Shown here: positions 1-59,269 of the stretch, one piece after another
Numbering within the stretch: the first letter of the stretch is position 1
How the letters are laid out: every line of letters begins with the position of its first letter
IMG/VR virus record: IMGVR_UViG_3300023174_002791
Span: 1 to 59,269 of that record
DNA: 59,269 nucleotides
Direction: 5' to 3' (one strand)
From: a virus
The notes under the pieces: model-generated
Database searches by the model: none
Told to the model about the DNA's origin: nothing
The model's input: the letters and a program-made list of their open reading frames with translations, nothing else
Position numbers and translations under genes: made by a program

Positions 1-128
1 GCAACTCTCTTTCGATTAGGGTCTCTAGGACACGGTTAGTTTTTTATTAAGTTGTTATTTTATTTTAGTAAGTAGTACGTGTTACAGCACCAGTTACTTG
101 AAATTCTGCTGAGTAAGAAACAATGTCT
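1..128. repeat. Terminal direct repeat, left copy
   Basis: Bases 3-128 are identical to 59144-59269, and base 1 also matches 59142; the only difference in the 128-base alignment is base 2 (c) against 59143 (t). The repeat covers the 3' end of the first tail-tube-like gene and the short gap before the tail chaperone gene. The simplest reading is assembly overlap of a circular or circularly permuted genome, because the gene order continues sensibly across it. A true short terminal repeat is less likely. Confidence 0.9.
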
Positions 129-478
129 CCTACACCACCCTTAACTTCGTATGATGTTAGGAAGGCAGAACCAGTGTACTTAGTGTTTCCTGCTGTCGAA
201 CCTTCAGGTCCGTATACAAAAGCGCTCGCTGTGTCAAAACCAACAAGACCTGCTAGGTAACTGTCGATGGTTGCATCGAACGACCCTTCTACAGAAATTG
301 TTGAATCTGAGAAACCAATCACATAAGACTTCGATGTTGAACCGAAAGAAGTGGTTTCCAAAGTTTCGATAGAGCGTGGCATTGTTACAGAATTCAGTGA
401 GTTACTGATGTCTCTAACTACTGCGCCCGCGTCTGCGATTGTGAACTGCGAGTTTTTACCGTGGCGAAATGTTGGCAT
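65..478 (-). CDS. Major tail protein-like, paralogue A
   Basis: A 137-residue protein that starts with the same MPTFRHGKN motif as the gene just upstream. Both then carry an ETLETTSFGSTSKSY or ETVDTTTFGSTSKTY stretch, so they are clear paralogues. Short beta-rich proteins of this type, lying between head-tail connectors and the tail chaperones, form tail tubes in siphoviruses; that role is inferred from position and composition. It follows the longer paralogue by two bases and is the last gene before the tail chaperones across the circular junction. This copy is only the core domain. It may be the true tube subunit, or a tube-end or decoration variant. Confidence 0.72.
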   Translation of the reverse strand: MPTFRHGKNSQFTIADAGAVVRDISNSLNSVTMPRSIETLETTSFGSTSKSYVIGFSDSTISVEGSFDATIDSYLAGLVGFDTASAFVYGPEGSTAGNTKYTGSAFLTSYEVKGGVGDIVSYSAEFQVTGAVTRTTY

Positions 479-480
479 TG

Positions 481-1227
481 TTATCTCCTTGCGAATCCAA
501 CGGTGATGGTTGCTGACCCTGATGAACCAGCAAATGCAGAAACGTTTGCACGAACGTATCTGTTTATTGTTGTTCCAGCGGCAATCTCAACACGTTCTGC
601 TGTGACTGTCGATGAAGTTGTTGCTGTAAAGGACGTTAAATCAACCCACGTTGAGTTGTTGGCTGAGTGTTGTACCTTCACTGTGATTGCACCATTACGA
701 GTATTAGTCGTAACGTGCAAATGAGCAACGCCACCATTTGTGCTTATTACGGCGTTGTCCACACTTGCGTTTGTTGCTGTTGAGGTTAGAACTTGATTAG
801 CGGCAAGCAAAACGCCACCATCAAGACCACCTTGAGTACCGCTTGCTTGCGCTTCGGCACTGATAGTCACCATATCTGCAATAGCAGATTTGATTTCATA
901 AGAAGTTTCATCGGTATTAATTAGAGTTGCACGGCGACCAATTGCGACACCTTCTTGTCCTACAGTAATAACTTTCTTTGTAGTAGAAGCAATAGCATCG
1001 TGCAGAACCTTGTCAGAGCCTGAAGTATCTAGAACACCAGACCACAGACCTTCAAAACTTACGGTGCCATCTTTTTGACCAACAGCATAAGTCTTACTGG
1101 TAGAGCCAAAAGTCGTTGTATCGACAGTCTCTGCCATTGCAGACAATGTTGCTGAATTAAAGTAAGTGGTTAAATCGTATTTATCGAAAAGAACAACGGT
1201 ATTTTTACCGTGACGAAAAGTAGGCAT
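481..1227 (-). CDS. Major tail protein-like, paralogue B with extra C-terminal domain
   Basis: A 248-residue protein. Residues 1 to about 135 match the neighbouring 137-residue protein (MPTFRHGKN start, TTTFGSTSKTYAVG motif). Residues about 145-248 are a separate Thr/Ser/Val-rich beta segment that looks like an Ig-like or carbohydrate-binding decoration domain of the kind often appended to tail-tube proteins. It is the better candidate for the main tube subunit with an outward-facing domain. The start overlaps the stop of the upstream 86-residue gene at base 1227, which implies translational coupling. Confidence 0.75.
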   Translation of the reverse strand: MPTFRHGKNTVVLFDKYDLTTYFNSATLSAMAETVDTTTFGSTSKTYAVGQKDGTVSFEGLWSGVLDTSGSDKVLHDAIASTTKKVITVGQEGVAIGRRATLINTDETSYEIKSAIADMVTISAEAQASGTQGGLDGGVLLAANQVLTSTATNASVDNAVISTNGGVAHLHVTTNTRNGAITVKVQHSANNSTWVDLTSFTATTSSTVTAERVEIAAGTTINRYVRANVSAFAGSSGSATITVGFARR

Positions 1228-1487
1228 TATTCAGCCTCTCCTTCTTCTGAGGCAGGAACGTCTGCGATTACTTCTTCTTCTTTGATTTCTTCTTCTACAA
1301 CAGTTTCTTTAACAGTCTCAACTTTGACTTGTTCGACAACTGTTGCTTTCTTGTCGGTGGATTCAATTAGCCCTTGTTCGAGCAACCATTTAATAGAATC
1401 ACCAGGCAGGTCTGTAGCAATTTCACCTGCTTCAACACGCTTGTTAGGTGGGTAATCAATCCCAACCGTTGCACGGTACTGAGCCAT
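1227..1487 (-). CDS. Small structural-region protein with acidic tail
   Basis: I choose the ATG at 1487 (86 residues, starting MAQYRATVGIDYPP) because a perfect AAGGAGG lies just upstream; a longer ORF reaches 1532 without such a site. Residues 1-45 form a compact segment with a WLLEQGLIE helix typical of small phage structural proteins. The rest is a Glu/Val-rich acidic tail, with EEEIKEEE near residue 60, that is probably disordered. It lies directly before the tail-tube genes. The function is unknown; a connector or tube-assembly factor is possible. Confidence 0.7.
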   Translation of the reverse strand: MAQYRATVGIDYPPNKRVEAGEIATDLPGDSIKWLLEQGLIESTDKKATVVEQVKVETVKETVVEEEIKEEEVIADVPASEEGEAE

Positions 1488-1583
1488 ACTGCCTCCTTCG
1501 GACAGGAAAGACCCCAATACCATTAAGGTCACTTGGACACGTTTACGGCTGGGGTCTCTAGGGACACGTTTGAGTAAAGAATA
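1488..1583 (-). promoter_or_regulatory. Intergenic element with TAGAGACC motif and stem-loop
   Basis: This gap precedes the strong AAGGAGG of the next gene. On the plus strand ggtctctagggacacg (1553-1568) closely matches ggtctctaggacacg at 20-34. An inverted repeat ttgagt (1570-1575) / actcaa (1586-1591) overlaps the stop of the upstream gene. No clear -35/-10 pair is seen. The conserved motif at two tail-gene boundaries suggests an RNA-processing, termination or regulatory role. Confidence 0.4.
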
Positions 1584-1883
1584 TCACTCAACACTGTTAT
1601 TTTTATGTTCACGCTCGGCGCGTTCTTGTTGAACCATTGCAAGAGTTAAGAAATAACCAATGCCATCTACAGTGTTATCTAATTTTGTTCTATGAACTTC
1701 GCGACCAATCTTTACACCAACCATACATAGTGCTACCTGCTCTGCGGTTACAGGTGCATCAAGAATTACTTCCCAAATACGAGCAATACGAGTGAAGTTA
1801 TCTAGTGGGTGGTCATAATCTGCATTACGGTCTTTCTGCACTAACTGTGCAGCGTAAGCAGCAATGTCATCTACGCTCATCAT
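1584..1883 (-). CDS. DUF6378-like phage protein
   Basis: A 99-residue protein using the ATG at 1883. This start overlaps the TGA of the upstream phosphoesterase (ATGA), so coupling is likely; the open frame extends to 1976 but would then overlap its neighbour by about 97 bases. Key motifs are DYDHP, FTRIARIWE and VGVKIGREVHR. They fit a small helical family common in actinophages and usually labelled DUF6378, with nucleotide-binding-like features but no proven function. The family assignment is from memory and moderately secure. Confidence 0.72.
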   Translation of the reverse strand: MMSVDDIAAYAAQLVQKDRNADYDHPLDNFTRIARIWEVILDAPVTAEQVALCMVGVKIGREVHRTKLDNTVDGIGYFLTLAMVQQERAEREHKNNSVE

Positions 1884-3079
1884 AGGATTTGTAGGTCTTT
1901 CACTTTCGCTTCTGGATATGTCGCGAACGTCAGAATCCCAGGTTCGCTGTGTTCCCCTGTTGTTTGTCGAAACCATTCACTACCCCCGTCTAACGCTGGC
2001 GCTTGAATCCAATGAACACTACCCCAATCGGCTTGGCGAAGATGGTGATAGTGACCTGTTATCAAAATGTCACATTCACCAATTGGCTGACGACCTAACG
2101 CCATCTTACTTAACCAAGTCTTTAATTTCTGTTCAGCAGTTCCGCCTGAACGAGCAGTGTGACCGTGAGTTAATCCTAAAATCCAACCAGCAGTTTCTAC
2201 CGTGAGCGATAAATGGTCAGGCGCAATAATCGTCTCAATATGACCGTACGTTTCGGGATTGAACGCCAAGGCGTCTTTGACTTGGTCAATAACAGCAAGG
2301 TCATCATTGTCGGCAAGGGTTGTGAAGGCTTTGCCGTTGCTACTTCTGTTCTCACCGTGGTTACCTCCGACGGCAATAAGCCTAACTTTCTCAAAATGCG
2401 GCGACCATTGACGAATTGACTCAAGCAATAAGGTTCTAGCGGCATTGACTTGCGCCCTTCTATCTAAATCGATTCCAAACGTCTGCATTTCATAATGTCC
2501 TAAACAGCCTTCTACGCTGTCTCCCGTCCAAATAATCTGGAGGGTACCCAAAGGTCTCCGAAGTCTTTTTAACTCCTCTACGCGGCTTAGAACCCCCTCT
2601 ATGCCCCTAAGAACACGGGCGGCTGTGGCTACACTTCCACCACCTTCAGGCTTTCCAAGTTGCCAGTCAGCGAGTACAACATTGAAGACACCTTCGCCAT
2701 AACTTACTTTTACTTTAGGACGTTTGTGTTTCTTTATTTCTTCTTTCAACGAATCTAAATTGTAACTTACTTTATCATCAGCAATACGAACAACTTTGCC
2801 TTTCCATTGACGGTTAAGTCCACCATCAGGATTGCCCCATACGTTAAACAAAACAGGCTCTACAACAGCAAAAAACTCTGGGTCTAATCCCCACATACGA
2901 AGAACGCTTGACCAGTCAGGAGCAATTTCACCATCCATCGGCATAGTGGTGACTTCGCCTTCGTCACCCTTCCATTCAATTCCAGGCACCCATTGAGCCT
3001 TACGGTCTCTTTTTGGGGGTTCGTATTGTTCTTGCTCTGCCTGACCTACAAGCGCCTTGACGCGTTCATCAAAACTCAC
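1880..3079 (-). CDS. Calcineurin-like metallophosphoesterase
   Basis: A 399-residue protein with the ordered metal-binding motifs of the calcineurin-like phosphoesterase fold: DWQ at about 138-140, GDSVEG at about 186-191, GGNHGE at about 238-243, THGH further on and GHYHH near 345. The first motif has Gln where His is usual. Phage members are often annotated as DNA exonucleases or repair phosphoesterases; the true substrate cannot be read here. The N-terminal 120 residues are an extra non-catalytic region. It lies unexpectedly between connector and tail-tube genes and is coupled to both neighbours by short overlaps. Confidence 0.85.
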   Translation of the reverse strand: MSFDERVKALVGQAEQEQYEPPKRDRKAQWVPGIEWKGDEGEVTTMPMDGEIAPDWSSVLRMWGLDPEFFAVVEPVLFNVWGNPDGGLNRQWKGKVVRIADDKVSYNLDSLKEEIKKHKRPKVKVSYGEGVFNVVLADWQLGKPEGGGSVATAARVLRGIEGVLSRVEELKRLRRPLGTLQIIWTGDSVEGCLGHYEMQTFGIDLDRRAQVNAARTLLLESIRQWSPHFEKVRLIAVGGNHGENRSSNGKAFTTLADNDDLAVIDQVKDALAFNPETYGHIETIIAPDHLSLTVETAGWILGLTHGHTARSGGTAEQKLKTWLSKMALGRQPIGECDILITGHYHHLRQADWGSVHWIQAPALDGGSEWFRQTTGEHSEPGILTFATYPEAKVKDLQIL

Positions 3080-3420
3080 TTATCACACCTACAGCCACGC
3101 GCTCTATGTCGGCGCATTGTGGCTTCACTCATTTTGTAACCTTCGGCTTCACATAAGCGCACAAGGTCTACGTGTCTAATTCTTTTATCAGCAAGAGCGG
3201 TCTTTAGTAAATCGGCTTCTTCTGGATTGATTGCTACAAGCATCTGACCTACGAAACATTCTTGACCAGCAAATACTTTTGGGTTATTGACAAGTTGAGT
3301 CAAACCATCTTTAAAGGTGCTGATTGACGGCTTTGCATCTTGAGCATTTAAGCGAGTACGGGACGGTGAGATATTCCGCGAGGATTCTGCCACATCGCCA
3401 GCACTTGGGGAGTTCGTCAC
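3076..3420 (-). CDS. Helix-turn-helix-like small protein, start uncertain
   Basis: The open frame gives 114 residues from a GTG at 3420. The first 40 or so lie over the Com-like gene in another frame and look unstructured, so the true start may be later, for example a TTG near 3297. The C-terminal half, with ADKRIRHVDLVRLCEAEGY then SEATMRRHRARGCRC, resembles a compact HTH widespread in actinophages in which a helix pair is followed by a basic recognition-like segment. DNA binding is plausible but unproven. It overlaps the phosphoesterase start by four bases. Confidence 0.6.
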   Translation of the reverse strand: MTNSPSAGDVAESSRNISPSRTRLNAQDAKPSISTFKDGLTQLVNNPKVFAGQECFVGQMLVAINPEEADLLKTALADKRIRHVDLVRLCEAEGYKMSEATMRRHRARGCRCDK

Positions 3421-3463
3421 GATTTAAGCCCCTTCCGTATGGGTCTTTTGTCGGCTCGCTCAT
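3311..3463 (-). CDS. Com-like zinc-finger microprotein
   Basis: A 50-residue protein starting at the ATG at 3463, directly after the tail terminator stop. It has a CWRC pair at residues 21-24 and a CSRC pair near 40-43 ending in KAVN. This spacing and ending resemble the Mu Com family, small zinc-binding RNA-associated translational regulators. It lies in a different frame from the N-terminal part of the 3076-3420 ORF, so that ORF probably starts later. There is only a weak ribosome site; coupling to the upstream stop is likely. Confidence 0.65.
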   Translation of the reverse strand: MSEPTKDPYGRGLNRDELPKCWRCGRILAEYLTVPYSLKCSRCKAVNQHL

Positions 3464-3465
3464 TG

Positions 3466-3861
3466 TTATCTTTCTACATACGCTTGAAAGTTAGCAGCAA
3501 TACGAGGTCTGTCTTTGTCATCTAAGCCTAGAGGAATAAGTGCTCCTAGCGAAGCGACACGCAACACCTGCGTTGAAGAAATCGAGACGTTCGAGATACT
3601 CGATAACAAGTCTCTGATTGTCTTTGCACCATTACGGGCAGTAGGGTAATCATCGCGAGCGCCTCTTACGACAACTTGAATACGTGGCATATCTACATCG
3701 TAAGCGGCAGTACCGAAAGATTCTTTAGGTTGCATACCTTCGTACTCATAAATGGTTATGCAGTAGTCAGGAGACGCTGGCATCTTGCCAAGAAAGATAT
3801 TTGTTCCAAGGGTGCCAAGCGAGTTAGTTACTAGGTAATCACCTAACGCTTCAAGAATCAT
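3466..3861 (-). CDS. Tail terminator-like protein
   Basis: A 131-residue protein in the usual position after the HK97 gp10-like gene. Features fitting the tail-terminator or minor capsid C family are an N-terminal helix (ILEALGDYL), the central PRIQVVVRGARDDYPTA segment and a following helix-strand pattern. Such proteins cap the tail tube and join it to the head. It overlaps the upstream gp10-like gene by four bases. Assignment rests on position plus this pattern. Confidence 0.75.
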   Translation of the reverse strand: MILEALGDYLVTNSLGTLGTNIFLGKMPASPDYCITIYEYEGMQPKESFGTAAYDVDMPRIQVVVRGARDDYPTARNGAKTIRDLLSSISNVSISSTQVLRVASLGALIPLGLDDKDRPRIAANFQAYVER

Positions 3862-4256
3862 TGCAACATCCCCTTTATATGACGCTCAACTTTATCAGCA
3901 ATACGACCACTGATGCCGTTGGCTTGACGAACCATTGGGTCTTCAAGATATTTTGCTTTGCCGTGCGGGTGATGGGCTTCGAGGTTTTCGTGTACTGGGA
4001 TTGCGTATTCGGTTCCAGCACCGCCGTAGGTGAGTTCTACATACACCTCGTTGCCTCTTTCAAAGACCCCTGTTTCTGGTCGTACTCGCCCAGATGCTTT
4101 TAATACGCCAGTGTCTACTGGGACTTCATCTTGAGAAACAGCAAACGCTTCCTGCGCCTCATTACGTAAGGCTCTAGCAGCAACCTTTACACCAGCAGCA
4201 CCAGACTCTGCAAGCGCACGTTGGATTCTCTCTAGGTCTTTAAAGATGACTTTCAT
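3858..4256 (-). CDS. HK97 gp10-like head-tail connector
   Basis: A 132-residue protein with the signature of HK97 gp10 relatives: an N-terminal amphipathic helix, the VPVDTGVLKASGRV motif, and EYAIPVHE followed by His-Pro-His-Gly before the C-terminal helix. These proteins join the head-tail interface or neck. It starts at 4256, overlapping the stop of the upstream stopper gene by one base. The order adaptor, stopper, gp10-like, terminator is canonical. Confidence 0.85.
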   Translation of the reverse strand: MKVIFKDLERIQRALAESGAAGVKVAARALRNEAQEAFAVSQDEVPVDTGVLKASGRVRPETGVFERGNEVYVELTYGGAGTEYAIPVHENLEAHHPHGKAKYLEDPMVRQANGISGRIADKVERHIKGMLQ

Positions 4257-4615
4257 TAGACACCAAAGTAAATAACAGTGTGATGATTTCCACCAGTGTC
4301 TTTTTTTGTCTCTATTCCTACAATTACAGGGGAAGTTGAGTTAGGCAGAGTTATTTTGTCACCGAGCGTGAAGTTAGGATAAGCACCATACAAATAGGCT
4401 TTACCAGCAGTCACAACATCCTGTCCTTCTGTATCTTTCATCAACTTAGATTCATAAACAATTCTTGCTCTCACAGAAGTAACTGAACCGCCATAAGTAC
4501 GCTTGCCATATTTATCAATAGCAGAACCAGCATTGAAAGTAATGCTGTCAGGCATCATTTCATAAAATTTAGAATCAATGCCTTCAGAACCACTCCACTC
4601 TTTTGTGGACGGCAT
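4256..4615 (-). CDS. Head-closure (stopper)-like protein
   Basis: A 119-residue beta-rich protein. Motifs such as YGKRTYGG, LTLGDKITLP-like spacing (here FTLGDKITLP) and a final HTVIYFGV strand fit small stopper or minor capsid proteins. These sit between the adaptor and the gp10-like gene and close the portal channel. It is coupled to both neighbours by one-base overlaps. Assigned mainly by gene order. Confidence 0.65.
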   Translation of the reverse strand: MPSTKEWSGSEGIDSKFYEMMPDSITFNAGSAIDKYGKRTYGGSVTSVRARIVYESKLMKDTEGQDVVTAGKAYLYGAYPNFTLGDKITLPNSTSPVIVGIETKKDTGGNHHTVIYFGV

Positions 4616-5052
4616 TATTGATTACTTGTTTCAGAATTAGACGAACGAGGATTATCCATCTGCCCTAGGTAAGCGTCTGTGTTATATGTAGTTACATCTC
4701 GGTCAGCAGTTGATTTAAGTGCATCGGCGTTAGCCTTCCAATGTGGAGCATAACGGCGCATACGGTTACGACGAAGGGTTTCTGCTAGAGCAGCAAACCT
4801 AACAGATTGATTGCTGAAGGACTCGTTCAAAGATAGGTCACCAACAGATTTAGAGTAATCAGCCTTATGAGCGTATGAACCAGCAAGAACATCTGCGGCA
4901 TTAGCAGCGGCATCGTATACATCAGCCCATTCTGAGATAAGCCAATTAATCTCCTCATCCGTCATATGGGGAGCAGTGGAGTCAGTGTCTTGAATAAGGA
5001 AACGAACCTTATCGCGGTCAGAGGTCGCTGGACCAACATAGGTAAAAGTCAT
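4615..5052 (-). CDS. Head-tail adaptor-like protein
   Basis: A 145-residue helical protein. The opening (TYVGPATSDRDKVRFLIQD, then PHMTDEEINWLISE) is typical of phage connector adaptors, which often open with a DxxRxLIxD segment and a DEEI helix. A later helix AALAETLRRNRMRRY is basic. It is the first connector gene after the auxiliary island and probably docks on the portal. Confidence 0.75.
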   Translation of the reverse strand: MTFTYVGPATSDRDKVRFLIQDTDSTAPHMTDEEINWLISEWADVYDAAANAADVLAGSYAHKADYSKSVGDLSLNESFSNQSVRFAALAETLRRNRMRRYAPHWKANADALKSTADRDVTTYNTDAYLGQMDNPRSSNSETSNQ

Positions 5053-5061
5053 ACCCCTATG

Positions 5062-5268
5062 TTACACGCGGCGACCCCAACTAACCCTGTTCCACACTCT
5101 TTCGTGCAAATAGTAAAGAGTGATTTTTGTAAACACTTCGAATCCAGCAATAAGTCCAGCCGTGGATGCTTTTCCAGTCACAATCCAACTGACAAGAAAA
5201 GTGTCAGCCGTACCTGTTGCTCGCCAAGTAAATGCTTTTGCGAGAGAACGAGACTTTGTTACATTCAC
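5062..5268 (-). CDS. DUF2061 small membrane protein
   Basis: A 68-residue protein matching the DUF2061 pattern: SRSLAKAFTWRATGTADT, a hydrophobic LVSWIV helix, then GLIAGFEVFTKITLYYLHERVW. Two short hydrophobic stretches make it an inner-membrane candidate. It starts with GTG at 5268 and overlaps the hydroxylase TGA. I recall DUF2061 occurring beside or fused to APS kinase domains, and a CysC-like gene is two genes upstream here. Its function is unknown; a role in sulfate metabolism is inferred from context. Confidence 0.8.
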   Translation of the reverse strand: MNVTKSRSLAKAFTWRATGTADTFLVSWIVTGKASTAGLIAGFEVFTKITLYYLHERVWNRVSWGRRV

Positions 5269-5822
5269 GCTAAATACCCATTCGGAATAATGTCAATCAT
5301 TAAGTGAACACGGTCTACGGTAGAAGGATTCTGGACTTCGTGCGTGAGCATATTGTTGATTTCCCATAACTCACCTTCACGCATATTGATTCCTCGACCA
5401 TCTATGAAAAACAAGACTTCATTAGAGGTGACAATGGGAATATGGTGACGACGTACAACATCTAGATAATCACCACCGTCTTGATGGGGTTGGATATTGC
5501 CACCAGCCATAAGTTTAGGAAGCATTACGCGACCAGCCTTGCCATTGTGGTACTGCTCAAGAAACTGAACAATAGGATAAATCTCTCTCCACAAATCAGA
5601 ATCAGGGTGCGTGACTGTTCCTACGTATGGCATACCTATCTGCCAATCAAGAGGACAATCGTGCAGAAAGTAAGTCTGAGTTAAAGCGTGGTTTTCAAAC
5701 GTGACTTGACGAGAAGTATTCTCAAGCCATTCTTCTTCTGTAAGAACGCCAACTAATTCTTTAATACGGCTTACATCTACATTACGAATGTGCCTAAATG
5801 TAAAAGGTTCGAACGACTTCAA
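5265..5822 (-). CDS. Aspartyl/asparaginyl beta-hydroxylase-like dioxygenase
   Basis: A 185-residue protein with the residues of a 2-oxoglutarate/Fe(II) dioxygenase of the Asp/Asn hydroxylase family: the HQD metal pair at H113/D115, a distal His at 161 in NMLTHEVQN, and Arg171 in VDRVHLM as a likely 2-oxoglutarate contact. GELWEINN at about 150-157 is typical of the family. It probably hydroxylates a protein side chain. It starts with TTG in a TTGA overlap with the kinase gene upstream. The substrate is unknown; virion or host surface proteins are possible given the location. Confidence 0.85.
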   Translation of the reverse strand: MKSFEPFTFRHIRNVDVSRIKELVGVLTEEEWLENTSRQVTFENHALTQTYFLHDCPLDWQIGMPYVGTVTHPDSDLWREIYPIVQFLEQYHNGKAGRVMLPKLMAGGNIQPHQDGGDYLDVVRRHHIPIVTSNEVLFFIDGRGINMREGELWEINNMLTHEVQNPSTVDRVHLMIDIIPNGYLA

Positions 5823-6574
5823 ATCCCTAACTCTTTTCTTTTCTGCGTGGCTGAAATAGCCTCAATCTCATCACCAAGTTTAACCTGCTCTATTTTATAA
5901 CCTACATCACGACCATAAACGATATTTGTAATGTTAGGAAATTTTACAACCATAGCGTTTCTCATCTTAACGTCGGCTTCAATAAAGGTCTTTACCTCAG
6001 CAAACATAAGCGGGTCTTTCTCGCTGGTCTTATAAGTATTACGAACACCAAGCACTACTTGGTCAGTGCGCTTGCCAGCCTCATCATACAAAGCGTGGTG
6101 TCCTTCGTGCCACGGTTGATAACGACCAAGCATAAGAGTTGTGGGTTTACGCCAGTCATACAAGCCACAATGGAAAATTACTAACTCGGCTTCTTCAGCA
6201 ATAGACATACCTTCAAAAATCATTACATCAAATTCAGTAGGGTCTTCCCACATTTTGTTTGTATCTACAAAGCGACCTTCTTTGATTCTGTTTACCCATA
6301 TAAGTTTGTCAGGCACACCAAAGGCTTCACGTGTTTCTTTAGTTGGACAAATGAAGTCAACAATGACTATCTGACCCTGCTCATCTAGCAAACGAGCAAG
6401 CGCTCCTAACCTACGAGCGTTCTCTATGCGGTCTTCTATAGCAAAACCAAGGTCTTTGTTAAGGTCTGCTCTAACTTTGTCGGCATTGATATGAATACCG
6501 TTTACGCGGTCTGCTAACTCAACAGCAAGGGAGGTTTTACCTGCACCCGCTTGACCGATAATTTGAATTATCAC
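5819..6574 (-). CDS. APS kinase-like domain fused to nucleotidyltransferase domain
   Basis: A 251-residue fusion. The N-terminal half has Walker A GQAGAGKT at 7-14, then NADKVRADLNKDLGF and EDRIENARRLG, which are hallmark CysC (adenylylsulfate kinase) segments, and an FICPTKETRE strand-loop. The C-terminal half carries GRYQPWHEGH at about 150-159, the HxGH motif of nucleotidyltransferases such as NMN or cytidylyl transferases; ATP sulfurylase belongs to the same superfamily. It starts at GTG 6574 after AGGAGGAG. CysC makes PAPS, the sulfate donor used by sulfotransferases. The second domain's substrate is unclear. Confidence 0.82.
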   Translation of the reverse strand: MIIQIIGQAGAGKTSLAVELADRVNGIHINADKVRADLNKDLGFAIEDRIENARRLGALARLLDEQGQIVIVDFICPTKETREAFGVPDKLIWVNRIKEGRFVDTNKMWEDPTEFDVMIFEGMSIAEEAELVIFHCGLYDWRKPTTLMLGRYQPWHEGHHALYDEAGKRTDQVVLGVRNTYKTSEKDPLMFAEVKTFIEADVKMRNAMVVKFPNITNIVYGRDVGYKIEQVKLGDEIEAISATQKRKELGI

Positions 6575-6586
6575 TACACTCCTCCT

Positions 6587-7267
6587 ATGAGCACTCAAAC
6601 AATTTACTGGGCGGCTTACAACCAAGACTCTACACCTGAATTAGCCTTACAGCCACTGACTCGGCATATAGCAGACGCTCAAAGTGGTCACATAAACGAG
6701 AACCATCTTGCCTGTCCAGCAATTAGGGGTAAACACTCAAATACTTTTTACAGCACCTTTCCTTATGATTTAGAAGTTACTTTTAACGGTGGTCTTACAT
6801 CAAACAAGCAAGAGATGATAGAACAAAGAACAGGTCTGTATAAAGACTCATACGCCTTCAATTGGAATTACTACAGAATCTTTTTCTCACCTACATCTCA
6901 GATGATGGAAACTAGCCCAGCATTTCTTCACAACACTTCTTACTCACAACAAGGACACGCGCCAAGCGGAGCCTTTGACATAGGCAAATGGTTTAGACCC
7001 TCAGCGCCAGCCTTCCAATTGTGGTCTGGAGTTACAGAGTTCAAAGCACTGAAAGACGAGGCTCATCTTTACTTTAATTTTCCCTCTGCAAACAGAATCA
7101 TATTCCAAGAGTTCAAAATGACAGAAACGCTTTATAAGATTAGCAACGCTTCAGTTAATCTAAAAAGTCACTTACCAAGGGAAGGTCTTTCTTCTCTATA
7201 CAGTCGTTATACGCAAGCAGGTTTTAGCAAAAAGATTATGGCTGAGATTGAAGCCAACCTTCGGTGA
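6587..7267 (+). CDS. Plus-strand paralogue of the 7907-8623 protein
   Basis: This is the only convincing plus-strand gene. From the ATG at 6587 it encodes 226 residues. It shares with the minus-strand 7907-8623 product the opening TIYW/TVYW, the G-FDIG-WFRP motif, a hydrophobic LYFNF/AYIKF strand, FKMTE/FYMTK, and the ending GLSSLYSRYTQAGFSKKI / GLSYLYNKFTKRGLNKVI. There is no purine-rich ribosome site before its ATG; the adjacent CCTCCT is the minus gene's AGGAGG read backwards. Its 3' end overlaps the sulfotransferase gene tail to tail by 32 bases. The function is unknown; the beta-rich form suggests a virion or sugar-binding protein. Confidence 0.72.
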   Translation: MSTQTIYWAAYNQDSTPELALQPLTRHIADAQSGHINENHLACPAIRGKHSNTFYSTFPYDLEVTFNGGLTSNKQEMIEQRTGLYKDSYAFNWNYYRIFFSPTSQMMETSPAFLHNTSYSQQGHAPSGAFDIGKWFRPSAPAFQLWSGVTEFKALKDEAHLYFNFPSANRIIFQEFKMTETLYKISNASVNLKSHLPREGLSSLYSRYTQAGFSKKIMAEIEANLR

Positions 7268-7904
7268 ACCAATCCATAGAATTTTTGTATTTTTGTATTA
7301 CATAATCAGACAGAACCTTTTCAGGATTTGTTTCAGACATACTTATTTGTGGTCGTACAACGTGCAGAGTAGGGATACCAAACTGCTCTTTATCTTTAGA
7401 CGTATCACCTTGAGGAATGTTTTGTAAATTGTGTGCATACGGAGTTAATTCTAAAAACCGATACAGGCAATCAAGGACTTCTTCTGTGTTTGTTATCAAA
7501 TCGTTATAACTTAACAAGTAAAACCAATCTTTATAAATAACGCTATTTAGAAAGGCAGTAAAGATTTTATCTATTTCACCATTAGGTCTCATTAACCAAT
7601 CACAACGAGCGTCATTAACTGGTCTATACGCTAATGGTGTGAAGTTTTCATCCTGCATAGATTTATCTATAAAGTTGTCAACAGGATATTTTTCTGCTAA
7701 CTGAACAAACGAAGCAAGTATTTCTAATACAGGTCTATACATAAGAATAATTTTAGGATTTTGTAGATGATATGTTTTTTCAATCAAATCATTTGTTCCT
7801 ATTCCTCTATCAGTAGTAACGGACAGATTAGGATTCTGGTGCAAGATGCTTGACAACAATGTACTACCGCTTCTAGGTAAGCCAGCAATAAAATAATTAC
7901 TCAT
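7236..7904 (-). CDS. Sulfotransferase family protein
   Basis: A 222-residue protein with the PAPS-binding signature. The 5'-phosphosulfate loop PRSGSTLL is at 10-17 and a 3'-phosphate-like segment MYRPVLEILASF is at about 55-66, with the expected Arg and Ser. The fold family transfers sulfate from PAPS to hydroxyl or amine groups on sugars, peptides or lipids. With the CysC-like gene nearby, donor synthesis and transfer could both be phage-encoded. It starts at 7904 just after the stop of the upstream gene. The acceptor is unknown. Confidence 0.85.
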   Translation of the reverse strand: MSNYFIAGLPRSGSTLLSSILHQNPNLSVTTDRGIGTNDLIEKTYHLQNPKIILMYRPVLEILASFVQLAEKYPVDNFIDKSMQDENFTPLAYRPVNDARCDWLMRPNGEIDKIFTAFLNSVIYKDWFYLLSYNDLITNTEEVLDCLYRFLELTPYAHNLQNIPQGDTSKDKEQFGIPTLHVVRPQISMSETNPEKVLSDYVIQKYKNSMDWFTEGWLQSQP

Positions 7905-7906
7905 TA

Positions 7907-8623
7907 TTAATCCACAACATTCCTTTTGATTTCTTCGGTTATAACTTTATTTAAACCACGCTTAGTAAATTTATTATACAGATAGGAAAGCCCTTTGTGC
8001 GGAACTTCTTTTTTATAATTTACGCAGCCCCAATGAAGTTCCTCTAATTCCTTAGTCATATAGAACCGTTTGAGATTAACGGGTTCATCAGTATTAAATT
8101 TAATATAAGCCAAAGGGTCGTTACGTTTGATATGTACGGTGTTAACGCCTTGGTTCAATTGAATTGCACCTTCTACTGGTCTGAACCATCTGCCAATATC
8201 AAAAGACCCTCCTACATAGAAACCATCAACAACAGGTTTATGGTAATGCGCTGGGCTAGTAGTAATAGTCAAAGGTTCTTCACACCAAAATATCCAATTG
8301 CCTCTTACAGTGAAAGTATAAGCATCAAGTACAGAGGGTTCTTTCATTTGTACAAACTTCATCTTGCTTTCGTACTCCCGCCCTATTGCAAATGCACCTA
8401 AATCTGCATCTAAACCAAATGCCACAGCAAAGGGAAGACGAAGAACAAAAGTGTTTTTAATACTTGATTGAAAAGCGTGACATTGAAACCAGTTATCGCC
8501 ATTTGCTTCTTTATTTCTTCTAGGCAAAAGGTCTTGAAGTAAAGAGTCAGGAGTCTCATACAATAATTGAACGGCTGGATAATTTTCCATTACAGAAAAT
8601 GGAGACCAATAAACAGTTTTCAT
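7907..8623 (-). CDS. Conserved phage protein of the auxiliary island, paralogue B
   Basis: A 238-residue protein paralogous to the plus-strand gene at 6587-7267. Predicted beta strands dominate, for example FVLRLPFAVAFGL and RGNWIFWCEEPL. The shared G-FDIG-WFRP box is at about residues 140-150, and a basic helical C-terminus (YLYNKFTKRGLNKV) follows. No catalytic motif is evident. It is coupled to the following gene upstream by an ATGA overlap. I do not recognise a named family; similar proteins occur in aquatic phages near structural genes, to my memory. It may be a substrate or partner of the sulfation enzymes. Confidence 0.72.
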   Translation of the reverse strand: MKTVYWSPFSVMENYPAVQLLYETPDSLLQDLLPRRNKEANGDNWFQCHAFQSSIKNTFVLRLPFAVAFGLDADLGAFAIGREYESKMKFVQMKEPSVLDAYTFTVRGNWIFWCEEPLTITTSPAHYHKPVVDGFYVGGSFDIGRWFRPVEGAIQLNQGVNTVHIKRNDPLAYIKFNTDEPVNLKRFYMTKELEELHWGCVNYKKEVPHKGLSYLYNKFTKRGLNKVITEEIKRNVVD

Positions 8624-9381
8624 TTATAAGTTCTGTTTGTTCTAATCTTTCTCACGCTTTTATCGTACCAACCTAAGAAAACAGAATCACGCAAAGCAAC
8701 TTTTCTCATATATTGTTTAGGGATATACTGATTGATTTTGTGTATCCAATTTTCTTGTTTGATTGGAATAATTTGAGCATACGGAGTCCCTTTAGGAATA
8801 ACGCCACTGAATCCTTGCTTTATAAAAAAGGGAACATTGCCTCCTTCTGTACCGAGTCCTATCGGGTCAAGCAATCCCGAAGTAGTAACAAAAGGTAATT
8901 CAAAACGATTTAATGGGTGTGTTATTAGAACAGAGTAATTATCGTTTACACCTGAGCCGTACGTTGGAGTAAAAGCAAACATAATCGGATTGCAACCAAC
9001 AGGAACAGGCATACCAAATCCTTGATTGTTTATATCTAAGACAGAGCCTCTTTTTTCAACTGCCTTAAAAGGTAAGTGAGGGTTCCAAAAAATGTCTACA
9101 TCTCCATTCTCATAAGAAATAACTTCCATATCAGCAGGTGTTCGATACATATAACCAATAAGCATTACATCCCTAAAGGGAGAACAAGTTTTTAAATCTT
9201 TCTTCGCAAGAGCCTTTATCGGTTTATCGGAGTTATTAATAAACCTAGGCAATTTTTTATACCAATTCGGCATTTCTGAAGAACTTGGAACTGGAGTAAT
9301 TTCCATAAATTCTATTTCTTCAATCCAAGGGGTAAAAAAAATCTCTTTCGATAGTTTTTTCTTAAAATCAAATAGGTTCAT
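8620..9381 (-). CDS. Uncharacterised phage protein with WYKKLPRF motif
   Basis: A 253-residue protein, not recognised by name. It has SSSEMPNWYKKLPRF near residues 33-47, KTCSPFRDVMLIGYM near 65-79, and a later IKQGFSGVIPKGTPYAQIIPI block that resembles a short beta-barrel motif. Related sequences are, from memory, common in aquatic phages alongside oxygenases and sulfotransferases. There is no signal peptide or clear active site. It begins the A/T-rich block transcribed into the sulfotransferase and may be a virion accessory or a modification enzyme. Confidence 0.7.
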   Translation of the reverse strand: MNLFDFKKKLSKEIFFTPWIEEIEFMEITPVPSSSEMPNWYKKLPRFINNSDKPIKALAKKDLKTCSPFRDVMLIGYMYRTPADMEVISYENGDVDIFWNPHLPFKAVEKRGSVLDINNQGFGMPVPVGCNPIMFAFTPTYGSGVNDNYSVLITHPLNRFELPFVTTSGLLDPIGLGTEGGNVPFFIKQGFSGVIPKGTPYAQIIPIKQENWIHKINQYIPKQYMRKVALRDSVFLGWYDKSVRKIRTNRTYK

Positions 9382-9440
9382 ATCTAAAATTTACTAGATA
9401 CGAACCTATTATGCAACTATGTTGCGAGGGCTTACACTAA

Positions 9441-9866
9441 TTAATCAACGTCCGCCATTGATACTTCTTCTTGTCCTTCGGGCAATATCCAACCTTCAGG
9501 TCGAGTGCTAGCGTTCTCTTTAATCAAGAGAGAATCTTTAGGATATACGCGACCATTAATTGTGACAGTTTCTATATGAGTTACCGCAGGTTGTGTTTCT
9601 TCAACACCAGCAATTCTTAATAAAATATCTCTGGATGGAAGGTTAAAACCATTTTGTTCACACACTGGGTCATCACAATGGGTAGTCCATACATCGTCAT
9701 CTTTATGTAAAACAATAACATCTTCCATAGTTGTATCTACATAACGAGTTGTACCCCAAACAGCGTGAAGCATTTCAATTACTTCGACGTCATCTGTATC
9801 AGCCATAACGTGATTTACAACTTGCCCTAACTCATTGACAAGAGCAATACTTTTAATTGAACTCAT
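9441..9866 (-). CDS. Hypothetical structural-region protein
   Basis: A 141-residue acidic protein, preceded by a good AGGAGA site. Two cysteines (HCDDPVCEQ) lie near residues 63-68 and a beta-rich C-terminal half contains TVTINGRVYPKDSLLIKE. No family is recognised. It lies immediately after the glycine-rich fibre-like gene and before the auxiliary island, so a virion accessory role is plausible. The 59-base gap downstream holds no obvious signal. Confidence 0.6.
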   Translation of the reverse strand: MSSIKSIALVNELGQVVNHVMADTDDVEVIEMLHAVWGTTRYVDTTMEDVIVLHKDDDVWTTHCDDPVCEQNGFNLPSRDILLRIAGVEETQPAVTHIETVTINGRVYPKDSLLIKENASTRPEGWILPEGQEEVSMADVD

Positions 9867-9875
9867 TATTATCTC

Positions 9876-10661
9876 CTATGACCAATACGTCATAATAACA
9901 GCGCCAGAAGCGCCTACTGAACCATTACCGCCACCAGTGCCATCAGCACCAGTTGAAGTTGAATCATCTGAATATATGCCACCTACGCCAAAAGAACCAC
10001 GAATTGGTGTATTACCAATAGCGCCACCACCAAGAGTTCCTAAAAGTGGAGTTGCCGTACCAGCAGTACCAGCAGGTGTACCACCACCGCCATTTGAAAT
10101 ACTTCTGCCACTAATACCATTATTGTTGTTAATGTTGAAGTAACCGCTTGAAAAACCACCTGTGCCGCCTGTTGCTTGCAATACAGAAGCAGTAGTTATA
10201 CCACCTGTGCCGCCTGTTGCATCTGTGCTGTAGAAGTTACGCACAGCACCGTTGCCTTGTGGATTTTCACCAGCACTTGCGGTATAAGCCTGTGATTGTC
10301 GTGCCTTTGCTCCAGCAGCACCAATAGTAAAAGATAAGTTAGAAGTCAAATAAAGTTGAGTTGCACACAAACCACCTGAGCCGCCAGCACCACCGTTTCC
10401 TGTTCCGCCAGGAAAAATACTCGCATAAGAGGTTGTATATGACTGACCAAAATAATTTGTCCAAGCGGCATACGCATTTCCTGAACTGCCTATGATGAGA
10501 GCACCACCACCACCGCCACCTAGGACTTGAATTGAAACTAGAAGTGGCTTTGCAGCACCATAACCATCAGGTAAGGTGAATGTTCCAGACGATGTGTACT
10601 TTACGTACTTAGGTGATAGACCGCCACTAGCACCACCAGCAGGGATTGTTGATGCACCCAT
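9876..10661 (-). CDS. Glycine-rich fibre or adhesin-like protein
   Basis: A 261-residue protein. The start (about 1-45) has a YTSSGTFTLPDG segment that is frequent at the head of glycine-rich phage adhesins. The body is full of GGGG, GGTGG and GGAGG tracts separated by short strands (residues about 50-250), as in polyglycine sandwich receptor-binding domains. It ends with GAVIMTYW. It follows a string of small Thr/Ser-rich structural genes. Receptor binding is an inference from composition. Confidence 0.72.
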   Translation of the reverse strand: MGASTIPAGGASGGLSPKYVKYTSSGTFTLPDGYGAAKPLLVSIQVLGGGGGGALIIGSSGNAYAAWTNYFGQSYTTSYASIFPGGTGNGGAGGSGGLCATQLYLTSNLSFTIGAAGAKARQSQAYTASAGENPQGNGAVRNFYSTDATGGTGGITTASVLQATGGTGGFSSGYFNINNNNGISGRSISNGGGGTPAGTAGTATPLLGTLGGGAIGNTPIRGSFGVGGIYSDDSTSTGADGTGGGNGSVGASGAVIMTYWS

Positions 10662-10664
10662 TTG

Positions 10665-10973
10665 TTATACGCTCTCAATTCCGCTAATGTGGAATGAAAC
10701 GGAAGTTGCGCTCGCTCCACCAGTGATTAGTTTAGTTGTTGTCAGAACTTGTTTCATATCAAAAATCTGTGATGAGTTAGCAGCCATAGCCGCTGTTGTT
10801 GCAATAGCAATACCGTCAAACGCAATTGTAAAGGTCTGAGCAGAGGATGAGTTATTAGCGGCGATGATGCTAGTGACAATAGTTGTCGTTGAGGCAGGGA
10901 CAGTGTAAAGGGTTGTTCCAGTGCTAGTCGTAGCGTTACCTCGGAACAGAGCCTTCGGTGTATTTACAGCCAT
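10665..10973 (-). CDS. Small beta-rich virion protein A
   Basis: A 102-residue protein related to the 11515-11844 product: both have LYTVP followed by ATTT/ATYVIVNS, a Asn-Asn-Ser or Cys-Asn-Thr turn, TFTIAFDG/TFRISVAKDG and an Asn-Ala/Ser-rich turn. The pattern suggests a small jelly-roll or head-fibre module. It lies between the glycine-rich adhesin gene and another fibre-like gene. The role in the virion is inferred. Confidence 0.65.
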   Translation of the reverse strand: MAVNTPKALFRGNATTSTGTTLYTVPASTTTIVTSIIAANNSSSAQTFTIAFDGIAIATTAAMAANSSQIFDMKQVLTTTKLITGGASATSVSFHISGIESV

Positions 10974-11022
10974 TCGTTTCCTCTTTCTTCTAGGCTTATT
11001 CTGCCATAGACAAGTTTAATTG

Positions 11023-11505
11023 TTAAACGTAGACACCCATAATGACAAGCATTTCGCCGTTACCAATATCATCTACTACAGCCATTGTGCCACCAGCAGT
11101 CGGAAGTGTGATTACACCACCAGCAACGTTCTGCGCTTGGAAAGTGGTTGTTCCAGAAGCAGAACCAGCAATTGCTAATGAACTAGCAAAAGTTTTGTTT
11201 GACAAAGTCTCAGCCAAAGAAATAAGTGATACAGTGCCAGAAGCGTTTGGAATAGTTACGGTGTTGTTGCCAGTCGGAATAGTCGCTTGCATTGTGGTTG
11301 TATAAACAGTCTGACCTGAAGAACCTGTCCAACCAAGACCAGTAGAACCAATCTTTTTATTGGTAAGAGTGTAAGTACCAGAAGCAGTAAGTGCGTTAGC
11401 GTTAATGTAAGTCTGAACGTCTTCAGCAAGGTATTGCAAATCTTGAGGGATATTGATTGACGCTGACGAAGCAGGGTATCTAATACCGCCAGATGTTGTT
11501 GGCAT
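11023..11505 (-). CDS. Fibre-like structural protein with LTNK repeats
   Basis: A 160-residue Thr/Ser/Ala-rich protein. It has the opening GIRYPASSASINIPQDLQYLA, then repeated TYTLTNKKIGSTG and ETLSNKTFASSL segments, which are typical of phage collar, appendage or fibre shafts where LTNKTL repeats form beta helices. It belongs to a run of fibre-like genes downstream of the capsid gene. No enzymatic motif is visible. Confidence 0.68.
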   Translation of the reverse strand: MPTTSGGIRYPASSASINIPQDLQYLAEDVQTYINANALTASGTYTLTNKKIGSTGLGWTGSSGQTVYTTTMQATIPTGNNTVTIPNASGTVSLISLAETLSNKTFASSLAIAGSASGTTTFQAQNVAGGVITLPTAGGTMAVVDDIGNGEMLVIMGVYV

Positions 11506-11514
11506 TTATGCCTC

Positions 11515-11844
11515 CTATTGAATCTCTACGCCAAAAGCGTTAAACGAACAACTGCCAGATGTTGAGTAAACTCTCAATCTGTCAGCAGCATCCATTGTAA
11601 TTCCCATTGCAAATTCTGTAGTCGCATTACCCGCTATAGGAATTTCACGTGCTACGTACTGAGCAAGAGTATCAGCAGCACCGTCTTTAGCCACTGAAAT
11701 ACGGAAAGTTGTCGCTACTGAGTTTGTATTACAAATAACGACAGAGTTAACAATTACGTAGGTAGCAGACGGCACTGTATAAAGGTCTGTAATGGTGGAA
11801 GCAGCAGGAATCGCTTGCCCCAAAACTTTATATGTTAATGCCAT
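11515..11844 (-). CDS. Small beta-rich virion protein B
   Basis: A 109-residue protein that shares a LYTVPSAT and ATTFRISV pattern with the 10665-10973 product, indicating an internal duplication of a small beta module. It overlaps the end of the 357-residue fibre-like gene by 17 bases. A decoration, head-fibre or appendage role is likely; the evidence is composition and neighbourhood only. Confidence 0.65.
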   Translation of the reverse strand: MALTYKVLGQAIPAASTITDLYTVPSATYVIVNSVVICNTNSVATTFRISVAKDGAADTLAQYVAREIPIAGNATTEFAMGITMDAADRLRVYSTSGSCSFNAFGVEIQ

Positions 11845-12901
11845 ACGTATAATCCTTCATAAGCAGAGCGTGCGGACGGTTTGCGTTAGTACGAAGTCTA
11901 TCAGCCCAGTCACGGAGATTGTATGTGAACCCAATGTTAATTGCACTGTTTTGCAAGTCGTCATAACTGGTGTAGTTCACAGCAACCTGAGCATTAGTTT
12001 GTCCTGTCAAAGTTAAAGCACCATAGTCACTACCATTTACAGGACGAGTGATACTTAACAACGGGTCAGTCAGACCTGTTAGGTCGCGAGGGTCTTGACC
12101 ATTGAGAGCAAGACCTAGTTGCTGAAGCAAAGTGCCTACTTGGGAATACGTCCACGTGTACGTACTCCCAGTCATCAAGTTGTACGTAGCGTATTGATTC
12201 TGCCAATTTGTATACGTGCCGTATTTAGCCATTGCAGCCCTATAGCCAGCCTCTGTCACCACTCCTAGGTTAGTTGTATCCCGAAGGTCTGTTGACGTTG
12301 CTGTGTAGTTCTGGAGCCTTGCCATACGGTCTAAAATTGCTTGCAGTCGATTGGGCGTAAAAGAAAGACTGCTAATTACAGCATTAGCGTAAGTGCCGAG
12401 CGTGCTCGCTAACGTTGCGTAGGTATCTTGCCACAAATACAAATACGCATAAGTTCCAGGCGCTGGTACAGAACCAGCAGTTGAATAAAAGGCTTCAAGC
12501 ACTTGAGTACGTACTCTCAAAGGGGGCCATAACTGATAAGCGATAGGTTGGATGTAAGAAACAATCGCTTGGTCTGCTCTAACGTCGGTAATATCAACGG
12601 TAGCACCTAGCGACGCTGGCAAATAAATAATATAAGTAGAGCCGCCTGTAAACGCTTCTTCAAAGTAATAAAAGTAATTTAACGGGCTAACATCAGGGTC
12701 ATTTGTTACTGGGACTGTTACCGAGAAAGCACCATTCGCTAAATCCTTTGTAATAGTCGCTGGGATAATAATTGTGTCAGCCAGAGCATCAATCAAAACC
12801 TTGGACGGATAAATCTTTATCTGTCCATCAATAGGAGCACCCTTAAAATCTAGATACTGACCAGTGACAGTTATTAACGTTATATTTCCAGGTAACGCCA
12901 T
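11828..12901 (-). CDS. Fibre-like protein with shared N-terminal domain
   Basis: A 357-residue protein. Residues 1 to about 110 (start PGNITLITVTGQYLD, then NYFYYFEEAFTGG) match the N-terminus of the 12981-13553 product, suggesting a shared attachment domain. Residues about 115-357 are Tyr/Thr/Leu-rich and partly helical, with many TY and YAT pairs. It starts with a TAATG overlap of the preceding microprotein gene and has AGGAGA upstream. The two paralogues probably attach to the same virion site with different distal parts. Confidence 0.68.
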   Translation of the reverse strand: MALPGNITLITVTGQYLDFKGAPIDGQIKIYPSKVLIDALADTIIIPATITKDLANGAFSVTVPVTNDPDVSPLNYFYYFEEAFTGGSTYIIYLPASLGATVDITDVRADQAIVSYIQPIAYQLWPPLRVRTQVLEAFYSTAGSVPAPGTYAYLYLWQDTYATLASTLGTYANAVISSLSFTPNRLQAILDRMARLQNYTATSTDLRDTTNLGVVTEAGYRAAMAKYGTYTNWQNQYATYNLMTGSTYTWTYSQVGTLLQQLGLALNGQDPRDLTGLTDPLLSITRPVNGSDYGALTLTGQTNAQVAVNYTSYDDLQNSAINIGFTYNLRDWADRLRTNANRPHALLMKDYTYGINI

Positions 12902-12981
12902 TATCTATCTCCTAGCCAACAAGCAACTACGGTAATTACAACAAGGCTAATAACCATTTGAACAGGTGTCATTCCAAACAT
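12901..12981 (-). CDS. 26-residue single-pass membrane microprotein
   Basis: The frame from the ATG at 12981 encodes 26 residues: a short polar start, a hydrophobic stretch MVISLVVITVVACW, and a LGDR end. Its start overlaps the upstream stop as TAATG, and its own stop overlaps the downstream start as TAATG. Such double coupling is hard to explain unless it is translated. A single transmembrane helix is predicted. The function is unknown; a membrane or assembly factor tied to the fibre genes is possible. Confidence 0.65.
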   Translation of the reverse strand: MFGMTPVQMVISLVVITVVACWLGDR

Positions 12982-13553
12982 TAGAACGCCCTTGCTGGAT
13001 AAAGAACGCCGTTGTCTCCTATGTTGCCTACAGCCTGAACATAACTAGAAGTCAGGGCTACGGCAGTATTTGTATTAGCAATAGCAGTTGCGAGCGCGGC
13101 ATTGAGTGAAGTGAAGTAACCACTAACACTAGCGGCAGATGCTTCTACGACAGTTAAACGACCTTCATAGTTTTGAAACTCTGCCTGAGATACATAAAGA
13201 GCACCAGTGCCGTCATTGGCTACAGCAGGGGAAACGTCTGCTAAATCTACGGTTGCGTTAGATGCAGGGAGAAGGATGTCGAAACTTCTACCACCTACGA
13301 ACGCTTCTTCTACATAGTAAGTGAAGTCAACTGGAGAAGCATCAGCGTCATCTGTCGCCACAAGTTGCTGGGAGAAGGCACCATTAGAATCAAGCGTTAC
13401 AACGATTGTGCTGTTAACAAGGATTACGTTAGATGTTACGTTACGAAGAACAGCACGCGGGGTGAACTTTACCTGTCCCGCAATAGGCACGCCTGAAATA
13501 TCAATGTAAGTACCTGTAACAGTTACAAGACTGAGATTGCCAGGAATTGCCAT
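12981..13553 (-). CDS. Fibre-like protein, short paralogue
   Basis: A 190-residue protein. The N-terminal 110 residues (PGNLSLVTVTGTYID, DFTYYVEEAFVGG) duplicate the domain of the 11828-12901 product. The C-terminal part (about 120-190) is helical and Ala-rich (FTSLNAALATAIANTNTAVA) and could be a trimerising coiled coil. It ends with TAATG into the microprotein gene. Likely a short appendage or attachment protein. Confidence 0.67.
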   Translation of the reverse strand: MAIPGNLSLVTVTGTYIDISGVPIAGQVKFTPRAVLRNVTSNVILVNSTIVVTLDSNGAFSQQLVATDDADASPVDFTYYVEEAFVGGRSFDILLPASNATVDLADVSPAVANDGTGALYVSQAEFQNYEGRLTVVEASAASVSGYFTSLNAALATAIANTNTAVALTSSYVQAVGNIGDNGVLYPARAF

Positions 13554-13572
13554 TGTTCACCCCTACGCTAAA

Positions 13573-13758
13573 TTATTTAACAGCAGCCTTTTTCTTTGGC
13601 ACCGTTACTGTTGCTGTTACTTCGGAATCACTTACAAACGTAATATACCGCGAACCTTCTAATGACTTAGCATTACGCCATTCGCTTACGTCAACAATTG
13701 TTCCTACTTCTAAATCTTTTCCATCATTTGTTAATTTTTTTAAAATACGCGCTTTCAT
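13573..13758 (-). CDS. Small head-region protein
   Basis: A 61-residue basic protein beginning KARILKKL, with a GTIVDVSEWR turn, a GSRYITFV strand and a Lys-rich tail (VPKKKAAVK). It has an AAGGGGA ribosome site. Small proteins of this form often follow major capsid genes in actinophages. The exact role is unknown. It lies just after the terminator-like hairpin that follows the major capsid gene. Confidence 0.65.
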   Translation of the reverse strand: MKARILKKLTNDGKDLEVGTIVDVSEWRNAKSLEGSRYITFVSDSEVTATVTVPKKKAAVK

Positions 13759-13771
13759 TTTTTCCCCTTTT

Positions 13772-13806
13772 TAAGTAAGAAAGGGAGAGTCATTTCTGAC
13801 CCTCCC
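13772..13806 (-). terminator. Rho-independent terminator after major capsid gene
   Basis: On the minus strand an arm TGACCCTCCC complement (13797-13806) pairs with 13783-13792 through a four-base loop: ten pairs with one G-U. It is followed by TTTCTTACTT (13782-13773). It lies 17 bases after the major capsid stop and before the next gene's start. It would cap the high-level capsid transcript while allowing some readthrough. Confidence 0.75.
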
Positions 13807-13823
13807 CCTCTCAGCGAAATAGA

Positions 13824-14801
13824 TTACGCGACGATTGTAGACCAGAAGTATCCGAGGTCTGAACCGATAATCTTGTTGTCGAAAGCCATTTCAGCCTCAA
13901 CACGTGTTGCCTTGATTGATTCCATACGGAATGATGAAGTTCCGATGTTTGCACCAAGACCACCTGACACGCCTGTCCAGTTAAATGTGTAACCAGCAGA
14001 CGGTGTAAGTACACCAGGATTTGAAGCAACGTGGCAGAGCATTGCGCCCTTGCCGTATGCAAAGGAGTAAGCGCCAGAAGCGCCTTCCTTGTTTGTTGCC
14101 TTTACAGCCTTTGCAACCAAAACGCGAGGAATGTCGAACATTGCTGCCAACATATCGGTTGTGATTGTCTGTGAAGATGTGTACTTGATACGGTCAACAA
14201 GGTCTGGGTGGTTCTTCAACTGACGGAAAGTTTCGTATCCGAGAACAAGTGTGTTTGCATCTTGTCCAGTAGTTGAAAGAATTGCAGACTTTGCAGCCTC
14301 AATATCATTGATTGGGTCTGAGTTTGTGTAGTCAGACCATTGACGAGTTTCACCAGTTGATGGTGCGCCTGAAACACCAGTTACGTCTGTACCCCATACA
14401 CCAGTGGTGAAGAAGTCAGTTACGAACTGTAGTTCCTTACGAAGAAGGAGACGGTGTGTTACGAACTCTGAAGCCTCACGAAGTGGATTTAGAGGTGCAT
14501 CTGAGTTAGCAAGTGTCTGGTCGCCGATGTCTTTGTGGAACGCCCATACATCTGTGTTGTATGTGCTAGTGGTTAGTGAATAACCTGAACCAGCAGATTC
14601 GGTTGCATCTGCACGGCGTTGTGCCTCATCGCGGAACCAGTCATTCTTTGTGTAGACGAAGAACTTGTTTGATTTCTTGTCGACAGGAATTACTGGGAAA
14701 ACCTTATCAGCGATAAAGTTTTCTTGCTTCTGCATATAAGCAACAGAAATGTTTGTAAGAATCGCATCAATGTGCGAGTCGGTTAACGTTGGTTGTGGCA
14801 T
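13824..14801 (-). CDS. Major capsid protein
   Basis: A 325-residue protein. The opening LTDSHIDAILTNISVAYMQ, then NFIADKVFPVIPVDKKSNKFFVYTK at about 28-52, is typical of a capsid family that has an N-terminal arm followed by an FxYxKxD segment. Further features are REASEFVTHRLLLRKELQF (an E-loop/spine-like helix) and ending strands with KATRVEAEMAFDNKII. It follows scaffold and decoration genes and is followed by a terminator, as expected for the most expressed virion gene. Confidence 0.88.
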   Translation of the reverse strand: MPQPTLTDSHIDAILTNISVAYMQKQENFIADKVFPVIPVDKKSNKFFVYTKNDWFRDEAQRRADATESAGSGYSLTTSTYNTDVWAFHKDIGDQTLANSDAPLNPLREASEFVTHRLLLRKELQFVTDFFTTGVWGTDVTGVSGAPSTGETRQWSDYTNSDPINDIEAAKSAILSTTGQDANTLVLGYETFRQLKNHPDLVDRIKYTSSQTITTDMLAAMFDIPRVLVAKAVKATNKEGASGAYSFAYGKGAMLCHVASNPGVLTPSAGYTFNWTGVSGGLGANIGTSSFRMESIKATRVEAEMAFDNKIIGSDLGYFWSTIVA

Positions 14802-14813
14802 TTAGTCGGCTCC

Positions 14814-15212
14814 TTAGTTCGCTCTTGTTGGTGAAGCGCAATTTACAATTGCGGCAACGATATCGCCATCAGCGGCTGGTGCCTCTAGATAAACGCCAAG
14901 AACATACTTAGTGGTATCTGTAACAGCAAGTGTTGCAGCCTTACCTGTAGCAGAGGTTCCGAAGTTTAGTGCAGTTCCAAGTGTTGCTGCGGCTGACGCA
15001 ACAATCTTTGTTCCGCCTACGATGAGTACAGATGCTTCTGCACCTGATACTGGATTATTTTGTAGAACACCAATTGGTACATCTGTTGCAGCAGCGGCTG
15101 CAATTACTTGTCCACTTGAGTTCAACTTTACAAATGTGTACTGCTTGGCTGACAAATCCGCACCAGCAACGAAGGTCGCTCTTACGGAATAGTTATTAAT
15201 TTCGTATGCCAT
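14814..15212 (-). CDS. Capsid decoration-like protein (DUF2190-type)
   Basis: The ATG at 15212 gives 132 residues (MAYEINNYSVRATFVAG). A longer frame to 15287 would run into the scaffold gene, so it is rejected. The beta pattern (YTFVKLNSSGQVIAA, DVPIGVLQNNP, GGTKIVASA) matches small capsid decoration proteins of the DUF2190 type. It lies between scaffold and major capsid genes. It probably trims or stabilises the capsid surface. Confidence 0.75.
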   Translation of the reverse strand: MAYEINNYSVRATFVAGADLSAKQYTFVKLNSSGQVIAAAAATDVPIGVLQNNPVSGAEASVLIVGGTKIVASAAATLGTALNFGTSATGKAATLAVTDTTKYVLGVYLEAPAADGDIVAAIVNCASPTRAN

Positions 15213-15213
15213 T

Positions 15214-16050
15214 TTACTTAGCACCCTTCTCGGTGAGGTATTGCTTATAGAGGTCTGTATTAGCAAGAGCAGCATCAGCCATTGCAACTTCGATAGAAGG
15301 TGCTACACCTGATTCAAAAGCAGCCTTTGCAAGAGCAGTTAGACGGTCATAAGCATTTACAGCAGATGAGTCAACTGACTTACCAATTTCGGCAAATAGG
15401 TTTGATGTTTTTGCTTGAGTATTGACGGCTTCTAAAATGCCTTCAATGCTTTTTGCGAGTTCTTCGTCAATCATTGATAGACGACGAAGTGCTGGACCAA
15501 CTTTTTCCGCTTCCAGTGGAAGGTTGTTCCAATTCTTAGCCTTTGCAATTGCAACTTCGTCAGCACGCTCATCGCGTTCTTTCTGAAGTAGTGCAAGTGC
15601 TTCGTCAGCGCGAGCCTTCTCAAAAGAAATTGCTTTCTCAAAAGATTCAACTGACTTTTCCATTGCCATAGGCTTCTTGGCTTCGGCTTTCATTTCTTTC
15701 ATACGCTTTGCGTAGTCAGCATCTGACTCGCCAGGCAACTGAGCCATTGGGTCTGCCTTTGTAGCAGTCGCCTTCTCAGTTTCTGTTTCTGCGATTACTT
15801 CTGCTGGAGACTCAGTTTCAACTGCTTCTGCGACTGGCGCTTCCGCAACTGCTGCGTCCTCAGTTACAACTGTATTTTCTTCGGACACTGAGTCCTCCTT
15901 CGTTGTATCGGTAAGTGAATCAATGACTGCTTCGATTTCTTCACTCGTTGTTGATTTCATTACAAGCCATCCTTCTGAAAGGTGGGCTGGATGGTCAACA
16001 CCGCTTGTTTCATCTATTGCAAGGCGTACTAATTTCGGAGCCTTAGCCAT
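15214..16050 (-). CDS. Capsid scaffold-like protein
   Basis: A 278-residue protein with a strong TAGGAGGA site. The beginning (VRLAIDETSGVDHPAHL, then EGWLVMKS) is a segment often found in phage prohead protease/scaffold proteins. The middle is Glu/Ala/Thr-rich and disordered. A long Lys/Glu coiled coil follows (about 130-185), with a helical tail. The position directly before decoration and capsid genes supports a scaffolding role. The protease is probably the separate XkdF-like gene. Confidence 0.78.
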   Translation of the reverse strand: MAKAPKLVRLAIDETSGVDHPAHLSEGWLVMKSTTSEEIEAVIDSLTDTTKEDSVSEENTVVTEDAAVAEAPVAEAVETESPAEVIAETETEKATATKADPMAQLPGESDADYAKRMKEMKAEAKKPMAMEKSVESFEKAISFEKARADEALALLQKERDERADEVAIAKAKNWNNLPLEAEKVGPALRRLSMIDEELAKSIEGILEAVNTQAKTSNLFAEIGKSVDSSAVNAYDRLTALAKAAFESGVAPSIEVAMADAALANTDLYKQYLTEKGAK

Positions 16051-16093
16051 TATTTCCTCCTACACCGTTTGGGTAAAGATTGTGAGTCACCAT

Positions 16094-16189
16094 TTAATTG
16101 TTCAACTCACGGTAAGAAAAGGCTAACACATCAACGGTAGTTTCGACGCTAAACACGTCTGAAAATAAGCGAGGTGTCTGAAAATGCAA
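16094..16189 (-). CDS. Possible short ORF before the scaffold gene
   Basis: A frame with coding-like composition ends at TAA 16094-16096. The best start is a TTG at 16189, giving 31 residues (HFQTPRLFSDVFSVE and VDVLAFSYREL). It lies one base out of frame with the preceding microgene. It may be a real tiny gene, the remains of a frameshifted gene, or chance. Its stop is followed at once by ATG. Low support. Confidence 0.3.
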   Translation of the reverse strand: MHFQTPRLFSDVFSVETTVDVLAFSYRELNN

Positions 16190-16196
16190 GTCACAA

Positions 16197-16307
16197 TTAT
16201 TGGTTGAACTGTGTTCCACGGATTGTTGTTGAAGCCGCTCTAGTGACAGCAAACGCTGTTCCTTTGCCAATCTGAACAGACAGAGAATCCTGAGTGGTTA
16301 CTGTCAC
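16197..16307 (-). CDS. 36-residue coupled microprotein
   Basis: A GTG at 16307 overlaps the TGA of the upstream 65-residue gene (GTGA). The frame runs 36 codons to TAA 16197. The product is Thr/Val/Gln-rich (TVTTQDSLSVQIGKG, AFAVTRAAS). Coupling plus codon regularity make it plausible. The start lies in an inverted repeat ctgagtg (16290-16296) / cactcag (16305-16311) that may affect translation. The function is unknown. Confidence 0.45.
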   Translation of the reverse strand: MTVTTQDSLSVQIGKGTAFAVTRAASTTIRGTQFNQ

Positions 16308-16501
16308 TCAGACGCTAGGCGAGGCTTTGTTGTCTTTCCTGTATTTTGAGCAACGGTTACTGTTGCTTTGTTTCCCTTGCCATATACAACTACAAGAGAT
16401 GTTTGGCTAGTAACAGTAGCAATACGAGCAGGGCGTATAACGCCAGAGGTTGGCTTAACCATAATTGTCTGACCTTTACGGAACTTTTGTTCTGTAATCA
16501 T
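16304..16501 (-). CDS. Small SH3-like beta protein
   Basis: A 65-residue basic protein with an AGAGAGG ribosome site. Alternating strands (QTIMVKPTS, ARIATVTSQTSLVVVYG, KATVTVAQN) suggest an SH3-like or KOW-like fold. It lies between the Dps-like and scaffold genes in the capsid block. There is no catalytic motif, and the role is unknown. Confidence 0.62.
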   Translation of the reverse strand: MITEQKFRKGQTIMVKPTSGVIRPARIATVTSQTSLVVVYGKGNKATVTVAQNTGKTTKPRLASE

Positions 16502-16528
16502 TTGATTACCTCTCTTTAGATTGTTGAA

Positions 16529-17023
16529 TTATAGCGTCTCAGCCAAAGTAGCCTTCAATTGCCACTCCCATTTTTCTAACATATCTATGCGCTCGCCAAG
16601 AAAGTTAATAAGCCCTTGTTCATCCTCAACAGTTGCTAGTTCTAGGCACATTTCCGTACATTCGTCTAATTCTTCTATAGCACCGTACAAATCTTTAAGC
16701 ATTTCAATAGCAGTAATCGGCATCATCTCTGGGTCTTGAATAGTACGGTTTTTCATAAAATCGCTTAGACCACATAATGAATCTTTATCTAATTTGCGGA
16801 GCCATTCGCCAGTAGGGTCAATTGAGCCATAAAGGTCTTCATAGATTTCTTGAAAGAATTCGTGATACGCAGCAAAGTTTAATCCTTTTACATTCCAGTG
16901 ATAACCGTGAGCACGGTGGTAAACACTTACTGTATTTGAAAGCAACATACGGAGACTTGCTTCTAAGTCAGGCGCTACTTCCTCCTGAACTATAAACCAA
17001 TTACCATTCATATCTTTTTCCAT
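16529..17023 (-). CDS. Dps/ferritin-like protein
   Basis: A 164-residue protein that fits the DNA-protection ferritin (Dps) family. The motif HGYHWNVKG is at about 39-47, followed by YHEFFQEIYEDLY at 53-65 and a GEWLRKL helix. His42, His54, Glu58 and Asp63 match the positions of the ferroxidase residues. Dps proteins oxidise and store iron and bind DNA as 12-mers. It starts in a TAATG overlap with the XkdF-like gene, inside the capsid module, which is an odd place for a stress protein; a packaged or capsid role is possible. Confidence 0.8.
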   Translation of the reverse strand: MEKDMNGNWFIVQEEVAPDLEASLRMLLSNTVSVYHRAHGYHWNVKGLNFAAYHEFFQEIYEDLYGSIDPTGEWLRKLDKDSLCGLSDFMKNRTIQDPEMMPITAIEMLKDLYGAIEELDECTEMCLELATVEDEQGLINFLGERIDMLEKWEWQLKATLAETL

Positions 17024-18645
17024 TATTGTTTCCTCAATGAAGACAATTTGTGTCCGACAATTGTGTCGGTAGGTTTGTCCTCTTTATAAATTCTTATTAA
17101 TGCAGCAGGTTCTTCAACAGTAGCATTAATTTTAAAATCAGTACCAGGGATATTCAATACACCATCACGCTTGATGCTTGTTATCTTTCCTCTCGCTGTA
17201 CCACCAGAAGAACTCCAAGCAACCATATCGCCAACCTTGAGAGATGATTCTTTTGCAACAGATTCATCAGGGAGGTCTACTAATACTCTTTCAGACTTAC
17301 CACCAATTGAATAACCTGAAAGTTTTCCTGCCTTAACTAATTCCCACGCCCAGTCTTTCCACTGTACGCCCATAAAAACAGTACCAGTTGGATATGAAAC
17401 ATCTACGACAGTGCCGTCTGCCTTTGTTATCGGCACTGTAACTGGATATGGCCAGGTCATTGCTTCTACCCATTCACCAGCGACAACGTTCTTATTATGC
17501 TGCAAACGAATTTGTCTGTCACCATTCTTTACATACGCCCATAATGCAGATTGGAGTTCTTCAGTGTCTGTCCATTCACCGTGAGCATCTTGCTGGTCTG
17601 GGATATACCAAGGACCGAGTGTAAATTTCTTTTCATCGGCTTTATACACAGTAGTTATTTCACCGTGAGATTTTGCCAAATCATACTGTCGCCAGATTTT
17701 GTCTACCCAAGTCTTCGCTGCTTCCCCACCCCAAGCAGCGTATGCAACCCGACCAGGTGACGGAAACCCAGCCTCTCCAGGACTGTATCCTTCGGCTTGC
17801 GAATCATTTCCGTGACGCGCAAGAAAAGATTTCATACGTGCGATGGTGTCGCGTGAGATTCCTTCACCACTTGCTAATTGAGCAGCACGTGTGCGCCCTA
17901 CGCTAGTGAAGTTGCTACCTGCGTGACCATCTTTAATCCATTGCAAAGCACGCTTGGCTTCTTCTTGAACGGCTTTAGGTGGTACGAAAGTGTCAGGCGT
18001 TGCTGTTTCTTTAGCAAGCACCTCTGTTATTAAATCTTTTATACGGGTGAGTACAGATTTTTCTGTATCAGAGGCTGCAACAATTTCTTTGGGTCTAACG
18101 ACCATCATATATCCGCCGATGTCGAGCATCTGTAGAACATCTGCAAACTTATAACCTTCATCAATACCTGTCTGGATGATTTGTTTTACAGGAGTCATAG
18201 CAGGACTATCTGACTTCTGAAGTGTTTCTAATTCAGTCGTTACATAATCTATTAATAAAGGCTCACTCCACTTACCGCAGGAACAATCTATGTTTGCACC
18301 CTTACGAATTGCTTCATCCATAATGTTATGGTGAATGAACAATTGTGAACCAGTAGGAGTATCAGTAATTTCGTGCAACTTACTATGTTGCTTTATAAGT
18401 GTTTCTACGCTGGAGTTTTTAATTAGGTCAGGCTTCTTGATTCTGACTCTAGGCATTGCAGTATCTACGTGAACGTCAGTCGAAGTAGGGTTTTCTTTAG
18501 TTGCATCTGGAACGTTGGCATACAAGGCACGTTGATGAGCCACAGCATCTTTTTGATTAGCGTGGCAACTTACAGTTTTACCTTTATCGTCTACAACAGC
18601 AAAGCCTTTGCAGTCTACGGCTGTCGTTTCAATTGTGTATGGCAT
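17023..18645 (-). CDS. XkdF-like prohead protease with extra domains
   Basis: A 540-residue multidomain protein. The N-terminal half includes a KGFAVVDDKG segment (13-22) and a helical domain (222-320, with VQEEAKRALQWIKDG and SPGRVAYAAWGG). The XkdF-like serine protease region is at about 340-455, with GPWYIPDQQDAHGEW, RLQHN and SGYSIGGKS; His383 and Ser446 are the likely catalytic residues. A TUDOR-like (DUF2945/HVA1-type) domain lies at about 470-520, with KVGDMVAW, GGTARGKI and ALIRIY. It would cleave scaffold and capsid proteins during maturation. Confidence 0.8.
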   Translation of the reverse strand: MPYTIETTAVDCKGFAVVDDKGKTVSCHANQKDAVAHQRALYANVPDATKENPTSTDVHVDTAMPRVRIKKPDLIKNSSVETLIKQHSKLHEITDTPTGSQLFIHHNIMDEAIRKGANIDCSCGKWSEPLLIDYVTTELETLQKSDSPAMTPVKQIIQTGIDEGYKFADVLQMLDIGGYMMVVRPKEIVAASDTEKSVLTRIKDLITEVLAKETATPDTFVPPKAVQEEAKRALQWIKDGHAGSNFTSVGRTRAAQLASGEGISRDTIARMKSFLARHGNDSQAEGYSPGEAGFPSPGRVAYAAWGGEAAKTWVDKIWRQYDLAKSHGEITTVYKADEKKFTLGPWYIPDQQDAHGEWTDTEELQSALWAYVKNGDRQIRLQHNKNVVAGEWVEAMTWPYPVTVPITKADGTVVDVSYPTGTVFMGVQWKDWAWELVKAGKLSGYSIGGKSERVLVDLPDESVAKESSLKVGDMVAWSSSGGTARGKITSIKRDGVLNIPGTDFKINATVEEPAALIRIYKEDKPTDTIVGHKLSSLRKQ

Positions 18646-18668
18646 AGGTCTATTCTTTCACACTACGT

Positions 18669-19586
18669 TTAATTTACTACGCCAGTTGGCATAAAGTTTT
18701 GTGCAAGTCTTGAATCAGGCTCTAACAACGAGATTGAACAACGGCATTGTATGTGCGCTGGAGGATTGAAGACACCGTTCGGATATGACTGATTCCACTG
18801 TACTGACATACCGTTCATAGGCATACAGATGGAACAAGTACGCTCATCGGTAGAAGTGCTCCATCGTTTTACAGACATTGGATGCGCCCATCCCTGTTCT
18901 ACCATCTGCTCAAAACCAAGAAAACGACCTTTGTTCTCAGCAACTAGAATTTCATTACGTGCAATTACCTTGCTGCGCTGAGATATAAGACGTTTGTACT
19001 TCTGAGTTATTAATTCATCCAACCTTTTTTCTAACTTACGACCTGACAAACCTTCAGCACTTAATCTTGCTCTGTTTAGTTCAGCAAACTTGGTCAACGT
19101 TACTTCTTGCCTTTCGGTCAAGTTAATAACAGAACGTAACTCTTTTGCTGTATCCCATACGTTGATTCTTTGTTCAAAGGCTCTACCAATAACTGTACGA
19201 ACATTGGCTTGCATCTGCACCGTCATATTAGTTACAAGCGTGGCTGATTGCTGTTGAGCATATTGCAACGTACGTGGGTCTGTGTAATCAAACCTGCCCT
19301 GAAATCCTACCTTCGGAAAACCATCACCAATTCTTTTGCGGGTCACACGGTTAAACGCTGTAACAGTTTGATTCAAAATGCTTGCTGTTTCATCCCACGG
19401 TAAAGCATCAATTACATTCTCTATGTTGCCTGAAGCAATTGCAGACTGAACACCGTTAGAAACAGCGGCTACTTCTAAACCATTGGTCGCTTGATTGATT
19501 GTTGCAGCAACGTCGCGTTCATCTGGATTTAAAGGGGGCTGAGTATTGTCACCAGAGTTATCTCTAGCCTTGATAACTAGCGGCAT
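18669..19586 (-). CDS. MuF-like minor head protein
   Basis: A 305-residue protein. The C-terminal half has the MuF/SPP1 gp7 signature: RSKVIARNEI at about 200-209, GWAHPMSVKRWSTSTDERTC, a CSICMPMNG pair and NPPAHIQCRC near the end. Four Cys could bind zinc. These proteins are injected or associate with the portal. It ends one base before the portal gene's coding region on the genome, as usual. No toxin fusion is present. Confidence 0.88.
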   Translation of the reverse strand: MPLVIKARDNSGDNTQPPLNPDERDVAATINQATNGLEVAAVSNGVQSAIASGNIENVIDALPWDETASILNQTVTAFNRVTRKRIGDGFPKVGFQGRFDYTDPRTLQYAQQQSATLVTNMTVQMQANVRTVIGRAFEQRINVWDTAKELRSVINLTERQEVTLTKFAELNRARLSAEGLSGRKLEKRLDELITQKYKRLISQRSKVIARNEILVAENKGRFLGFEQMVEQGWAHPMSVKRWSTSTDERTCSICMPMNGMSVQWNQSYPNGVFNPPAHIQCRCSISLLEPDSRLAQNFMPTGVVN

Positions 19587-20858
19587 TTATTCGACCAAGT
19601 TCTCCGCTGGAGGCAGCGATGCCTGTTCACGAAGATAAGCCTCTAACTTGTCATCAGGAGTTAATGCACCAGCACCAATTAACTTCTGTACGTAATCACC
19701 AAGAGCCTGTAGGTCAACTGAAGACACTTCACCGTAAGTTAGGTAAGGACATAGTTCAGTATTCATACCGTTCAATTTTAGTAAACGTGGGATAGCGTAT
19801 TGGTTAAACACTTCAGCGATAGATTTAGCAATTGCTTCAACGCTCATAGTCCACAAATCCATCTTCTGTGAACCTAATGCAAACGAGCCTACTTGTTCGT
19901 GACCAAGAAGGATGAAGTCAGATAGAACCGACATCGAAATACGCTGGTCATAACGTCCAATGATTTTGTCAGTATCAAATTGACGTGAGCCGCCAGAAGA
20001 CAACAACTCTAATGAGAACATCTCATTGTTGTTTTCATCGTACATCTTAGGAAAGATAATTCCTTCTTGCTCATTACGCTTAATGTTCTGAACAATCTTT
20101 GTAATTTCGGCAAGAACAGATTGCTGTTCTGCGGTAGCACCACTTGATAAATACTCAGGCGGAACTTTTGCAACAGGAAGTCCGGCAAGGTCTCGCTCAA
20201 TACCAATTGCTTCTATTTCTTCAATACGTCGCTTGTAATACCAAGGACGGAAACAGTTACGGAGTAGTGAACGACCTTCTGGATTGTTTTTGTTTACTGT
20301 TGTACGGAATAACAAACCTTTATCAATAGGGATTTCTCTGAACCCACCACCTGTCGGGTCCATCTGGCGGAATCCTTGGATACCACCCTCTACGTCTATC
20401 ATCCAATTGTTCAAAGTTTCTTGAGAACGAATTGGGAATTTACGCCAACCAATCTTTCCGTCAGTGTGTTTTGATTTACGCTGAGGGTCTTCAACATCTC
20501 CACCGCGAACTTTGTAAACAATTTCGTGGAAAGAAAAACCATATACAAGCATTGAAAGAATTGAGGCTAGTGTCTGGTCAAATGAGTCAGACATATCTTC
20601 AAAACACTCATCAATAAACTTTGCAACTTCTTCTGCTTCTGGAGTTTGTTCCAATGGGTCTACACGCCAATCAAGACGGAGAACAACCTTTTCAATAGCA
20701 TAAAGAATCGAACCAATTACTGGGTCATTGTCTGCCATCTCACGATAAACAAGGAGACCACGGCGACCACGAAGTTGATTAAGAAATTCTTCTGTGATGA
20801 AACCACCACTACGACGTAGACCAGTGGTACCTAATTCATTTAAGTCAGGTTTCGCCAT
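19587..20858 (-). CDS. Portal protein (DUF935-like)
   Basis: A 423-residue protein of the Mu gp29/DUF935 portal type. It has DPVIGSILYAIEKVVLRLDWRVDP near 44-63, SMLVYGFSFHEIVYK near 103-117, a RSLLRNCFRPWYYK stretch near 196-209 and a helix ending the clip/wing region. It is the first virion gene downstream of the small-gene block and the MuF gene follows. It forms the dodecameric packaging channel. Confidence 0.88.
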   Translation of the reverse strand: MAKPDLNELGTTGLRRSGGFITEEFLNQLRGRRGLLVYREMADNDPVIGSILYAIEKVVLRLDWRVDPLEQTPEAEEVAKFIDECFEDMSDSFDQTLASILSMLVYGFSFHEIVYKVRGGDVEDPQRKSKHTDGKIGWRKFPIRSQETLNNWMIDVEGGIQGFRQMDPTGGGFREIPIDKGLLFRTTVNKNNPEGRSLLRNCFRPWYYKRRIEEIEAIGIERDLAGLPVAKVPPEYLSSGATAEQQSVLAEITKIVQNIKRNEQEGIIFPKMYDENNNEMFSLELLSSGGSRQFDTDKIIGRYDQRISMSVLSDFILLGHEQVGSFALGSQKMDLWTMSVEAIAKSIAEVFNQYAIPRLLKLNGMNTELCPYLTYGEVSSVDLQALGDYVQKLIGAGALTPDDKLEAYLREQASLPPAENLVE

Positions 20859-20867
20859 TTGATAATC

Positions 20868-21017
20868 CTAGTCGTTTAATTTTGACATCTTAGAGATTAA
20901 GGATAGTGCCTCTTCAGACGAAAATCCCCCCTCAAGCAACGAGCGATAGATTTCATTTAACCTAACTGCCGCTACTAGCAAGGGAGTCAATCCGTCTGAC
21001 GTTGATACTTCCTCCAT
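20868..21017 (-). CDS. 49-residue protein before the portal
   Basis: The ATG at 21017 opens a 49-codon frame to TAG at 20868, filling the gap before the portal gene. It encodes a helical protein with LLVAAVRLNEIYRSLLEGG and SSEEALSLISKMSK. This leucine-rich pattern is typical of small portal-adjacent actinophage proteins. There is no strong ribosome site. The function is unknown; possibly a portal assembly factor. Confidence 0.62.
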   Translation of the reverse strand: MEEVSTSDGLTPLLVAAVRLNEIYRSLLEGGFSSEEALSLISKMSKLND

Positions 21018-21034
21018 ATTACGAAATGATAACA

Positions 21035-21340
21035 TCACTTAGCGCTCAGTTTGTCTAACAACATAGATACTGCTCTAGTGAATTTGTACGGCTCGATATT
21101 TTTCTGTTTTTGTGTGATACGTCTTTCTTTCTCTGTTGTCGCTCCCCATATACCTTCTACGTCTGTACCTAGAGCGTAAGCGGCACAACCATCTATTACA
21201 GGACAGGTGTGACAAAGTTTTTTTGCAATCTCGGTTATCTTTACAAATTGATTATTTCTTTCTGGGAACCACAGTTCAGGGTCGCTAGTAGCGCAAGGCT
21301 CAAAGCCCGTTACGTCTGGATACCGTGGCGGAGTAATCAA
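21035..21340 (-). CDS. WhiB-family Fe-S transcription factor A
   Basis: A 101-residue protein with the four conserved cysteines: Cys16 in a C-ATSDPELWFP segment, then Cys43, Cys46 and Cys52 in CHTCPVIDGC. A GIWGA turn follows at 63-67, like the GVWGG of WhiB, and a basic C-terminus. It would bind a 4Fe-4S cluster and the host sigma factor. It appears to use TTG at 21340 and has no good ribosome site, so expression may be weak. Phage WhiB proteins can repress host whiB and alter exclusion. Confidence 0.85.
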   Translation of the reverse strand: MITPPRYPDVTGFEPCATSDPELWFPERNNQFVKITEIAKKLCHTCPVIDGCAAYALGTDVEGIWGATTEKERRITQKQKNIEPYKFTRAVSMLLDKLSAK

Positions 21341-21370
21341 TTACAAATGTTTTAACGAACAATTGATAAC

Positions 21371-21640
21371 TTATAAATCGTCATCATTATAGTTCGTTGT
21401 CCGTTCTCTGAAATGGTCGGCGGCTTTTATATCTTGAGCGTGCTGAAGCATCCCATTGATTCTCCAAACGGGCAAATCGGGTTCAGAGTGTGTAGAGAAC
21501 CAAACGTCTCCTTCACTGTCCATCCATTCGCTGACTAGAACCCAAGACGTACACATTGCACCTTCTTTGTCGAGAAGGGTTGCAAGACCGTGAATAGCAT
21601 TATTTACGGCGTCTAATTTTGCTTCGCTTTCGTTGTCCAT
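21371..21640 (-). CDS. Conserved hypothetical protein, 89 aa
   Basis: An acidic 89-residue protein with a GAGAGGGG ribosome site. It contains a SWVLVSEWMDSEGDVWF beta segment and a NGMLQHAQDIK helix. The pattern occurs in many actinophage genomes without known function, to my memory. It sits in the small-gene region between the WhiB gene and a zinc microprotein gene. Confidence 0.65.
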   Translation of the reverse strand: MDNESEAKLDAVNNAIHGLATLLDKEGAMCTSWVLVSEWMDSEGDVWFSTHSEPDLPVWRINGMLQHAQDIKAADHFRERTTNYNDDDL

Positions 21641-21676
21641 ACAACCCCTCTCGATAACAGAAGGGTAACTTAAATC

Positions 21677-21787
21677 TTACAGTTTCGGTTTTTTATAGCG
21701 CTTATCTAGAATGTCGCAAACCGTACACTCCTGATTATCGTAAATCCATTCACCACATTTACATCTATAGATTTTTGAATCAGCCAT
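21677..21787 (-). CDS. 36-residue zinc-ribbon microprotein
   Basis: The ATG at 21787, inside the last codons of the upstream gene, opens 36 codons. Two cysteine pairs, CKC (9-11) and CTVC (21-24), with basic ends (DKRYKKPKL) look like a small zinc ribbon. It overlaps the upstream stop by eight bases. DNA or RNA binding is possible but not shown. Confidence 0.6.
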   Translation of the reverse strand: MADSKIYRCKCGEWIYDNQECTVCDILDKRYKKPKL

Positions 21788-22040
21788 TTTGAGGTGTAAG
21801 AGTTTCTGCGAGCGCGTGCATAATGCCTACAATAACAGGCTGTAGTTCTTGTTCAGGTACAGATGCAGCAAGGAATTTAATATGTTTAACAAGACATCTC
21901 ATCGCTGCTTCGGCTTCTTCAATATAACTTATTTGTATGGTGGGTGCTAAATCATCAAATGCAGGTAAGCCATCTTTCTGATTTCCAGCGTATTCGTAAA
22001 TCGCTCTTGCAACATCGTGAGTAATAAACGGGATAGACAT
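21780..22040 (-). CDS. Hypothetical helical protein, 86 aa
   Basis: An 86-residue protein beginning SIPFITHDVARAIYEYAG and followed by a helical EEAEAAMRCLVKHIKFLA segment. No known family is recognised. It has no good Shine-Dalgarno; the region just upstream instead contains a GNRA-loop hairpin that may affect its translation. Confidence 0.6.
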   Translation of the reverse strand: MSIPFITHDVARAIYEYAGNQKDGLPAFDDLAPTIQISYIEEAEAAMRCLVKHIKFLAASVPEQELQPVIVGIMHALAETLTPQNG

Positions 22041-22051
22041 AGTTTTATTTT

Positions 22052-22092
22052 ACAACCACGGAGGGCAGATTGCTCTGCCCCCCTACGGTTGC
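22052..22092 (-). promoter_or_regulatory. Stable stem-loop with GNRA tetraloop
   Basis: On the minus strand GGGCAGA pairs with TCTGCCC through a GCAA tetraloop, and outer bases (CAACC with GGTTG) extend the stem. There is no U tract, so it is not a standard terminator. It lies in the leader of the 21780-22040 gene, which lacks a clear ribosome site. It may be an attenuator, processing signal or protein-binding site. Confidence 0.6.
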
Positions 22093-22099
22093 GTCTTGA

Positions 22100-22534
22100 T
22101 TAATCACCAGAACTCACAGACCAATAGATTTCTCTGCTCCCTGAGTCATTCGCTTTAGTTTCGTACGCCATAAGCATCTGAAGTTGTTCATCACTTACTC
22201 CGTACGTGTTCCCAGATTTTGTTGTTTTGATACTGGTAAAGGCAACATTACCGAGCATATCAATTGTCGGAATGGGGAAGTGATTGTCTCTGACAATTGC
22301 AGTAGCGTGAGCGTTGAATGGCAAGCCTTCAACAATTACGCCTTCTGAGTTAGTGTGGTTAAGCAAACGGGCTTCTTCATTACCCCACATAACCAAACCA
22401 AACTTTTCTAAGTAAACAGGTTCGATATAACCACCAACAATTCCCTGAAATAACTTTAGCCAAGAGTTGGAATCAAACGTTCCTGTTTCTTTTGTGCCGT
22501 CCGCTTTAAACGTGACGTATGTTTGTGGGAGCAT
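22100..22534 (-). CDS. DUF3846-like hypothetical protein
   Basis: 144 residues from the ATG at 22534, which overlaps the upstream TGA as TGATG; a TTG one codon earlier is less likely. Features include GGYIEPVYLEKFGLVMWGNEEARL (about residues 32-55) and a GLPFNAHATAIV segment, reminiscent of DUF3846 phage proteins. The function is unknown. It is part of a four-gene coupled run at 23.3-22.1 kb. Confidence 0.6.
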   Translation of the reverse strand: MLPQTYVTFKADGTKETGTFDSNSWLKLFQGIVGGYIEPVYLEKFGLVMWGNEEARLLNHTNSEGVIVEGLPFNAHATAIVRDNHFPIPTIDMLGNVAFTSIKTTKSGNTYGVSDEQLQMLMAYETKANDSGSREIYWSVSSGD

Positions 22535-22716
22535 CAAAGACCTGCTCTCACCATTGCGGATGGAATGACTTCTGCCTGAATAGCAAAGTCACCAGCACTT
22601 ACAGATTTATTTAGTAAGTCATCACGCAGTAAGTCGAGAGCCTTTTCAATAGCACTCTCGCTATCTTTACCTTCAACGCGATAGGTAAGGGTTACATTCA
22701 CAGCATAAACACCCAT
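22534..22716 (-). CDS. Small protein, 60 aa
   Basis: A 60-residue protein with an initial VNVTLTYRVEGKDSESAIEKAL segment and a later IQAEVIP strand, giving a beta-alpha-beta pattern that could be a small ferredoxin-like fold. It is coupled to both neighbours by TAATG and TGATG overlaps. The function is unknown. Confidence 0.65.
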   Translation of the reverse strand: MGVYAVNVTLTYRVEGKDSESAIEKALDLLRDDLLNKSVSAGDFAIQAEVIPSAMVRAGL

Positions 22717-23015
22717 TACGCCACCACCTCTGGATAAGCACGACGCAGTGAGTCAGCAAAGTTGCGTACCCAATTTAGGAAGTGCTCTCCCTCAAACGGT
22801 GAATCAGATGAACAAACAAGGCTGGTCACTTTACGAACAGCATCTTGCTCTGACTCGGCTTCAACCCAACCAGTACGAGCAACAGTTGCTGAACCTTGAG
22901 CAGCCATAACGTCACCAAACGTCAATTTGTACTTGAAGTTGTTCGGACGGTTCGAGAACTTTTTGACAGATACATAGCCAACCAGTTCATCTTCGTTGAG
23001 AAGTTTTACCTTCAC
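22716..23015 (-). CDS. Hypothetical protein, 99 aa
   Basis: A 99-residue protein that starts with GTG in a GTGA overlap with the upstream gene. It begins VKLLNEDELVGYVSVKKF and has a GWVEAESEQDAVRKV middle and an aromatic C-terminal helix (WVRNFADSLRRAY). No family is recognised. It lies in the operon preceded by the promoter-like site near 23.3 kb. Confidence 0.65.
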   Translation of the reverse strand: MKVKLLNEDELVGYVSVKKFSNRPNNFKYKLTFGDVMAAQGSATVARTGWVEAESEQDAVRKVTSLVCSSDSPFEGEHFLNWVRNFADSLRRAYPEVVA

Positions 23016-23260
23016 GCGGTCACCTCATTACTTGAAAAGGTGAAACGGTTGTCAATTTGCCAACCGTGTTGGATAAGTGTTACGGCAATGACATTTATCA
23101 TTTCATTGTCTATGTGCTCGCCAGCAGGGTCTTTGATAAGAAGTGTTGCTCGCGCATCATCTCTTACCATTTCTCTGACCTTGTCAGACATCAGGGAAAA
23201 TGTCTCTAAGGCATCAACTGAATCAAGCATTTTTACGTGCTCTGTATTTTGTGCAGTCAT
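23012..23260 (-). CDS. Hypothetical protein, 82 aa, first gene of operon
   Basis: An 82-residue protein preceded by GAGAGGAG. It has a helical start (TEHVKMLDSVDALETF) and a MINVIAVTLIQHGWQID segment. It is the first gene after a well-formed promoter and operator at 23296-23325. The function is unknown; the layout suggests an early-expressed accessory gene. Confidence 0.65.
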   Translation of the reverse strand: MTAQNTEHVKMLDSVDALETFSLMSDKVREMVRDDARATLLIKDPAGEHIDNEMINVIAVTLIQHGWQIDNRFTFSSNEVTA

Positions 23261-23295
23261 CTCGGTAGTGCTCCTCTCTAGTGAGTGACTTGGTC

Positions 23296-23325
23296 ATCCT
23301 ATCCCTAACGGGGGGTAGGTGTAAA
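23296..23325 (-). promoter_or_regulatory. Promoter with embedded palindromic operator
   Basis: On the minus strand TTTACA (23325-23320) and TAGGAT (23301-23296) are separated by 18 bases. A TAAC-GGGG-GGTA half-palindrome (23306-23317 on the plus strand) sits inside the spacer at the same offset as in the 38362-38391 promoter. It lies just before the 23260 gene. A repressor or activator binding there would control it. Confidence 0.6.
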
Positions 23326-23480
23326 GCCAACAGGTCTCTGTGTGTTGCGTGAGGCGTTTTTGGGGCTTAAAGCGCGTTTAACAGGGTTCGCCCCTTCGGG
23401 CTAGGTAAAGATATTACCCAAAGGGCAAAACGGTCTCTATGAGGCTTCTGAGCCTTCATACTCCGTTTCTGGATACTGAC
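23326..23480 (-). other. Intergenic region after ssb with repeated motifs
   Basis: This 155-base stretch follows the ssb stop. It holds a gcgtgaggcgtt segment also found near 29.26 kb, a ggtctctatgaggc (23432-23445) element, and a small hairpin gccc-cttc-gggc near 23391-23402. No ORF or tRNA fold is evident. It is probably an untranslated, regulatory or terminating region. Confidence 0.45.
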
Positions 23481-23918
23481 CTAAAAAGGGAAATCCTGCG
23501 CTGGTTCGCTCAGAGGCTTTGACCAAGGGTCTTCGCTGGCAGGGGTCGGTGAAGATGAACGGGTTACGTTGCTCTTTTGAATTTTCACAGGCGCTCGCCC
23601 TAGTTCTACAGCAAACTTCTGGGCTGTTACTTCTACAGTCGTACGCTTCTGTCCATCACGTCCTTCCCAAGAACGTTCAGCAGCGGTGCCTACAATAATT
23701 ACAGAGTCGCCCTTCTGAACAGAATCGGCTACGTGCTCAGCAGCCCTGTCCCAAACGGTAACTTTCCAAAACGTTGTATCTGATTCTTCCCAGACACCAT
23801 TGACGTTCTTCTTTTTGCTAGTTACAACATTTACGGTACACAGTGCTTTGCCAGACGGCAAAAACTTTAGTTCAGGGTCTTGCGTCAAGTTACCTATCAA
23901 CGTGATTTGTGCGGACAT
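23481..23918 (-). CDS. ssb: Single-stranded DNA-binding protein
   Basis: A 145-residue OB-fold SSB. The N-terminal MSAQITLIGNLTQDPEL, the FWKVTVWDRAAEHVADSVQKGDSVIIVG core, and the KRTTVEVTAQKFAVELG strand are characteristic. A Ser/Pro-rich tail ends in DFPF, similar to the acidic DDIPF tip that binds replication partners. It supports phage replication and recombination. It overlaps the upstream WhiB-like gene at base 23918. Confidence 0.92.
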   Translation of the reverse strand: MSAQITLIGNLTQDPELKFLPSGKALCTVNVVTSKKKNVNGVWEESDTTFWKVTVWDRAAEHVADSVQKGDSVIIVGTAAERSWEGRDGQKRTTVEVTAQKFAVELGRAPVKIQKSNVTRSSSPTPASEDPWSKPLSEPAQDFPF

Positions 23919-24175
23919 TATTTTTTCTCCTTTTGGGTGTATGTGGATTTTTCTACTACGTGACCATTACGCCAGACTAAGCCACCTGCTACGCCGTCAA
24001 ACGCGGTACTTTTTGGTTTGTTTGTCAGCACTTCTTCTTTACATAGTTCAGTAATCGGACAGACGCGGCAGAAAGTAAGTGCTGGTCTGGCTTCATCCCA
24101 AGTTACGGCATCAAAGAGAAAAGGATTTTCATTAGCGCAAGCGGCTTCTGTTAAAGGTCTACCAATTACGCCCAC
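23918..24175 (-). CDS. WhiB-family Fe-S transcription factor B
   Basis: An 85-residue protein starting with GTG after AAAGGA. The cysteines follow the WhiB pattern: Cys13 in AACANENP, then Cys36, Cys39 and Cys45 in CRVCPITELC, with a GVAGGLVW turn at 61-68 replacing GVWGG. It differs strongly from the 21035-21340 copy, so the genome carries two distinct WhiB genes. It would bind an Fe-S cluster and host sigma factor and act on transcription. Confidence 0.85.
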   Translation of the reverse strand: MGVIGRPLTEAACANENPFLFDAVTWDEARPALTFCRVCPITELCKEEVLTNKPKSTAFDGVAGGLVWRNGHVVEKSTYTQKEKK

Positions 24176-24201
24176 AATTATCCTTTCTGACTGTATCTAC
24201 T

Positions 24202-24318
24202 TTAGCGGTTGCCACTGACATTTGTTTTGATTGAACGTGAATAGGTTTCAACGAAGTTACGCCATTGCTTTAGCGACTTCATTTGTTTCCTATGCTCTTT
24301 GAATTTTCTAATCAACAT
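24202..24318 (-). CDS. 38-residue basic microprotein
   Basis: An ATG at 24318 overlaps the TAA of the transglycosylase-like gene (TAATG). The frame encodes 38 residues rich in Lys and Arg (KFKEHRKQMKSLKQWRN). It probably binds nucleic acid or a membrane. Coupling supports that it is translated. The function is unknown. Confidence 0.55.
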   Translation of the reverse strand: MLIRKFKEHRKQMKSLKQWRNFVETYSRSIKTNVSGNR

Positions 24319-24785
24319 TAGTACCAACCTCCAATCTGATTTCCGCCAGCCTGACGTAGCCAGAACGCCCAAGCATTGCACGGGTTGTCATAACGGTGGA
24401 CGATGTAATCAAGCCCTCGGATAATCTGCTCTTTCGGAGGTGTTGCAATATCAAGTCCTAAGATTTGTGGGATACCGCCAGCGTAGACGATTTCACCATC
24501 AACCTTGATAGGGATTTTGGATTTTGATTTATGTCGCCAGTTGCTCTCTTTAGTCCACAACTGGTCAAGGCAAGAAAATTGTTTTACGTTCCAACCATAG
24601 TCATCTATTAATGAACGAGCATAGTTTCTGGAATCGTCAGGAAGCCAAGGGGCTTCAACTACAACTACAGGGAGCGGTTCTTCTGCGCTCGCCTTTGGTT
24701 CTTTTAGTGTTATCTGGATTCCTACGAACAGAAGCCAAACAACTAGATTTACTAATACAAACTCTCCACGTGGGGTTAAACGCAT
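24318..24785 (-). CDS. Membrane-anchored transglycosylase-like protein
   Basis: A 155-residue protein. Residues 9-27 (VLVNLVVWLLFVGIQIT) are a signal anchor. The rest has QFSCLDQLWTKESNWRHKSKSK with Glu as a possible catalytic residue, then a GGIPQILGLD segment and a DNPCNAWAFWL end, matching SLT or Rpf-like muralytic domains of actinobacteria. It would act on peptidoglycan outside the membrane. Its place in the early half, not in the lysis cluster, is unusual and may mean host-wall remodelling. Confidence 0.75.
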   Translation of the reverse strand: MRLTPRGEFVLVNLVVWLLFVGIQITLKEPKASAEEPLPVVVVEAPWLPDDSRNYARSLIDDYGWNVKQFSCLDQLWTKESNWRHKSKSKIPIKVDGEIVYAGGIPQILGLDIATPPKEQIIRGLDYIVHRYDNPCNAWAFWLRQAGGNQIGGWY

Positions 24786-24815
24786 ACGTTTACCTTTCGT
24801 TAGTGATAACTCCCT

Positions 24816-24827
24816 TAACGGGGGTTA
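24816..24827. promoter_or_regulatory. Operator-like palindrome TAAC-GGGG-GTTA
   Basis: A perfect TAAC-N4-GTTA palindrome lies in the 81-base gap between the HTH gene and the transglycosylase-like gene. It belongs to a set of similar sites at 23.3, 25.9, 33.6, 38.4, 40.9 and 44.2 kb. A weak -10-like AGTTAT would be at the shared offset. It is a likely regulator binding site. Confidence 0.6.
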
Positions 24828-24866
24828 TTCTTAGACTGCCATAGATAAAGTTGAATTACAATCCTT

Positions 24867-25379
24867 TCAAACATTTGATTTCTGGGAATATGAAGCAACG
24901 ATTGGCGGTGACCAAGTATCGCTGGGGTAATCACGGACAGCAACAGTTGTTGAGCCATCTGGATATTGAGTCACTAACACTTCCTTACCAAGCACCTGAA
25001 AAACGGACGACGTTATCGTCTTTGCTTTAGGTTGTTTGTTTTTGGGAGTCTCAGTGGGGCGGAAAAAAACCCAATCAGGTGAGACATAGATTTTGCACCT
25101 ATCTCTGGTAGCGGATAACCGCTCTATCTTTCCTGATAAGTGTAACACGCTAAGAACACCACTAGCCGTACCGTGATGGACATTCAGACGTTCTGAAATA
25201 TCTTTCCACGTAACGCCATCTGCTTCAGCGTGATTAATAATGGCTAATACAGAGGATTGCAGTTGTGCAGTCTTCCCTGATTTATCCATTGTGCGAGCGC
25301 GTACAGCAGAAGTTTCACTACCGCTATGACCTGACGTTCCTGCATAGGGCAGAAACAATTCATCTCTCTGGTTGCTCAT
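24867..25379 (-). CDS. Winged-helix DNA-binding protein
   Basis: A 170-residue protein with AAAGGTGG upstream. Residues about 40-100 form a winged helix, with VLAIINHAEADGVTWKDIS, then HHGTASGVLSVLHLSGKIERL, and RCKIYVSPDW as the wing. The N-terminus is polar. Such proteins are frequent in actinophages as transcriptional regulators. It follows an iteron-like repeat cluster on the upstream side and precedes an operator-like palindrome, so it is a candidate regulator of the early sites. Confidence 0.75.
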   Translation of the reverse strand: MSNQRDELFLPYAGTSGHSGSETSAVRARTMDKSGKTAQLQSSVLAIINHAEADGVTWKDISERLNVHHGTASGVLSVLHLSGKIERLSATRDRCKIYVSPDWVFFRPTETPKNKQPKAKTITSSVFQVLGKEVLVTQYPDGSTTVAVRDYPSDTWSPPIVASYSQKSNV

Positions 25380-25644
25380 TTAGCACCACCTTTCACATTT
25401 AGTGTAGGTGAGGTTACCGACAATTCTACGGATTTGTAAGTGAGTGTTACAACGGTACGAAGCGCTAATTACCAGGTAAATCTGGGAGCCTGAATCGCCA
25501 GGTAACAAAAGGTTACAAAAGGTTACCTGTTAAGTGTTCCGTGTTCGCACGTGGCGGAACAACCCGCGCCCACATAGAAGGTGACACTGACGATGAAGTC
25601 AGCGAGGAAACTCTTACGTCACCCCTATTGCGAAACCTGCCTCT
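25380..25644 (-). other. Non-coding region with short repeats, possible origin or control region
   Basis: A 265-base region with no convincing ORF. It holds a ggtaac-aaaa-ggttac-aaaa-ggttac array (25501-25526), accaggtaaa (25471-25480) and an inverted repeat tgttccg (25535-25541) / cggaaca (25555-25561). On the minus strand a TTGTAA-N18-TAGAAT promoter-like pair lies before the HTH gene. The direct repeats and dyad are what one expects of a replication origin or an autoregulatory operator. Confidence 0.45.
25501..25526. repeat. Iteron-like GGTWAC repeat cluster
   Basis: Three GGTAAC/GGTTAC boxes are separated by AAAA spacers of exactly four bases, giving 10-base phasing. The outer boxes also form an inverted pair. 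This periodicity places the boxes on one face of the helix, as in replication initiator or repressor sites. Confidence 0.6.
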
Positions 25645-25809
25645 TTACGCTGAGGTAGGAATCTCTTTTACAATTTCAATGTTACCAACTTCGCCATACC
25701 ACTGTAAAGCAGAGGCAATTCCGAGATAACCATTGACATTAACGCCAACTTCGCTTGATGGGTCAGCGAAGGCATCTTTAACAACAACGCTTACATTTAC
25801 CATTGTCAT
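25645..25809 (-). CDS. 54-residue hypothetical protein
   Basis: The ATG at 25809 is preceded by AAAGGGGA. The frame of 54 codons encodes TMVNVSVVVKDAFADPS, then VGVNVNGYLGIASALQWYG and an IEIVKEIPT end. The beta-rich pattern and ribosome site support a real gene. The function is unknown. Confidence 0.65.
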   Translation of the reverse strand: MTMVNVSVVVKDAFADPSSEVGVNVNGYLGIASALQWYGEVGNIEIVKEIPTSA

Positions 25810-25858
25810 TTAGTTCCCCTTTCTGGGAATTACAGGATAACCCACATTAGGTTAACAC

Positions 25859-25870
25859 CAATTGGGGTTA
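25859..25870. promoter_or_regulatory. Operator-like site, variant
   Basis: CAAT-TGGG-GTTA lies in the gap between the 52- and 54-residue genes. It matches the TAAC-N4-GTTA family on one half. On the minus strand a TAACCT at the shared offset could be a -10. The right half is less conserved than in other sites. Confidence 0.45.
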
Positions 25871-25891
25871 GGCGCGTGTCGAAAATGTTTT

Positions 25892-26050
25892 TTAGGCTAT
25901 TTTGTAGGTCGCATCAACAGATACGCTCTTTCCATATTGTTCTTCAATGATTAGTTTGGCTTTAGCCAGTGCGTCAATTTCAGTTTCTGCTCCTAGTGAT
26001 ATTGCTTCACCTTTCAAATTGACAAGCACCACATAATCTTTTTGTTCCAT
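25892..26050 (-). CDS. 52-residue hypothetical protein
   Basis: The ATG at 26050 overlaps the TAA of the upstream gene (TAATG), with AGGAGC upstream. The 52-residue product has EQKDYVVLVNLKGEAISLG, then a helix EIDALAKAKLIIEEQYG. It resembles a small beta-alpha accessory fold. The function is unknown. Confidence 0.65.
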   Translation of the reverse strand: MEQKDYVVLVNLKGEAISLGAETEIDALAKAKLIIEEQYGKSVSVDATYKIA

Positions 26051-26523
26051 TATTCGCTCCTTTCATACGGTCTTTGTACAGCCTTTGCAACATCCTCTTT
26101 TGTGTAACCAGCGGCTTCAATAACTTTTAAAAGTGCTGGGTCGTCACTTGAATCGGCAACCAAACGTCCTTGATGCCAAGTAAAGGGGGTGCTCTGACCT
26201 ACGGGCAGAACCCAAAGGTGATATTGATTAGCAGTATCAACCAATTGGCTTTCAGGCGGGAAGATGTCTATTGCTTCTCGCTCTGCACCAGCCAACTCAT
26301 TCTTGATTCTCTGAAGATGTCGCCAATCACGGATGGCTCTACGGTCATTGTGTTTAACAGATAACCAAATAGCCCCTGTCTCCCCTTGTTCGGGCGTCAG
26401 TAATTTCTTTTCAACTGTGTAGAACTTATTACGCCACAAAGTCGTGTTGTCATCTAGTTCTACTGGTACGCCATTACGTAGAGCGTGAGCAGGTTGAAAT
26501 TTATCCCACGTTGGTTTTGTCAT
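26050..26523 (-). CDS. DUF7694-like phage protein
   Basis: 157 residues from the ATG at 26523, which overlaps the TGA of the ADP-ribosyltransferase-like gene (ATGA); the frame extends a few codons further. Motifs WLSVKHNDRRAIRDWRHLQRIKN and ESQLVDTANQYHLWVLP fit a family abundant in phages and, as I recall, termed DUF7694. The function is unknown. Coupling to the putative modifying enzyme suggests a joint role. Confidence 0.7.
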   Translation of the reverse strand: MTKPTWDKFQPAHALRNGVPVELDDNTTLWRNKFYTVEKKLLTPEQGETGAIWLSVKHNDRRAIRDWRHLQRIKNELAGAEREAIDIFPPESQLVDTANQYHLWVLPVGQSTPFTWHQGRLVADSSDDPALLKVIEAAGYTKEDVAKAVQRPYERSE

Positions 26524-27212
26524 ACATCCCACCAAGTATCAATACTGGTCATACCATTGATGATGGCTTCTTGTTCATTCCGACCAAGTAGCACAGCAAT
26601 CACTTGCTTTTTGTCTACAGTCGCTTGAATGACTATTGAATTATCTTTCTTCAAACGTTGAGCAAAGAATTTTGCTTTCTCTTTATCAAACGTCCACGAT
26701 AATCCTTTTTCATTGACTCCTCTTTGACATCCACGATAAACAGTCACAGTGTCAGGCAGTTTCTGATAGTAGAAAAATTCTTCTTCATCCATCAGATGCT
26801 TTTTCTCTGGTCTATCTGAATTAAACAGGCGTTGCCATTGAGCAAGATTCTGCCAAGCGTTCTCTGTATCTGACCAAATCGCAACTAGGAATTGCCAGTA
26901 GTCACGGTCTTTCATCTTGTCAGCAATCTCAATGAACGCTTCAATCCTGTACGGACGTTCGTGCAACCAGATGTACTTAGTCCAGTTGCTTTCTTTAAGC
27001 GCTCGCTGTGTTTCTGCCACTTTGAATTTATACAGATGATTAGCAGCACCGTTATTGATTAGAGGTACTTGATAAATCAACGGGTGGCGTAACTGCTCAC
27101 CCATTGCCCCCTGCTCTAAGTACGGACGGAGTTCAGGTAACAATTCTTGCGACAATTGTTCTTTAATCATCGCTTCGTATTGTTTGAAATCATTTATGTT
27201 TGGCATTGTCAT
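26520..27212 (-). CDS. ADP-ribosyltransferase-like protein
   Basis: A 230-residue protein. The C-terminal 80 residues have the order of motifs in R-S-E type mono-ADP-ribosyltransferases: an Arg in TVTVYRG (Arg160), a SWT motif (Ser172-Thr174) in GLSWTFD, and an EQE motif (Glu213-Glu215) near the end, with an aromatic KFFAQRL helix between. The N-terminal 150 residues are helical. T4 uses such enzymes to modify host RNA polymerase. Catalytic identity is inferred from the three motifs. Confidence 0.65.
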   Translation of the reverse strand: MTMPNINDFKQYEAMIKEQLSQELLPELRPYLEQGAMGEQLRHPLIYQVPLINNGAANHLYKFKVAETQRALKESNWTKYIWLHERPYRIEAFIEIADKMKDRDYWQFLVAIWSDTENAWQNLAQWQRLFNSDRPEKKHLMDEEEFFYYQKLPDTVTVYRGCQRGVNEKGLSWTFDKEKAKFFAQRLKKDNSIVIQATVDKKQVIAVLLGRNEQEAIINGMTSIDTWWDV

Positions 27213-27424
27213 TTACGAACACTCCTTAATTCTCGTCCACGTGACACCATAACTGTTTCTGCCTCTATGCCATACAGACGTAGAGCATCAGCAACCATCT
27301 CATTGAGAATGTCAGCAAAGTTCTCGCCAACCCTCATACCGTTAGGTGGAGTAATTACAACTCGGCATCTAACACTGAATGGAACACTCCACAATGTTGA
27401 TGTGTCCTTGATGTCTTCACTCAT
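27209..27424 (-). CDS. Small hypothetical protein, 71 aa
   Basis: A 71-residue protein with AGGAGG before its ATG. It has a SVRCRVVITPPNGMRVG strand-turn followed by a helix FADILNEMVADALRLYG and a basic end. It is coupled to the next gene by an ATGA overlap. The function is unknown. Confidence 0.65.
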   Translation of the reverse strand: MSEDIKDTSTLWSVPFSVRCRVVITPPNGMRVGENFADILNEMVADALRLYGIEAETVMVSRGRELRSVRK

Positions 27425-27425
27425 A

Positions 27426-27560
27426 TCAATAACCTCCAGTGCTAGTAGGAATCAGATTGAATTTGCGTACACATTCTTTACAAACGGGGACTTCAAATCG
27501 GTAGTCAAATTCTTCATCGCAGTTCTTAAAACACTTTTCGCAATATGGCAGTTCACTCAT
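27426..27560 (-). CDS. 44-residue zinc-finger microprotein
   Basis: An ATG at 27560 opens 44 codons. The cysteines form two sets: CEKC at 7-10 with Cys14, and CKEC at 27-30. A small treble-clef or ribbon fold is likely. The frame ends two bases before the next gene's ATG. It is one of several tiny Cys-rich genes in this region. Confidence 0.62.
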   Translation of the reverse strand: MSELPYCEKCFKNCDEEFDYRFEVPVCKECVRKFNLIPTSTGGY

Positions 27561-27622
27561 TTGATTACCAACCATCCGTTATGAACAAAGACATAGCAGT
27601 AGAAGAAACCCATAATGAACAT
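27557..27622 (-). CDS. Possible short membrane protein
   Basis: A frame ending with TGA 27557 overlaps the zinc-finger start (ATGA). From the ATG at 27622 it gives 21 residues with a hydrophobic FIMGFFYCYVFV core. A longer open frame upstream overlaps the 143-residue gene and is probably not used. There is no good ribosome site. Weakly supported. Confidence 0.35.
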   Translation of the reverse strand: MFIMGFFYCYVFVHNGWLVIK

Positions 27623-27677
27623 AAACGTTCTGGTCTGAATCAAACGCTCTATGTCGCCAGGTAACGTGCGACGTTCT

Positions 27678-28109
27678 TTAGTTTTTTGGCACACTTGAAA
27701 ACACCTCGCTCTCTTGCGCTTCTTCACCGAACGTTTCGGCGTAGAGGTTTCTACCTTCAGTCCAGTCCAACCAACTGCCGTCAGAAGAAACTTGAAATGC
27801 GCTTCCAAATTCTTTCTTCAAACAGATAAGGACTGCTGTGACTACAGCATCGTAAGGACGCTGACCAGTTTTACAGAAAGAGAACTCTTCACCGTTCTCA
27901 AGAACAAATGATTCGTTACCAAATTGGGCGAAGCCATTGAACGAAACCATCGTTGCGCTTAAATCAGGTGAACCCTGACCCATTACATCTCCGAGCGGAA
28001 TACCAGCGTCATCTGCGACTCTGATAATCATTGCAACTTTCTTTGTGAACGCAGCGAACTTGTCTGCATCCACCGTTTCTGGCTGTCGCCAGTAGTGTGT
28101 GTATCCCAT
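27678..28109 (-). CDS. MGYTHYW-family phage protein
   Basis: A 143-residue protein beginning GYTHYWRQPE, a conserved start in a phage family of unknown function. It has a FSFCKTGQRPYDAVVTAVL segment with a conserved Cys. GAGAGGA lies upstream. The C-terminal part is acidic. It probably has an early host-takeover role; this is a guess from location only. Confidence 0.7.
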   Translation of the reverse strand: MGYTHYWRQPETVDADKFAAFTKKVAMIIRVADDAGIPLGDVMGQGSPDLSATMVSFNGFAQFGNESFVLENGEEFSFCKTGQRPYDAVVTAVLICLKKEFGSAFQVSSDGSWLDWTEGRNLYAETFGEEAQESEVFSSVPKN

Positions 28110-28110
28110 A

Positions 28111-28377
28111 TCAGTTTCCTCTCATAGTGGTTGAGTTAGCACTTACATTACCAGCCATATCGCTTACCTGTAAAGTGTCAACGAGTTCATTGACACAGTT
28201 CTGAAGATTCTCGTCAGCGGCAACAGTTGAGTCCATCAACGTCGGGTGTTCGCCAATAATTCTCAACAGTAGTGCGACATACCATTCACCTTGCGTTCCA
28301 AGACTGACTTGATTGTGCCTTAACAAATCAGACACTTTTAGAACAGCCTCTCGTTGCTCTTTCTGGAATTGCGTCAT
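28111..28377 (-). CDS. Hypothetical helical protein, 88 aa
   Basis: An 88-residue protein starting QFQKEQREAVLKVSDLLRHN, with a WYVALLLRIIGEHP helix and a Thr/Ser-rich end. No family is recognised. It lies next to the MGYTHYW gene and downstream of two zinc microprotein genes. Confidence 0.6.
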   Translation of the reverse strand: MTQFQKEQREAVLKVSDLLRHNQVSLGTQGEWYVALLLRIIGEHPTLMDSTVAADENLQNCVNELVDTLQVSDMAGNVSANSTTMRGN

Positions 28378-28392
28378 TACAAATCTCCTTTT

Positions 28393-28482
28393 CTAGTCTT
28401 TGTGCCAGCAGTCGCATCCGCAACGCTTGGCGCAGTATTCGTGTTCGTTGTCTAGACAGTTATGGCAGACAGCGGTGGACAT
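28393..28482 (-). CDS. 29-residue Cys-rich microprotein
   Basis: An ATG at 28482 overlaps the stop of the upstream zinc protein (TAATG). The 29 residues contain six Cys (CHNC near 6-9, then CAKRCGCDC at 17-25) and several His. It would bind metal. Coupling supports translation. The function is unknown. Confidence 0.55.
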   Translation of the reverse strand: MSTAVCHNCLDNEHEYCAKRCGCDCWHKD

Positions 28483-28661
28483 TAGAGGTCTCCCATTTCT
28501 GCATCAACCATACGGCTCATTCCAAGATACCGACTGGTATCAATTGTCAGGTCAGCGCACCAGAGGCACACTTTGCCGAAACGCTTCTTGAAGTACGGGT
28601 CAACAAATGCCTCGCTGGAATCTGCATTGCACTTCAGGCACTTATAAGTTTTGGTCGCCAT
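28482..28661 (-). CDS. 59-residue zinc-ribbon protein
   Basis: The ATG at 28661 overlaps the TAA of the 109-residue gene. It encodes 59 residues with CLKC at 8-11 and CLWC at 32-35, a spacing typical of zinc ribbons, then a helical RYLGMSRMVDAEMG end. It narrowly misses a 60-residue cut-off. The function is unknown. Confidence 0.7.
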   Translation of the reverse strand: MATKTYKCLKCNADSSEAFVDPYFKKRFGKVCLWCADLTIDTSRYLGMSRMVDAEMGDL

Positions 28662-28990
28662 TACGCTTTCACCTCATTCATAAATTTGATGAAGTTCTGC
28701 GCTGACGCAAGGTCATTAGCGGAAGCAACCTCGGTTGCGCCTGTTGTTGCAAACGAGTGCGACACTCTTTCTACATCTGGCAACATCCAGTTGCTATACA
28801 CAGCAACAGGGTTGGCAAGAAGTTCAATAAAGTTTTCTCTCGAATCACGCTTGACTTCAACGAAGCCAACAACTTTTCCGTTTCGGGTGATTACAACTGA
28901 ATCGGCTGCGCCGAGTTCAATTACGGTTGGACTGAATTTCTGGATTGCAGTCATTGGTCGGATTGTTGCGCCGAATGGTGTCTCAGTCAT
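28661..28990 (-). CDS. Hypothetical protein, 109 aa
   Basis: A 109-residue protein with a central VVITRNGKVVGFVEVKRD segment that resembles the Phd/YefM-type dimerisation strand of antitoxins. The rest is helical and Ala/Ser-rich. It starts one base after the TAA of the upstream microgene. No toxin neighbour is evident, so a toxin-antitoxin role is doubtful. Confidence 0.58.
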   Translation of the reverse strand: MTETPFGATIRPMTAIQKFSPTVIELGAADSVVITRNGKVVGFVEVKRDSRENFIELLANPVAVYSNWMLPDVERVSHSFATTGATEVASANDLASAQNFIKFMNEVKA

Positions 28991-29107
28991 TTACGCACTC
29001 TCCTTGTTAGTCAAGTACGAGAACTTGCAGTTCTCACAGGTGATTAAAACAAGCATCGGTGCTACTGAATCTTTTGACCAGAAGTGGTCACAGTTCTTAT
29101 CAAACAT
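28991..29107 (-). CDS. 38-residue zinc-finger-like microprotein
   Basis: The ATG at 29107 is preceded by GAGGAAACG. The 38 residues include Cys6, His8, and a CENC pair at 24-27. The frame ends with TAA immediately before the ATG of the next gene. Size, spacing and ribosome site support a real gene. Confidence 0.6.
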   Translation of the reverse strand: MFDKNCDHFWSKDSVAPMLVLITCENCKFSYLTNKESA

Positions 29108-29334
29108 TTTCGTTTCCTCACGTAAGGGGGGTTGTGGGTTTCCCTTACGAAAGAAACATTGCCACCAACGGTTTTCGTCTGTCTAGCCGTCGATGGGCGT
29201 GTTTCGTAAAATGTGACGGAGATAACTTCAATGCTCCATAGGCTCCAGAAGGGTCTATGAGGCGTGAGGCGTTAACAGGGCTGGGAGGGCGTTTAACAAC
29301 ATCGACCCCCCGTTTGCTTCCTTCGGTATTAACC
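29108..29334 (-). other. Intergenic region after terminase
   Basis: A 227-base gap. It contains an inverted repeat cgtaaggg (29121-29128) / cccttacg (29142-29149), an overlapping TAAG-GGGG-GTTG operator-like site (29123-29134), and gcgtgaggcgtt and gggtctatgaggc (29251-29263) elements shared with 23.3-23.45 kb. No ORF or tRNA is seen. It probably ends the terminase transcript and starts the next. Confidence 0.5.
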
Positions 29335-30954
29335 TCAGAGCGTCCAGCCGCTAGGCTGCGTTAGGGATATTGGGGCTATGGGTGTGGAGTTTCTGTAACG
29401 CGGTGGGGTGTACAGGGCTAACAACACTGCCTCTGCTCTATCGGGCGAGTTCATACCACGCCGTTTCATCTCTGATTTCTTTTCAATGACAATACGCCCA
29501 CTTGAATCTGATTTGTACGTCGGTGTCGATAACTGCGCCAGAGTTTTACGGTCAAGGTTCAAACGAATCTCTTGGGTTACACCTTCTTCAGTACGCTGAG
29601 GTTGCAACAATTGACGACAGTTCCACCACATCTCGGCACGCTGGTTTCCAAACTTTGCAGCATCGCCAGCACGCTCTCCAACGCTTACGGGAATTATTTC
29701 AGACGAATGACGCTTCTCATCTTTCCAACGGTCAAGCACTGACCTGACACCCCAGCCAACACCAATAACGTCAATCTTCACACGAACTTTCTCAGTGACA
29801 CCGCGCTCGCGATGCACTCTTTCTGCGGCAAGAATTTGTTGCAGGATTACACCTGCTACGTCAACGGCATTAGCGTTAGCGGCACCAGAACTGTTATGAC
29901 GTACAGATAGTTTCCCACCGTCATTCCAAGCAATAGCAAATTCGTCTCCACCATCTGATGCAACGTCTACGCCAAGTTGAATTGTTTCCCCACTCATAAA
30001 GTCCTCATTGTCAGTAGACATCTCAGCCCAAGACAACGGAATCACTTTGTTTGTACTGCTAGTTGGAAAACGTGCGTGTACGCGAGCCTCTACGAAAGCA
30101 GAATCATCTCCGAACTCTGAGATTACGTCATCCACCCAAGTCTTATCAACGAGGTGGTCTGTTACTGGATGTTCAGATACAGAAGGTGGACAAGATGAAC
30201 AGATACCAGCATCTTCGCCTGTGAAGTTAGGAGTGTTATAAGCGGAGATAGGGATTACGTTATACAAATCTGAATTACAAGCGCGTTCGAAGAATGAACC
30301 TTCTTGGTCTGTAGGTGGATTACCCAATAACAATAAACGTGTATGACCACCAGTCATAAGCGCTTCTAATGACCTGCCTAAAGTTTCATTGATACCGCCA
30401 GCCTCATCAACAATTACAAGTAAGTGAGGAGCGTGGATACCCTGAACAGCAGACTCATCATTCTGTCCACCACCAAAACCATAACCAACAATGTTGTTAT
30501 CTATCTTCCACTCTACGGTAAAGACTTCACCAGCAAGGTTATGCCTTTCGTGGACTTTTCTAATGCCCTGCCACAAGATGTTTCTGACCTGACGGAAGGT
30601 TGTCGCTGTTGATACAACTTGAGCAGTGCCTACTGGGTGAACTGAAATCCACCAAGCAACAATACGTGCGGCAATGTGTGACTTTCCAGGGGCGTGACAA
30701 GCAGGAACAGCAGTACGTTTGTTATCACGAACGCTCTCAAGAATTTCCTGTTGCTTTGACCATACGTTCTCTTTTAAGCCTTGCGTTACAAAACCTACAG
30801 GGTCATTCTCAAAACGTAGCCAAGGATTGCTGATTTCATTGTCCAGCAGATTCTTTAGGGCATAACGTTCCTCAGCATTGAGTGAAGGATAAATCTTTAA
30901 TCTATCTTCACGCGGGAGACTGAGCAGACGCTGTACTGGATTAGCGTTAGTCAC
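29335..30954 (-). CDS. terL: Terminase large subunit
   Basis: A 539-residue protein. The ATPase region has a Walker A variant ACHAPGKS at about 85-92 and Walker B LLVIVDEAGG at about 178-187, with a LLLLGNPPTDQEGSFFE segment. The C-terminal nuclease has an LGVDVASDGGDEFAIAW acidic strand and a MWWNCRQLL region. It packages DNA into the prohead. It starts with GTG after AGGAC. It is separated from the portal by about 8 kb of small genes, which is unusual. Confidence 0.92.
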   Translation of the reverse strand: MTNANPVQRLLSLPREDRLKIYPSLNAEERYALKNLLDNEISNPWLRFENDPVGFVTQGLKENVWSKQQEILESVRDNKRTAVPACHAPGKSHIAARIVAWWISVHPVGTAQVVSTATTFRQVRNILWQGIRKVHERHNLAGEVFTVEWKIDNNIVGYGFGGGQNDESAVQGIHAPHLLVIVDEAGGINETLGRSLEALMTGGHTRLLLLGNPPTDQEGSFFERACNSDLYNVIPISAYNTPNFTGEDAGICSSCPPSVSEHPVTDHLVDKTWVDDVISEFGDDSAFVEARVHARFPTSSTNKVIPLSWAEMSTDNEDFMSGETIQLGVDVASDGGDEFAIAWNDGGKLSVRHNSSGAANANAVDVAGVILQQILAAERVHRERGVTEKVRVKIDVIGVGWGVRSVLDRWKDEKRHSSEIIPVSVGERAGDAAKFGNQRAEMWWNCRQLLQPQRTEEGVTQEIRLNLDRKTLAQLSTPTYKSDSSGRIVIEKKSEMKRRGMNSPDRAEAVLLALYTPPRYRNSTPIAPISLTQPSGWTL

Positions 30955-30962
30955 AAATAGTC

Positions 30963-31514
30963 CTAACTGGATTCTGTTTTAGGTTTAGCAACGGCTTTCT
31001 TTTTAGGCGCTTTCTTTTTAACGGGTTTTACTTCTACGGCTTCTTCTATCTCTTTAGGTTTGTCTTTTTCACGTATAGCAATAACCTGATTTAACTTGCT
31101 TTCAAGTTCATCTACGCTAACTGTAATGGATAAAGGAGCACCATTAGCGCCTGTGATTTCTTGCCTCTCAAAACGTCCCCATTTACGAGGATACGAACGT
31201 TCAAGATACCAAGCAGCAGCAGACCAAGTCCCCTCCATCGCAGCCTTCTGGATTAAAGCAAGCGAACGAACTTCTGAATTGGCTCTAGTTTTCTCTACTG
31301 CCTCGCAAAACTCGCGGTACGGAGTTTCTTCTGGGTCAGGAACAGCATCTTCGTCATCAGACATACGGGTACGCTCGATACGCCCACGCTCTAGCCACCG
31401 ATACATTGTTGCTTCGTGGATGCCAGCATAAGCAGCAGCAGTCTCTATGTAGTTACCACTGTTAAGGGCTTCAACAACCAATGCCTGTAATTCAGGTGTT
31501 AGTTTTGTTTTCAT
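30963..31514 (-). CDS. terS: Terminase small subunit-like protein
   Basis: A 183-residue protein. An N-terminal HTH (NYIETAAAYAGIHEATMYRWLERGR, about 21-45), a central helical SEVRSLALIQKAAMEGTWSAAAWYLERSYPRKWGR segment and a basic, Lys/Ala-rich tail match small terminase subunits. It directly precedes the large subunit. It binds the packaging site. A TATAAT abuts the ATG, so the start may need experimental proof. Confidence 0.8.
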   Translation of the reverse strand: MKTKLTPELQALVVEALNSGNYIETAAAYAGIHEATMYRWLERGRIERTRMSDDEDAVPDPEETPYREFCEAVEKTRANSEVRSLALIQKAAMEGTWSAAAWYLERSYPRKWGRFERQEITGANGAPLSITVSVDELESKLNQVIAIREKDKPKEIEEAVEVKPVKKKAPKKKAVAKPKTESS

Positions 31515-31541
31515 TATATGATTATGTTACAGCAAAGTTAC

Positions 31542-31736
31542 TTACTCAGTAGTTAATCGTTCCACTTCTGCTTGCAAACGAGCAATACGTTCGCTCTTAT
31601 CTGGGTGAACCTTGATACCAAGAGCAATTGCTTCTTCTCTGTACAGACGACGATAATCTTCTATGTGCAACTTGCTGAGACGAGTGAGGGCTACATTGCG
31701 AGCGCGTTGTGCTCTGTTACGAATTGCTTCAGACAT
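31542..31736 (-). CDS. Small helical protein, 64 aa
   Basis: I use the ATG at 31736 because AGGAGAAG lies upstream; the frame opens earlier at 31781. The 64 residues contain AIRNRAQRARNVALTRLSKLHIEDYRRLYREEA, a basic-acidic helix common in actinophage genes near terminase. The function is unknown. Confidence 0.68.
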   Translation of the reverse strand: MSEAIRNRAQRARNVALTRLSKLHIEDYRRLYREEAIALGIKVHPDKSERIARLQAEVERLTTE

Positions 31737-31799
31737 TGATTCTTCTCCTAGGTTGATTAATGGTAGCCATACAGTAGTCACAAATTACAGATTTGTCAC

Positions 31800-32003
31800 C
31801 TACGTTTTGGGTACAACAGTGATAGTACAAAAGTGACCATCTTTGTTGTAATACTCAATTTTATATGACGGCTCTGGGCTTTCGTGGAGAAGAATACTTG
31901 CTACAGAATGAGGGTCAATTCCGTGAGGCTTACAGTATGCAACAAATTCAGCACGTAACGCTGCTCCCTTTTTTCTTGATTGATAAGTGATAACAGTAGG
32001 CAT
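31800..32003 (-). CDS. Small hypothetical protein, 67 aa
   Basis: A 67-residue protein starting PTVITYQSRKKGAALRAEFVAYC and ending with a KIEYYNKDGHFCTITVVP strand pair. No family is recognised. It is coupled to the upstream zinc microgene by TAATG. An acaaat/atttgt inverted repeat lies just after its stop. Confidence 0.6.
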   Translation of the reverse strand: MPTVITYQSRKKGAALRAEFVAYCKPHGIDPHSVASILLHESPEPSYKIEYYNKDGHFCTITVVPKT

Positions 32004-32170
32004 TAGCGACGTTTGCCTTCTTTAACCAAACAATTGAAACACTTGAAAATCATATTCTCGCCATACGAGTCTTTAATGTATTCCCCTCCACTGACAGAAC
32101 CTTGCTGATTACAGTGGTCACACAAATCTAACTTAGCATTGTGGATTATAAACATCTCTCCCATTGTCAT
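32003..32170 (-). CDS. 55-residue zinc-finger protein
   Basis: The frame from ATG 32170 (or ATG 32164, which has the better-spaced AGAGAGGA) ends in TAA overlapping the next ATG. It has CDHC (17-20) and CFNC (44-47) pairs, a His/Gly/Glu-rich loop, and a basic end. A zinc-ribbon fold is likely. The function is unknown. Confidence 0.65.
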   Translation of the reverse strand: MTMGEMFIIHNAKLDLCDHCNQQGSVSGGEYIKDSYGENMIFKCFNCLVKEGKRR

Positions 32171-32362
32171 TCCTCTCTAGTAAGGGTGAGCAGTTTTTAC
32201 ACTTGCTCAGGTGCGACATAAACTACCTGCATCTCGGAGGTCGGCTCACCTGACCTTTATCCTTACGCTGGTTCACTATGTCTATGGTGACGGAATCAGG
32301 GGACATTGGCGATAACAGAGAGGAAATCGCCTTGAACGCAGATGCCAAACACCAAACTTGAG
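32171..32362 (-). other. Intergenic region before zinc-finger gene
   Basis: A 192-base gap. It holds a small dyad tgagca...tgctca near 32187-32209 and a weak minus-strand promoter-like TTTATG-N17-TAAAAA. No ORF, tRNA or conserved operator palindrome was found. It probably carries the promoter for the terminase group. Confidence 0.4.
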
Positions 32363-32587
32363 TCACTTCGTATCAACTTTCTCATACGTATCTGTTTCTA
32401 CATTATAGGATTCTAACTTACGAACTGTTACTTCTTCAACATTGTCAAATTCGTCGATAGAGTCAACAATCTCAGCAAACCAACTTGCTGGATTAGGGTT
32501 CTTTGTATCGTCATAGCGAAACCACACAGTTACAGTGGCTTTGCCATAACGTAACTTCTTGGGGGGCTGGGGTTTGACTTCACTCAT
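32363..32587 (-). CDS. Small hypothetical protein, 74 aa
   Basis: A 74-residue protein with a Pro/Lys start, YGKATVTVWFRYDD and VEEVTVRKLESYNV strands, and a conserved W in PASWFAEIV. It is overlapped at its 5' end by the 106-residue gene. The function is unknown. Confidence 0.62.
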   Translation of the reverse strand: MSEVKPQPPKKLRYGKATVTVWFRYDDTKNPNPASWFAEIVDSIDEFDNVEEVTVRKLESYNVETDTYEKVDTK

Positions 32588-32900
32588 ACTTAATCACATC
32601 CCAACCTTTGTAGCCTTCTAGGTCAACGCGCCTAAGATTGAACGTTGTATCTCTCCCTACGGACGCTTCTATCTTTCTTAACGCGTGCAAAGTCTTAGGA
32701 CAAATGACAATCTCTGCAAGCGTGAGAATTTTCTTAGGTGTGGAGTAAGGGTCAAAGATTTGATGCCAGTAAGTGAGAACAACAAAATAGTTTTTATTAT
32801 GTACACCCCACGCCTGATTTAACAGTTCCATACCTTTTTCACACAGTACAACTTCAGCATAAAAAGTTGGACGGGTACTGGTCTTTGACACCTTACACAC
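32580..32900 (-). CDS. Hypothetical protein, 106 aa
   Basis: A 106-residue protein, start GTG. It has a TFYAEVVLCEKGMELLNQAWG start, an aromatic YFVVLTYWHQIFDPYS stretch and a final KGWDVIKYE. No motif is recognised. It follows the MgsA-like gene directly and overlaps the next gene by eight bases. Confidence 0.58.
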   Translation of the reverse strand: MCKVSKTSTRPTFYAEVVLCEKGMELLNQAWGVHNKNYFVVLTYWHQIFDPYSTPKKILTLAEIVICPKTLHALRKIEASVGRDTTFNLRRVDLEGYKGWDVIKYE

Positions 32901-33533
32901 CTACCCTAGTTCTAGTGTGTCTTCATCAAGCATACCTTCTGCCTGAAGTGACGCACGGGGACGTGGAGGATTGACAGGTTCTCCTAATAGCCCTGTACGA
33001 ACAGCACGGGCTTTTTCTTGATAGATGTCTGGGAGATTAGGGTCAGCATTTTCTAAAAACATTCCTTCATCAAAGAAATGGTCAAAGCCTCTACCCATCT
33101 TCTTACCTGCATACGTGTGCTTATCTAAAGCAACATCTGGAATTTCTTTGTATGGAATATGGTCTGACCACGCCCACATCTTTGAATGGTCACAGATACG
33201 AGACTTCTTTGCTCTAACTAAAAGCAGAATTGCGTGAACCATATACATACGCTCTGGGAATAGACGCTCATCTTTCTTTTTCTTTTCTTGAACCCAGTTC
33301 TCATAGAGCGCACGGATTGTTGCTGGTAAGTATGGCTCTGCAAGCCCTATATCTTCTGAAGTAATAATACGAATACGCTTCCAAACATATTCCCCATAAC
33401 CACTTCTATCTAATTCCGCAGCCCAATATAAAGAATCTTCTTCCCATCCACGTCTAATTGATTTCTGAAATGATGAAGACACTTCATTGAATAAGTAGCC
33501 TCTAATTGTTGGCGGTATTTTTTGAACGGACAT
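32901..33533 (-). CDS. MgsA/RarA C-terminal domain-like protein
   Basis: A 210-residue protein. Residues about 18-60 (FQKSIRRGWEEDSLYWAAELDRSGYGEYVWKRIRI, then ITSEDIGLAEPYLP) closely match the C-terminal tetramerisation domain of MgsA/RarA ATPases, the family of clamp-loader-like replication-recovery proteins. The ATPase domain is missing. It may form a lid-only adaptor that acts on host replication. It begins a transcript with an operator-like palindrome upstream. Confidence 0.78.
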   Translation of the reverse strand: MSVQKIPPTIRGYLFNEVSSSFQKSIRRGWEEDSLYWAAELDRSGYGEYVWKRIRIITSEDIGLAEPYLPATIRALYENWVQEKKKKDERLFPERMYMVHAILLLVRAKKSRICDHSKMWAWSDHIPYKEIPDVALDKHTYAGKKMGRGFDHFFDEGMFLENADPNLPDIYQEKARAVRTGLLGEPVNPPRPRASLQAEGMLDEDTLELG

Positions 33534-33570
33534 TTGTTCCCTCTCTGTAGTAGTGAGAGAAATAATGCCA

Positions 33571-33582
33571 TAACCCTAGTTA
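33571..33582. promoter_or_regulatory. Operator-like palindrome TAAC-CCTA-GTTA
   Basis: A perfect TAAC-N4-GTTA palindrome lies in the gap between the glycosyltransferase-like gene and the MgsA-like gene. At the same offset as in the 23.3 and 38.4 kb promoters, minus-strand CACAAA and ATTATT occupy the -35 and -10 positions, 18 bases apart. The promoter itself is weak. Confidence 0.6.
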
Positions 33583-33606
33583 GGTTTGTGGGATTTCACA
33601 GATGTC

Positions 33607-34353
33607 TCAACGGAAGATTTGACTGTTAATGATTGGTTGCCACTTGTGCGTGATACCTGCTCTAGCGTTGCCTTTCTTTGCATCGACTGCATCGCCAAAA
33701 TGTTCTTTCAAGATATTAAATGAACGCTCAAGTTCATCGTGCGTACGCCAATTAGCGAGACCCCCTGTGTTATGGAATGTCGCTTTATGGTGGAGACCAA
33801 ATCGCTGGTCTACAAACACCATACGGTGATGGTACATATTCAGTAATGCAATCCACATATCGTTGTTCACGTACATATCTGGTCGCCAGTAAAACTTGGC
33901 TCCCTTGAGTAATCCTAAACCGTGACCATTTACGAATCCTGTTAAACGGAAAGGTCTCATCGGTGAACACATTGCAGGGTCTTCCCACGGAGCAAATCCC
34001 CACAGGTGTACGCCCATTTGACGAGCAGTGTCTGCTGTTCTTTGTACAACGGCATACGCTCTCTCAGGCGACATCTTATAAGTTTCACCTGCGGCAACTG
34101 ACAAATCGGTCATAGCGGTAATGTCATCATCAACTTGGAAGACATCACCCCAGTAATCATAAATCCACTGACGCTTTGACGCTAAACCTTTAATGCTGTC
34201 AGGGTGTACAACGATTTCTTTATCTGGATACGCCTCACGGTATAACTTCTCCTGAGATTCAGCCACACAAAGAATTGCCATCGGGAAAACTTTGAACGTA
34301 GTGACATTGCCAGCCCGTCCGTGCGTGGGAATAACTATTGCTACTTCCCCCAT
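33607..34353 (-). CDS. Glycosyltransferase-like protein (TAGT type)
   Basis: A 248-residue GT-A-like protein. It has EVAIVIPTHGRAGNV at the start, then a FQVDDDITAM acidic nucleotide-sugar motif (Asp75-77). A SKRQWIYDYWGD segment and a GFVNGHGLGLLKG loop follow. The pattern resembles the TET/JBP-associated glycosyltransferases found in phage DNA-modification gene sets. It is coupled by a 13-base overlap to a ParB-like gene. Transfer to DNA is an inference from neighbours; a protein or surface acceptor is also possible. Confidence 0.72.
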   Translation of the reverse strand: MGEVAIVIPTHGRAGNVTTFKVFPMAILCVAESQEKLYREAYPDKEIVVHPDSIKGLASKRQWIYDYWGDVFQVDDDITAMTDLSVAAGETYKMSPERAYAVVQRTADTARQMGVHLWGFAPWEDPAMCSPMRPFRLTGFVNGHGLGLLKGAKFYWRPDMYVNNDMWIALLNMYHHRMVFVDQRFGLHHKATFHNTGGLANWRTHDELERSFNILKEHFGDAVDAKKGNARAGITHKWQPIINSQIFR

Positions 34354-34958
34354 AGCGATTTCAACCTTTCAATTGTTACAACGTGCGACGTGCCTACAAC
34401 TTCTTTCTTGTACGACTTCTCCATACGCAGGTCAAACTTTGTTCTCATATACGCAGCATCTGTTTCATTCGTAGCAATTACAAGAACATAGTCATAATTT
34501 TCTGATGGTCGAGCAACAATTGGGAAGATAGGGTCTATCTCTTTATTAGGTTTATCAAGTTTCGCTAATAACTTATCAATTGCATCTTGGTCATAACCAG
34601 GAACGGGACCAACTTCCTGAAGTAGTTCTGCAAGCATTACGTCGTCCCACTTGGCTAAATCACCAGACGCGTTATCTGCAAGGCTTCTTCTTTGTGCAGT
34701 CGCGTCATCATCATCTACCCACGCAACGTCAATGTGTGTCCAGCCTAATGTTTGTGCGGCTTTGTATAAATGGTTACCAGCAATAATTCTTTTAGTCGAA
34801 CGCTGAACAACAATTGGTCTGTGCTGACCAAACTCTCTAATGGATTCTACAATTGCTGCAACGTTACCTTTACGAGCATTACGTTGGTCTAGAACTAATT
34901 CCGCAAGCGGTACTGACTCAACATCCATATTAGTTAAGTTAGTTTTTTTGTCAGCCAT
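34341..34958 (-). CDS. ParB-like protein, single domain
   Basis: A 205-residue protein. A ParB N-terminal nuclease-like domain spans residues about 12-110 with SVPLAELVLDQRNARKG, VAAIVESIREFGQHRPIVV, RIIAGNHLYKAA and LADNASGDLA. The C-terminal 90 residues have TNETDAAYMRTKFDLRMEKS and probably a partner-binding role. ParB-like domains bind or hydrolyse nucleotides. It sits with a glycosyltransferase gene, as in predicted DNA-modification clusters. Confidence 0.82.
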   Translation of the reverse strand: MADKKTNLTNMDVESVPLAELVLDQRNARKGNVAAIVESIREFGQHRPIVVQRSTKRIIAGNHLYKAAQTLGWTHIDVAWVDDDDATAQRRSLADNASGDLAKWDDVMLAELLQEVGPVPGYDQDAIDKLLAKLDKPNKEIDPIFPIVARPSENYDYVLVIATNETDAAYMRTKFDLRMEKSYKKEVVGTSHVVTIERLKSLWGK

Positions 34959-36191
34959 TTAAAATCCCTCTCCTGCGAATACGCAAGCGTCTAGTGGTAT
35001 GCCTAACCTTAACGCTAATTCTTGCTCTTTGTTTTGACGGGGAAGTCCTTCTTCAAAGACATTCCAAGACAAACGGTCTATACGGAAACGGAAAGCACCA
35101 AGGTTTACGACAACCTTGCCTGACCTGTTATGACCAGGACGGGTTGCGCCACCACTGACAATATCCTGTACATCATCGGCATCAAATCCTGTCCCCTCAA
35201 ATTTTGTTACAGACATTAGTAAGTTAGAAAGAGTTGTTGCATCATACGACGCTAAATCAGCAGTTCTATTATCTGCTAAAACTATTTTGGTCGCCTGTTC
35301 ATCATTAACATCAAGGTACACAACCGCCAACTCCGTCCAACCTAACGAGCGTGCAGCAAAGAATGTGTGGTTACCAATCAGTACGGTGCCATCCATACGG
35401 CATACAAGCGGACGGAACTGACCATTCATCTCAAGGCTTTGAGCAATCGCTCCAATGTCACCTTCGCGTGCGTTTCCAGACAACGGGATTAAGTTCTCAA
35501 TTGGTACAACCGTAACATTTACATCTGACATTGACACTTGACGAGTCTTGCTTTCTTCTTTCTTCTGTCTTACAAGTTCAGGCATACCCAATTGCGCTCG
35601 CAACGTAGTAATCGCAACACCGTTCCTGCCCTCAGCATTGTCAAGATGGTGTGAATACCAAACATCGTAAGGGTCTTTCAACACATTCCATCTGTACTGA
35701 CCTACCTTGAACAACACTTCATCGGATATGGGGGTCTCTGGGAGTGCTCCGTCTAATGGTGCTCCGATTAAATCCTCTAGGTTCGTTTCTAAGCCATCAA
35801 TCTGACCCTTCAGGTGGTCTAGGTACCCCCCGTCAAATCCTGTCCCGTCTAAATCGGGCAGGGATTCCAACAACGCTAAGAGTGCTGAGTCGTCATACGA
35901 AGCCAAGTCGCTCGTACGGTTATCTGCAAGCACAATACGCTTTGCTGTTTCTTCATCCACATCCACATACGTTACATTGACAGACGACCACTTTAATCTT
36001 TGCATCGCTTGCCACGTGTGCGAGCCAGCAAGAATGTAATTAGTTTTACGGTCAACCACAATCGGTTTGTATTGACCGTGCGCCATCAAGGATTCTGCAA
36101 TTGCATCAACGTCACCCCGACGTGGATTTTGCGGGTACGGCTGAACATCACCAATCGGTATGACAGTAGTACCAGTAATTCTTACATTCAC
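34959..36191 (-). CDS. Tandem ParB-domain protein
   Basis: A 410-residue protein with two ParB domains. The first (about 1-115) has IPIGDVQPYPQNPRRGD, SLMAHGQYKPIVV, YILAGSHTWQA and LADNRTSDLA. The second (about 225-335) repeats VPIENLIPLSGNAREGD, GQFRPLV, VLIGNHTFFAA and LADNRTADLA. A conserved C-terminal segment follows. With the next gene the locus carries three such domains. This is unusual and points to a dedicated nucleotide-handling function. Confidence 0.85.
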   Translation of the reverse strand: MNVRITGTTVIPIGDVQPYPQNPRRGDVDAIAESLMAHGQYKPIVVDRKTNYILAGSHTWQAMQRLKWSSVNVTYVDVDEETAKRIVLADNRTSDLASYDDSALLALLESLPDLDGTGFDGGYLDHLKGQIDGLETNLEDLIGAPLDGALPETPISDEVLFKVGQYRWNVLKDPYDVWYSHHLDNAEGRNGVAITTLRAQLGMPELVRQKKEESKTRQVSMSDVNVTVVPIENLIPLSGNAREGDIGAIAQSLEMNGQFRPLVCRMDGTVLIGNHTFFAARSLGWTELAVVYLDVNDEQATKIVLADNRTADLASYDATTLSNLLMSVTKFEGTGFDADDVQDIVSGGATRPGHNRSGKVVVNLGAFRFRIDRLSWNVFEEGLPRQNKEQELALRLGIPLDACVFAGEGF

Positions 36192-36457
36192 TTAATGGAT
36201 TCCTTTTCATCAGACGCTTCTACGAGTTCAAACAAATCAGCATCTGCGAGCGCTCGAATAAACTCAGGGGCTGGTAGTTCTTCGCTTACATCAGTCTTCG
36301 ACCAGACCCAAGCACGCCAAGATAGTTCTACGCGCAACGAACGTTCAGTGAAATCATTCCATTGGAATTCACCTATCTCGGTCAGTAACGCCTCGGCACT
36401 TTTAGCCGAGGTGCTACCACCGCTTTTCCATTTGACTTTCCACATAGGACGAAACAT
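36188..36457 (-). CDS. Hypothetical protein, 89 aa
   Basis: I use the ATG at 36457 (AAAGGAA upstream); the frame opens at 36481. An 89-residue protein with a MWKVKWKSGGSTSAKSAEAL start, a SWRAWVWSKTDV strand and an acidic Glu/Asp-rich end. It is small and possibly a partner of the ParB-like protein with which it overlaps by four bases. No family is recognised. Confidence 0.6.
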   Translation of the reverse strand: MFRPMWKVKWKSGGSTSAKSAEALLTEIGEFQWNDFTERSLRVELSWRAWVWSKTDVSEELPAPEFIRALADADLFELVEASDEKESIK

Positions 36458-36489
36458 TACAACACATTCCTTTCTAGGCAAGTGGATTC

Positions 36490-37350
36490 TTAGTAGCCGT
36501 CAGTCCACATATCTACGTGGCGCCAATTGCTGTTATCAAATGGGTCATCACTAGGGTCTGCACTGTGGTCTGCACCAGCAAGTTCTAGAGCGAGAGCATC
36601 CTCATCAGTGAGCACGTTCGCACTCTCATATTGAGTAATGTCTGTGTATTCGACCAAACGTCCTCGGCGGACTTTGATATATGACCACTCTGGTATCTGC
36701 TCTATCCAATCCAATTTGATACCAGCATCTTTGACAGCCTTGCCGAGCAACATATCGGTTGACGCGAATAAGAATGAACCAGCGGCAGTCTGAGCGACAG
36801 CCAACGGACTGTTGCAACATCTCGCCAAGTGGAGGTCAGTACCTGTTCTGGTATCTAGCCAAGCCACAGCAGCACCACCATCAAGAAGACCAAGTAGGTC
36901 AGTCGGCTTTGATTCTGAGTTCTTGTACGAAGCCAACATTGAGAAGATTGCTTCACTGTCAACTTCAGCCTTACGGCGGTGGGTCGTGTAGTTCTCAAAG
37001 ATTTCTTTGTGATTACTAACGTGACCGTTGTGAACGCCAACTACATCGCCAACTCTGATTGGGTGGTTGTTCAAATTGTTTAACGGTGAACCAAGCGTTG
37101 CAAACCGTGTATGGAAGATTGCAGTCTTAGCATCAACAGGAAGTTTGTCACCATACTTCTTGACGAACTCGAACGCATTGACGTTTGATTTGTAGTTCTT
37201 AATCAGACGGTTCTCTGGCTTACCAGTTACGAAAGCCATACCAGTAGCGTGAGCACCACGGGTAACTATCTGGTGCAGTAAAGCACTACCCAACTTGTTT
37301 GCATTGATGTCTTCATCAGTCTTCAGACTGAAACCAGCGATTCCGCACAT
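36490..37350 (-). CDS. Class II glutamine amidotransferase
   Basis: A 286-residue Ntn-type glutaminase. The nucleophile is Cys2 in MCGIAGFSL. Conserved GATase II motifs follow: ATGMAFV, a HTRFATLGSP segment, VGVHNGHVSNH and VDSEAIF. It releases ammonia from glutamine for a partner synthetase. The natural partner here is the amidoligase gene directly upstream in transcription. No synthetase domain is attached. Standalone versions occur in actinophages with amidoligases. Confidence 0.87.
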   Translation of the reverse strand: MCGIAGFSLKTDEDINANKLGSALLHQIVTRGAHATGMAFVTGKPENRLIKNYKSNVNAFEFVKKYGDKLPVDAKTAIFHTRFATLGSPLNNLNNHPIRVGDVVGVHNGHVSNHKEIFENYTTHRRKAEVDSEAIFSMLASYKNSESKPTDLLGLLDGGAAVAWLDTRTGTDLHLARCCNSPLAVAQTAAGSFLFASTDMLLGKAVKDAGIKLDWIEQIPEWSYIKVRRGRLVEYTDITQYESANVLTDEDALALELAGADHSADPSDDPFDNSNWRHVDMWTDGY

Positions 37351-37375
37351 AATGTTTCTCCTTTTTCTCTCTCGG

Positions 37376-38314
37376 TTATCGCGCTAGAACTTCTGCGCGA
37401 GCAGTTAGGTAGTTGACGGTTTCTTCTGATAGACCAGCGTGAACGTTTAGGTCTGCAAGCATTTCTGCTAGGTCGATTCTGATATTGGCTTCTACGTGAT
37501 TCTTAGCAGCAGAGATAAGCGCCTGAGTGAACAAAATCCAGTGGCGCAACTTTGCACCATCAAGTGAACCTTGATGTTGGCGAATTTCGATAGTGCCATA
37601 TTTTGGATAAGACATCACATTGATTTTGCGGTAACGATTATAAGAATTGCGGATGCGTCCAGTTTGAATGAACTCATTTTGGATATTACGCAGTTCGGTG
37701 TCGCTGAGGTTCTGGCAGAAGGTGTTGCGATTCTCACGGCGAGAACGGCTAACAAGTGAGTCAATTGCAATCTGACGCTCTGACCACAGTGTTACGAAGG
37801 CAGCAATCTCAGAACCACTAAGTCCTTGCATATCGTGGTGAACGTGGATTCCTGTAGTTACGTTCACAGTTGCACCTGCATTGGACAGAGTTGTTACAGC
37901 AAGTTCAAGTTGAACAAGTCCCGCTTCACCGCGAAGTGGTGGAGATACGAGTTCACCGCAACCATTACCTTCGTGGCGGACAGAACCATCTGGTACAAGT
38001 TTCCAGTGACGGCGAGTAGTGTGGTTGTACGCTTCATTGACTGCATTGATGCCAGCAGCCTGTAACGCAGCCTCAGCCTCAGAACGACTGATTCCACTGA
38101 ACTCTATCTCTACACCGAAGCGGCGACCTTGAGCAGCAGTTGAACCACCGCTTAGGCGGAGGATTCCTGAACGTACAGCATTGCGTGCAGATGACGCAGT
38201 TGAGTAGCCCAACGCAGTTGCGATGGCTTGGTATGAATGACCTTGCTCGAACATTTCTACGGCAGAGCGCAGACGTGCTTCTGTTATGTCGGCTCTTACT
38301 CTCATTCTTGGCAT
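37376..38314 (-). CDS. Amidoligase-like enzyme with N-terminal helix-turn-helix
   Basis: A 312-residue protein. Residues about 10-55 look like an HTH (EQGHSYQAIATALGYST). The rest follows the amidoligase_2 fold, related to glutamine synthetase: FGVEIEFSG at about 66-74, WKLVPDGSVRHEG, GCGELVSPPLRGE, a GIHVHHDMQGL metal-like segment, and a TIEIRQHQGSLD motif. It should form amide bonds using ATP. The adjacent glutaminase could provide ammonia. The HTH fusion suggests action near DNA. Confidence 0.85.
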   Translation of the reverse strand: MPRMRVRADITEARLRSAVEMFEQGHSYQAIATALGYSTASSARNAVRSGILRLSGGSTAAQGRRFGVEIEFSGISRSEAEAALQAAGINAVNEAYNHTTRRHWKLVPDGSVRHEGNGCGELVSPPLRGEAGLVQLELAVTTLSNAGATVNVTTGIHVHHDMQGLSGSEIAAFVTLWSERQIAIDSLVSRSRRENRNTFCQNLSDTELRNIQNEFIQTGRIRNSYNRYRKINVMSYPKYGTIEIRQHQGSLDGAKLRHWILFTQALISAAKNHVEANIRIDLAEMLADLNVHAGLSEETVNYLTARAEVLAR

Positions 38315-38517
38315 TTCGTTTCCGTTTCTCTATGTGGTCTGGGGCTTTCCCATTACGGACTACATTAGACCTATCGGGGGTTAGGTGTCTATCCGTGATT
38401 CAAGCCATTTTGGGCGTGTTGCGTTTTCAGGTGCTCCGTGACCTGCCCGTTTACCGTGTGACGTAGATAACAGTCTGACCAGTCAGGCTTTTGTACCAAA
38501 TGTCCGAAACAACGGGG
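38315..38517 (-). other. Intergenic promoter region upstream of amidoligase
   Basis: A 203-base gap with a strong promoter/operator (see 38362-38391), a small ctgac-tg-gtcag dyad near 38477 close to the GP88 end, and a gcgtgttgcgtt segment similar to 23.34 kb. No ORF of useful length is present. It divides the UGDH/GP88 pair from the amidoligase group. Confidence 0.5.
38362..38391 (-). promoter_or_regulatory. Promoter with embedded TATC-GGGG-GTTA operator
   Basis: On the minus strand TAGACA (38391-38386) and TAATGT (38367-38362) are 18 bases apart. The operator-like site (38372-38383 on the plus strand) starts four bases into the spacer, exactly as in the 23296-23325 promoter. It would drive amidoligase, glutaminase and ParB genes. 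Confidence 0.6.
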
Positions 38518-39330
38518 CTAGAGGCTGGAATCTGCCAATCGCTCGGCTCGGTGGGAATCTCTATCTGACTGAAGACCAGCAAAGGTTTTACCAGACATAC
38601 GCTTTTTAAAATGCGGAATGTTATTAGCAGGAATACCAATACGTACGTTAGGCAACAATACAGCCTGCAAGTCATTATCACTCTGGTCTACATAACCATC
38701 TTCAGTCATTGACACTAATGATAGAAAAACATCAGCGTGACGGTCTGTATCTTTATCAACGAGTGAATCTTGACGACCACCCATCGAATACAACCAACGA
38801 AAATTATCAGGTGCTACACCATCAACCATACGGCGGAATCGGGACACTTCTTTCGTGTACGCATAGAACAACACATCAGGTACAGCACGTGCAACTTCAA
38901 GCCAAGCGTCAGTGTATTCATCACTAAAAAAATCACCGCTGTCGTGAACGCGCACGGCTTTGCCACCAGACAACAACCACTGACGCACCCATTCATCTAC
39001 GCTGTCTAACGGCACCCGTTCAATTTCTTTTGGTACACCAGTCGGACGAAATCTTTTAGCGCCCAACTCAGTAATCATTGCGGTCTTCCAACCCTCAAGG
39101 TCATCAAGCACAAAATGTAAATTCAGTAAGTGTTTACGTCGGACGGCTGGAAACAAATACGTTCCGTTACGTGCGTAGCAGACCTGAGCACAAGCACCTG
39201 CTTCTGGACAAACGTTGAAGTTGCGACCATCTAATAATTTGACTGCAAACGCTGGTAACGTCCAGTTTGAAATACCATCGGCACGTAGTTCACTATTACT
39301 TGTCAGTAGTTTTGCTGGTCTAGGTATCAA
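38518..39330 (-). CDS. GP88 family protein
   Basis: A 270-residue protein, TTG start overlapping the UGDH stop (TTGA), with AGGAG upstream. It has a VCPEAGACAQVCYARNG cysteine motif (about 41-57) that could hold an Fe-S cluster or zinc, and a GKAVRVHDSGDFFSDEYTDAWL block. This matches the GP88 family (gene product 88) in mycobacteriophages. The function is unknown. The Cys pattern and HDSGDF block suggest an enzyme. Confidence 0.78.
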   Translation of the reverse strand: MIPRPAKLLTSNSELRADGISNWTLPAFAVKLLDGRNFNVCPEAGACAQVCYARNGTYLFPAVRRKHLLNLHFVLDDLEGWKTAMITELGAKRFRPTGVPKEIERVPLDSVDEWVRQWLLSGGKAVRVHDSGDFFSDEYTDAWLEVARAVPDVLFYAYTKEVSRFRRMVDGVAPDNFRWLYSMGGRQDSLVDKDTDRHADVFLSLVSMTEDGYVDQSDNDLQAVLLPNVRIGIPANNIPHFKKRMSGKTFAGLQSDRDSHRAERLADSSL

Positions 39331-40670
39331 TCGCTAACTCCTTTTAGTCTGGTCTCTAACAAATCTTTCAAACGGTTATTAGCCTGAATACCAACACCTA
39401 CATAAGTGAACCCTGCTGCGACTGCTGCATTAGCATCAAGTATGTTGCGAGCATCTACAATTTTCTTTGAAGCCATTACTGCTCCTATTTGATGAAGGTC
39501 ATATCCTACAAATTCAGACCATTCCGTAAGGATTACAAGAGCATCTGCTCCATTGCACGCTTCTATCGGAGTTCGAACAATATCCCACGGCAAATCTTTT
39601 GTTTCTACAACAGGGTCAAAGGCTACTATCTCTGCGCCAAGCGACATCATTTCTGTAATTACTGCAAACGCTGGACTTTCACGCATATCAGAGGTGTCAG
39701 CCTTAAATGCTAATCCCCAAACAGCAATCTTCTTTCCTTCTAAGTCTCCTACAATCCATTCCAAACGATTAACAATTTTCTTGGGTTGTTCATCATTGGA
39801 TTTAACAGCAGCCCTAACAATTCTTAAATCTATTTTATGGTCGTGCGCTGTTGCAAGCAAAGCCATCGTATCTTTTGGAAAGCACGAACCTCCCCAACCA
39901 GCACTAGGCGCTAAGAATGATTCTCCTATGCGACGGTCACTGCCAAAGCCTCTACGAACGTCTGCGTAGTCTGCTCCTATTGCATCGCACAATTCTGCTA
40001 TCTCATTACCAAAAGTTATCTTTGTTGCTAAGAAACCATTAGCGGCATATTTACATAGTTCTGCGCTCAAAGTAGACATAATCATAATTGGGGCTTTGAT
40101 ATTACGGTACAACTTAGTAACGAACTCCCCTGCCTCTAAATTGTCAGCGCCAATGACTATCCTGTCTGGCTTCATAAAATCTTGAACGGCGTTACCTTCT
40201 CTAAGAAATTCTGGATTGCTAACTACAGTTGCATCTTTGCGGTCTAACAAAGTGTTTAGGTAGGAGGCTGTTCCAACAGGGCTAGTTGATTTATTAACTA
40301 CAACCGTGCCTTTTGAAAACATCTTGCGATTATGTAAAACAAAACTCTCTAGATAAGAAATATCTGCTGCACCAGTTTCTGAACGTGGTGTAGGTAGGCA
40401 CAACATAACAATATCTACATCTTTGAATACGTCAGAAGCATCATAGATGAAACCTAGTCTGCCTTCCATTACATTTTTATAAACTAAATCTTCTAGATTC
40501 TTTTCATAGAACGGCAAACGTCCCTGTTGGATTGATAAAAGTTTTGACTTATCATTTTCTACACAAACAACGTTGTTTCCTAATTCTGCTAAACAAGCAG
40601 CGGTAGTTAGACCAACAAAACCTGCTCCTATAACAGCAACGTTTGAGGTGCTAAGACCTGACGCAACCAT
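39327..40670 (-). CDS. ugd: UDP-glucose 6-dehydrogenase
   Basis: A 447-residue dehydrogenase with NAD motif GAGFVG (15-20), conserved NKSTSPVGTA (about 126-135), NPEFLREGNA (152-161) and GGSCFPKD with catalytic Cys263. It would oxidise UDP-glucose to UDP-glucuronate. The length is normal for the family. It starts in a TAATG overlap with the upstream HTH gene. In a phage genome this suggests glucuronate is used for a phage-directed glycan or nucleic-acid modification. Confidence 0.93.
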   Translation of the reverse strand: MVASGLSTSNVAVIGAGFVGLTTAACLAELGNNVVCVENDKSKLLSIQQGRLPFYEKNLEDLVYKNVMEGRLGFIYDASDVFKDVDIVMLCLPTPRSETGAADISYLESFVLHNRKMFSKGTVVVNKSTSPVGTASYLNTLLDRKDATVVSNPEFLREGNAVQDFMKPDRIVIGADNLEAGEFVTKLYRNIKAPIMIMSTLSAELCKYAANGFLATKITFGNEIAELCDAIGADYADVRRGFGSDRRIGESFLAPSAGWGGSCFPKDTMALLATAHDHKIDLRIVRAAVKSNDEQPKKIVNRLEWIVGDLEGKKIAVWGLAFKADTSDMRESPAFAVITEMMSLGAEIVAFDPVVETKDLPWDIVRTPIEACNGADALVILTEWSEFVGYDLHQIGAVMASKKIVDARNILDANAAVAAGFTYVGVGIQANNRLKDLLETRLKGVSD

Positions 40671-40891
40671 TACTTGCCTACAATAATCTTGTAAACGGTA
40701 ACTTCTGAGACAGCCATCTTTGTTGCTATCTCTTTGTACGTGACATTTTGCTTTCTTAAATCAAGAACGTATTTACGTCTCCGTTTACCAGTTTCCACAA
40801 TTTCGTCTTGCAGTCTGTGAATTTTGTCAGTGGTCTCTGATACGGCTCGTAACAGATGCTCTTTATCTAATTGCTCTGGATTTTCAGTCAT
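40670..40891 (-). CDS. Small helix-turn-helix protein, 73 aa
   Basis: A 73-residue protein: an N-terminal helix with acidic residues, a basic ETGKRRRKYVLDLRKQNV segment and an HTH VTYKEIATKMAVSEVTVYKIIVGK. It resembles a sigma-region-4 or Cro-like HTH. It is a candidate regulator binding the nearby palindromes, one of which lies just upstream at 40915-40926. Confidence 0.72.
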   Translation of the reverse strand: MTENPEQLDKEHLLRAVSETTDKIHRLQDEIVETGKRRRKYVLDLRKQNVTYKEIATKMAVSEVTVYKIIVGK

Positions 40892-40914
40892 ACAGTCACC
40901 CTATCTCATTTTCA

Positions 40915-40926
40915 CAACGGGGGTTA
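40915..40926. promoter_or_regulatory. Operator-like palindrome CAAC-GGGG-GTTA
   Basis: The site overlaps the stop of the RusA-like gene and lies in the 32-base gap before the small HTH gene. It matches TAAC-N4-GTTA except for the first base on the plus strand. It may be an autoregulatory site for that HTH gene. Confidence 0.5.
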
Positions 40927-41292
40927 GTCTGCCACAACACCGTGAATAATTAATTCAAGAGCATTACGACCACGCTGGGGCGCTACAAAAGTAATTGAGT
41001 GAAGATATTGGGAAGAATCGTCGGGCATAACCTTGGCATCAACCAAACCATCAATTGCAGCCTTTACAGCAGGGTTGCAAGCAGCAACATCTTGAAGTCT
41101 CCCTGCCTTCTGATACACCTTGACAGTTATGTCACAAGTTTTTAAAGTCGGAATTTTCTGTTGCCTAGCAAGAATACAAAACGCATTACGCCAAGTCTTT
41201 ACATTGTCTGCTCTTTGCCATCTGTTACCAGCGCGTTCGCCATTAGTAGTCCACGGGCGTTGTTCTAAAGTTAGTTCCCAAGTTTTTAACAT
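40924..41292 (-). CDS. RusA-like Holliday junction resolvase
   Basis: A 122-residue protein with the RusA pattern: a basic N-terminus, RLQDVAACNPAVKAAIDGLVDAKVMPDDSSQY (acidic catalytic residues Asp in DVA, DGLVDAK and PDDS), and a final beta strand. It resolves branched recombination intermediates. It sits with HNH, loader and initiator genes in the early replication module. Confidence 0.82.
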   Translation of the reverse strand: MLKTWELTLEQRPWTTNGERAGNRWQRADNVKTWRNAFCILARQQKIPTLKTCDITVKVYQKAGRLQDVAACNPAVKAAIDGLVDAKVMPDDSSQYLHSITFVAPQRGRNALELIIHGVVAD

Positions 41293-41663
41293 TACATATC
41301 CCTTTTAATTGGAATATACGTGGCTTCATTATCTAACAACATAAATACATTACGGATTAATACTGGCTTAGTTGCTGGATTCTCATACGAATGAACTAAC
41401 CAACCATTTTCATAACTTAATTCTCTGTTTGATTCTACGTAACCGTGACAACCAGACGTGCCTGACCCACAAATCATCATCAAGTTACTGGATTCGTTAA
41501 GAGCAGCATCTTTACTGCCACCCATCTTGCGAGGTTTACGGTGATGCAAAGAAACATACATCTCACTGTATAACGATTTGTTACAAATTTCGCACGTACC
41601 TCCGCCTCTGCTAATTACAGACGCACGGACAATAGGTGAAGCACCTGTGAAACGCTTTGCCAC
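41292..41663 (-). CDS. HNH endonuclease-like protein
   Basis: A 123-residue protein. CEICNKSLY gives a zinc pair and SLHHRKPRKMGGSKD the HNH His-Asn-like block, then NLMMICGSGTSGCHGYVE completes the fold. Standalone HNH proteins in phages act in packaging or as homing enzymes. It is coupled to both neighbours by one-base overlaps. Confidence 0.85.
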   Translation of the reverse strand: MAKRFTGASPIVRASVISRGGGTCEICNKSLYSEMYVSLHHRKPRKMGGSKDAALNESSNLMMICGSGTSGCHGYVESNRELSYENGWLVHSYENPATKPVLIRNVFMLLDNEATYIPIKRDM

Positions 41664-42151
41664 TAAACGTTAAGCGCTTTACGCTCAGATGACTCTAGTT
41701 GAAGTTGGTCGCCTACAAGAATCTTACGGTCAAATCGAGTCACAAGTTCTTCATACGCACGCCAGAATTGCGAGCGCGAGGTTTCTACATTCTCGCTCAT
41801 ACATAAACCACGCCAACCCATATTTCTTACAGTCTCAGTAATTGCATCGTGCGAAAACTCTGGAGTCCCATACGTACCATACTTCTGCATTTGTCTTTGT
41901 ACTTCGCCCCACGCTTCAACCTTGCTAGGTGCTAAAGACCCTGACTGCTCTGCAACCTTACGACGGATGGAAGCAATCGACAACCACTTATCAGAAGTCA
42001 TCAACAATTCTTTGACTGCCTTCTCAACTTGCTCTACAGACAAATCGCTAAGAAGTTCTGCATAGACACTTACGGTTTCTTTAGTAAGTGGATATTGAGG
42101 ATAAGCAACTGCACACAAAGATAAAATCTTTGCCGCTTCTATTTTGTTCAT
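41663..42151 (-). CDS. Helicase-loader-like protein
   Basis: A 162-residue protein with an N-terminal helical domain (MNKIEAAKILSLCAVAYPQYPL, then VYAELLSDLSVEQVEKAVKELL) resembling the G39P/loader-inhibitor family of phage replication proteins. It follows the initiator-like gene with a four-base overlap. It probably recruits the host replicative helicase. Confidence is moderate because of low sequence conservation in such loaders. Confidence 0.65.
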   Translation of the reverse strand: MNKIEAAKILSLCAVAYPQYPLTKETVSVYAELLSDLSVEQVEKAVKELLMTSDKWLSIASIRRKVAEQSGSLAPSKVEAWGEVQRQMQKYGTYGTPEFSHDAITETVRNMGWRGLCMSENVETSRSQFWRAYEELVTRFDRKILVGDQLQLESSERKALNV

Positions 42152-42915
42152 TGTTCAGCGCCAATCTGTTCTTCTAGGTAATCACGGATAGCAGAGAAGC
42201 CACGTGGCTCATTCTGTTTTTGTTTACGCGTAGCCTCAAGACGAAGCCTGTCAAAGTGTTCACGTAACTTTTGAGGAGAACGGACATTCATTGACCAGAA
42301 ATCATCTTGAGTAGCCCAAAGAATAGCCCCCTGAATCTGTTCTGGAGTTCTTTCATCTATACGCATCATACGGTCAATAACCTTGAGCCATTCTTTTGTC
42401 ACAGTCGGACGCTTGAAACCATTACGTTCAATACAATCTGCTAATAACTTACAAATATCATTAGTAACAGAATTATTGTAGTTGGAGCCTTCTCCTTCAT
42501 TTTGGCTTTTGTTAAGTATGGCTATGGTTAGTGTGTCGTTTTCTGCACCAGGGGTAGGTACATTTTCTTCGCTACGTGACCTGTTTCTATTTTCCCTACC
42601 AAGCGAAGATTTTTCGCTAGTTGGGATACTACATACAGTATAAATGTTTGAGGTGTAGCCACCGTCTTCTTTATAACGGCGCTCTTTTTCTAAAGCACCA
42701 AGTCCTAGCAATTCTTTAATCGCTGAATCTACAGTTCTATCAGAACAGTGCATACGAGTTGCAAGTGTCTGCCTTGAAGGGAAACACATACCATCTCTGT
42801 CAGCATACCTACGAAGCACGGCATACAAACGTATAGCAGCAGATGAAACATCAGCATCTAGTACCCATTCAGGCACTATTGCAAAGTAGTAATCAGCAGA
42901 AGTTTTGTCGGTCAT
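42148..42915 (-). CDS. Winged-helix replication initiator-like protein
   Basis: 255 residues from the ATG at 42915, chosen because AGGAG lies upstream; the frame opens at 42957. The N-terminal wing (SSAAIRLYAVLRRYADRDGMCFPSRQTLATRMHCSDRTVDSAIKEL) is typical of phage initiators with DnaD-like partners. A linker of Ser/Asn and a helical C-terminal domain follow (GAILWATQDDFWSMNV). With the loader it would start replication. Confidence 0.75.
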   Translation of the reverse strand: MTDKTSADYYFAIVPEWVLDADVSSAAIRLYAVLRRYADRDGMCFPSRQTLATRMHCSDRTVDSAIKELLGLGALEKERRYKEDGGYTSNIYTVCSIPTSEKSSLGRENRNRSRSEENVPTPGAENDTLTIAILNKSQNEGEGSNYNNSVTNDICKLLADCIERNGFKRPTVTKEWLKVIDRMMRIDERTPEQIQGAILWATQDDFWSMNVRSPQKLREHFDRLRLEATRKQKQNEPRGFSAIRDYLEEQIGAEQ

Positions 42916-42968
42916 CTCATACTCCTGTGTCTTTGTGGGAAGCGAAAGATACTGCATAAAATGTAATA

Positions 42969-43004
42969 CGACACACTGCCATTGTCTACTACAGCAGTGT
43001 GTCG
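42969..43004 (-). terminator. Possible terminator stem-loop
   Basis: cgacacactgc (42969-42979) pairs with gcagtgtgtcg (42994-43004), eleven perfect bases with a 14-base loop. On the minus strand it follows the 43018-43641 stop and is followed by TATTACATTTT, only moderately U-rich. It may reduce transcription into the initiator gene. Confidence 0.55.
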
Positions 43005-43017
43005 CGTCTACAGAAGG

Positions 43018-43641
43018 TTAGTTAGGTGTTTCTACCATTTCATCTTCTTCAATGTCACTTACAGTCACATTTTTAACTGGTACAACTTCTTGTACAACCG
43101 TTTGAGTTAGTTCAGCCTTCTTCTCATTGTAAATAGATAGCAACTCATTACGTTGAGCCTCTGTTAATGAATACTCACCAGCAGAGTTTGCAACTTGCTG
43201 AAGATTTTCTACGGTCTTTACAAGTTTCATTGAATGAGTAAGTGTCACCCAAATTGGTTCAGTAATACTTTTCTTTTCTGGTCTTGCAGATTGTGTTGCA
43301 CGTTCAACCTTTTGCATCTCCTCACGGGAGGGGCGCTTGCCTTTTGTTGCAAAACCTAAATTGGCTAATGCGCGTCCAATTGACGAGGTCTCGCAGTTCT
43401 CGCTTGCATTGGTTCTGTTTACTGGACTACTGCCTTCTATCTCACTAGCAAAACCGCGAACAGTTGGCATTGAATCTTCTTTATCTATGTAAACGTGTGT
43501 CCAACATTCCCATTGATATTTACCATCTTCACGCAGAACGCAAGTTGGTTTGTCTGGGAGTATGCGTCCATTCGGATGCGCTTCCCAAAAAGCACGAATA
43601 CGATTTTCAACTGGTTCATACTCAGATAAGTCGAATCCCAT
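43018..43641 (-). CDS. Annealing/ERF-like protein
   Basis: A 207-residue protein. The stretch RGFASEIEGSSPVNRTNASENCETSSIGRALANLGFATKGKRPSREEMQ, with the NxTxAxENCETSSIGRALA core at about 78-95, is widespread in phage proteins next to Gam-like and SSB genes and resembles single-strand annealing proteins such as ERF. A Lys/Glu-rich tail follows. Function in recombination is probable but not certain. Confidence 0.6.
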   Translation of the reverse strand: MGFDLSEYEPVENRIRAFWEAHPNGRILPDKPTCVLREDGKYQWECWTHVYIDKEDSMPTVRGFASEIEGSSPVNRTNASENCETSSIGRALANLGFATKGKRPSREEMQKVERATQSARPEKKSITEPIWVTLTHSMKLVKTVENLQQVANSAGEYSLTEAQRNELLSIYNEKKAELTQTVVQEVVPVKNVTVSDIEEDEMVETPN

Positions 43642-44207
43642 TACAGTTCCACCTCTACGCTAACGGAAAGATTACCTTCCTCGATTGTAAGACCAGGAAC
43701 AAGTTCCCCATCTTTTGTAATTACTTTAAGAGTTGCAGAATCGTCTACCACTAAATCAGCATAAGCCTCTTTGATTTTAGTCAAAGCAGGTTCTTCTTTA
43801 ATCCTAATTAAATCTGGAGCACTTGTACGCGCCCACGCTAAGAATAATTCAGAATCTACAGCCCACTTACGATTTGATTGTCTAGTAGAAATTTTGCCGT
43901 GCGGTAACGTAACTGACTTACGTGGGTCATCTGGGTTCAAACGAACTCTATGACCATAACCAGTTAAATGCGCTACAAAATACTCAGCGTCACTTTCTAT
44001 AGTTTTGTTTACGGCTTCAAGCCACGCTGTTACGCGAGCAATTTCAGCCTGAGCGATTTCTTCATTGACTTTTTGTTTAGCACGGAGCGAGCGCAACTTA
44101 CGCATAGCCCAAGCCGCTTTTTGGTCGTCATCAATAACGAACGCTTCTCTGACTTCTTCTGTTTTGAAATCATCTAAGGCTTCGTCAAGAGATTCAGGAA
44201 GTGACAT
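43641..44207 (-). CDS. Gam-like host nuclease inhibitor
   Basis: 188 residues from the ATG at 44207, which has GAAGGAG and lies downstream of a promoter; the earlier start at 44237 would lie at the -10. The long helical KLRSLRAKQKVNEEIAQAEIARVTAWLEA (about 45-73) and WAVDSELFLAWA segments match Gam-like proteins that bind DNA ends and block host RecBCD-type nucleases. It is the first early gene. Confidence 0.78.
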   Translation of the reverse strand: MSLPESLDEALDDFKTEEVREAFVIDDDQKAAWAMRKLRSLRAKQKVNEEIAQAEIARVTAWLEAVNKTIESDAEYFVAHLTGYGHRVRLNPDDPRKSVTLPHGKISTRQSNRKWAVDSELFLAWARTSAPDLIRIKEEPALTKIKEAYADLVVDDSATLKVITKDGELVPGLTIEEGNLSVSVEVEL

Positions 44208-44236
44208 TGATTCTCCTTCTGTTGTCGTGGAGAGCA

Positions 44237-44266
44237 ATCATAACTGGGGTTAGTGACTTATGTAAA
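44237..44266 (-). promoter_or_regulatory. Early promoter with overlapping operator
   Basis: On the minus strand TTTACA (44266-44261) and TATGAT (44242-44237) are 18 bases apart. A perfect TAAC-TGGG-GTTA-like palindrome (44241-44252) overlaps the -10 box and the spacer. The Gam-like gene starts 30 bases downstream. This looks like the main early promoter. Confidence 0.68.
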
Positions 44267-44353
44267 TACCCCTAGAAATTAGGTGTCTCAGCGCTTGACG
44301 TTACAACGAACCACTGACAAGATACAGACCTGTCCTTGGGGAAGTGGCAGACG

Positions 44354-44396
44354 AAGACGCAGGTACAGAAATTCTCTCTTTCCGTACCTGCGTCTT
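44354..44396. terminator. Long inverted repeat between late and early operons
   Basis: aagacgcaggtac (44354-44366) pairs perfectly with gtacctgcgtctt (44384-44396); after one mismatch four more inner bases pair (gaaa/tttc). It lies between the endolysin stop and the early promoter. There is no run of U, so it could be a terminator of an unusual type, an RNA-processing hairpin, or a protein-binding site that insulates late from early transcription. Confidence 0.6.
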
Positions 44397-44469
44397 ACTT
44401 ATTGGGTGAACCCCTGAAACAGTCTCTACGAGCCTCCTAGACCCCTACAAGAGCCTTTTATGACCTTGC

Positions 44470-44943
44470 CTAAGCCTTCGGGCGACCTACCGCCATAATT
44501 GTTTTGTAATCACGCTTCTTCAGATAGTAACCATCGCCATTTGACTGACTGCCAGCCTTACCTGACGAAGTGTTGCCCTCATACACGTACATATATTTAA
44601 GAGTCGTATTGTGACCCTTAACAATTCCAACGTGGTCAGCCATAGCGTCTTCATCGAACTGGAAGAAAACAACATCGCCAGCCTGAGCCTGACCAATCGG
44701 TACAATCTGATTGTTCTTGGTCAAATACTTTAGCCAAGCGTCACAAGATGCGAAGCCTTTCTTTGTGTTTGCAACTGAAGCAATAGCCCCAGCATCAAAG
44801 TACATCTTTGAAGCAGACATCGCACACCAAGGCTGGTTGTTAAGTCCGAACCACTTACCGAAGGTCGTGTCATTATTTTCTCCTTCTGTGTAGTTCAGTG
44901 AAGCCTCACAGAGAGCAAGCAATTTCTTTACGTCTACAGCCAT
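44470..44943 (-). CDS. CHAP-domain endolysin
   Basis: A 157-residue protein. The CHAP catalytic set is visible: Cys40 in QPWCAMSAS, His104 in ADHVGIV, and a Glu/Asn in YVYEGNTS (122-124). It lacks a visible wall-binding domain. It probably cleaves peptidoglycan cross-bridges. It starts in a TAATG overlap with the Ntn hydrolase gene and ends the late operon. Confidence 0.85.
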   Translation of the reverse strand: MAVDVKKLLALCEASLNYTEGENNDTTFGKWFGLNNQPWCAMSASKMYFDAGAIASVANTKKGFASCDAWLKYLTKNNQIVPIGQAQAGDVVFFQFDEDAMADHVGIVKGHNTTLKYMYVYEGNTSSGKAGSQSNGDGYYLKKRDYKTIMAVGRPKA

Positions 44944-45521
44944 TATTTTTCCGTCCTAGTTGTTGTTTGTTTTAACGTTCTTTTTTTCAATTGTGTGTGA
45001 TAAATGAATGGGGCTGAAGTGTACACGTCATTATTAGCGGCAACCTTTAAGGCTGTCTCTAAATCCGCACCAGCGCACAAAGCCCCTATTGCGTAATCAG
45101 AGCCTGAGCCAACACCATAGAAACCCCTGCTATCTAAAGCAACAGACATATCATCTGCAATTTCAAAAACCTGACCTCCTACAGCAATCAGGAAGGCAAA
45201 TTTTGTTTCACCGTCTGCATCGGCTTCATTCCACTTGTACTCATTGTCTTTGAAACAGTTCTTCAACGAGGGTACAACTTTAGAAATCATAAAGTGATAC
45301 AAGTCGTCTACGTCAGATGCTTTAGGGATTGGGGGTTGCCAAATGTGTTGCGCTATGTCACAAGGAGCACATTCACCAGAACCAGCAATTAGATACAAAG
45401 AACGTTCTGTTATTTTGACCATTTCGCGGTGAGACTGTCGCCTACCACCACTGCCAGTAACCTGACTGTCAGCGCCAATAACAACTTTGTCTTTGTATTG
45501 AACCGCAACGATAGTAGTCAC
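44943..45521 (-). CDS. HslV/proteasome beta-like Ntn hydrolase
   Basis: A 192-residue protein. It begins MTTIVAVQYKDKVVIGADSQ, almost the HslV opening, with Thr2 as the mature N-terminal nucleophile, Asp18 and Lys36 in proteasome-like positions, and IAGSG at 45-49. A GVGSGSDYAIGAL motif comes later. These threonine peptidases process proteins inside the cell. Next to the lysis genes it might degrade host factors or trigger lysis timing. It starts with GTG. Confidence 0.85.
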   Translation of the reverse strand: MTTIVAVQYKDKVVIGADSQVTGSGGRRQSHREMVKITERSLYLIAGSGECAPCDIAQHIWQPPIPKASDVDDLYHFMISKVVPSLKNCFKDNEYKWNEADADGETKFAFLIAVGGQVFEIADDMSVALDSRGFYGVGSGSDYAIGALCAGADLETALKVAANNDVYTSAPFIYHTQLKKRTLKQTTTRTEK

Positions 45522-45525
45522 ATCT

Positions 45526-45540
45526 CTCCAATGGTTGGAG
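45526..45540 (-). promoter_or_regulatory. Ribosome-site-sequestering hairpin
   Basis: On the minus strand CTCCAA and TTGGAG form a six-base stem with a three-base loop just before the GTG of the Ntn hydrolase. The TTGGAG arm contains the GGAG ribosome site. It could reduce or time translation of the hydrolase. Confidence 0.45.
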
Positions 45541-45600
45541 GAAGCCTACGGCAAGATTAAGAGATGACCCTTACGTAACACTTATTTATAAACACTTACT

Positions 45601-45843
45601 TTATTCTTTTTTACGCTTATCAACCTTTGCGAACGCGTCATTAATTTCATCGCGGGTTAATCTGCCGTCCTGCAAGAACGAACGAGACAAGGCTTCTACA
45701 ACAGTAGAAACACCAAGCAAGCCAGCCATAAAGACTGCTGAAAGAGTATCAATACCAAATACAGCGCCAGCACCAATTACAGAAAGACCTGAAGCAGCAA
45801 ATACGGCAAGTATTCGCATAAGTATATTTCCGAGGTTATTCAT
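45601..45843 (-). CDS. Holin-like membrane protein
   Basis: An 80-residue protein with two transmembrane helices (ILMRILAVFAASGLSVIGAGAVF and LSAVFMAGLLGVSTVVEAL) and a charged C-terminus with LTRDEINDAFAKVDKRKKE. This is the form of many actinophage holins. It precedes the endolysin group. The ATG overlaps the stop of the neighbouring small membrane gene by eight bases. Confidence 0.78.
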   Translation of the reverse strand: MNNLGNILMRILAVFAASGLSVIGAGAVFGIDTLSAVFMAGLLGVSTVVEALSRSFLQDGRLTRDEINDAFAKVDKRKKE

Positions 45844-46012
45844 CTTCTTTTCTCTCTCTACGTACAGGGTAAGTGATAATCCATACTGCTACAGCAAACA
45901 TAATTGCGTAGCCAACGATTCCCTTAGCAGTTCCATCAAGAACTATCCAAGCAATAAACATACCTAGAAGGGTGAATAACTGACCTATTAAATCTACAAA
46001 GAACGCTCTCAT
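45836..46012 (-). CDS. Second two-helix holin-like protein
   Basis: A 58-residue protein starting at ATG 46012 in an ATGA overlap with the surface protein gene, with AGGAGA upstream. Helices LIGQLFTLLGMFIAWIVL and GIVGYAIMFAVAVWIIT are followed by a charged tail PVRRERKEDE. It overlaps the next holin-like gene by eight bases. It may form a two-component holin system with it. Confidence 0.72.
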   Translation of the reverse strand: MRAFFVDLIGQLFTLLGMFIAWIVLDGTAKGIVGYAIMFAVAVWIITYPVRRERKEDE

Positions 46013-48219
46013 TTTTCTCTCCTATAACCTACGGCTCCACCTGCACTAGCAGCGACAGCAGTTGCAGCGATATTGCCAACCAGTGTTGCGGCTACTACGG
46101 TTTTAGTTGCTTCTTCTCTTTCTGCTGGCGACATATCTGCACCTAGATTGCCTAGAGCAAATATCAATTGAGCAGGACTTTCGAAAATAGCAGTCAACAT
46201 CTCTGCTGGGGATTCCAAAAGTTGTAGAGCATCAGCAATTACAGCAGTAATTATAACCTCATTGCCGTTCTCATCGAGCCTGACCTCTACGGGTTGCTCT
46301 TTCGGCAAGTCGGCGTAATCAATACCTGCGGCTTCAATTGCTGCGGCAGTAACGGCATTACCTTCTGCGGCTTGAATTAGTGCTTCACCAACAAGTTCCT
46401 TTTCGGCATTAGTAAAGCCCCCTTGAGCAGCAAGGGTTTCAGACAAATTATTAACTTCTGACTGAGTTACTTTGCCATCAACAGAAAGAACGGCAAGAAT
46501 TAAATTTTCTTCTTTAACGGTTAATGCACCACCATCAGACAATGCTTTAATAACAGAAGTTTGTTCAACCTCAGTAATTTTCCCATCAGCAAGCAATGAA
46601 TCAATTACCTTTTCAGCATCAGCAGTAGTAAGGTTTCCGTCAGACAAAACATCAGTAACAACTTCTTCAGCAGTAGCAGGTGGTTCTTCGGCAATAGCAG
46701 GAGGTTCTTCTTCTACGGCAGGGGGTTCTTCAACAGGTGTTGGAGGTTCTTCAACAACAACTGGTGGCTCCTCGGCTGGTACAGGTGGTTCTTCAGCCAC
46801 AGGTTCAGGGTCAGGAATAACAACAGGTGGTTCTTCTACAACAGGAGGTTCAGGTGCAGGTTCTTCTATTGGTGGGCTTGGCTCTACAGGCGTCGGCGGT
46901 AATGGTTCTACTACGGGCGGCAAATCGACGGGTACAGGAACTGGAGTTGGCTCTACAGCAGGTTCAGGCGCTGGAGCAACAGGTTCGGGAACTGGAGACG
47001 GCGTTGGTTCTGGCAAAGGCACGGCTGGCGGTTGTACAGTTGGCTCAACAACGGGCGAAGGGGTAACAGATGGACTTGGAACGGGAGTTGATACAGGCGA
47101 AGGCGTTGCTGTATTCACTGGGGTCGGAGATGGAATCGGCTCGTTTGAAGTTACAGGAGTTGGAGACGGTGTTGGTGCAGGAGATAACGTCGGCTCATTT
47201 GAAGCGCTCGGAGTTGGAGATGGCGCTGGAGTTGGAACGCTCGAAGGCGATGGCAAAGGAGTAGGCAATGGACTTGGTATTGGTGTCGGCTCTGTTGTTT
47301 GCGACGGTGTTGGTGTGGGCGACGGTGAAGGTTCTACAGTTGGCGACGGTGTGGAAGACGGTTGAGGCATTGGAGAAGGTTCAGGACTTACAGATGGACT
47401 TGGAGTTGGAGCAACTGGTTCGGGAGTGGGAGCAGGAGTAGGCGCTGGTACAACCACGTCAGCAGTAACAACAGGTGCAATGTATACACGTGTTAAACCT
47501 GCTTCTTCTAAAGTAACAACACGACCATCAGGCAAACGAACGCCTGTTCGAGTATTTAATCCTTGCTGAACATCAGACAAATAAGTAATAGTAAGTGTGT
47601 TATCTGCGTTTATTGCAGCAGTAACAACAATTGTCGAAAGCGGTGTCCCTGCGGCATTAACGCCGTATGGTCTAACAGCCAAATCAACTTGAAACCCTGC
47701 CTGACTAGAAGTAACAATCAAATGTTCATCAGCAGCACGCCATCCTGCGGGATAAGAATTTGAAGGATTGGGATTGTTAGGGTCTAGAACAACCCAATCG
47801 TAAGCATTTACAGAAATTGAAGGTGCGTTTGGAAAACTTGCGTAATTATTATCTTGACGACCAAAAACAATAGTGGAGTTAGTGGTTGCATAAACAGCAG
47901 TGTATTCAGTGCCTTGAAAATTTACAGCGGTAGGAAGTGCTACCTGATATGAAACATCATCACCGCCACAAGTATCCTGAACAATAACAGGGGTTGAGGT
48001 TACAGTCTGACCATCTGTAGTTGTTGCAGTAACAGTTTCATTTAATGCAACAGGAGCGGTCTGAGCGGTTGCAATACTCTGTGCAGTTGTTACGCAAGCA
48101 GCAGATGCGTCTGTGGAATACATACACAAATTAAATGACAACGCTAAAGATAAACAAGCAAAAGCGGATGCTGTTTTCTTTAGACGTTGTAAGTTTTTAT
48201 ACGGGGAAGTTTTGGGCAT
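46009..48219 (-). CDS. Secreted Pro/Ser/Thr-rich surface protein
   Basis: A 736-residue protein. Residues 1-40 form a Sec signal peptide (basic start, CLSLALSFNLCMY core, ASAAC cleavage-like end). Residues about 41-250 are a beta domain with two Cys. Residues about 255-530 are a low-complexity Pro-rich stalk of PSPTP, EPPVV and PVEEP repeats. Residues about 540-690 have helical repeats (DGKITEVEQ, DGKVTQSEV) and the C-terminus has a hydrophobic helix followed by GYRREK, an anchor. It may be displayed on the host surface during infection. Confidence 0.72.
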   Translation of the reverse strand: MPKTSPYKNLQRLKKTASAFACLSLALSFNLCMYSTDASAACVTTAQSIATAQTAPVALNETVTATTTDGQTVTSTPVIVQDTCGGDDVSYQVALPTAVNFQGTEYTAVYATTNSTIVFGRQDNNYASFPNAPSISVNAYDWVVLDPNNPNPSNSYPAGWRAADEHLIVTSSQAGFQVDLAVRPYGVNAAGTPLSTIVVTAAINADNTLTITYLSDVQQGLNTRTGVRLPDGRVVTLEEAGLTRVYIAPVVTADVVVPAPTPAPTPEPVAPTPSPSVSPEPSPMPQPSSTPSPTVEPSPSPTPTPSQTTEPTPIPSPLPTPLPSPSSVPTPAPSPTPSASNEPTLSPAPTPSPTPVTSNEPIPSPTPVNTATPSPVSTPVPSPSVTPSPVVEPTVQPPAVPLPEPTPSPVPEPVAPAPEPAVEPTPVPVPVDLPPVVEPLPPTPVEPSPPIEEPAPEPPVVEEPPVVIPDPEPVAEEPPVPAEEPPVVVEEPPTPVEEPPAVEEEPPAIAEEPPATAEEVVTDVLSDGNLTTADAEKVIDSLLADGKITEVEQTSVIKALSDGGALTVKEENLILAVLSVDGKVTQSEVNNLSETLAAQGGFTNAEKELVGEALIQAAEGNAVTAAAIEAAGIDYADLPKEQPVEVRLDENGNEVIITAVIADALQLLESPAEMLTAIFESPAQLIFALGNLGADMSPAEREEATKTVVAATLVGNIAATAVAASAGGAVGYRREK

Positions 48220-48236
48220 TTAAGCCTTTCTTATTT

Positions 48237-51236
48237 TTACGCCTGTGCTTCTTTCCAAGAAATACGACCTGCAACGGAAACTGGAATAGCGGTTAGGTTT
48301 GTTACAAGGAACGTAAGTACATCGGGACCATCTGGATAGATTGGGCCGTTAGCAAGCGTTGTTCCTCCTCCAAGAATGGAGTTACCTAAATCGCGAAGTT
48401 GAGTCAAGTCCTGACGGTCAGTTCCCTGTGATAAGAAACCACCAGTTACTTCACCACCAGATACGGTAGTTGTACCTCCACCGTAGTCAGCAATTTGAGC
48501 AAGAGATGAGTTAATAGCAGTAGCGGAGTTACCCGTAGGGCTTGTCCACGTTGTTGATGAAGAAGGAGTTCCATTAATAACAGCAGTCACAAGATAGTTT
48601 GCAGATGGTGTTGATGTTGTTACACCAATTGAGTCCATCTTCAACTGCATACGATTGATAAGTTCACGAACACCAAATGACGCACCAATACCGTTATCTA
48701 CAGACGGTGCTACACGAATTGACATAAGCGCTTTCTGAGTAAGACCAGAGAATGTAAGTGCAGCGCTACCAACTGTTGCGGTTGCAGGATTGCTCAATAC
48801 AAGAGTTGTGCCAACAATACTTGTTACAATAGTGTTGGCTGCAATACCTGAAGAAGCGGTAACAGTCATACCAGGAATGATGTTTGTATTACCCGCTGTC
48901 AAAGTTACAGAAGCATTTGTATTTACTAAAGCACCAGTAGCAGTTGTACCGCCAGCAGGTGCCAACGTTGTTGTAGTGGTTTGACCATAAGTAAAAATAA
49001 GTGACTTATCTTCGTCAAATCGACCATCCATAATTACAGAAGTACCCCAGTGCGAAATAGTTGGAGCATACGTTGGCTGTGAAAGTTCAACAAGTGTTGG
49101 AGCACCAGAAGCACCGCTATAACTAAATACTTGAGGCGAACCAATGGACATTGGCGGGATAGTAAGAGTTGGATTAGCACCAGTAACAGCAACAGACAAA
49201 GTGAAAGTAGTTGCTGAGTTAATAGCCTGAACGTAACCACCTTCAGGGACATATCCAGTTGTTAAATCATAAACTCTTTGACCAACTTGCAGTAAAGCGG
49301 TGGATGCAACAGTAACTAGGTTTGCACCAGAAGCAACAGTTGTAGATACACCAGCAGGGATACCAGCCTTTTCACGAATAAGACCTGTGAAGGTTGTTGC
49401 TGTCTTGCCAGTATAAGTTACGTATTCAGATTTTGAATTGTCGCGAATACATATAACGCCACTGGCAGGAAAAGCAGAAGTATCTGCAACAGAGAGAACG
49501 CCGTCGCCAGACTGAAGTGTTGCAGTAATTTTGGTAAACGGAGGTTCCATAACAGTTTCATAACGACCAGGAAGGTTACCTGAACGCATATACGCTTCTG
49601 TATTAGTGTTGTTGTTTACAATACGATGACAATAAGTTACTTGACCATTTGTTGCACGGAAGCCGTAGCGAATAGCACCAGCACCATACCAAGTGTAGTC
49701 AATGTAGAACATCTGCATTTTTGATAAATCTAAGTTATAACCGCTAGTGCCTGTTCCATCCATCTTGTCAATGTTCCAAGATGATTGAGGAATTTTTGTG
49801 TCAATAGTTTTTGTAACTTGCACCATTGTTGCTGAAGGACCGCGATAGGACGGGCTGATAGTAAATGAATCGTTATCAGTAATACCAATAACTCGATATG
49901 AAGTACCACGAATAACAACAAAGTTACCAACTTCAAGTTCTTGAAGGTTAAGAGTAGGGAAAGAAACAGAAGTTTTTGTAACAGTATTTGTACCGTTTGT
50001 TACTGAGTAACGACCAGGAATTTGAAAAGTAGAAGTTCTGCGAACAACATTAAGGGTTTGTCCGTCATATTCAAAGAAAACGCCATTCTGGTCATCAAAC
50101 AAACCAAGACGGTTAGAGGCACCGTACCAATTGACAACAGAAATAGAATAATTACCAGCAGCAGGTGAAAGGGTAGGAGTTGTTCCAGCCTCGAATCTGA
50201 AAGTGTTATAACCAAGGATTGCAGTCACAACAAAAGTACCGTTATAGGTATTGTCATTAGTAACGCCACTAACTTGAATTATTGCGCCAGTCCAAAGATT
50301 ATGACGCTCTTTAACTTGTACGGTAACAGTAGTACCAGACGAAGTCATATTATCAATTTGTAAGTTAGGTTTTAAAATAGTTCCAGACGAAATCTGAATA
50401 CCTTTACCTGACTGATAGCGGAAGTAACGACGAGTTTGACGTGTGCATTTTTCGTAATTGGAATTACCGTTAGATGAAAAGATAACACCACCGTCAAATG
50501 GACGGTGAAGAACCTGACCTTGCGGACGAATATAGATATTCATTGCGCCTACGCTTAACGCTGAAGGTGCAGCACCAGTTGCCATATAAACAAATGTTGT
50601 TGGATTAGTGATAGAACAAACTTCAAAAGCACCATTAGGTGGGTTTGTGCCAGTAATGCCTGTTACAACAATCTCATTACCAATAGCCAATCCGTGGGGC
50701 TGCAAGCATTGAACAGTTACGGCTTTGTTGCTGGTATTAACAATGTAAGCACCAACGGGTCCAAGAGTTGCACTGGAATACAGAGTGCCAGTAGTGATAG
50801 TAGTTTTATTTGCATCAAATACGGCTGAGAAAGAACTGTTATTAGTTGCGCGAGCGCTATAAAAACCAACAGTGGTTCCACCGCCTGATTCAAGAACAAA
50901 GTTACCGTTGCAGGGATTTAGAAGTGCATCTTGAACGAAGATAGGTGTTCCGTTAGCAGGAAGTACACCGCCACCAAGGGTAATGATTACTTGACGTGAA
51001 CCAACAACGTATTGCATTGAAGCAATGTTAGGAATTGAGTTAGCGCTGGGATAAGCAAACGCTCTGTTATTAACAGTTATTAAGTTTTCCCACTTAGTAG
51101 TCTGAGTACCGTATTCAAAGTCGGTATCGATAAGGGATTCAGGTGCGGCAATACGCAGTTTATTTGTAGGGTCATACAGAACCTCTGTAGGTACAAAAGT
51201 TGTCGTAGTGCCTGACGTTGAAGTGGTAATTGCCAT
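48237..51236 (-). CDS. Large tail fibre or appendage-like protein
   Basis: A 999-residue Thr/Ser/Gly-rich protein. The start (TEVLYDPTNKLRIAAPESLIDTDFEYGTQTTKWE) is a conserved phage attachment-type segment. Many beta-rich repeats follow, such as SVADTSAFPASGVICI and AIGNEIVVTGITGTN. Its length and position after tail-tip genes suit a tail fibre or spike. No enzymatic site is recognised. Confidence 0.72.
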   Translation of the reverse strand: MAITTSTSGTTTTFVPTEVLYDPTNKLRIAAPESLIDTDFEYGTQTTKWENLITVNNRAFAYPSANSIPNIASMQYVVGSRQVIITLGGGVLPANGTPIFVQDALLNPCNGNFVLESGGGTTVGFYSARATNNSSFSAVFDANKTTITTGTLYSSATLGPVGAYIVNTSNKAVTVQCLQPHGLAIGNEIVVTGITGTNPPNGAFEVCSITNPTTFVYMATGAAPSALSVGAMNIYIRPQGQVLHRPFDGGVIFSSNGNSNYEKCTRQTRRYFRYQSGKGIQISSGTILKPNLQIDNMTSSGTTVTVQVKERHNLWTGAIIQVSGVTNDNTYNGTFVVTAILGYNTFRFEAGTTPTLSPAAGNYSISVVNWYGASNRLGLFDDQNGVFFEYDGQTLNVVRRTSTFQIPGRYSVTNGTNTVTKTSVSFPTLNLQELEVGNFVVIRGTSYRVIGITDNDSFTISPSYRGPSATMVQVTKTIDTKIPQSSWNIDKMDGTGTSGYNLDLSKMQMFYIDYTWYGAGAIRYGFRATNGQVTYCHRIVNNNTNTEAYMRSGNLPGRYETVMEPPFTKITATLQSGDGVLSVADTSAFPASGVICIRDNSKSEYVTYTGKTATTFTGLIREKAGIPAGVSTTVASGANLVTVASTALLQVGQRVYDLTTGYVPEGGYVQAINSATTFTLSVAVTGANPTLTIPPMSIGSPQVFSYSGASGAPTLVELSQPTYAPTISHWGTSVIMDGRFDEDKSLIFTYGQTTTTTLAPAGGTTATGALVNTNASVTLTAGNTNIIPGMTVTASSGIAANTIVTSIVGTTLVLSNPATATVGSAALTFSGLTQKALMSIRVAPSVDNGIGASFGVRELINRMQLKMDSIGVTTSTPSANYLVTAVINGTPSSSTTWTSPTGNSATAINSSLAQIADYGGGTTTVSGGEVTGGFLSQGTDRQDLTQLRDLGNSILGGGTTLANGPIYPDGPDVLTFLVTNLTAIPVSVAGRISWKEAQA

Positions 51237-51242
51237 TAGTTT

Positions 51243-51548
51243 TTAACCCTTTGAAATCTTTTTAGCAGGAGCCTTCTTAGCGGTCTTTTTAATTGCCTTA
51301 GCAGTTTCTTTTTTAGCAGTCTGCAACAAAGGTGCAGCAATCATTCCAAATGCGGGGTCTTTTTTATTAATGTAACGAAGCGCAACTGGGATAAGCGTTG
51401 TCCATAGGACGTTAGAAACATCAGCCCATTGAGAGGCTGTGAATGACATTGGGCTTGCTCCCTGACCTACAAGAACAACAGCAGCGGCTACTTGACCTGC
51501 AAGGTTACGAGCATAAGAATCGAGCATTGCTTTGAATTGAGCGTTCAT
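51243..51548 (-). CDS. Small membrane protein with Lys-rich tail
   Basis: A 101-residue protein with a hydrophobic segment RNLAGQVAAAVVLVG, a second LWTTLIPVALRYI segment and a C-terminal Lys/Ala-rich tail (KKTAKKAPAKK). It may be a holin or a DNA-binding membrane protein. It is coupled to its neighbour by a four-base overlap. Confidence 0.6.
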   Translation of the reverse strand: MNAQFKAMLDSYARNLAGQVAAAVVLVGQGASPMSFTASQWADVSNVLWTTLIPVALRYINKKDPAFGMIAAPLLQTAKKETAKAIKKTAKKAPAKKISKG

Positions 51549-51841
51549 TTTGTCTCCTTCATTGATTTAACTAAATCATAGAGGTCATCCAGACGAGTGA
51601 CAACACTGGACTGGCGCTCCTCCAACCTAATGATTCTATCAGCAAGATGGGAGCCGCCATTGGTTTCCAATTGCGACACCAATTTGAAGATAGGGTCTAA
51701 ACGACAGTCAAGTTCGGCTTTAACTTCTGCAATCAGGGCTTTTTTCAAAGGCTTCCACACCATTTTCGTTAGGACTAAATGAAGGGTGAGAATCGCTCCT
51801 CCGATGACGCCAATAGCGCCAGCCATTTCTAGAGGATTCAT
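51545..51841 (-). CDS. Membrane-anchored coiled-coil protein
   Basis: 98 residues from the ATG at 51841; the frame opens with TTG at 51862. A transmembrane helix (EMAGAIGVIGGAILTLHLVL) is followed by a basic KPLKKALIAEVKAEL segment and a coiled coil (ADRIIRLEERQSSVVTRLDDLYDLV). The form resembles holin-associated or DUF2746-like phage membrane proteins. The function is unknown. Confidence 0.6.
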   Translation of the reverse strand: MNPLEMAGAIGVIGGAILTLHLVLTKMVWKPLKKALIAEVKAELDCRLDPIFKLVSQLETNGGSHLADRIIRLEERQSSVVTRLDDLYDLVKSMKETK

Positions 51842-51888
51842 AGGTCTAAGAGTAACAAACAACTACAAATATGAGTTTAGTGAAACGC

Positions 51889-52125
51889 TTATGTAAGTTT
51901 ACCAAGCACAATTAAATCATTATCGTTTAACAAACAAACAACAACATCTCCAGCAAATGGAGAATAACTGGATAAATAACGAACACCTGTGATAGCAGTT
52001 GCAGACCCTGAAACTCTCACAGAGACCCTGCTAGGGCTGTACGTAACAGCGCTGATTACACCGTAACGTAAAAATAGTGAAGTATTGCGACCAACTATTT
52101 TTCCTAAGATTTCTCCTATTTCCAT
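51889..52125 (-). CDS. Small tail-tip protein, 78 aa
   Basis: A 78-residue beta-rich protein (ISAVTYSPSRVSVRVSG, TGVRYLSSYSPFAGDVVVCLLND). Its size and location before fibre genes resemble an OB-fold-type tip or plug component. It is coupled to the tail hub gene at base 52125. Assigned by position. Confidence 0.6.
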   Translation of the reverse strand: MEIGEILGKIVGRNTSLFLRYGVISAVTYSPSRVSVRVSGSATAITGVRYLSSYSPFAGDVVVCLLNDNDLIVLGKLT

Positions 52126-53273
52126 TAGACAGTACCTACAGCAATAATCTCATTAGCGCCCACAACACGGACAACACGGGTTTTAACACTCAGGGTGCCA
52201 TCGTATTCAAGAGGAATATCCACGGAGTCAATAATAACTGTTCTATCAACTTTTGCACCAACGCTTTTAATATAAACAACATCATTTGCATCAAGAGAAG
52301 GGTCAACAATTGCAGAGAAGTCAATCTGCTCTTGCGCCCCAATAACAGTATTCAAAATCAAGGATGCGGCTTTAATAGCGTCTGCGGATGTACTTATGAG
52401 GTTTGTGGTTACAAACGTAGGCACTGAACCAAAAACACCGTAACGGTAAGTAGGGCTTGTCGTATCTTCATCCCAAATCTCAACACGAATTGGTGTGGTT
52501 ACTTGCGAACCTTCTACAGTATAAATAACGCCATTGTAAGTTTCTTTTGTAGATATATTTCTATCAATTGCAGTAACAGTTGTACCTGTACCTTCTTTGT
52601 ATGTTGCAACAACAGAAGACGCATCAAGGGAAGGGAACTGTTTCATAGTGCATACACCCTTTACGTCAAAGTAAAGGTCATACCCAACTAACTCGGCAAT
52701 CTTAACTACATCAGCCCAAGCATCTAAAGATGAATCAGAACCAAGAACAACTTGATTGACGGTTACGTTAGTTGTTGGAAAATCTATAACAATATCTGGA
52801 TAACGGTTCTGCAACAAAGCGGTCAGTGATGCTTCTAATGTGCCATTCACCATTTGATAGGCAGAAGTCCATTTATTGCGAGAAACAATAATGGATTTAT
52901 CTTCTCCCCTGATAGTCATATCAACGCCGTCATTTGTATCAGTTGCTTTTACTTCAGTAATTACAAATACGCCTAGTGGAACGTATTCTTCAGTACCATC
53001 ATCAAACTGGATACCTCTAAAAAGTTTAAGTTGATTACCAAAAGGTGCAAGGTAGTCGAAACCATCATCGGGAACAAGATTGCTGGAAGTTCTATCAGTA
53101 GTTAAATGCACTTCACAAGTTCTACGAATGATGCTATTTGAATTAACACTTACTTTTCCATTGTCAATGTTAAGGTCAATAAGTTTTCTGTCAGCGTTCC
53201 ACACTTCAGCCTTGGCAATAACACGGTGATTGGTTTGAACAGCAGCCTTAAATTTTGCAGTCGTTGGATACAT
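52125..53273 (-). CDS. Tail hub or minor tail protein
   Basis: A 382-residue protein. The start (YPTTAKFKAAVQTNHRVIAKAEVWN) and a middle with DAWADVVKIAELVGYDLYFDVKG, about residues 180-202, match phage baseplate hub-like proteins (DUF5047-type). A VGTRVVRVVGANE-like ending follows. Its place after the distal tail gene and before fibre genes suits a tail-tip hub. Confidence 0.75.
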   Translation of the reverse strand: MYPTTAKFKAAVQTNHRVIAKAEVWNADRKLIDLNIDNGKVSVNSNSIIRRTCEVHLTTDRTSSNLVPDDGFDYLAPFGNQLKLFRGIQFDDGTEEYVPLGVFVITEVKATDTNDGVDMTIRGEDKSIIVSRNKWTSAYQMVNGTLEASLTALLQNRYPDIVIDFPTTNVTVNQVVLGSDSSLDAWADVVKIAELVGYDLYFDVKGVCTMKQFPSLDASSVVATYKEGTGTTVTAIDRNISTKETYNGVIYTVEGSQVTTPIRVEIWDEDTTSPTYRYGVFGSVPTFVTTNLISTSADAIKAASLILNTVIGAQEQIDFSAIVDPSLDANDVVYIKSVGAKVDRTVIIDSVDIPLEYDGTLSVKTRVVRVVGANEIIAVGTV

Positions 53274-54796
53274 TACGCATCAGTCTCTACATACTTGAGC
53301 GTGATGTCACGATACACATTGCCGCTTTGAGATTCTGCCGTCCATTTGCGTTCAGTAATACGGATATATTTTTGATTGCCGTAAGGGTCTTGCACAAAGA
53401 GTTTACCCTGATGCGTTAGCAAAGGATAGAAAGCATCCCATTCTGCTTCAGTAACTGTCTTAATGTTATAAGCACCGTCTTCTCCCTGTAATGGTCCAGC
53501 AATAATAATAGGTTTACTAGCACCAAGAGGTCTAAACGTTGTATTAGGCTCATCTACAATAACGTCTAATTCTTTAAGCACACGAACAGAACCTTTATTG
53601 AGTTCAGCATTTAGGATGCACTTGAACCACCAAGTTGAGTCATTCGTAATCAAAACTTGTTGAGTTGGAGACCAACCAGAAGGATATTCAACAGAGTTTG
53701 AGTCTACGGCAACTACACGTGCTCGGTAATACGCTGTAATTCCTCTAGGCGCTTCATAGTCGGCAATGATTCCCTGATTAGAACCATTCAAAGTGATATT
53801 GCTACCACCACGAATATAACTCCACGTAACACCTGAATCGTCAGAACGTTGCACTTGATGATACTGACTTACAAAACTGCCTGACAATGAACTGCCTGTA
53901 AGAGTAAACGACGCTTTACCTAGAGAAGAAGACCAGGCAACAGCCATTGATGGGACAGTCTGCGTAGAGTACGCAACAGAAAATTCTGAATAGTTCCAGT
54001 CAGACCAAAAAGGAAGACCGTTGATTTCTTTGGCTACACGAACAAAACAACGATAAGTTGCTGGGGTTAGGAGTGTGCCTACAACAGAGTTTAAGTTTGA
54101 GCCAGCAACAATTCCTGAAGTCCAAGTAGGTGTTGATGTATTTACATTGAAACCACCAGCGCTATAAACACCAGAAGAAAACACTTTGATTTGCGAGTAT
54201 TCCTGAGTTGAGTTGTCAGTGCTATCAACGTACGTCCAAGTAATATCTGGAGCAGTAACGCTTACACCGCCTACAGGGGCTGTTACAGACCCTACAGATG
54301 GTTGAGTAGCAACATCTACGTCTACAAACAACTCATAAATTTTGCCACGGTCTGTAGTGTCTTTATATTCAGTGACCTTTGCACGAACATTGTTGATATT
54401 AGTTTGAGTCCATTCAGAACCGTCTGGAGCAGACGTGTAATAGGGACCAGAGAAAACTGTAGGGGAAGTGTAAGAACCACGGATAGCAAGACCTGAATAA
54501 AAATAATTTACGCGGCTAATAAGACCACCAAGATAAACGTTAATTTTGCCGTTGTCGTTTGGAGTTGAACAACGAGCACGAACACGTATTTGTTTAATGC
54601 GTTGAGTAGCAAGAATAGTCAAACTAGAGAAATCCATAATAAGGTCAGCAGAGCCAACAACAGTATTATTTTTCTGGATATAAGTTCCGTCAGCATTATC
54701 GCTAAGTGCGGCTTGAATAGAGGCTGAACCACCTGTGATGGAATAGAGAGAAGCACCAGTAGCAGTAGCGTTAGGAGTAACTGTAGTTATAGCCAT
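53273..54796 (-). CDS. Distal minor tail protein with fibronectin-like domains
   Basis: A 507-residue protein. Residues about 1-180 form a beta-sandwich (DLIMDFSSLTILATQRIKQIRVRAR). Residues about 180-410 have two fibronectin-III-like segments (QYSQIKVFSSG, QYHQVQRSDDSG, YRARVVAVDSN). The C-terminal part has WDAFYPLLTHQGKLFVQDPYGN as in distal tail proteins. It follows the tape measure directly. Confidence 0.75.
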   Translation of the reverse strand: MAITTVTPNATATGASLYSITGGSASIQAALSDNADGTYIQKNNTVVGSADLIMDFSSLTILATQRIKQIRVRARCSTPNDNGKINVYLGGLISRVNYFYSGLAIRGSYTSPTVFSGPYYTSAPDGSEWTQTNINNVRAKVTEYKDTTDRGKIYELFVDVDVATQPSVGSVTAPVGGVSVTAPDITWTYVDSTDNSTQEYSQIKVFSSGVYSAGGFNVNTSTPTWTSGIVAGSNLNSVVGTLLTPATYRCFVRVAKEINGLPFWSDWNYSEFSVAYSTQTVPSMAVAWSSSLGKASFTLTGSSLSGSFVSQYHQVQRSDDSGVTWSYIRGGSNITLNGSNQGIIADYEAPRGITAYYRARVVAVDSNSVEYPSGWSPTQQVLITNDSTWWFKCILNAELNKGSVRVLKELDVIVDEPNTTFRPLGASKPIIIAGPLQGEDGAYNIKTVTEAEWDAFYPLLTHQGKLFVQDPYGNQKYIRITERKWTAESQSGNVYRDITLKYVETDA

Positions 54797-54799
54797 TGT

Positions 54800-57700
54800 T
54801 TACCTTGCAGCCAATGCTTCTAGTAGTGCCATCTTATATTCTGGAATAACAGCAGCAGCGTCTTTGCCGTTAGCGTAAATACTAATAGCACCCTTTTCAA
54901 TAGTAGTTGTTTGTGACGCTATTCTTGCAGCGTTTTGAGAATCTGTAAATCCACCGCCACTAGCAGGAGCAGCAGTTGCAACCTTTGGCGCTGGAATGTT
55001 TACAGTAGTTCCAGACCAAATCATATTACCGTTCTGATACTTGGCTACGTCTGTAAATTTAGGGTTAGCAGCAAGTACGGCTTTAAGAGTTGTGCCATTC
55101 GCTTTAGCAATAGCAGAGAGAGTGTCACCAGATTTAACAACATACTTCTCGGCAGCAGCGGCAACCTTTGCAACAGTTGGAGGAGTGACAACCTTTGGAG
55201 TATCAACAGCCTTTGGAACATCTTCAGCCTTTGGAGTTGTATCAGGTTCAGGCTTCGGAGTTACTTCAGGACCACCACCAGGGTTAGGTGTGATTTGACC
55301 ACTTACAGTTACGCCAATGCTTGCAGCAGCAGCAGCCATAGCAGCAGCAATTGCAGCAGCAATTTCATTAGCCAAAGTAACCAAACGTGCTTTTTCTAGT
55401 GTTAGTTGGTCAAACATACCTTGAGCAAGGTCTTTAGCAAGTTCAGTTCCAAGAGTTTTTAAACTAGCCAAAGCGTCAGTAATACCTTTATTCACGGCTG
55501 TTGCAGAACCAGTGACGAGTACAAGATTTGTGCCACCAGTTGCAGTAACCAAGCCATCCATAAGGGCTTTACCATTGACAGTACCAACGCCACCAAGGGC
55601 TTCTAGTGTTGTTTTAATTTTATCAACAACAGCCTGAGTAGCAGGTCCAACAGTTACAGAAGCCTGACGTGTGAACTCTGCTACTAAAGCGTCAATAAGA
55701 GCAGCAGCACTTGTTAATCCTGTATTACCAAGAACACCCAAAATAGCACTTATATTGGAAACAATGTCAGTCATTTGTGCGTTAATAAGTTCTACGCCTA
55801 GTGCAGCACCATCACGGAAAGAGGTTGCCATACCAACGGCTTCTCCATACATTTTTTCTGTAGTTGCAGAGCCAAAAGTGTCAGACATAGTTCCGATTTG
55901 AGAATACAGACTATTTATTTCAGCAATCTGACTTGCAGTAGCGTTAGCCAAAGCAGCAACTGCTGCACCTGCGGCTTCGGGACCAGCCTCAAGCAACTGA
56001 CGGACATATTCTCTATTAAGACCAGACGCTAACAACTTATTAGCGTTAGTAGCAAAAGCAGTAATAGTTTCAAGACGTGCTTTAAGTTGATTTGTAATTG
56101 TGTCAATACCGCTAGTGGATTGCTTGAGTTGCGTAATTACCAATCCAGTTGCGGTTTTAATTACAGTAAAGGTTGCAGCGCCATCTGCTTTTGATAAATC
56201 AGCAACAGCAGTAGCAAAGGATTTTAAAGAACTGGTCAAGTTCTGACCAAATTGTTTTTGAGTATCTATTAGGTCGTCAAGTCTTTTTTGAGCAACTTCA
56301 AGTGCCTTGATTGCCTTAACGCGGTTACGTGCAGCATCTATTAAACCGTTTGTTTGAGCATACAAATAATTCTTAACTGCGTCACGTGCGCCAGGAGCCA
56401 GGTCAGTAAAACGCTGGTCTATTACAGTGATTAATTCGTCATACATTGAAATAATTGACTCAACAGTGGATTCAGCAGAAGCCATACCCTTTGTAATCTT
56501 GCTTGGTTCGCCAAAAGGCTGAGCAAGCAATTCGCTAAACTTCTTTTGAGAAGCAGAACGTTCTTCAATTGCCCTTGCGAGACGTTTTTCTGCTTCTTCC
56601 AATTGTGCGCTTACTTTTTCAAGTGCGTCTGCAATCGCCATAGCCTCTTGAATACGACCACGAACATAGGCATTAATTTTGTCAAATTCTGTTTTAATTT
56701 TAGCAAGACCAGCAGTATCACCTTTGGCTTCAAATATATCTTTTTTGGCGTCGAACACTTTCTTGAGTTCATCAAGACCTTTGAGCATTGTATCGCGAGC
56801 AGTTTCAGAGCCTTTTACAAAACCAGCAGCAAAATCATTAAGTATGAAATCGTTATAATCTTGAACAACTTCGCCAAGTTTTTCTTTTAAATCACTTAGT
56901 TTTTTTGCAAGGTCTTTAGCGGCTTGGTCTAAAGCGCCAGCACCGCCACCTGTTCCATCATTATTGTTTGGGTCGTCTTTCTTGCCAGGAGTTTTAGCAC
57001 CTTTAGGCAAACTGAATTTAGGAAGCGAGAATTTTTTGTTAGCAAGACCATCTAATTTGTCAGCAAAATCCTGAACCTTATTTCCAGCCTTATCAAAGAA
57101 ATCACCAATACCAGAAGTCATCTTGTCAATACCAGTTAAAGCCTTACCAGCAGCGTCTACTCCTAAGAGTGATAAACCCTTGAGAAGTAAGCGCATTGGA
57201 CCAGTGACGACCTTAACAAGACCCTCAAGCAGTACGCCTACAATTTTAATTAAGTAACCAAAGCCCATTACGCCAGCCTTGCCAACTTGAATCATCATTT
57301 TTCTAAACGATTCTGACTTATTCCATAGACCTACAAAAACAGCAATAAGTAATATCGCAGCAGCAATCATTAAACCTATTGGGTTTAAAGCCATCATCAT
57401 ATTCAAACCATTTTGTGCAACAGTTAAAATACCTGTAGCAATCGCTTGACGATTAGTCCAAGCAGTCATCAATTTTGTACGAGCGATAGATATTGCGGCT
57501 ACAGCGTTGTAAATTCCTATACCGATATAAAGACCGCTATACGCCAATGCCGCTACAGCGAGAACAGTAACTAAACCACGGAAGAAACCAACGTTGCTTT
57601 TAATGAAGTTACCCACAGCACCAAGAACTCTAATTACACCAACTATCGCTGCTACTACAGCACTGAAGGCTGGAACAAGGATATTCATAAGTAGTGGTCC

Positions 57701-58606
57701 AACAACAGAAACAATTGCACTACCAAAATCATAAAGATTCTTTAACAAAGAACCTACAAAACTAATAAAAGCATTTATTCCAGAACCATCTTTAAATTTT
57801 TCCATCAACCCTTGAATGGCTGGCATAAGAGTATTACCAATAAACATCTGAACTTTTTGGATTACAGGCAATAACATCTCACCAAAAGACTGCTTCAAGT
57901 TATTAGCCTGATTAGCCAATTTCTGTTGAGCACCAGCAGCAGTATCGCCTACGGTGATTGCATAGTCTTTATAAGTAGAGTTCAAAACCTTAGCAATAGC
58001 AGCAGCACGTTCCATTTCTGTACCGCTTGAAATCTGTTTCTTTGTAGCATCATCAAGTACAAAACCAACACGTGACAAAGCACCAAAATTACCGTTTAAA
58101 GCAAGAGCAAGACCGTTAGTCATATTTCGGTATTCTTCAGAACCAGCAGCAGCGCCTTTTTCGGCAGTTACATAGTCGAGAATTGCTGGAGTTAATTTCT
58201 CAATAGCACCAGTGTGAAGATTGAAAGTAGCCAACTGAGATTGAACAGTCTGAATGTTTTCTTTAGAAACAACAGTCACTTTAGCCAAGGCATCAGCCTG
58301 AGCATTAATAGTTGCTATCTGTGCGTTTGTTGCGTTACTTGCAGTCTTCAATAATGTGGTTAAACGGAACTGAGCGACACCAGCCTCTTGCGCGGCTTTA
58401 ACTGAATCCCTGCCTAGTTTTATAGCGTACGTTGCTATTGCACCCATAGCGACTTTTTTCATAATGCCGCCAAGAATGTTTACACCAGCACCAGCCTTAC
58501 TAGAAGCACCATTGATGCCATTCAGAGAGTTTGAAGCGGCTTTAGCAGACGAAATGAAAGACCCCGTAGAGAGGGTCATCTCGCCTTTTATATTGTAATC
58601 AGCCAC
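54800..58606 (-). CDS. Tape measure protein with LysM domain
   Basis: A 1268-residue protein, the longest gene in the window. It has Ala-rich coiled coils, hydrophobic segments near residues 300-430 (VPAFSAVVAAIVGVI, IGLMIAAAILLIAVFVGL), a Lys/Pro-rich linker near 530-560, and long helices with AEKRLARAIEERSASQKK. Near the C-terminus (about 1153-1204) is a LysM domain with YVVKSGDTLSAIAKANGTT, which binds peptidoglycan. It sets tail length and may aid wall contact during DNA entry. Confidence 0.9.
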   Translation of the reverse strand: MADYNIKGEMTLSTGSFISSAKAASNSLNGINGASSKAGAGVNILGGIMKKVAMGAIATYAIKLGRDSVKAAQEAGVAQFRLTTLLKTASNATNAQIATINAQADALAKVTVVSKENIQTVQSQLATFNLHTGAIEKLTPAILDYVTAEKGAAAGSEEYRNMTNGLALALNGNFGALSRVGFVLDDATKKQISSGTEMERAAAIAKVLNSTYKDYAITVGDTAAGAQQKLANQANNLKQSFGEMLLPVIQKVQMFIGNTLMPAIQGLMEKFKDGSGINAFISFVGSLLKNLYDFGSAIVSVVGPLLMNILVPAFSAVVAAIVGVIRVLGAVGNFIKSNVGFFRGLVTVLAVAALAYSGLYIGIGIYNAVAAISIARTKLMTAWTNRQAIATGILTVAQNGLNMMMALNPIGLMIAAAILLIAVFVGLWNKSESFRKMMIQVGKAGVMGFGYLIKIVGVLLEGLVKVVTGPMRLLLKGLSLLGVDAAGKALTGIDKMTSGIGDFFDKAGNKVQDFADKLDGLANKKFSLPKFSLPKGAKTPGKKDDPNNNDGTGGGAGALDQAAKDLAKKLSDLKEKLGEVVQDYNDFILNDFAAGFVKGSETARDTMLKGLDELKKVFDAKKDIFEAKGDTAGLAKIKTEFDKINAYVRGRIQEAMAIADALEKVSAQLEEAEKRLARAIEERSASQKKFSELLAQPFGEPSKITKGMASAESTVESIISMYDELITVIDQRFTDLAPGARDAVKNYLYAQTNGLIDAARNRVKAIKALEVAQKRLDDLIDTQKQFGQNLTSSLKSFATAVADLSKADGAATFTVIKTATGLVITQLKQSTSGIDTITNQLKARLETITAFATNANKLLASGLNREYVRQLLEAGPEAAGAAVAALANATASQIAEINSLYSQIGTMSDTFGSATTEKMYGEAVGMATSFRDGAALGVELINAQMTDIVSNISAILGVLGNTGLTSAAALIDALVAEFTRQASVTVGPATQAVVDKIKTTLEALGGVGTVNGKALMDGLVTATGGTNLVLVTGSATAVNKGITDALASLKTLGTELAKDLAQGMFDQLTLEKARLVTLANEIAAAIAAAMAAAAASIGVTVSGQITPNPGGGPEVTPKPEPDTTPKAEDVPKAVDTPKVVTPPTVAKVAAAAEKYVVKSGDTLSAIAKANGTTLKAVLAANPKFTDVAKYQNGNMIWSGTTVNIPAPKVATAAPASGGGFTDSQNAARIASQTTTIEKGAISIYANGKDAAAVIPEYKMALLEALAAR

Positions 58607-58616
58607 TTGTCACCCC

Positions 58617-59140
58617 CTACTTACTTTTTTGTTGTTTTTCCATTTCCCAAAGACGGACTTGTTCTAACGCTTCCCACTCAGCCAATTCGATTGCAGAGAT
58701 TGGGTTATGGGACGGACTGCCGTTAAGTAATTCATCAACAGTCCGACCCAACCTTTGTGCTAATTCGAAGACGAATCTTCTATAACCGTTTCGGACAAAT
58801 CTTTTCCCAAATCGTTTGAAGTTTCTGCGAGGAAACCTGATAACTGCATACCCACTGTTGCTAGTGAATCTAGTGCGTTTGCAGACTTAGAGAGCAACGC
58901 CGTTCTATCTTCTGGAGAGAAAATCTTTTCTCCCGTTTCAGCATCAAACGCTGTTGAAATAACAATTTCTGGATAAACCATTTGCAGGTTCATTCCGCCA
59001 TCGCCTTGTGCAAGGTCAAGAATACGTGTGCGCTCTGCGCCAGTCATTCCTCGAACTTCAATCTCGACGTTCCATTCCTTAACTTTTACAAGTTTCTTAG
59101 GAATGTCATTGCTATTTAAAATCTGGTCTCTTATGGACAC
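58617..59140 (-). CDS. Tail assembly chaperone long form (-1 frameshift product)
   Basis: Translation from GTG 59140 through codon 113, then a -1 shift at the GGGAAAA site, continues for 61 more codons to TAG at 58617-58619. The shifted part reads YRRFVFELAQRLGRTVDELL, a conserved segment of the second chaperone, and ends in EALEQVRLWEMEKQQKSK. The 174-residue fusion is the gpGT-like form that recruits the tape measure. It stops ten bases before the tape measure start. Confidence 0.85.
58760..59140 (-). CDS. Tail assembly chaperone short form
   Basis: A 126-residue protein, start GTG. It begins SIRDQILNSNDIPKKLVKVKEWNVEIEVRG and has an ERTRILDLAQ helix, followed by a MVYPEIVISTAFD strand. 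It is the gpG-like chaperone. It is the non-shifted product of the frameshift gene and precedes the tape measure as in siphoviruses. Confidence 0.85.
   Translation of the reverse strand: MSIRDQILNSNDIPKKLVKVKEWNVEIEVRGMTGAERTRILDLAQGDGGMNLQMVYPEIVISTAFDAETGEKIFSPEDRTALLSKSANALDSLATVGMQLSGFLAETSNDLGKDLSETVIEDSSSN
58802..58808 (-). promoter_or_regulatory. -1 ribosomal frameshift slippery site
   Basis: On the minus strand the heptamer G-GGA-AAA is in the right phase (Gly-Lys codons 112-113). It is one base different from the lambda gpG-gpGT site. The -1 frame downstream is open to 58617 and encodes conserved chaperone sequence. The site is the expected place of the slip. Confidence 0.85.
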
Positions 59141-59176
59141 GGTAACTCTCTTTCGATTAGGGTCTCTAGGACACGG
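59125..59176 (-). promoter_or_regulatory. Paired TAGAGACC-like elements before the tail chaperone
   Basis: ggtctctaggacacg (59161-59175) lies in the chaperone leader, and a variant ggtctcttatggacac (59125-59140) covers its first codons. Similar motifs are at 1553 and, in reduced form, at 23432, 29251 and 44422. The ribosome site AAAGAGAG is close. The role is unknown; an RNA-binding or processing site is possible. Confidence 0.4.
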
Positions 59177-59269
59177 TTAGTTTTTTATTAAGTTGTTATT
59201 TTATTTTAGTAAGTAGTACGTGTTACAGCACCAGTTACTTGAAATTCTGCTGAGTAAGAAACAATGTCT
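59142..59269. repeat. Terminal direct repeat, right copy
   Basis: This copy repeats bases 1-128 with one mismatch at 59143. Read across the junction, the tail-tube-like gene at 65-478 is followed at 64 bases or so by the chaperone gene ending at 58760, a canonical tail order. It therefore marks the circle's closure. Confidence 0.9.

Follow-up and report, generated by a model that had tools for sequence, protein, structure and literature searches.

A ParB-linked, TAGT-family glycosyltransferase locus beside the terminase genes of an actinophage: a candidate sugar-transfer DNA-modification island

What does a DNA glycosyltransferase act upon when the phage encoding it makes no hydroxylated base? 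The question is raised by a minus-strand gene cluster in an IMG/VR virus record of 59,269 nucleotides (IMGVR_UViG_3300023174_002791), taken at full length and referred to here as the window. A preliminary description had placed seven contiguous genes (33607–40670) in a single possible cassette that would make UDP-glucuronate, transfer it to DNA or another polymer and amidate it. Our analysis indicates instead that the seven-gene cassette is composite, and we give a probability of roughly 0.6 to the reading that the locus is a ParB-linked DNA-modification island of the terminase-proximal kind, here in a form that transfers sugar. The seven named genes are all intact minus-strand open reading frames as placed, with Pfam matches above cut-off; an eighth gene (36188–36481) lies among them, and the functional unit reaches past 33607 to a further gene at 32901–33533, overlooked in the preliminary description. 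The carrier of the island is a freshwater-type actinophage. A nucleotide search of phage records returned no match, Rfam and tRNA scans found nothing, and a promoter and terminator scan gave no excess over shuffled sequences.

The glycosyltransferase and its conserved partners

The glycosyltransferase (GT; 33607–34353, minus strand), previously called TAGT-like, scored 72 bits against the TAGT profile PF20691 (curated cut-off 27.5) and also matched phrog_842. It has the GT-A fold and acidic DDD motif of the family, and its DDD, R61, GG and R203 positions are unvaried across an alignment of 39 homologues. The TAGT profile had no meaningful match among the sequences of solved structures, and a fold search was needed; using an AlphaFold model (pLDDT 91.3, pTM 0.90), the nearest viral folds were TAGT proteins and the T-even beta-glucosyl-HMC-alpha-glucosyltransferase (TM 0.74), while the nearest solved folds were the teichoic acid transferases TarS/TarP, collagen galactosyltransferase and polypeptide GalNAc-transferases. 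By both profile and fold, the GT is a member of the TAGT/T-even beta-glucosyl-HMC-alpha-glucosyltransferase family. PF20691 enzymes glucosylate DNA in T2/T6 (PMC13216743), and DNA glycosylation is the activity proposed here. In T-even phages a further glucose is put on hmC that already bears one, with hmC supplied by a dCMP hydroxymethylase; unlike that system, the window has no dCMP hydroxymethylase that we could find, and the GT is coupled to a ParB partner. Profile searches of genome contigs recovered four matches with a Firmicutes-type GT alignment and none with an alignment of close GT sequences; the 39 aligned GT sequences differed too much from one another to support a pattern scan.

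The core of the cassette is the gene for ParB1 (34341–34958, minus strand), which has a 13-bp overlap with the GT gene, followed by the GT and then by an MgsA_C-only protein (32901–33533, minus strand; PF12002), which retains the RarA/MgsA C-terminal fold (matches to 2r9g, 3pvs and 8g28) without the AAA+ domain. ParB1 has a single ParB_N domain (PF02195), and the adjoining tandem ParB (34959–36191, minus strand) has two such stretches, in agreement with the three ParB domains first reported. Among 25 dereplicated loci, ParB lies upstream of TAGT in 21, against about 1.8 expected; the intergenic gaps of 58 adjacent ParB–TAGT pairs range from −44 to +2 bp, most of them overlaps, and such pairs stand beside terminases of three unrelated TerL clusters. 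Within the terminase-relative set, a profile of the ParB1 C-terminal domain matches TAGT-linked ParBs only. The MgsA_C protein adjoins or stands near TAGT in 35 loci and usually accompanies the ParB–TAGT pair in this lineage, and since the whole ParB1–GT–MgsA_C trio is found again in other lineages, the grouping is far beyond chance. Purifying selection in the region is strongest on these three genes, with dN/dS of 0.017–0.03 for the GT and 0.02–0.04 for MgsA_C.

The ParB–TAGT pair is spread over unrelated phages: actinophages, one prophage of Streptococcus, and contigs assigned by binning to Bacteroidota, Planctomycetes, Acidobacteria and Verrucomicrobia. Culturable sources include Streptococcus marmotae HTS5 (Javan291) and Roseibacillus ishigakijimensis KCTC 12986. 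Many TAGT records are fragmentary; most loci have the TAGT–ParB pair without an amidoligase, GATase or UGD. Our literature search found no account of a ParB–TAGT pair; a 2013 Nucleic Acids Research paper that reportedly predicted TAGT/TET modification systems lay outside that search.

An interchangeable slot beside the terminase genes

The island is bordered by the terminase large and small subunit genes (29335–31514, minus strand), with TerS just upstream of TerL and TerL showing ~50–52% identity to that of annotated Arthrobacter phages. Comparison with terminase relatives (61–67% TerL identity) reveals a constant frame, made of one or more ParB genes and then TerS and TerL, around a variable modification island whose enzymes are interchangeable, the cargo often differing from one relative to another. 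This slot holds C5-methylases (PF00145) and N6_N4_Mtase methylases (PF01555), as well as genes of the 7-deazaguanine type, namely a DpdA-like TGT (in relatives L094, L098, L110 and L137), QueF, QueC, a QueD-type PTPS, a QueE-like radical SAM protein and FolE, together with a YhhQ-type transporter. In Arthrobacter phages, the same slot carries a Tet_JBP match (below cut-off) with a P-loop nucleotide kinase, and a PAPS reductase; one relative (L151) has a ParB–DNA methyltransferase fusion in this position (phrog_498). ParB itself is present in 47 of the 51 terminase loci whose upstream sequence is long enough to judge, and in this lineage the tandem ParB is the core of the part next to the terminase. 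Because recognised DNA-modification enzymes occupy the same slot in terminase relatives, DNA is the better supported substrate; together with the GT's family, this upholds the earlier suggestion of a DNA-modification cassette, and on gene content a role of the locus as a DNA-modification island is very probable. Since 16 of the 51 loci have ParB without a recognised modification enzyme, packaging, not modification, may be what the tandem ParB serves.

Two known arrangements resemble the one proposed. DpdB has been described as a ParB-like ATPase used in base insertion by DpdA (PMC12839542), so that the Dpd and phage 7-deazaguanine systems share with this locus a ParB-superfamily partner beside a base-modifying enzyme. 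Their catalytic partner is a TGT, whereas here it is a glycosyltransferase: terminase relatives hold the DpdA-like TGT and Que genes in the same slot, but the window genes scanned gave no match to TGT or Que families. By its ParB_N domain, ParB1 is a possible counterpart of DpdB. The phrog_498 fusions likewise share the ParB domain and the place beside the terminase, but their catalytic domain is a fused methyltransferase, unlike the separately encoded TAGT enzyme.

By this comparison, ParB1 would be a nucleotide-dependent, DNA-engaging partner that brings the TAGT enzyme to freshly synthesised phage DNA; the enzyme would then transfer the sugar of a nucleotide-sugar to a base or base-borne group prior to packaging, and the sugar may shield the DNA from nucleases. 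If this reading is right, ParB-domain proteins work quite generally with DNA-modification enzymes that can be exchanged for one another at a fixed place beside the terminase. New base modifications could then be sought in metagenomic phages by a simple rule, and modifications of this kind matter for how phages evade restriction and CRISPR nucleases.

The acceptor and the nature of the substrate

The preliminary description had overlooked that no enzyme for a hydroxylated base was found. No thymidylate-synthase-like, TET or DNA-methyltransferase gene was found in the window; PF00303 (the thymidylate synthase family, including dCMP/dUMP hydroxymethylase) and PF12851 (TET/JBP) are absent from the window and from 45 other TAGT viral records. 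The one PF12851 match seen in the searches, below cut-off, is that of the Arthrobacter phage Ottawa. The known acceptors, hydroxymethyl-pyrimidines, thus have no phage-encoded source in these records. An Asp_Arg_Hydrox oxygenase (5265–5822) was considered as a source of the base hydroxyl and set aside as a general answer, being absent from the other TAGT records. As related phages keep other enzymes of DNA-base modification in this place, the phage DNA is probably decorated with sugar, by a route that omits the usual first step. A tentative extension, possible but less likely than not, is that ParB and TAGT form a minimal two-gene system that glycosylates DNA without prior hydroxymethylation across unrelated phages; ParB might activate a canonical base, or the GT might attack an exocyclic amine or another group directly. 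If true, phages would decorate DNA with sugar by a new route.

The same missing pathway, along with the TarS/TarP, collagen and GalNAc-transferase folds nearest among solved structures, could point to a TAGT enzyme whose target is a protein or a wall polymer, be it in the capsid, tail, terminase, teichoic acid or host wall, its terminase-side position reflecting late expression. We consider this unlikely, as both the profile and the viral folds single out TAGT and the T-even DNA glucosyltransferases, and the GT is coupled to ParB in a slot common to known DNA-modification enzymes.

Accessory modules upstream of the core

UDP-glucose 6-dehydrogenase (UGD; 39327–40670, minus strand) has UDPG_MGDP_dh N-terminal, central and C-terminal domains and the catalytic cysteine motif GGSCFPKDT; its best solved match is the UDP-glucose dehydrogenase 4a7p (E 5e-104). 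It occurs in 2 of 49 records, close relatives only, and is accessory to this clade, in which it may supply UDP-glucuronate as donor. The neighbouring GP88 protein (38518–39330, minus strand; PF17338, 160.8 bits), with an invariant CPxAGxCxxxCYAR motif, is accessory cargo that recurs in the same slot of relatives.

The amidoligase, a carboxylate-amine ligase (37376–38314, minus strand; Amidoligase_2, PF12224, 118.9 bits), conserves the GxExE, HVH and RxHxG positions. The N-terminal HTH ascribed to it is seen weakly at best (HTH_23 at 19.6 bits, below its cut-off of 24.6; an HTH-like match to a PHROG 'RNase E'). The adjoining class II glutamine amidotransferase (GATase; 36490–37350, minus strand; GATase_6, 68.8 bits, and GATase_7) is of the Ntn type, starts Met-Cys and conserves Cys2 and the NNHP, GVHNG and VDSE motifs; it is the predicted ammonia source for the ligase. 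The two almost always occur together and form a module of their own: Arthrobacter phages and many viral contigs have the pair but neither TAGT nor UGD. As in phage amidoligase–GATase II pairs elsewhere, a PF12224 ligase adjoins an Ntn glutaminase with Cys2; this pair differs in its place upstream of ParB and TAGT and in the company of UGD and GP88. It would act as a second, independent module amidating a carboxylate, glucuronate being one candidate.

These distributions bear on the single pathway first proposed, in which UGD makes UDP-glucuronate, TAGT places glucuronate on DNA and the amidoligase and GATase amidate it. In this clade all the genes are intact and lie near one another, and Bacillus phage SP-15 has glucuronolactone in its DNA and a UGD within its hypermodification cluster (PMC5977210), a likeness limited to a phage UGD inside a DNA hypermodification gene set: SP-15 has its own hydroxymethyl-dUMP synthase and dihydroxypentyl-uracil base, and we found no mention of ParB or TAGT in that account (PMC5977210), unlike the ParB–TAGT pair here. 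Other TAGT and amidoligase phages lack UGD, however, and a gap of 203 bp, which L002 and L003 have as well, sets UGD–GP88 apart from the gene for the amidoligase. Because UGD is clade-limited and the amidoligase–GATase pair is retained without TAGT or UGD, the linear path is possible but not a conserved system; co-occurrence across loci rules out the latter, the sub-modules being conserved in related phages and the full set not, and we regard the path itself as improbable in this phage. It is very unlikely that the locus is a mosaic of ParBs acting in packaging or partition and unrelated cargo with no common pathway, for although 16 of 51 loci have ParB without recognised cargo and cargo is often swapped between relatives, overlapping ParB–TAGT pairs recur across unrelated terminases, TAGT-linked ParBs have a dedicated C-terminal domain and these genes show very low dN/dS.

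Against viral contigs, the amidoligase query alone found no relatives and the GATase alignment did. The eighth gene (36188–36481, minus strand) encodes a 97-aa protein of no Pfam or PHROG family and is kept between GATase and ParB in L004, Ottawa and other amidoligase loci.

Modular organization of the gene set

All genes named in the preliminary description are real, but its grouping of seven of them into one cassette held only in part, since gene order in relatives divides the set into modules A, B and C. It had also missed two genes: a 97-residue ORF (36188–36481) separating the glutaminase gene from ParB and, immediately downstream of the glycosyltransferase gene, one for an MgsA_C protein (32901–33533). 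By gene-order comparison among relatives, Module A comprises a single-domain ParB of 195–233 residues (ParB1, 34341–34958, minus strand) followed by a TAGT glycosyltransferase (GT, 33607–34353, minus strand), commonly with the MgsA_C protein. By the same comparison, Module B comprises the amidoligase (37376–38314) and class II glutaminase (GATase, 36490–37350), often with the 97-residue protein and a ParB next. Module C joins UDP-glucose dehydrogenase (UGD, 39327–40670), confined to the window's close relatives, with the more mobile GP88 (38518–39330), which occupies the ParB–TerS slot of four related loci (L120, L146, L158, L165). In the window, the amidoligase, glutaminase, 97-residue protein, tandem ParB2 (34959–36191, minus strand), ParB1 and GT form a compact run, from which UGD–GP88 is set off by a 203-bp gap also present in loci L002 and L003. 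GP88 from the window and those four slots carries an invariant pattern, CPxAGxCxxxCYARxGTY...HDxGDF, whose residues may bind an Fe–S cluster.

ParB–TAGT coupling and the terminase-proximal slot

The GT alignment retrieved 80 viral loci, to which the window and Javan291 were added for assessing coupling; a GT open frame was present in 77 loci. After dereplication at 70% identity, ParB lay within 1.3 kb upstream of GT in 21 of 25 loci with upstream sequence, against ~1.8 expected under random placement within each locus. Across all loci, 58 pairs were directly adjacent (gaps of −44 to +2 bp, most overlapping). Of the 23 dereplicated loci that extended far enough, 15 had a terminase no more than 5 kb downstream; the terminases near the pair fell into three clusters unlinked by BLAST. 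Further ParB–TAGT pairs lie in a Streptococcus prophage and in contigs binned to Chitinophagaceae, Phycisphaerae, Acidobacteria and the cultured Roseibacillus ishigakijimensis; on the contigs a recognized terminase is nearby in some cases and not in others. TAGT-adjacent ParBs bear a C-terminal domain of ~65 residues, whose profile matches only TAGT-linked ParBs within the terminase-relative set; ParBs beside TET, PAPS reductase or TGT end differently. The lowest dN/dS values in the window's clade belong to GT (0.017–0.030), MgsA_C (0.023–0.040) and ParB1 (0.042–0.048), with TerL higher (0.093–0.112).

WbqC-like and PIG-L deacetylase genes accompany the pair in about 18–20 loci (L004, 12059–13425; L017–L037), joined in the terminase-related group by a SAM methyltransferase gene; their presence suggests that the sugar moved there is GlcNAc, later deacetylated and altered.

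ParB precedes TerS in 47 of the 51 terminase loci whose upstream sequence spans 3.3 kb or more (TerS/TerL in the window, 29335–31514, minus strand), and recognized cargo, called by cluster assignment, lies near ParB in 31 of these 47. Pfam/PHROG searches on representatives confirmed a C-5 DNA methylase (L126); an N6_N4 methylase (L128); QueF, QueC, PTPS (QueD), a QueE-like radical SAM protein, GTP cyclohydrolase I and a TGT homologue (L110); the transporter Vut_1 (L094); P-loop nucleotide kinase 3 with a PLP-enzyme-like protein (L164); PAPS reductase (L166 and Arthrobacter phage Shrooms); and GNAT (Arthrobacter phage Kovu). The Arthrobacter phage Ottawa slot holds P-loop nucleotide kinase 3 and a Tet_JBP-like protein (28.4 bits, under the 34.9 cut-off), and L151 encodes a ParB fused to a DNA methyltransferase immediately before TerS. 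The slot is very probably a modification island, and both it and the ParB domain associate with DNA-modifying enzymes of differing chemistry; mainly for this reason we prefer DNA as the substrate, a tentative assignment by gene position. In Shrooms (L013, 3310–6167) and Kovu (L014, 3470–6116), a ParB–PAPS reductase–ParB set, with a gene for a methyltransferase or a GNAT next, directly precedes the terminase and is a candidate for sulfur- or acyl-type DNA modification.

The family of each part is already known, as is ParB-linked DNA modification in the 7-deazaguanine (Dpd) system and ParB–methyltransferase fusions. We found no description in open papers of a ParB–TAGT pair lacking a base-hydroxylating enzyme and exchangeable beside the terminase; because a key prediction paper lay outside the literature covered, priority is uncertain.

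Proposed mechanism and source of the acceptor

GT matches the TAGT profile (PF20691) at 72 bits and phrog_842 (beta-glucosyl-HMC-alpha-glucosyltransferase), and its confident predicted model (pLDDT 91.3, pTM 0.90) agrees with this assignment: the best viral structural matches were TAGT-named proteins and a T-even beta-glucosyl-HMC-alpha-glucosyltransferase, and the best solved structures were GT-A enzymes, e.g. TarS/TarP. The invariance of DDD, R61, GG and R203 in 39 homologues suggests an active enzyme. The MgsA_C protein folds like the C-terminal domain of MgsA/RarA, a replication-linked ATPase, but lacks the motor. Similar TAGT-linked MgsA_C-only proteins, aligned as A6, occur in other loci such as L023 and L046; several relatives have QxxLF-like C-terminal ends resembling sliding-clamp-binding motifs, an ending that the window protein lacks.

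By analogy with DpdB, a ParB-like ATPase that DpdA uses for placing a base into DNA (PMC12839542), we consider it most likely (roughly 0.6) that ParB1 would engage DNA and TAGT would perform the catalysis. ParB–DpdA–Que genes likewise adjoin the terminase in mycobacteriophage CRB2 (PMC6392294). Speculatively, the MgsA_C protein might tie the reaction to replicated DNA. UGD, which has a precedent in a DNA hypermodification cluster (PMC5977210), may switch the donor to UDP-glucuronate in the window's clade. The amidoligase–GATase pair would amidate some carboxylate, for which glucuronate is one candidate only, because other phages retain this pair without TAGT or UGD.

The most interesting point is the acceptor. 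Published work on T2/T6 gives PF20691 the role of attaching a second glucose where hmC is already glucosylated (PMC13216743; PMC13390438). No thymidylate-synthase-family or TET/JBP gene was detected in the window, which is near complete, or in 45 other TAGT viral records, many of them fragments, nor any C5 or N4/N6 DNA methylase gene in the window. The acceptor could be a hydroxylated base made by the host, the product of an unrecognized enzyme (ParB, the MgsA_C protein or GP88), or another target altogether.

Genome and host context

The window, 59,269 bp and one entire viral record, is linear by classification, and its genes are ordered along the minus strand. The major tail protein gene at the left end and the tail assembly chaperone gene at the right would be neighbors if the window closed to a circle, and no end repeat of 11–300 bp was found; we infer that the genome is circularly permuted and close to complete. 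An actinobacterial host is suggested by two WhiB genes and by Arthrobacter phages as nearest cultured relatives. Ferritin/Dps-like and proteasome-subunit-like proteins are encoded amid late genes (16529–17023 and 44943–45521). Between the head–tail and tail-fibre genes, a cluster (5062–7904) encodes DUF2061, an Asp/Asn-hydroxylase-like 2OG oxygenase, an APS kinase with a CTP_transf-like region and a sulfotransferase, and may serve sulfation of a virion or host glycan.
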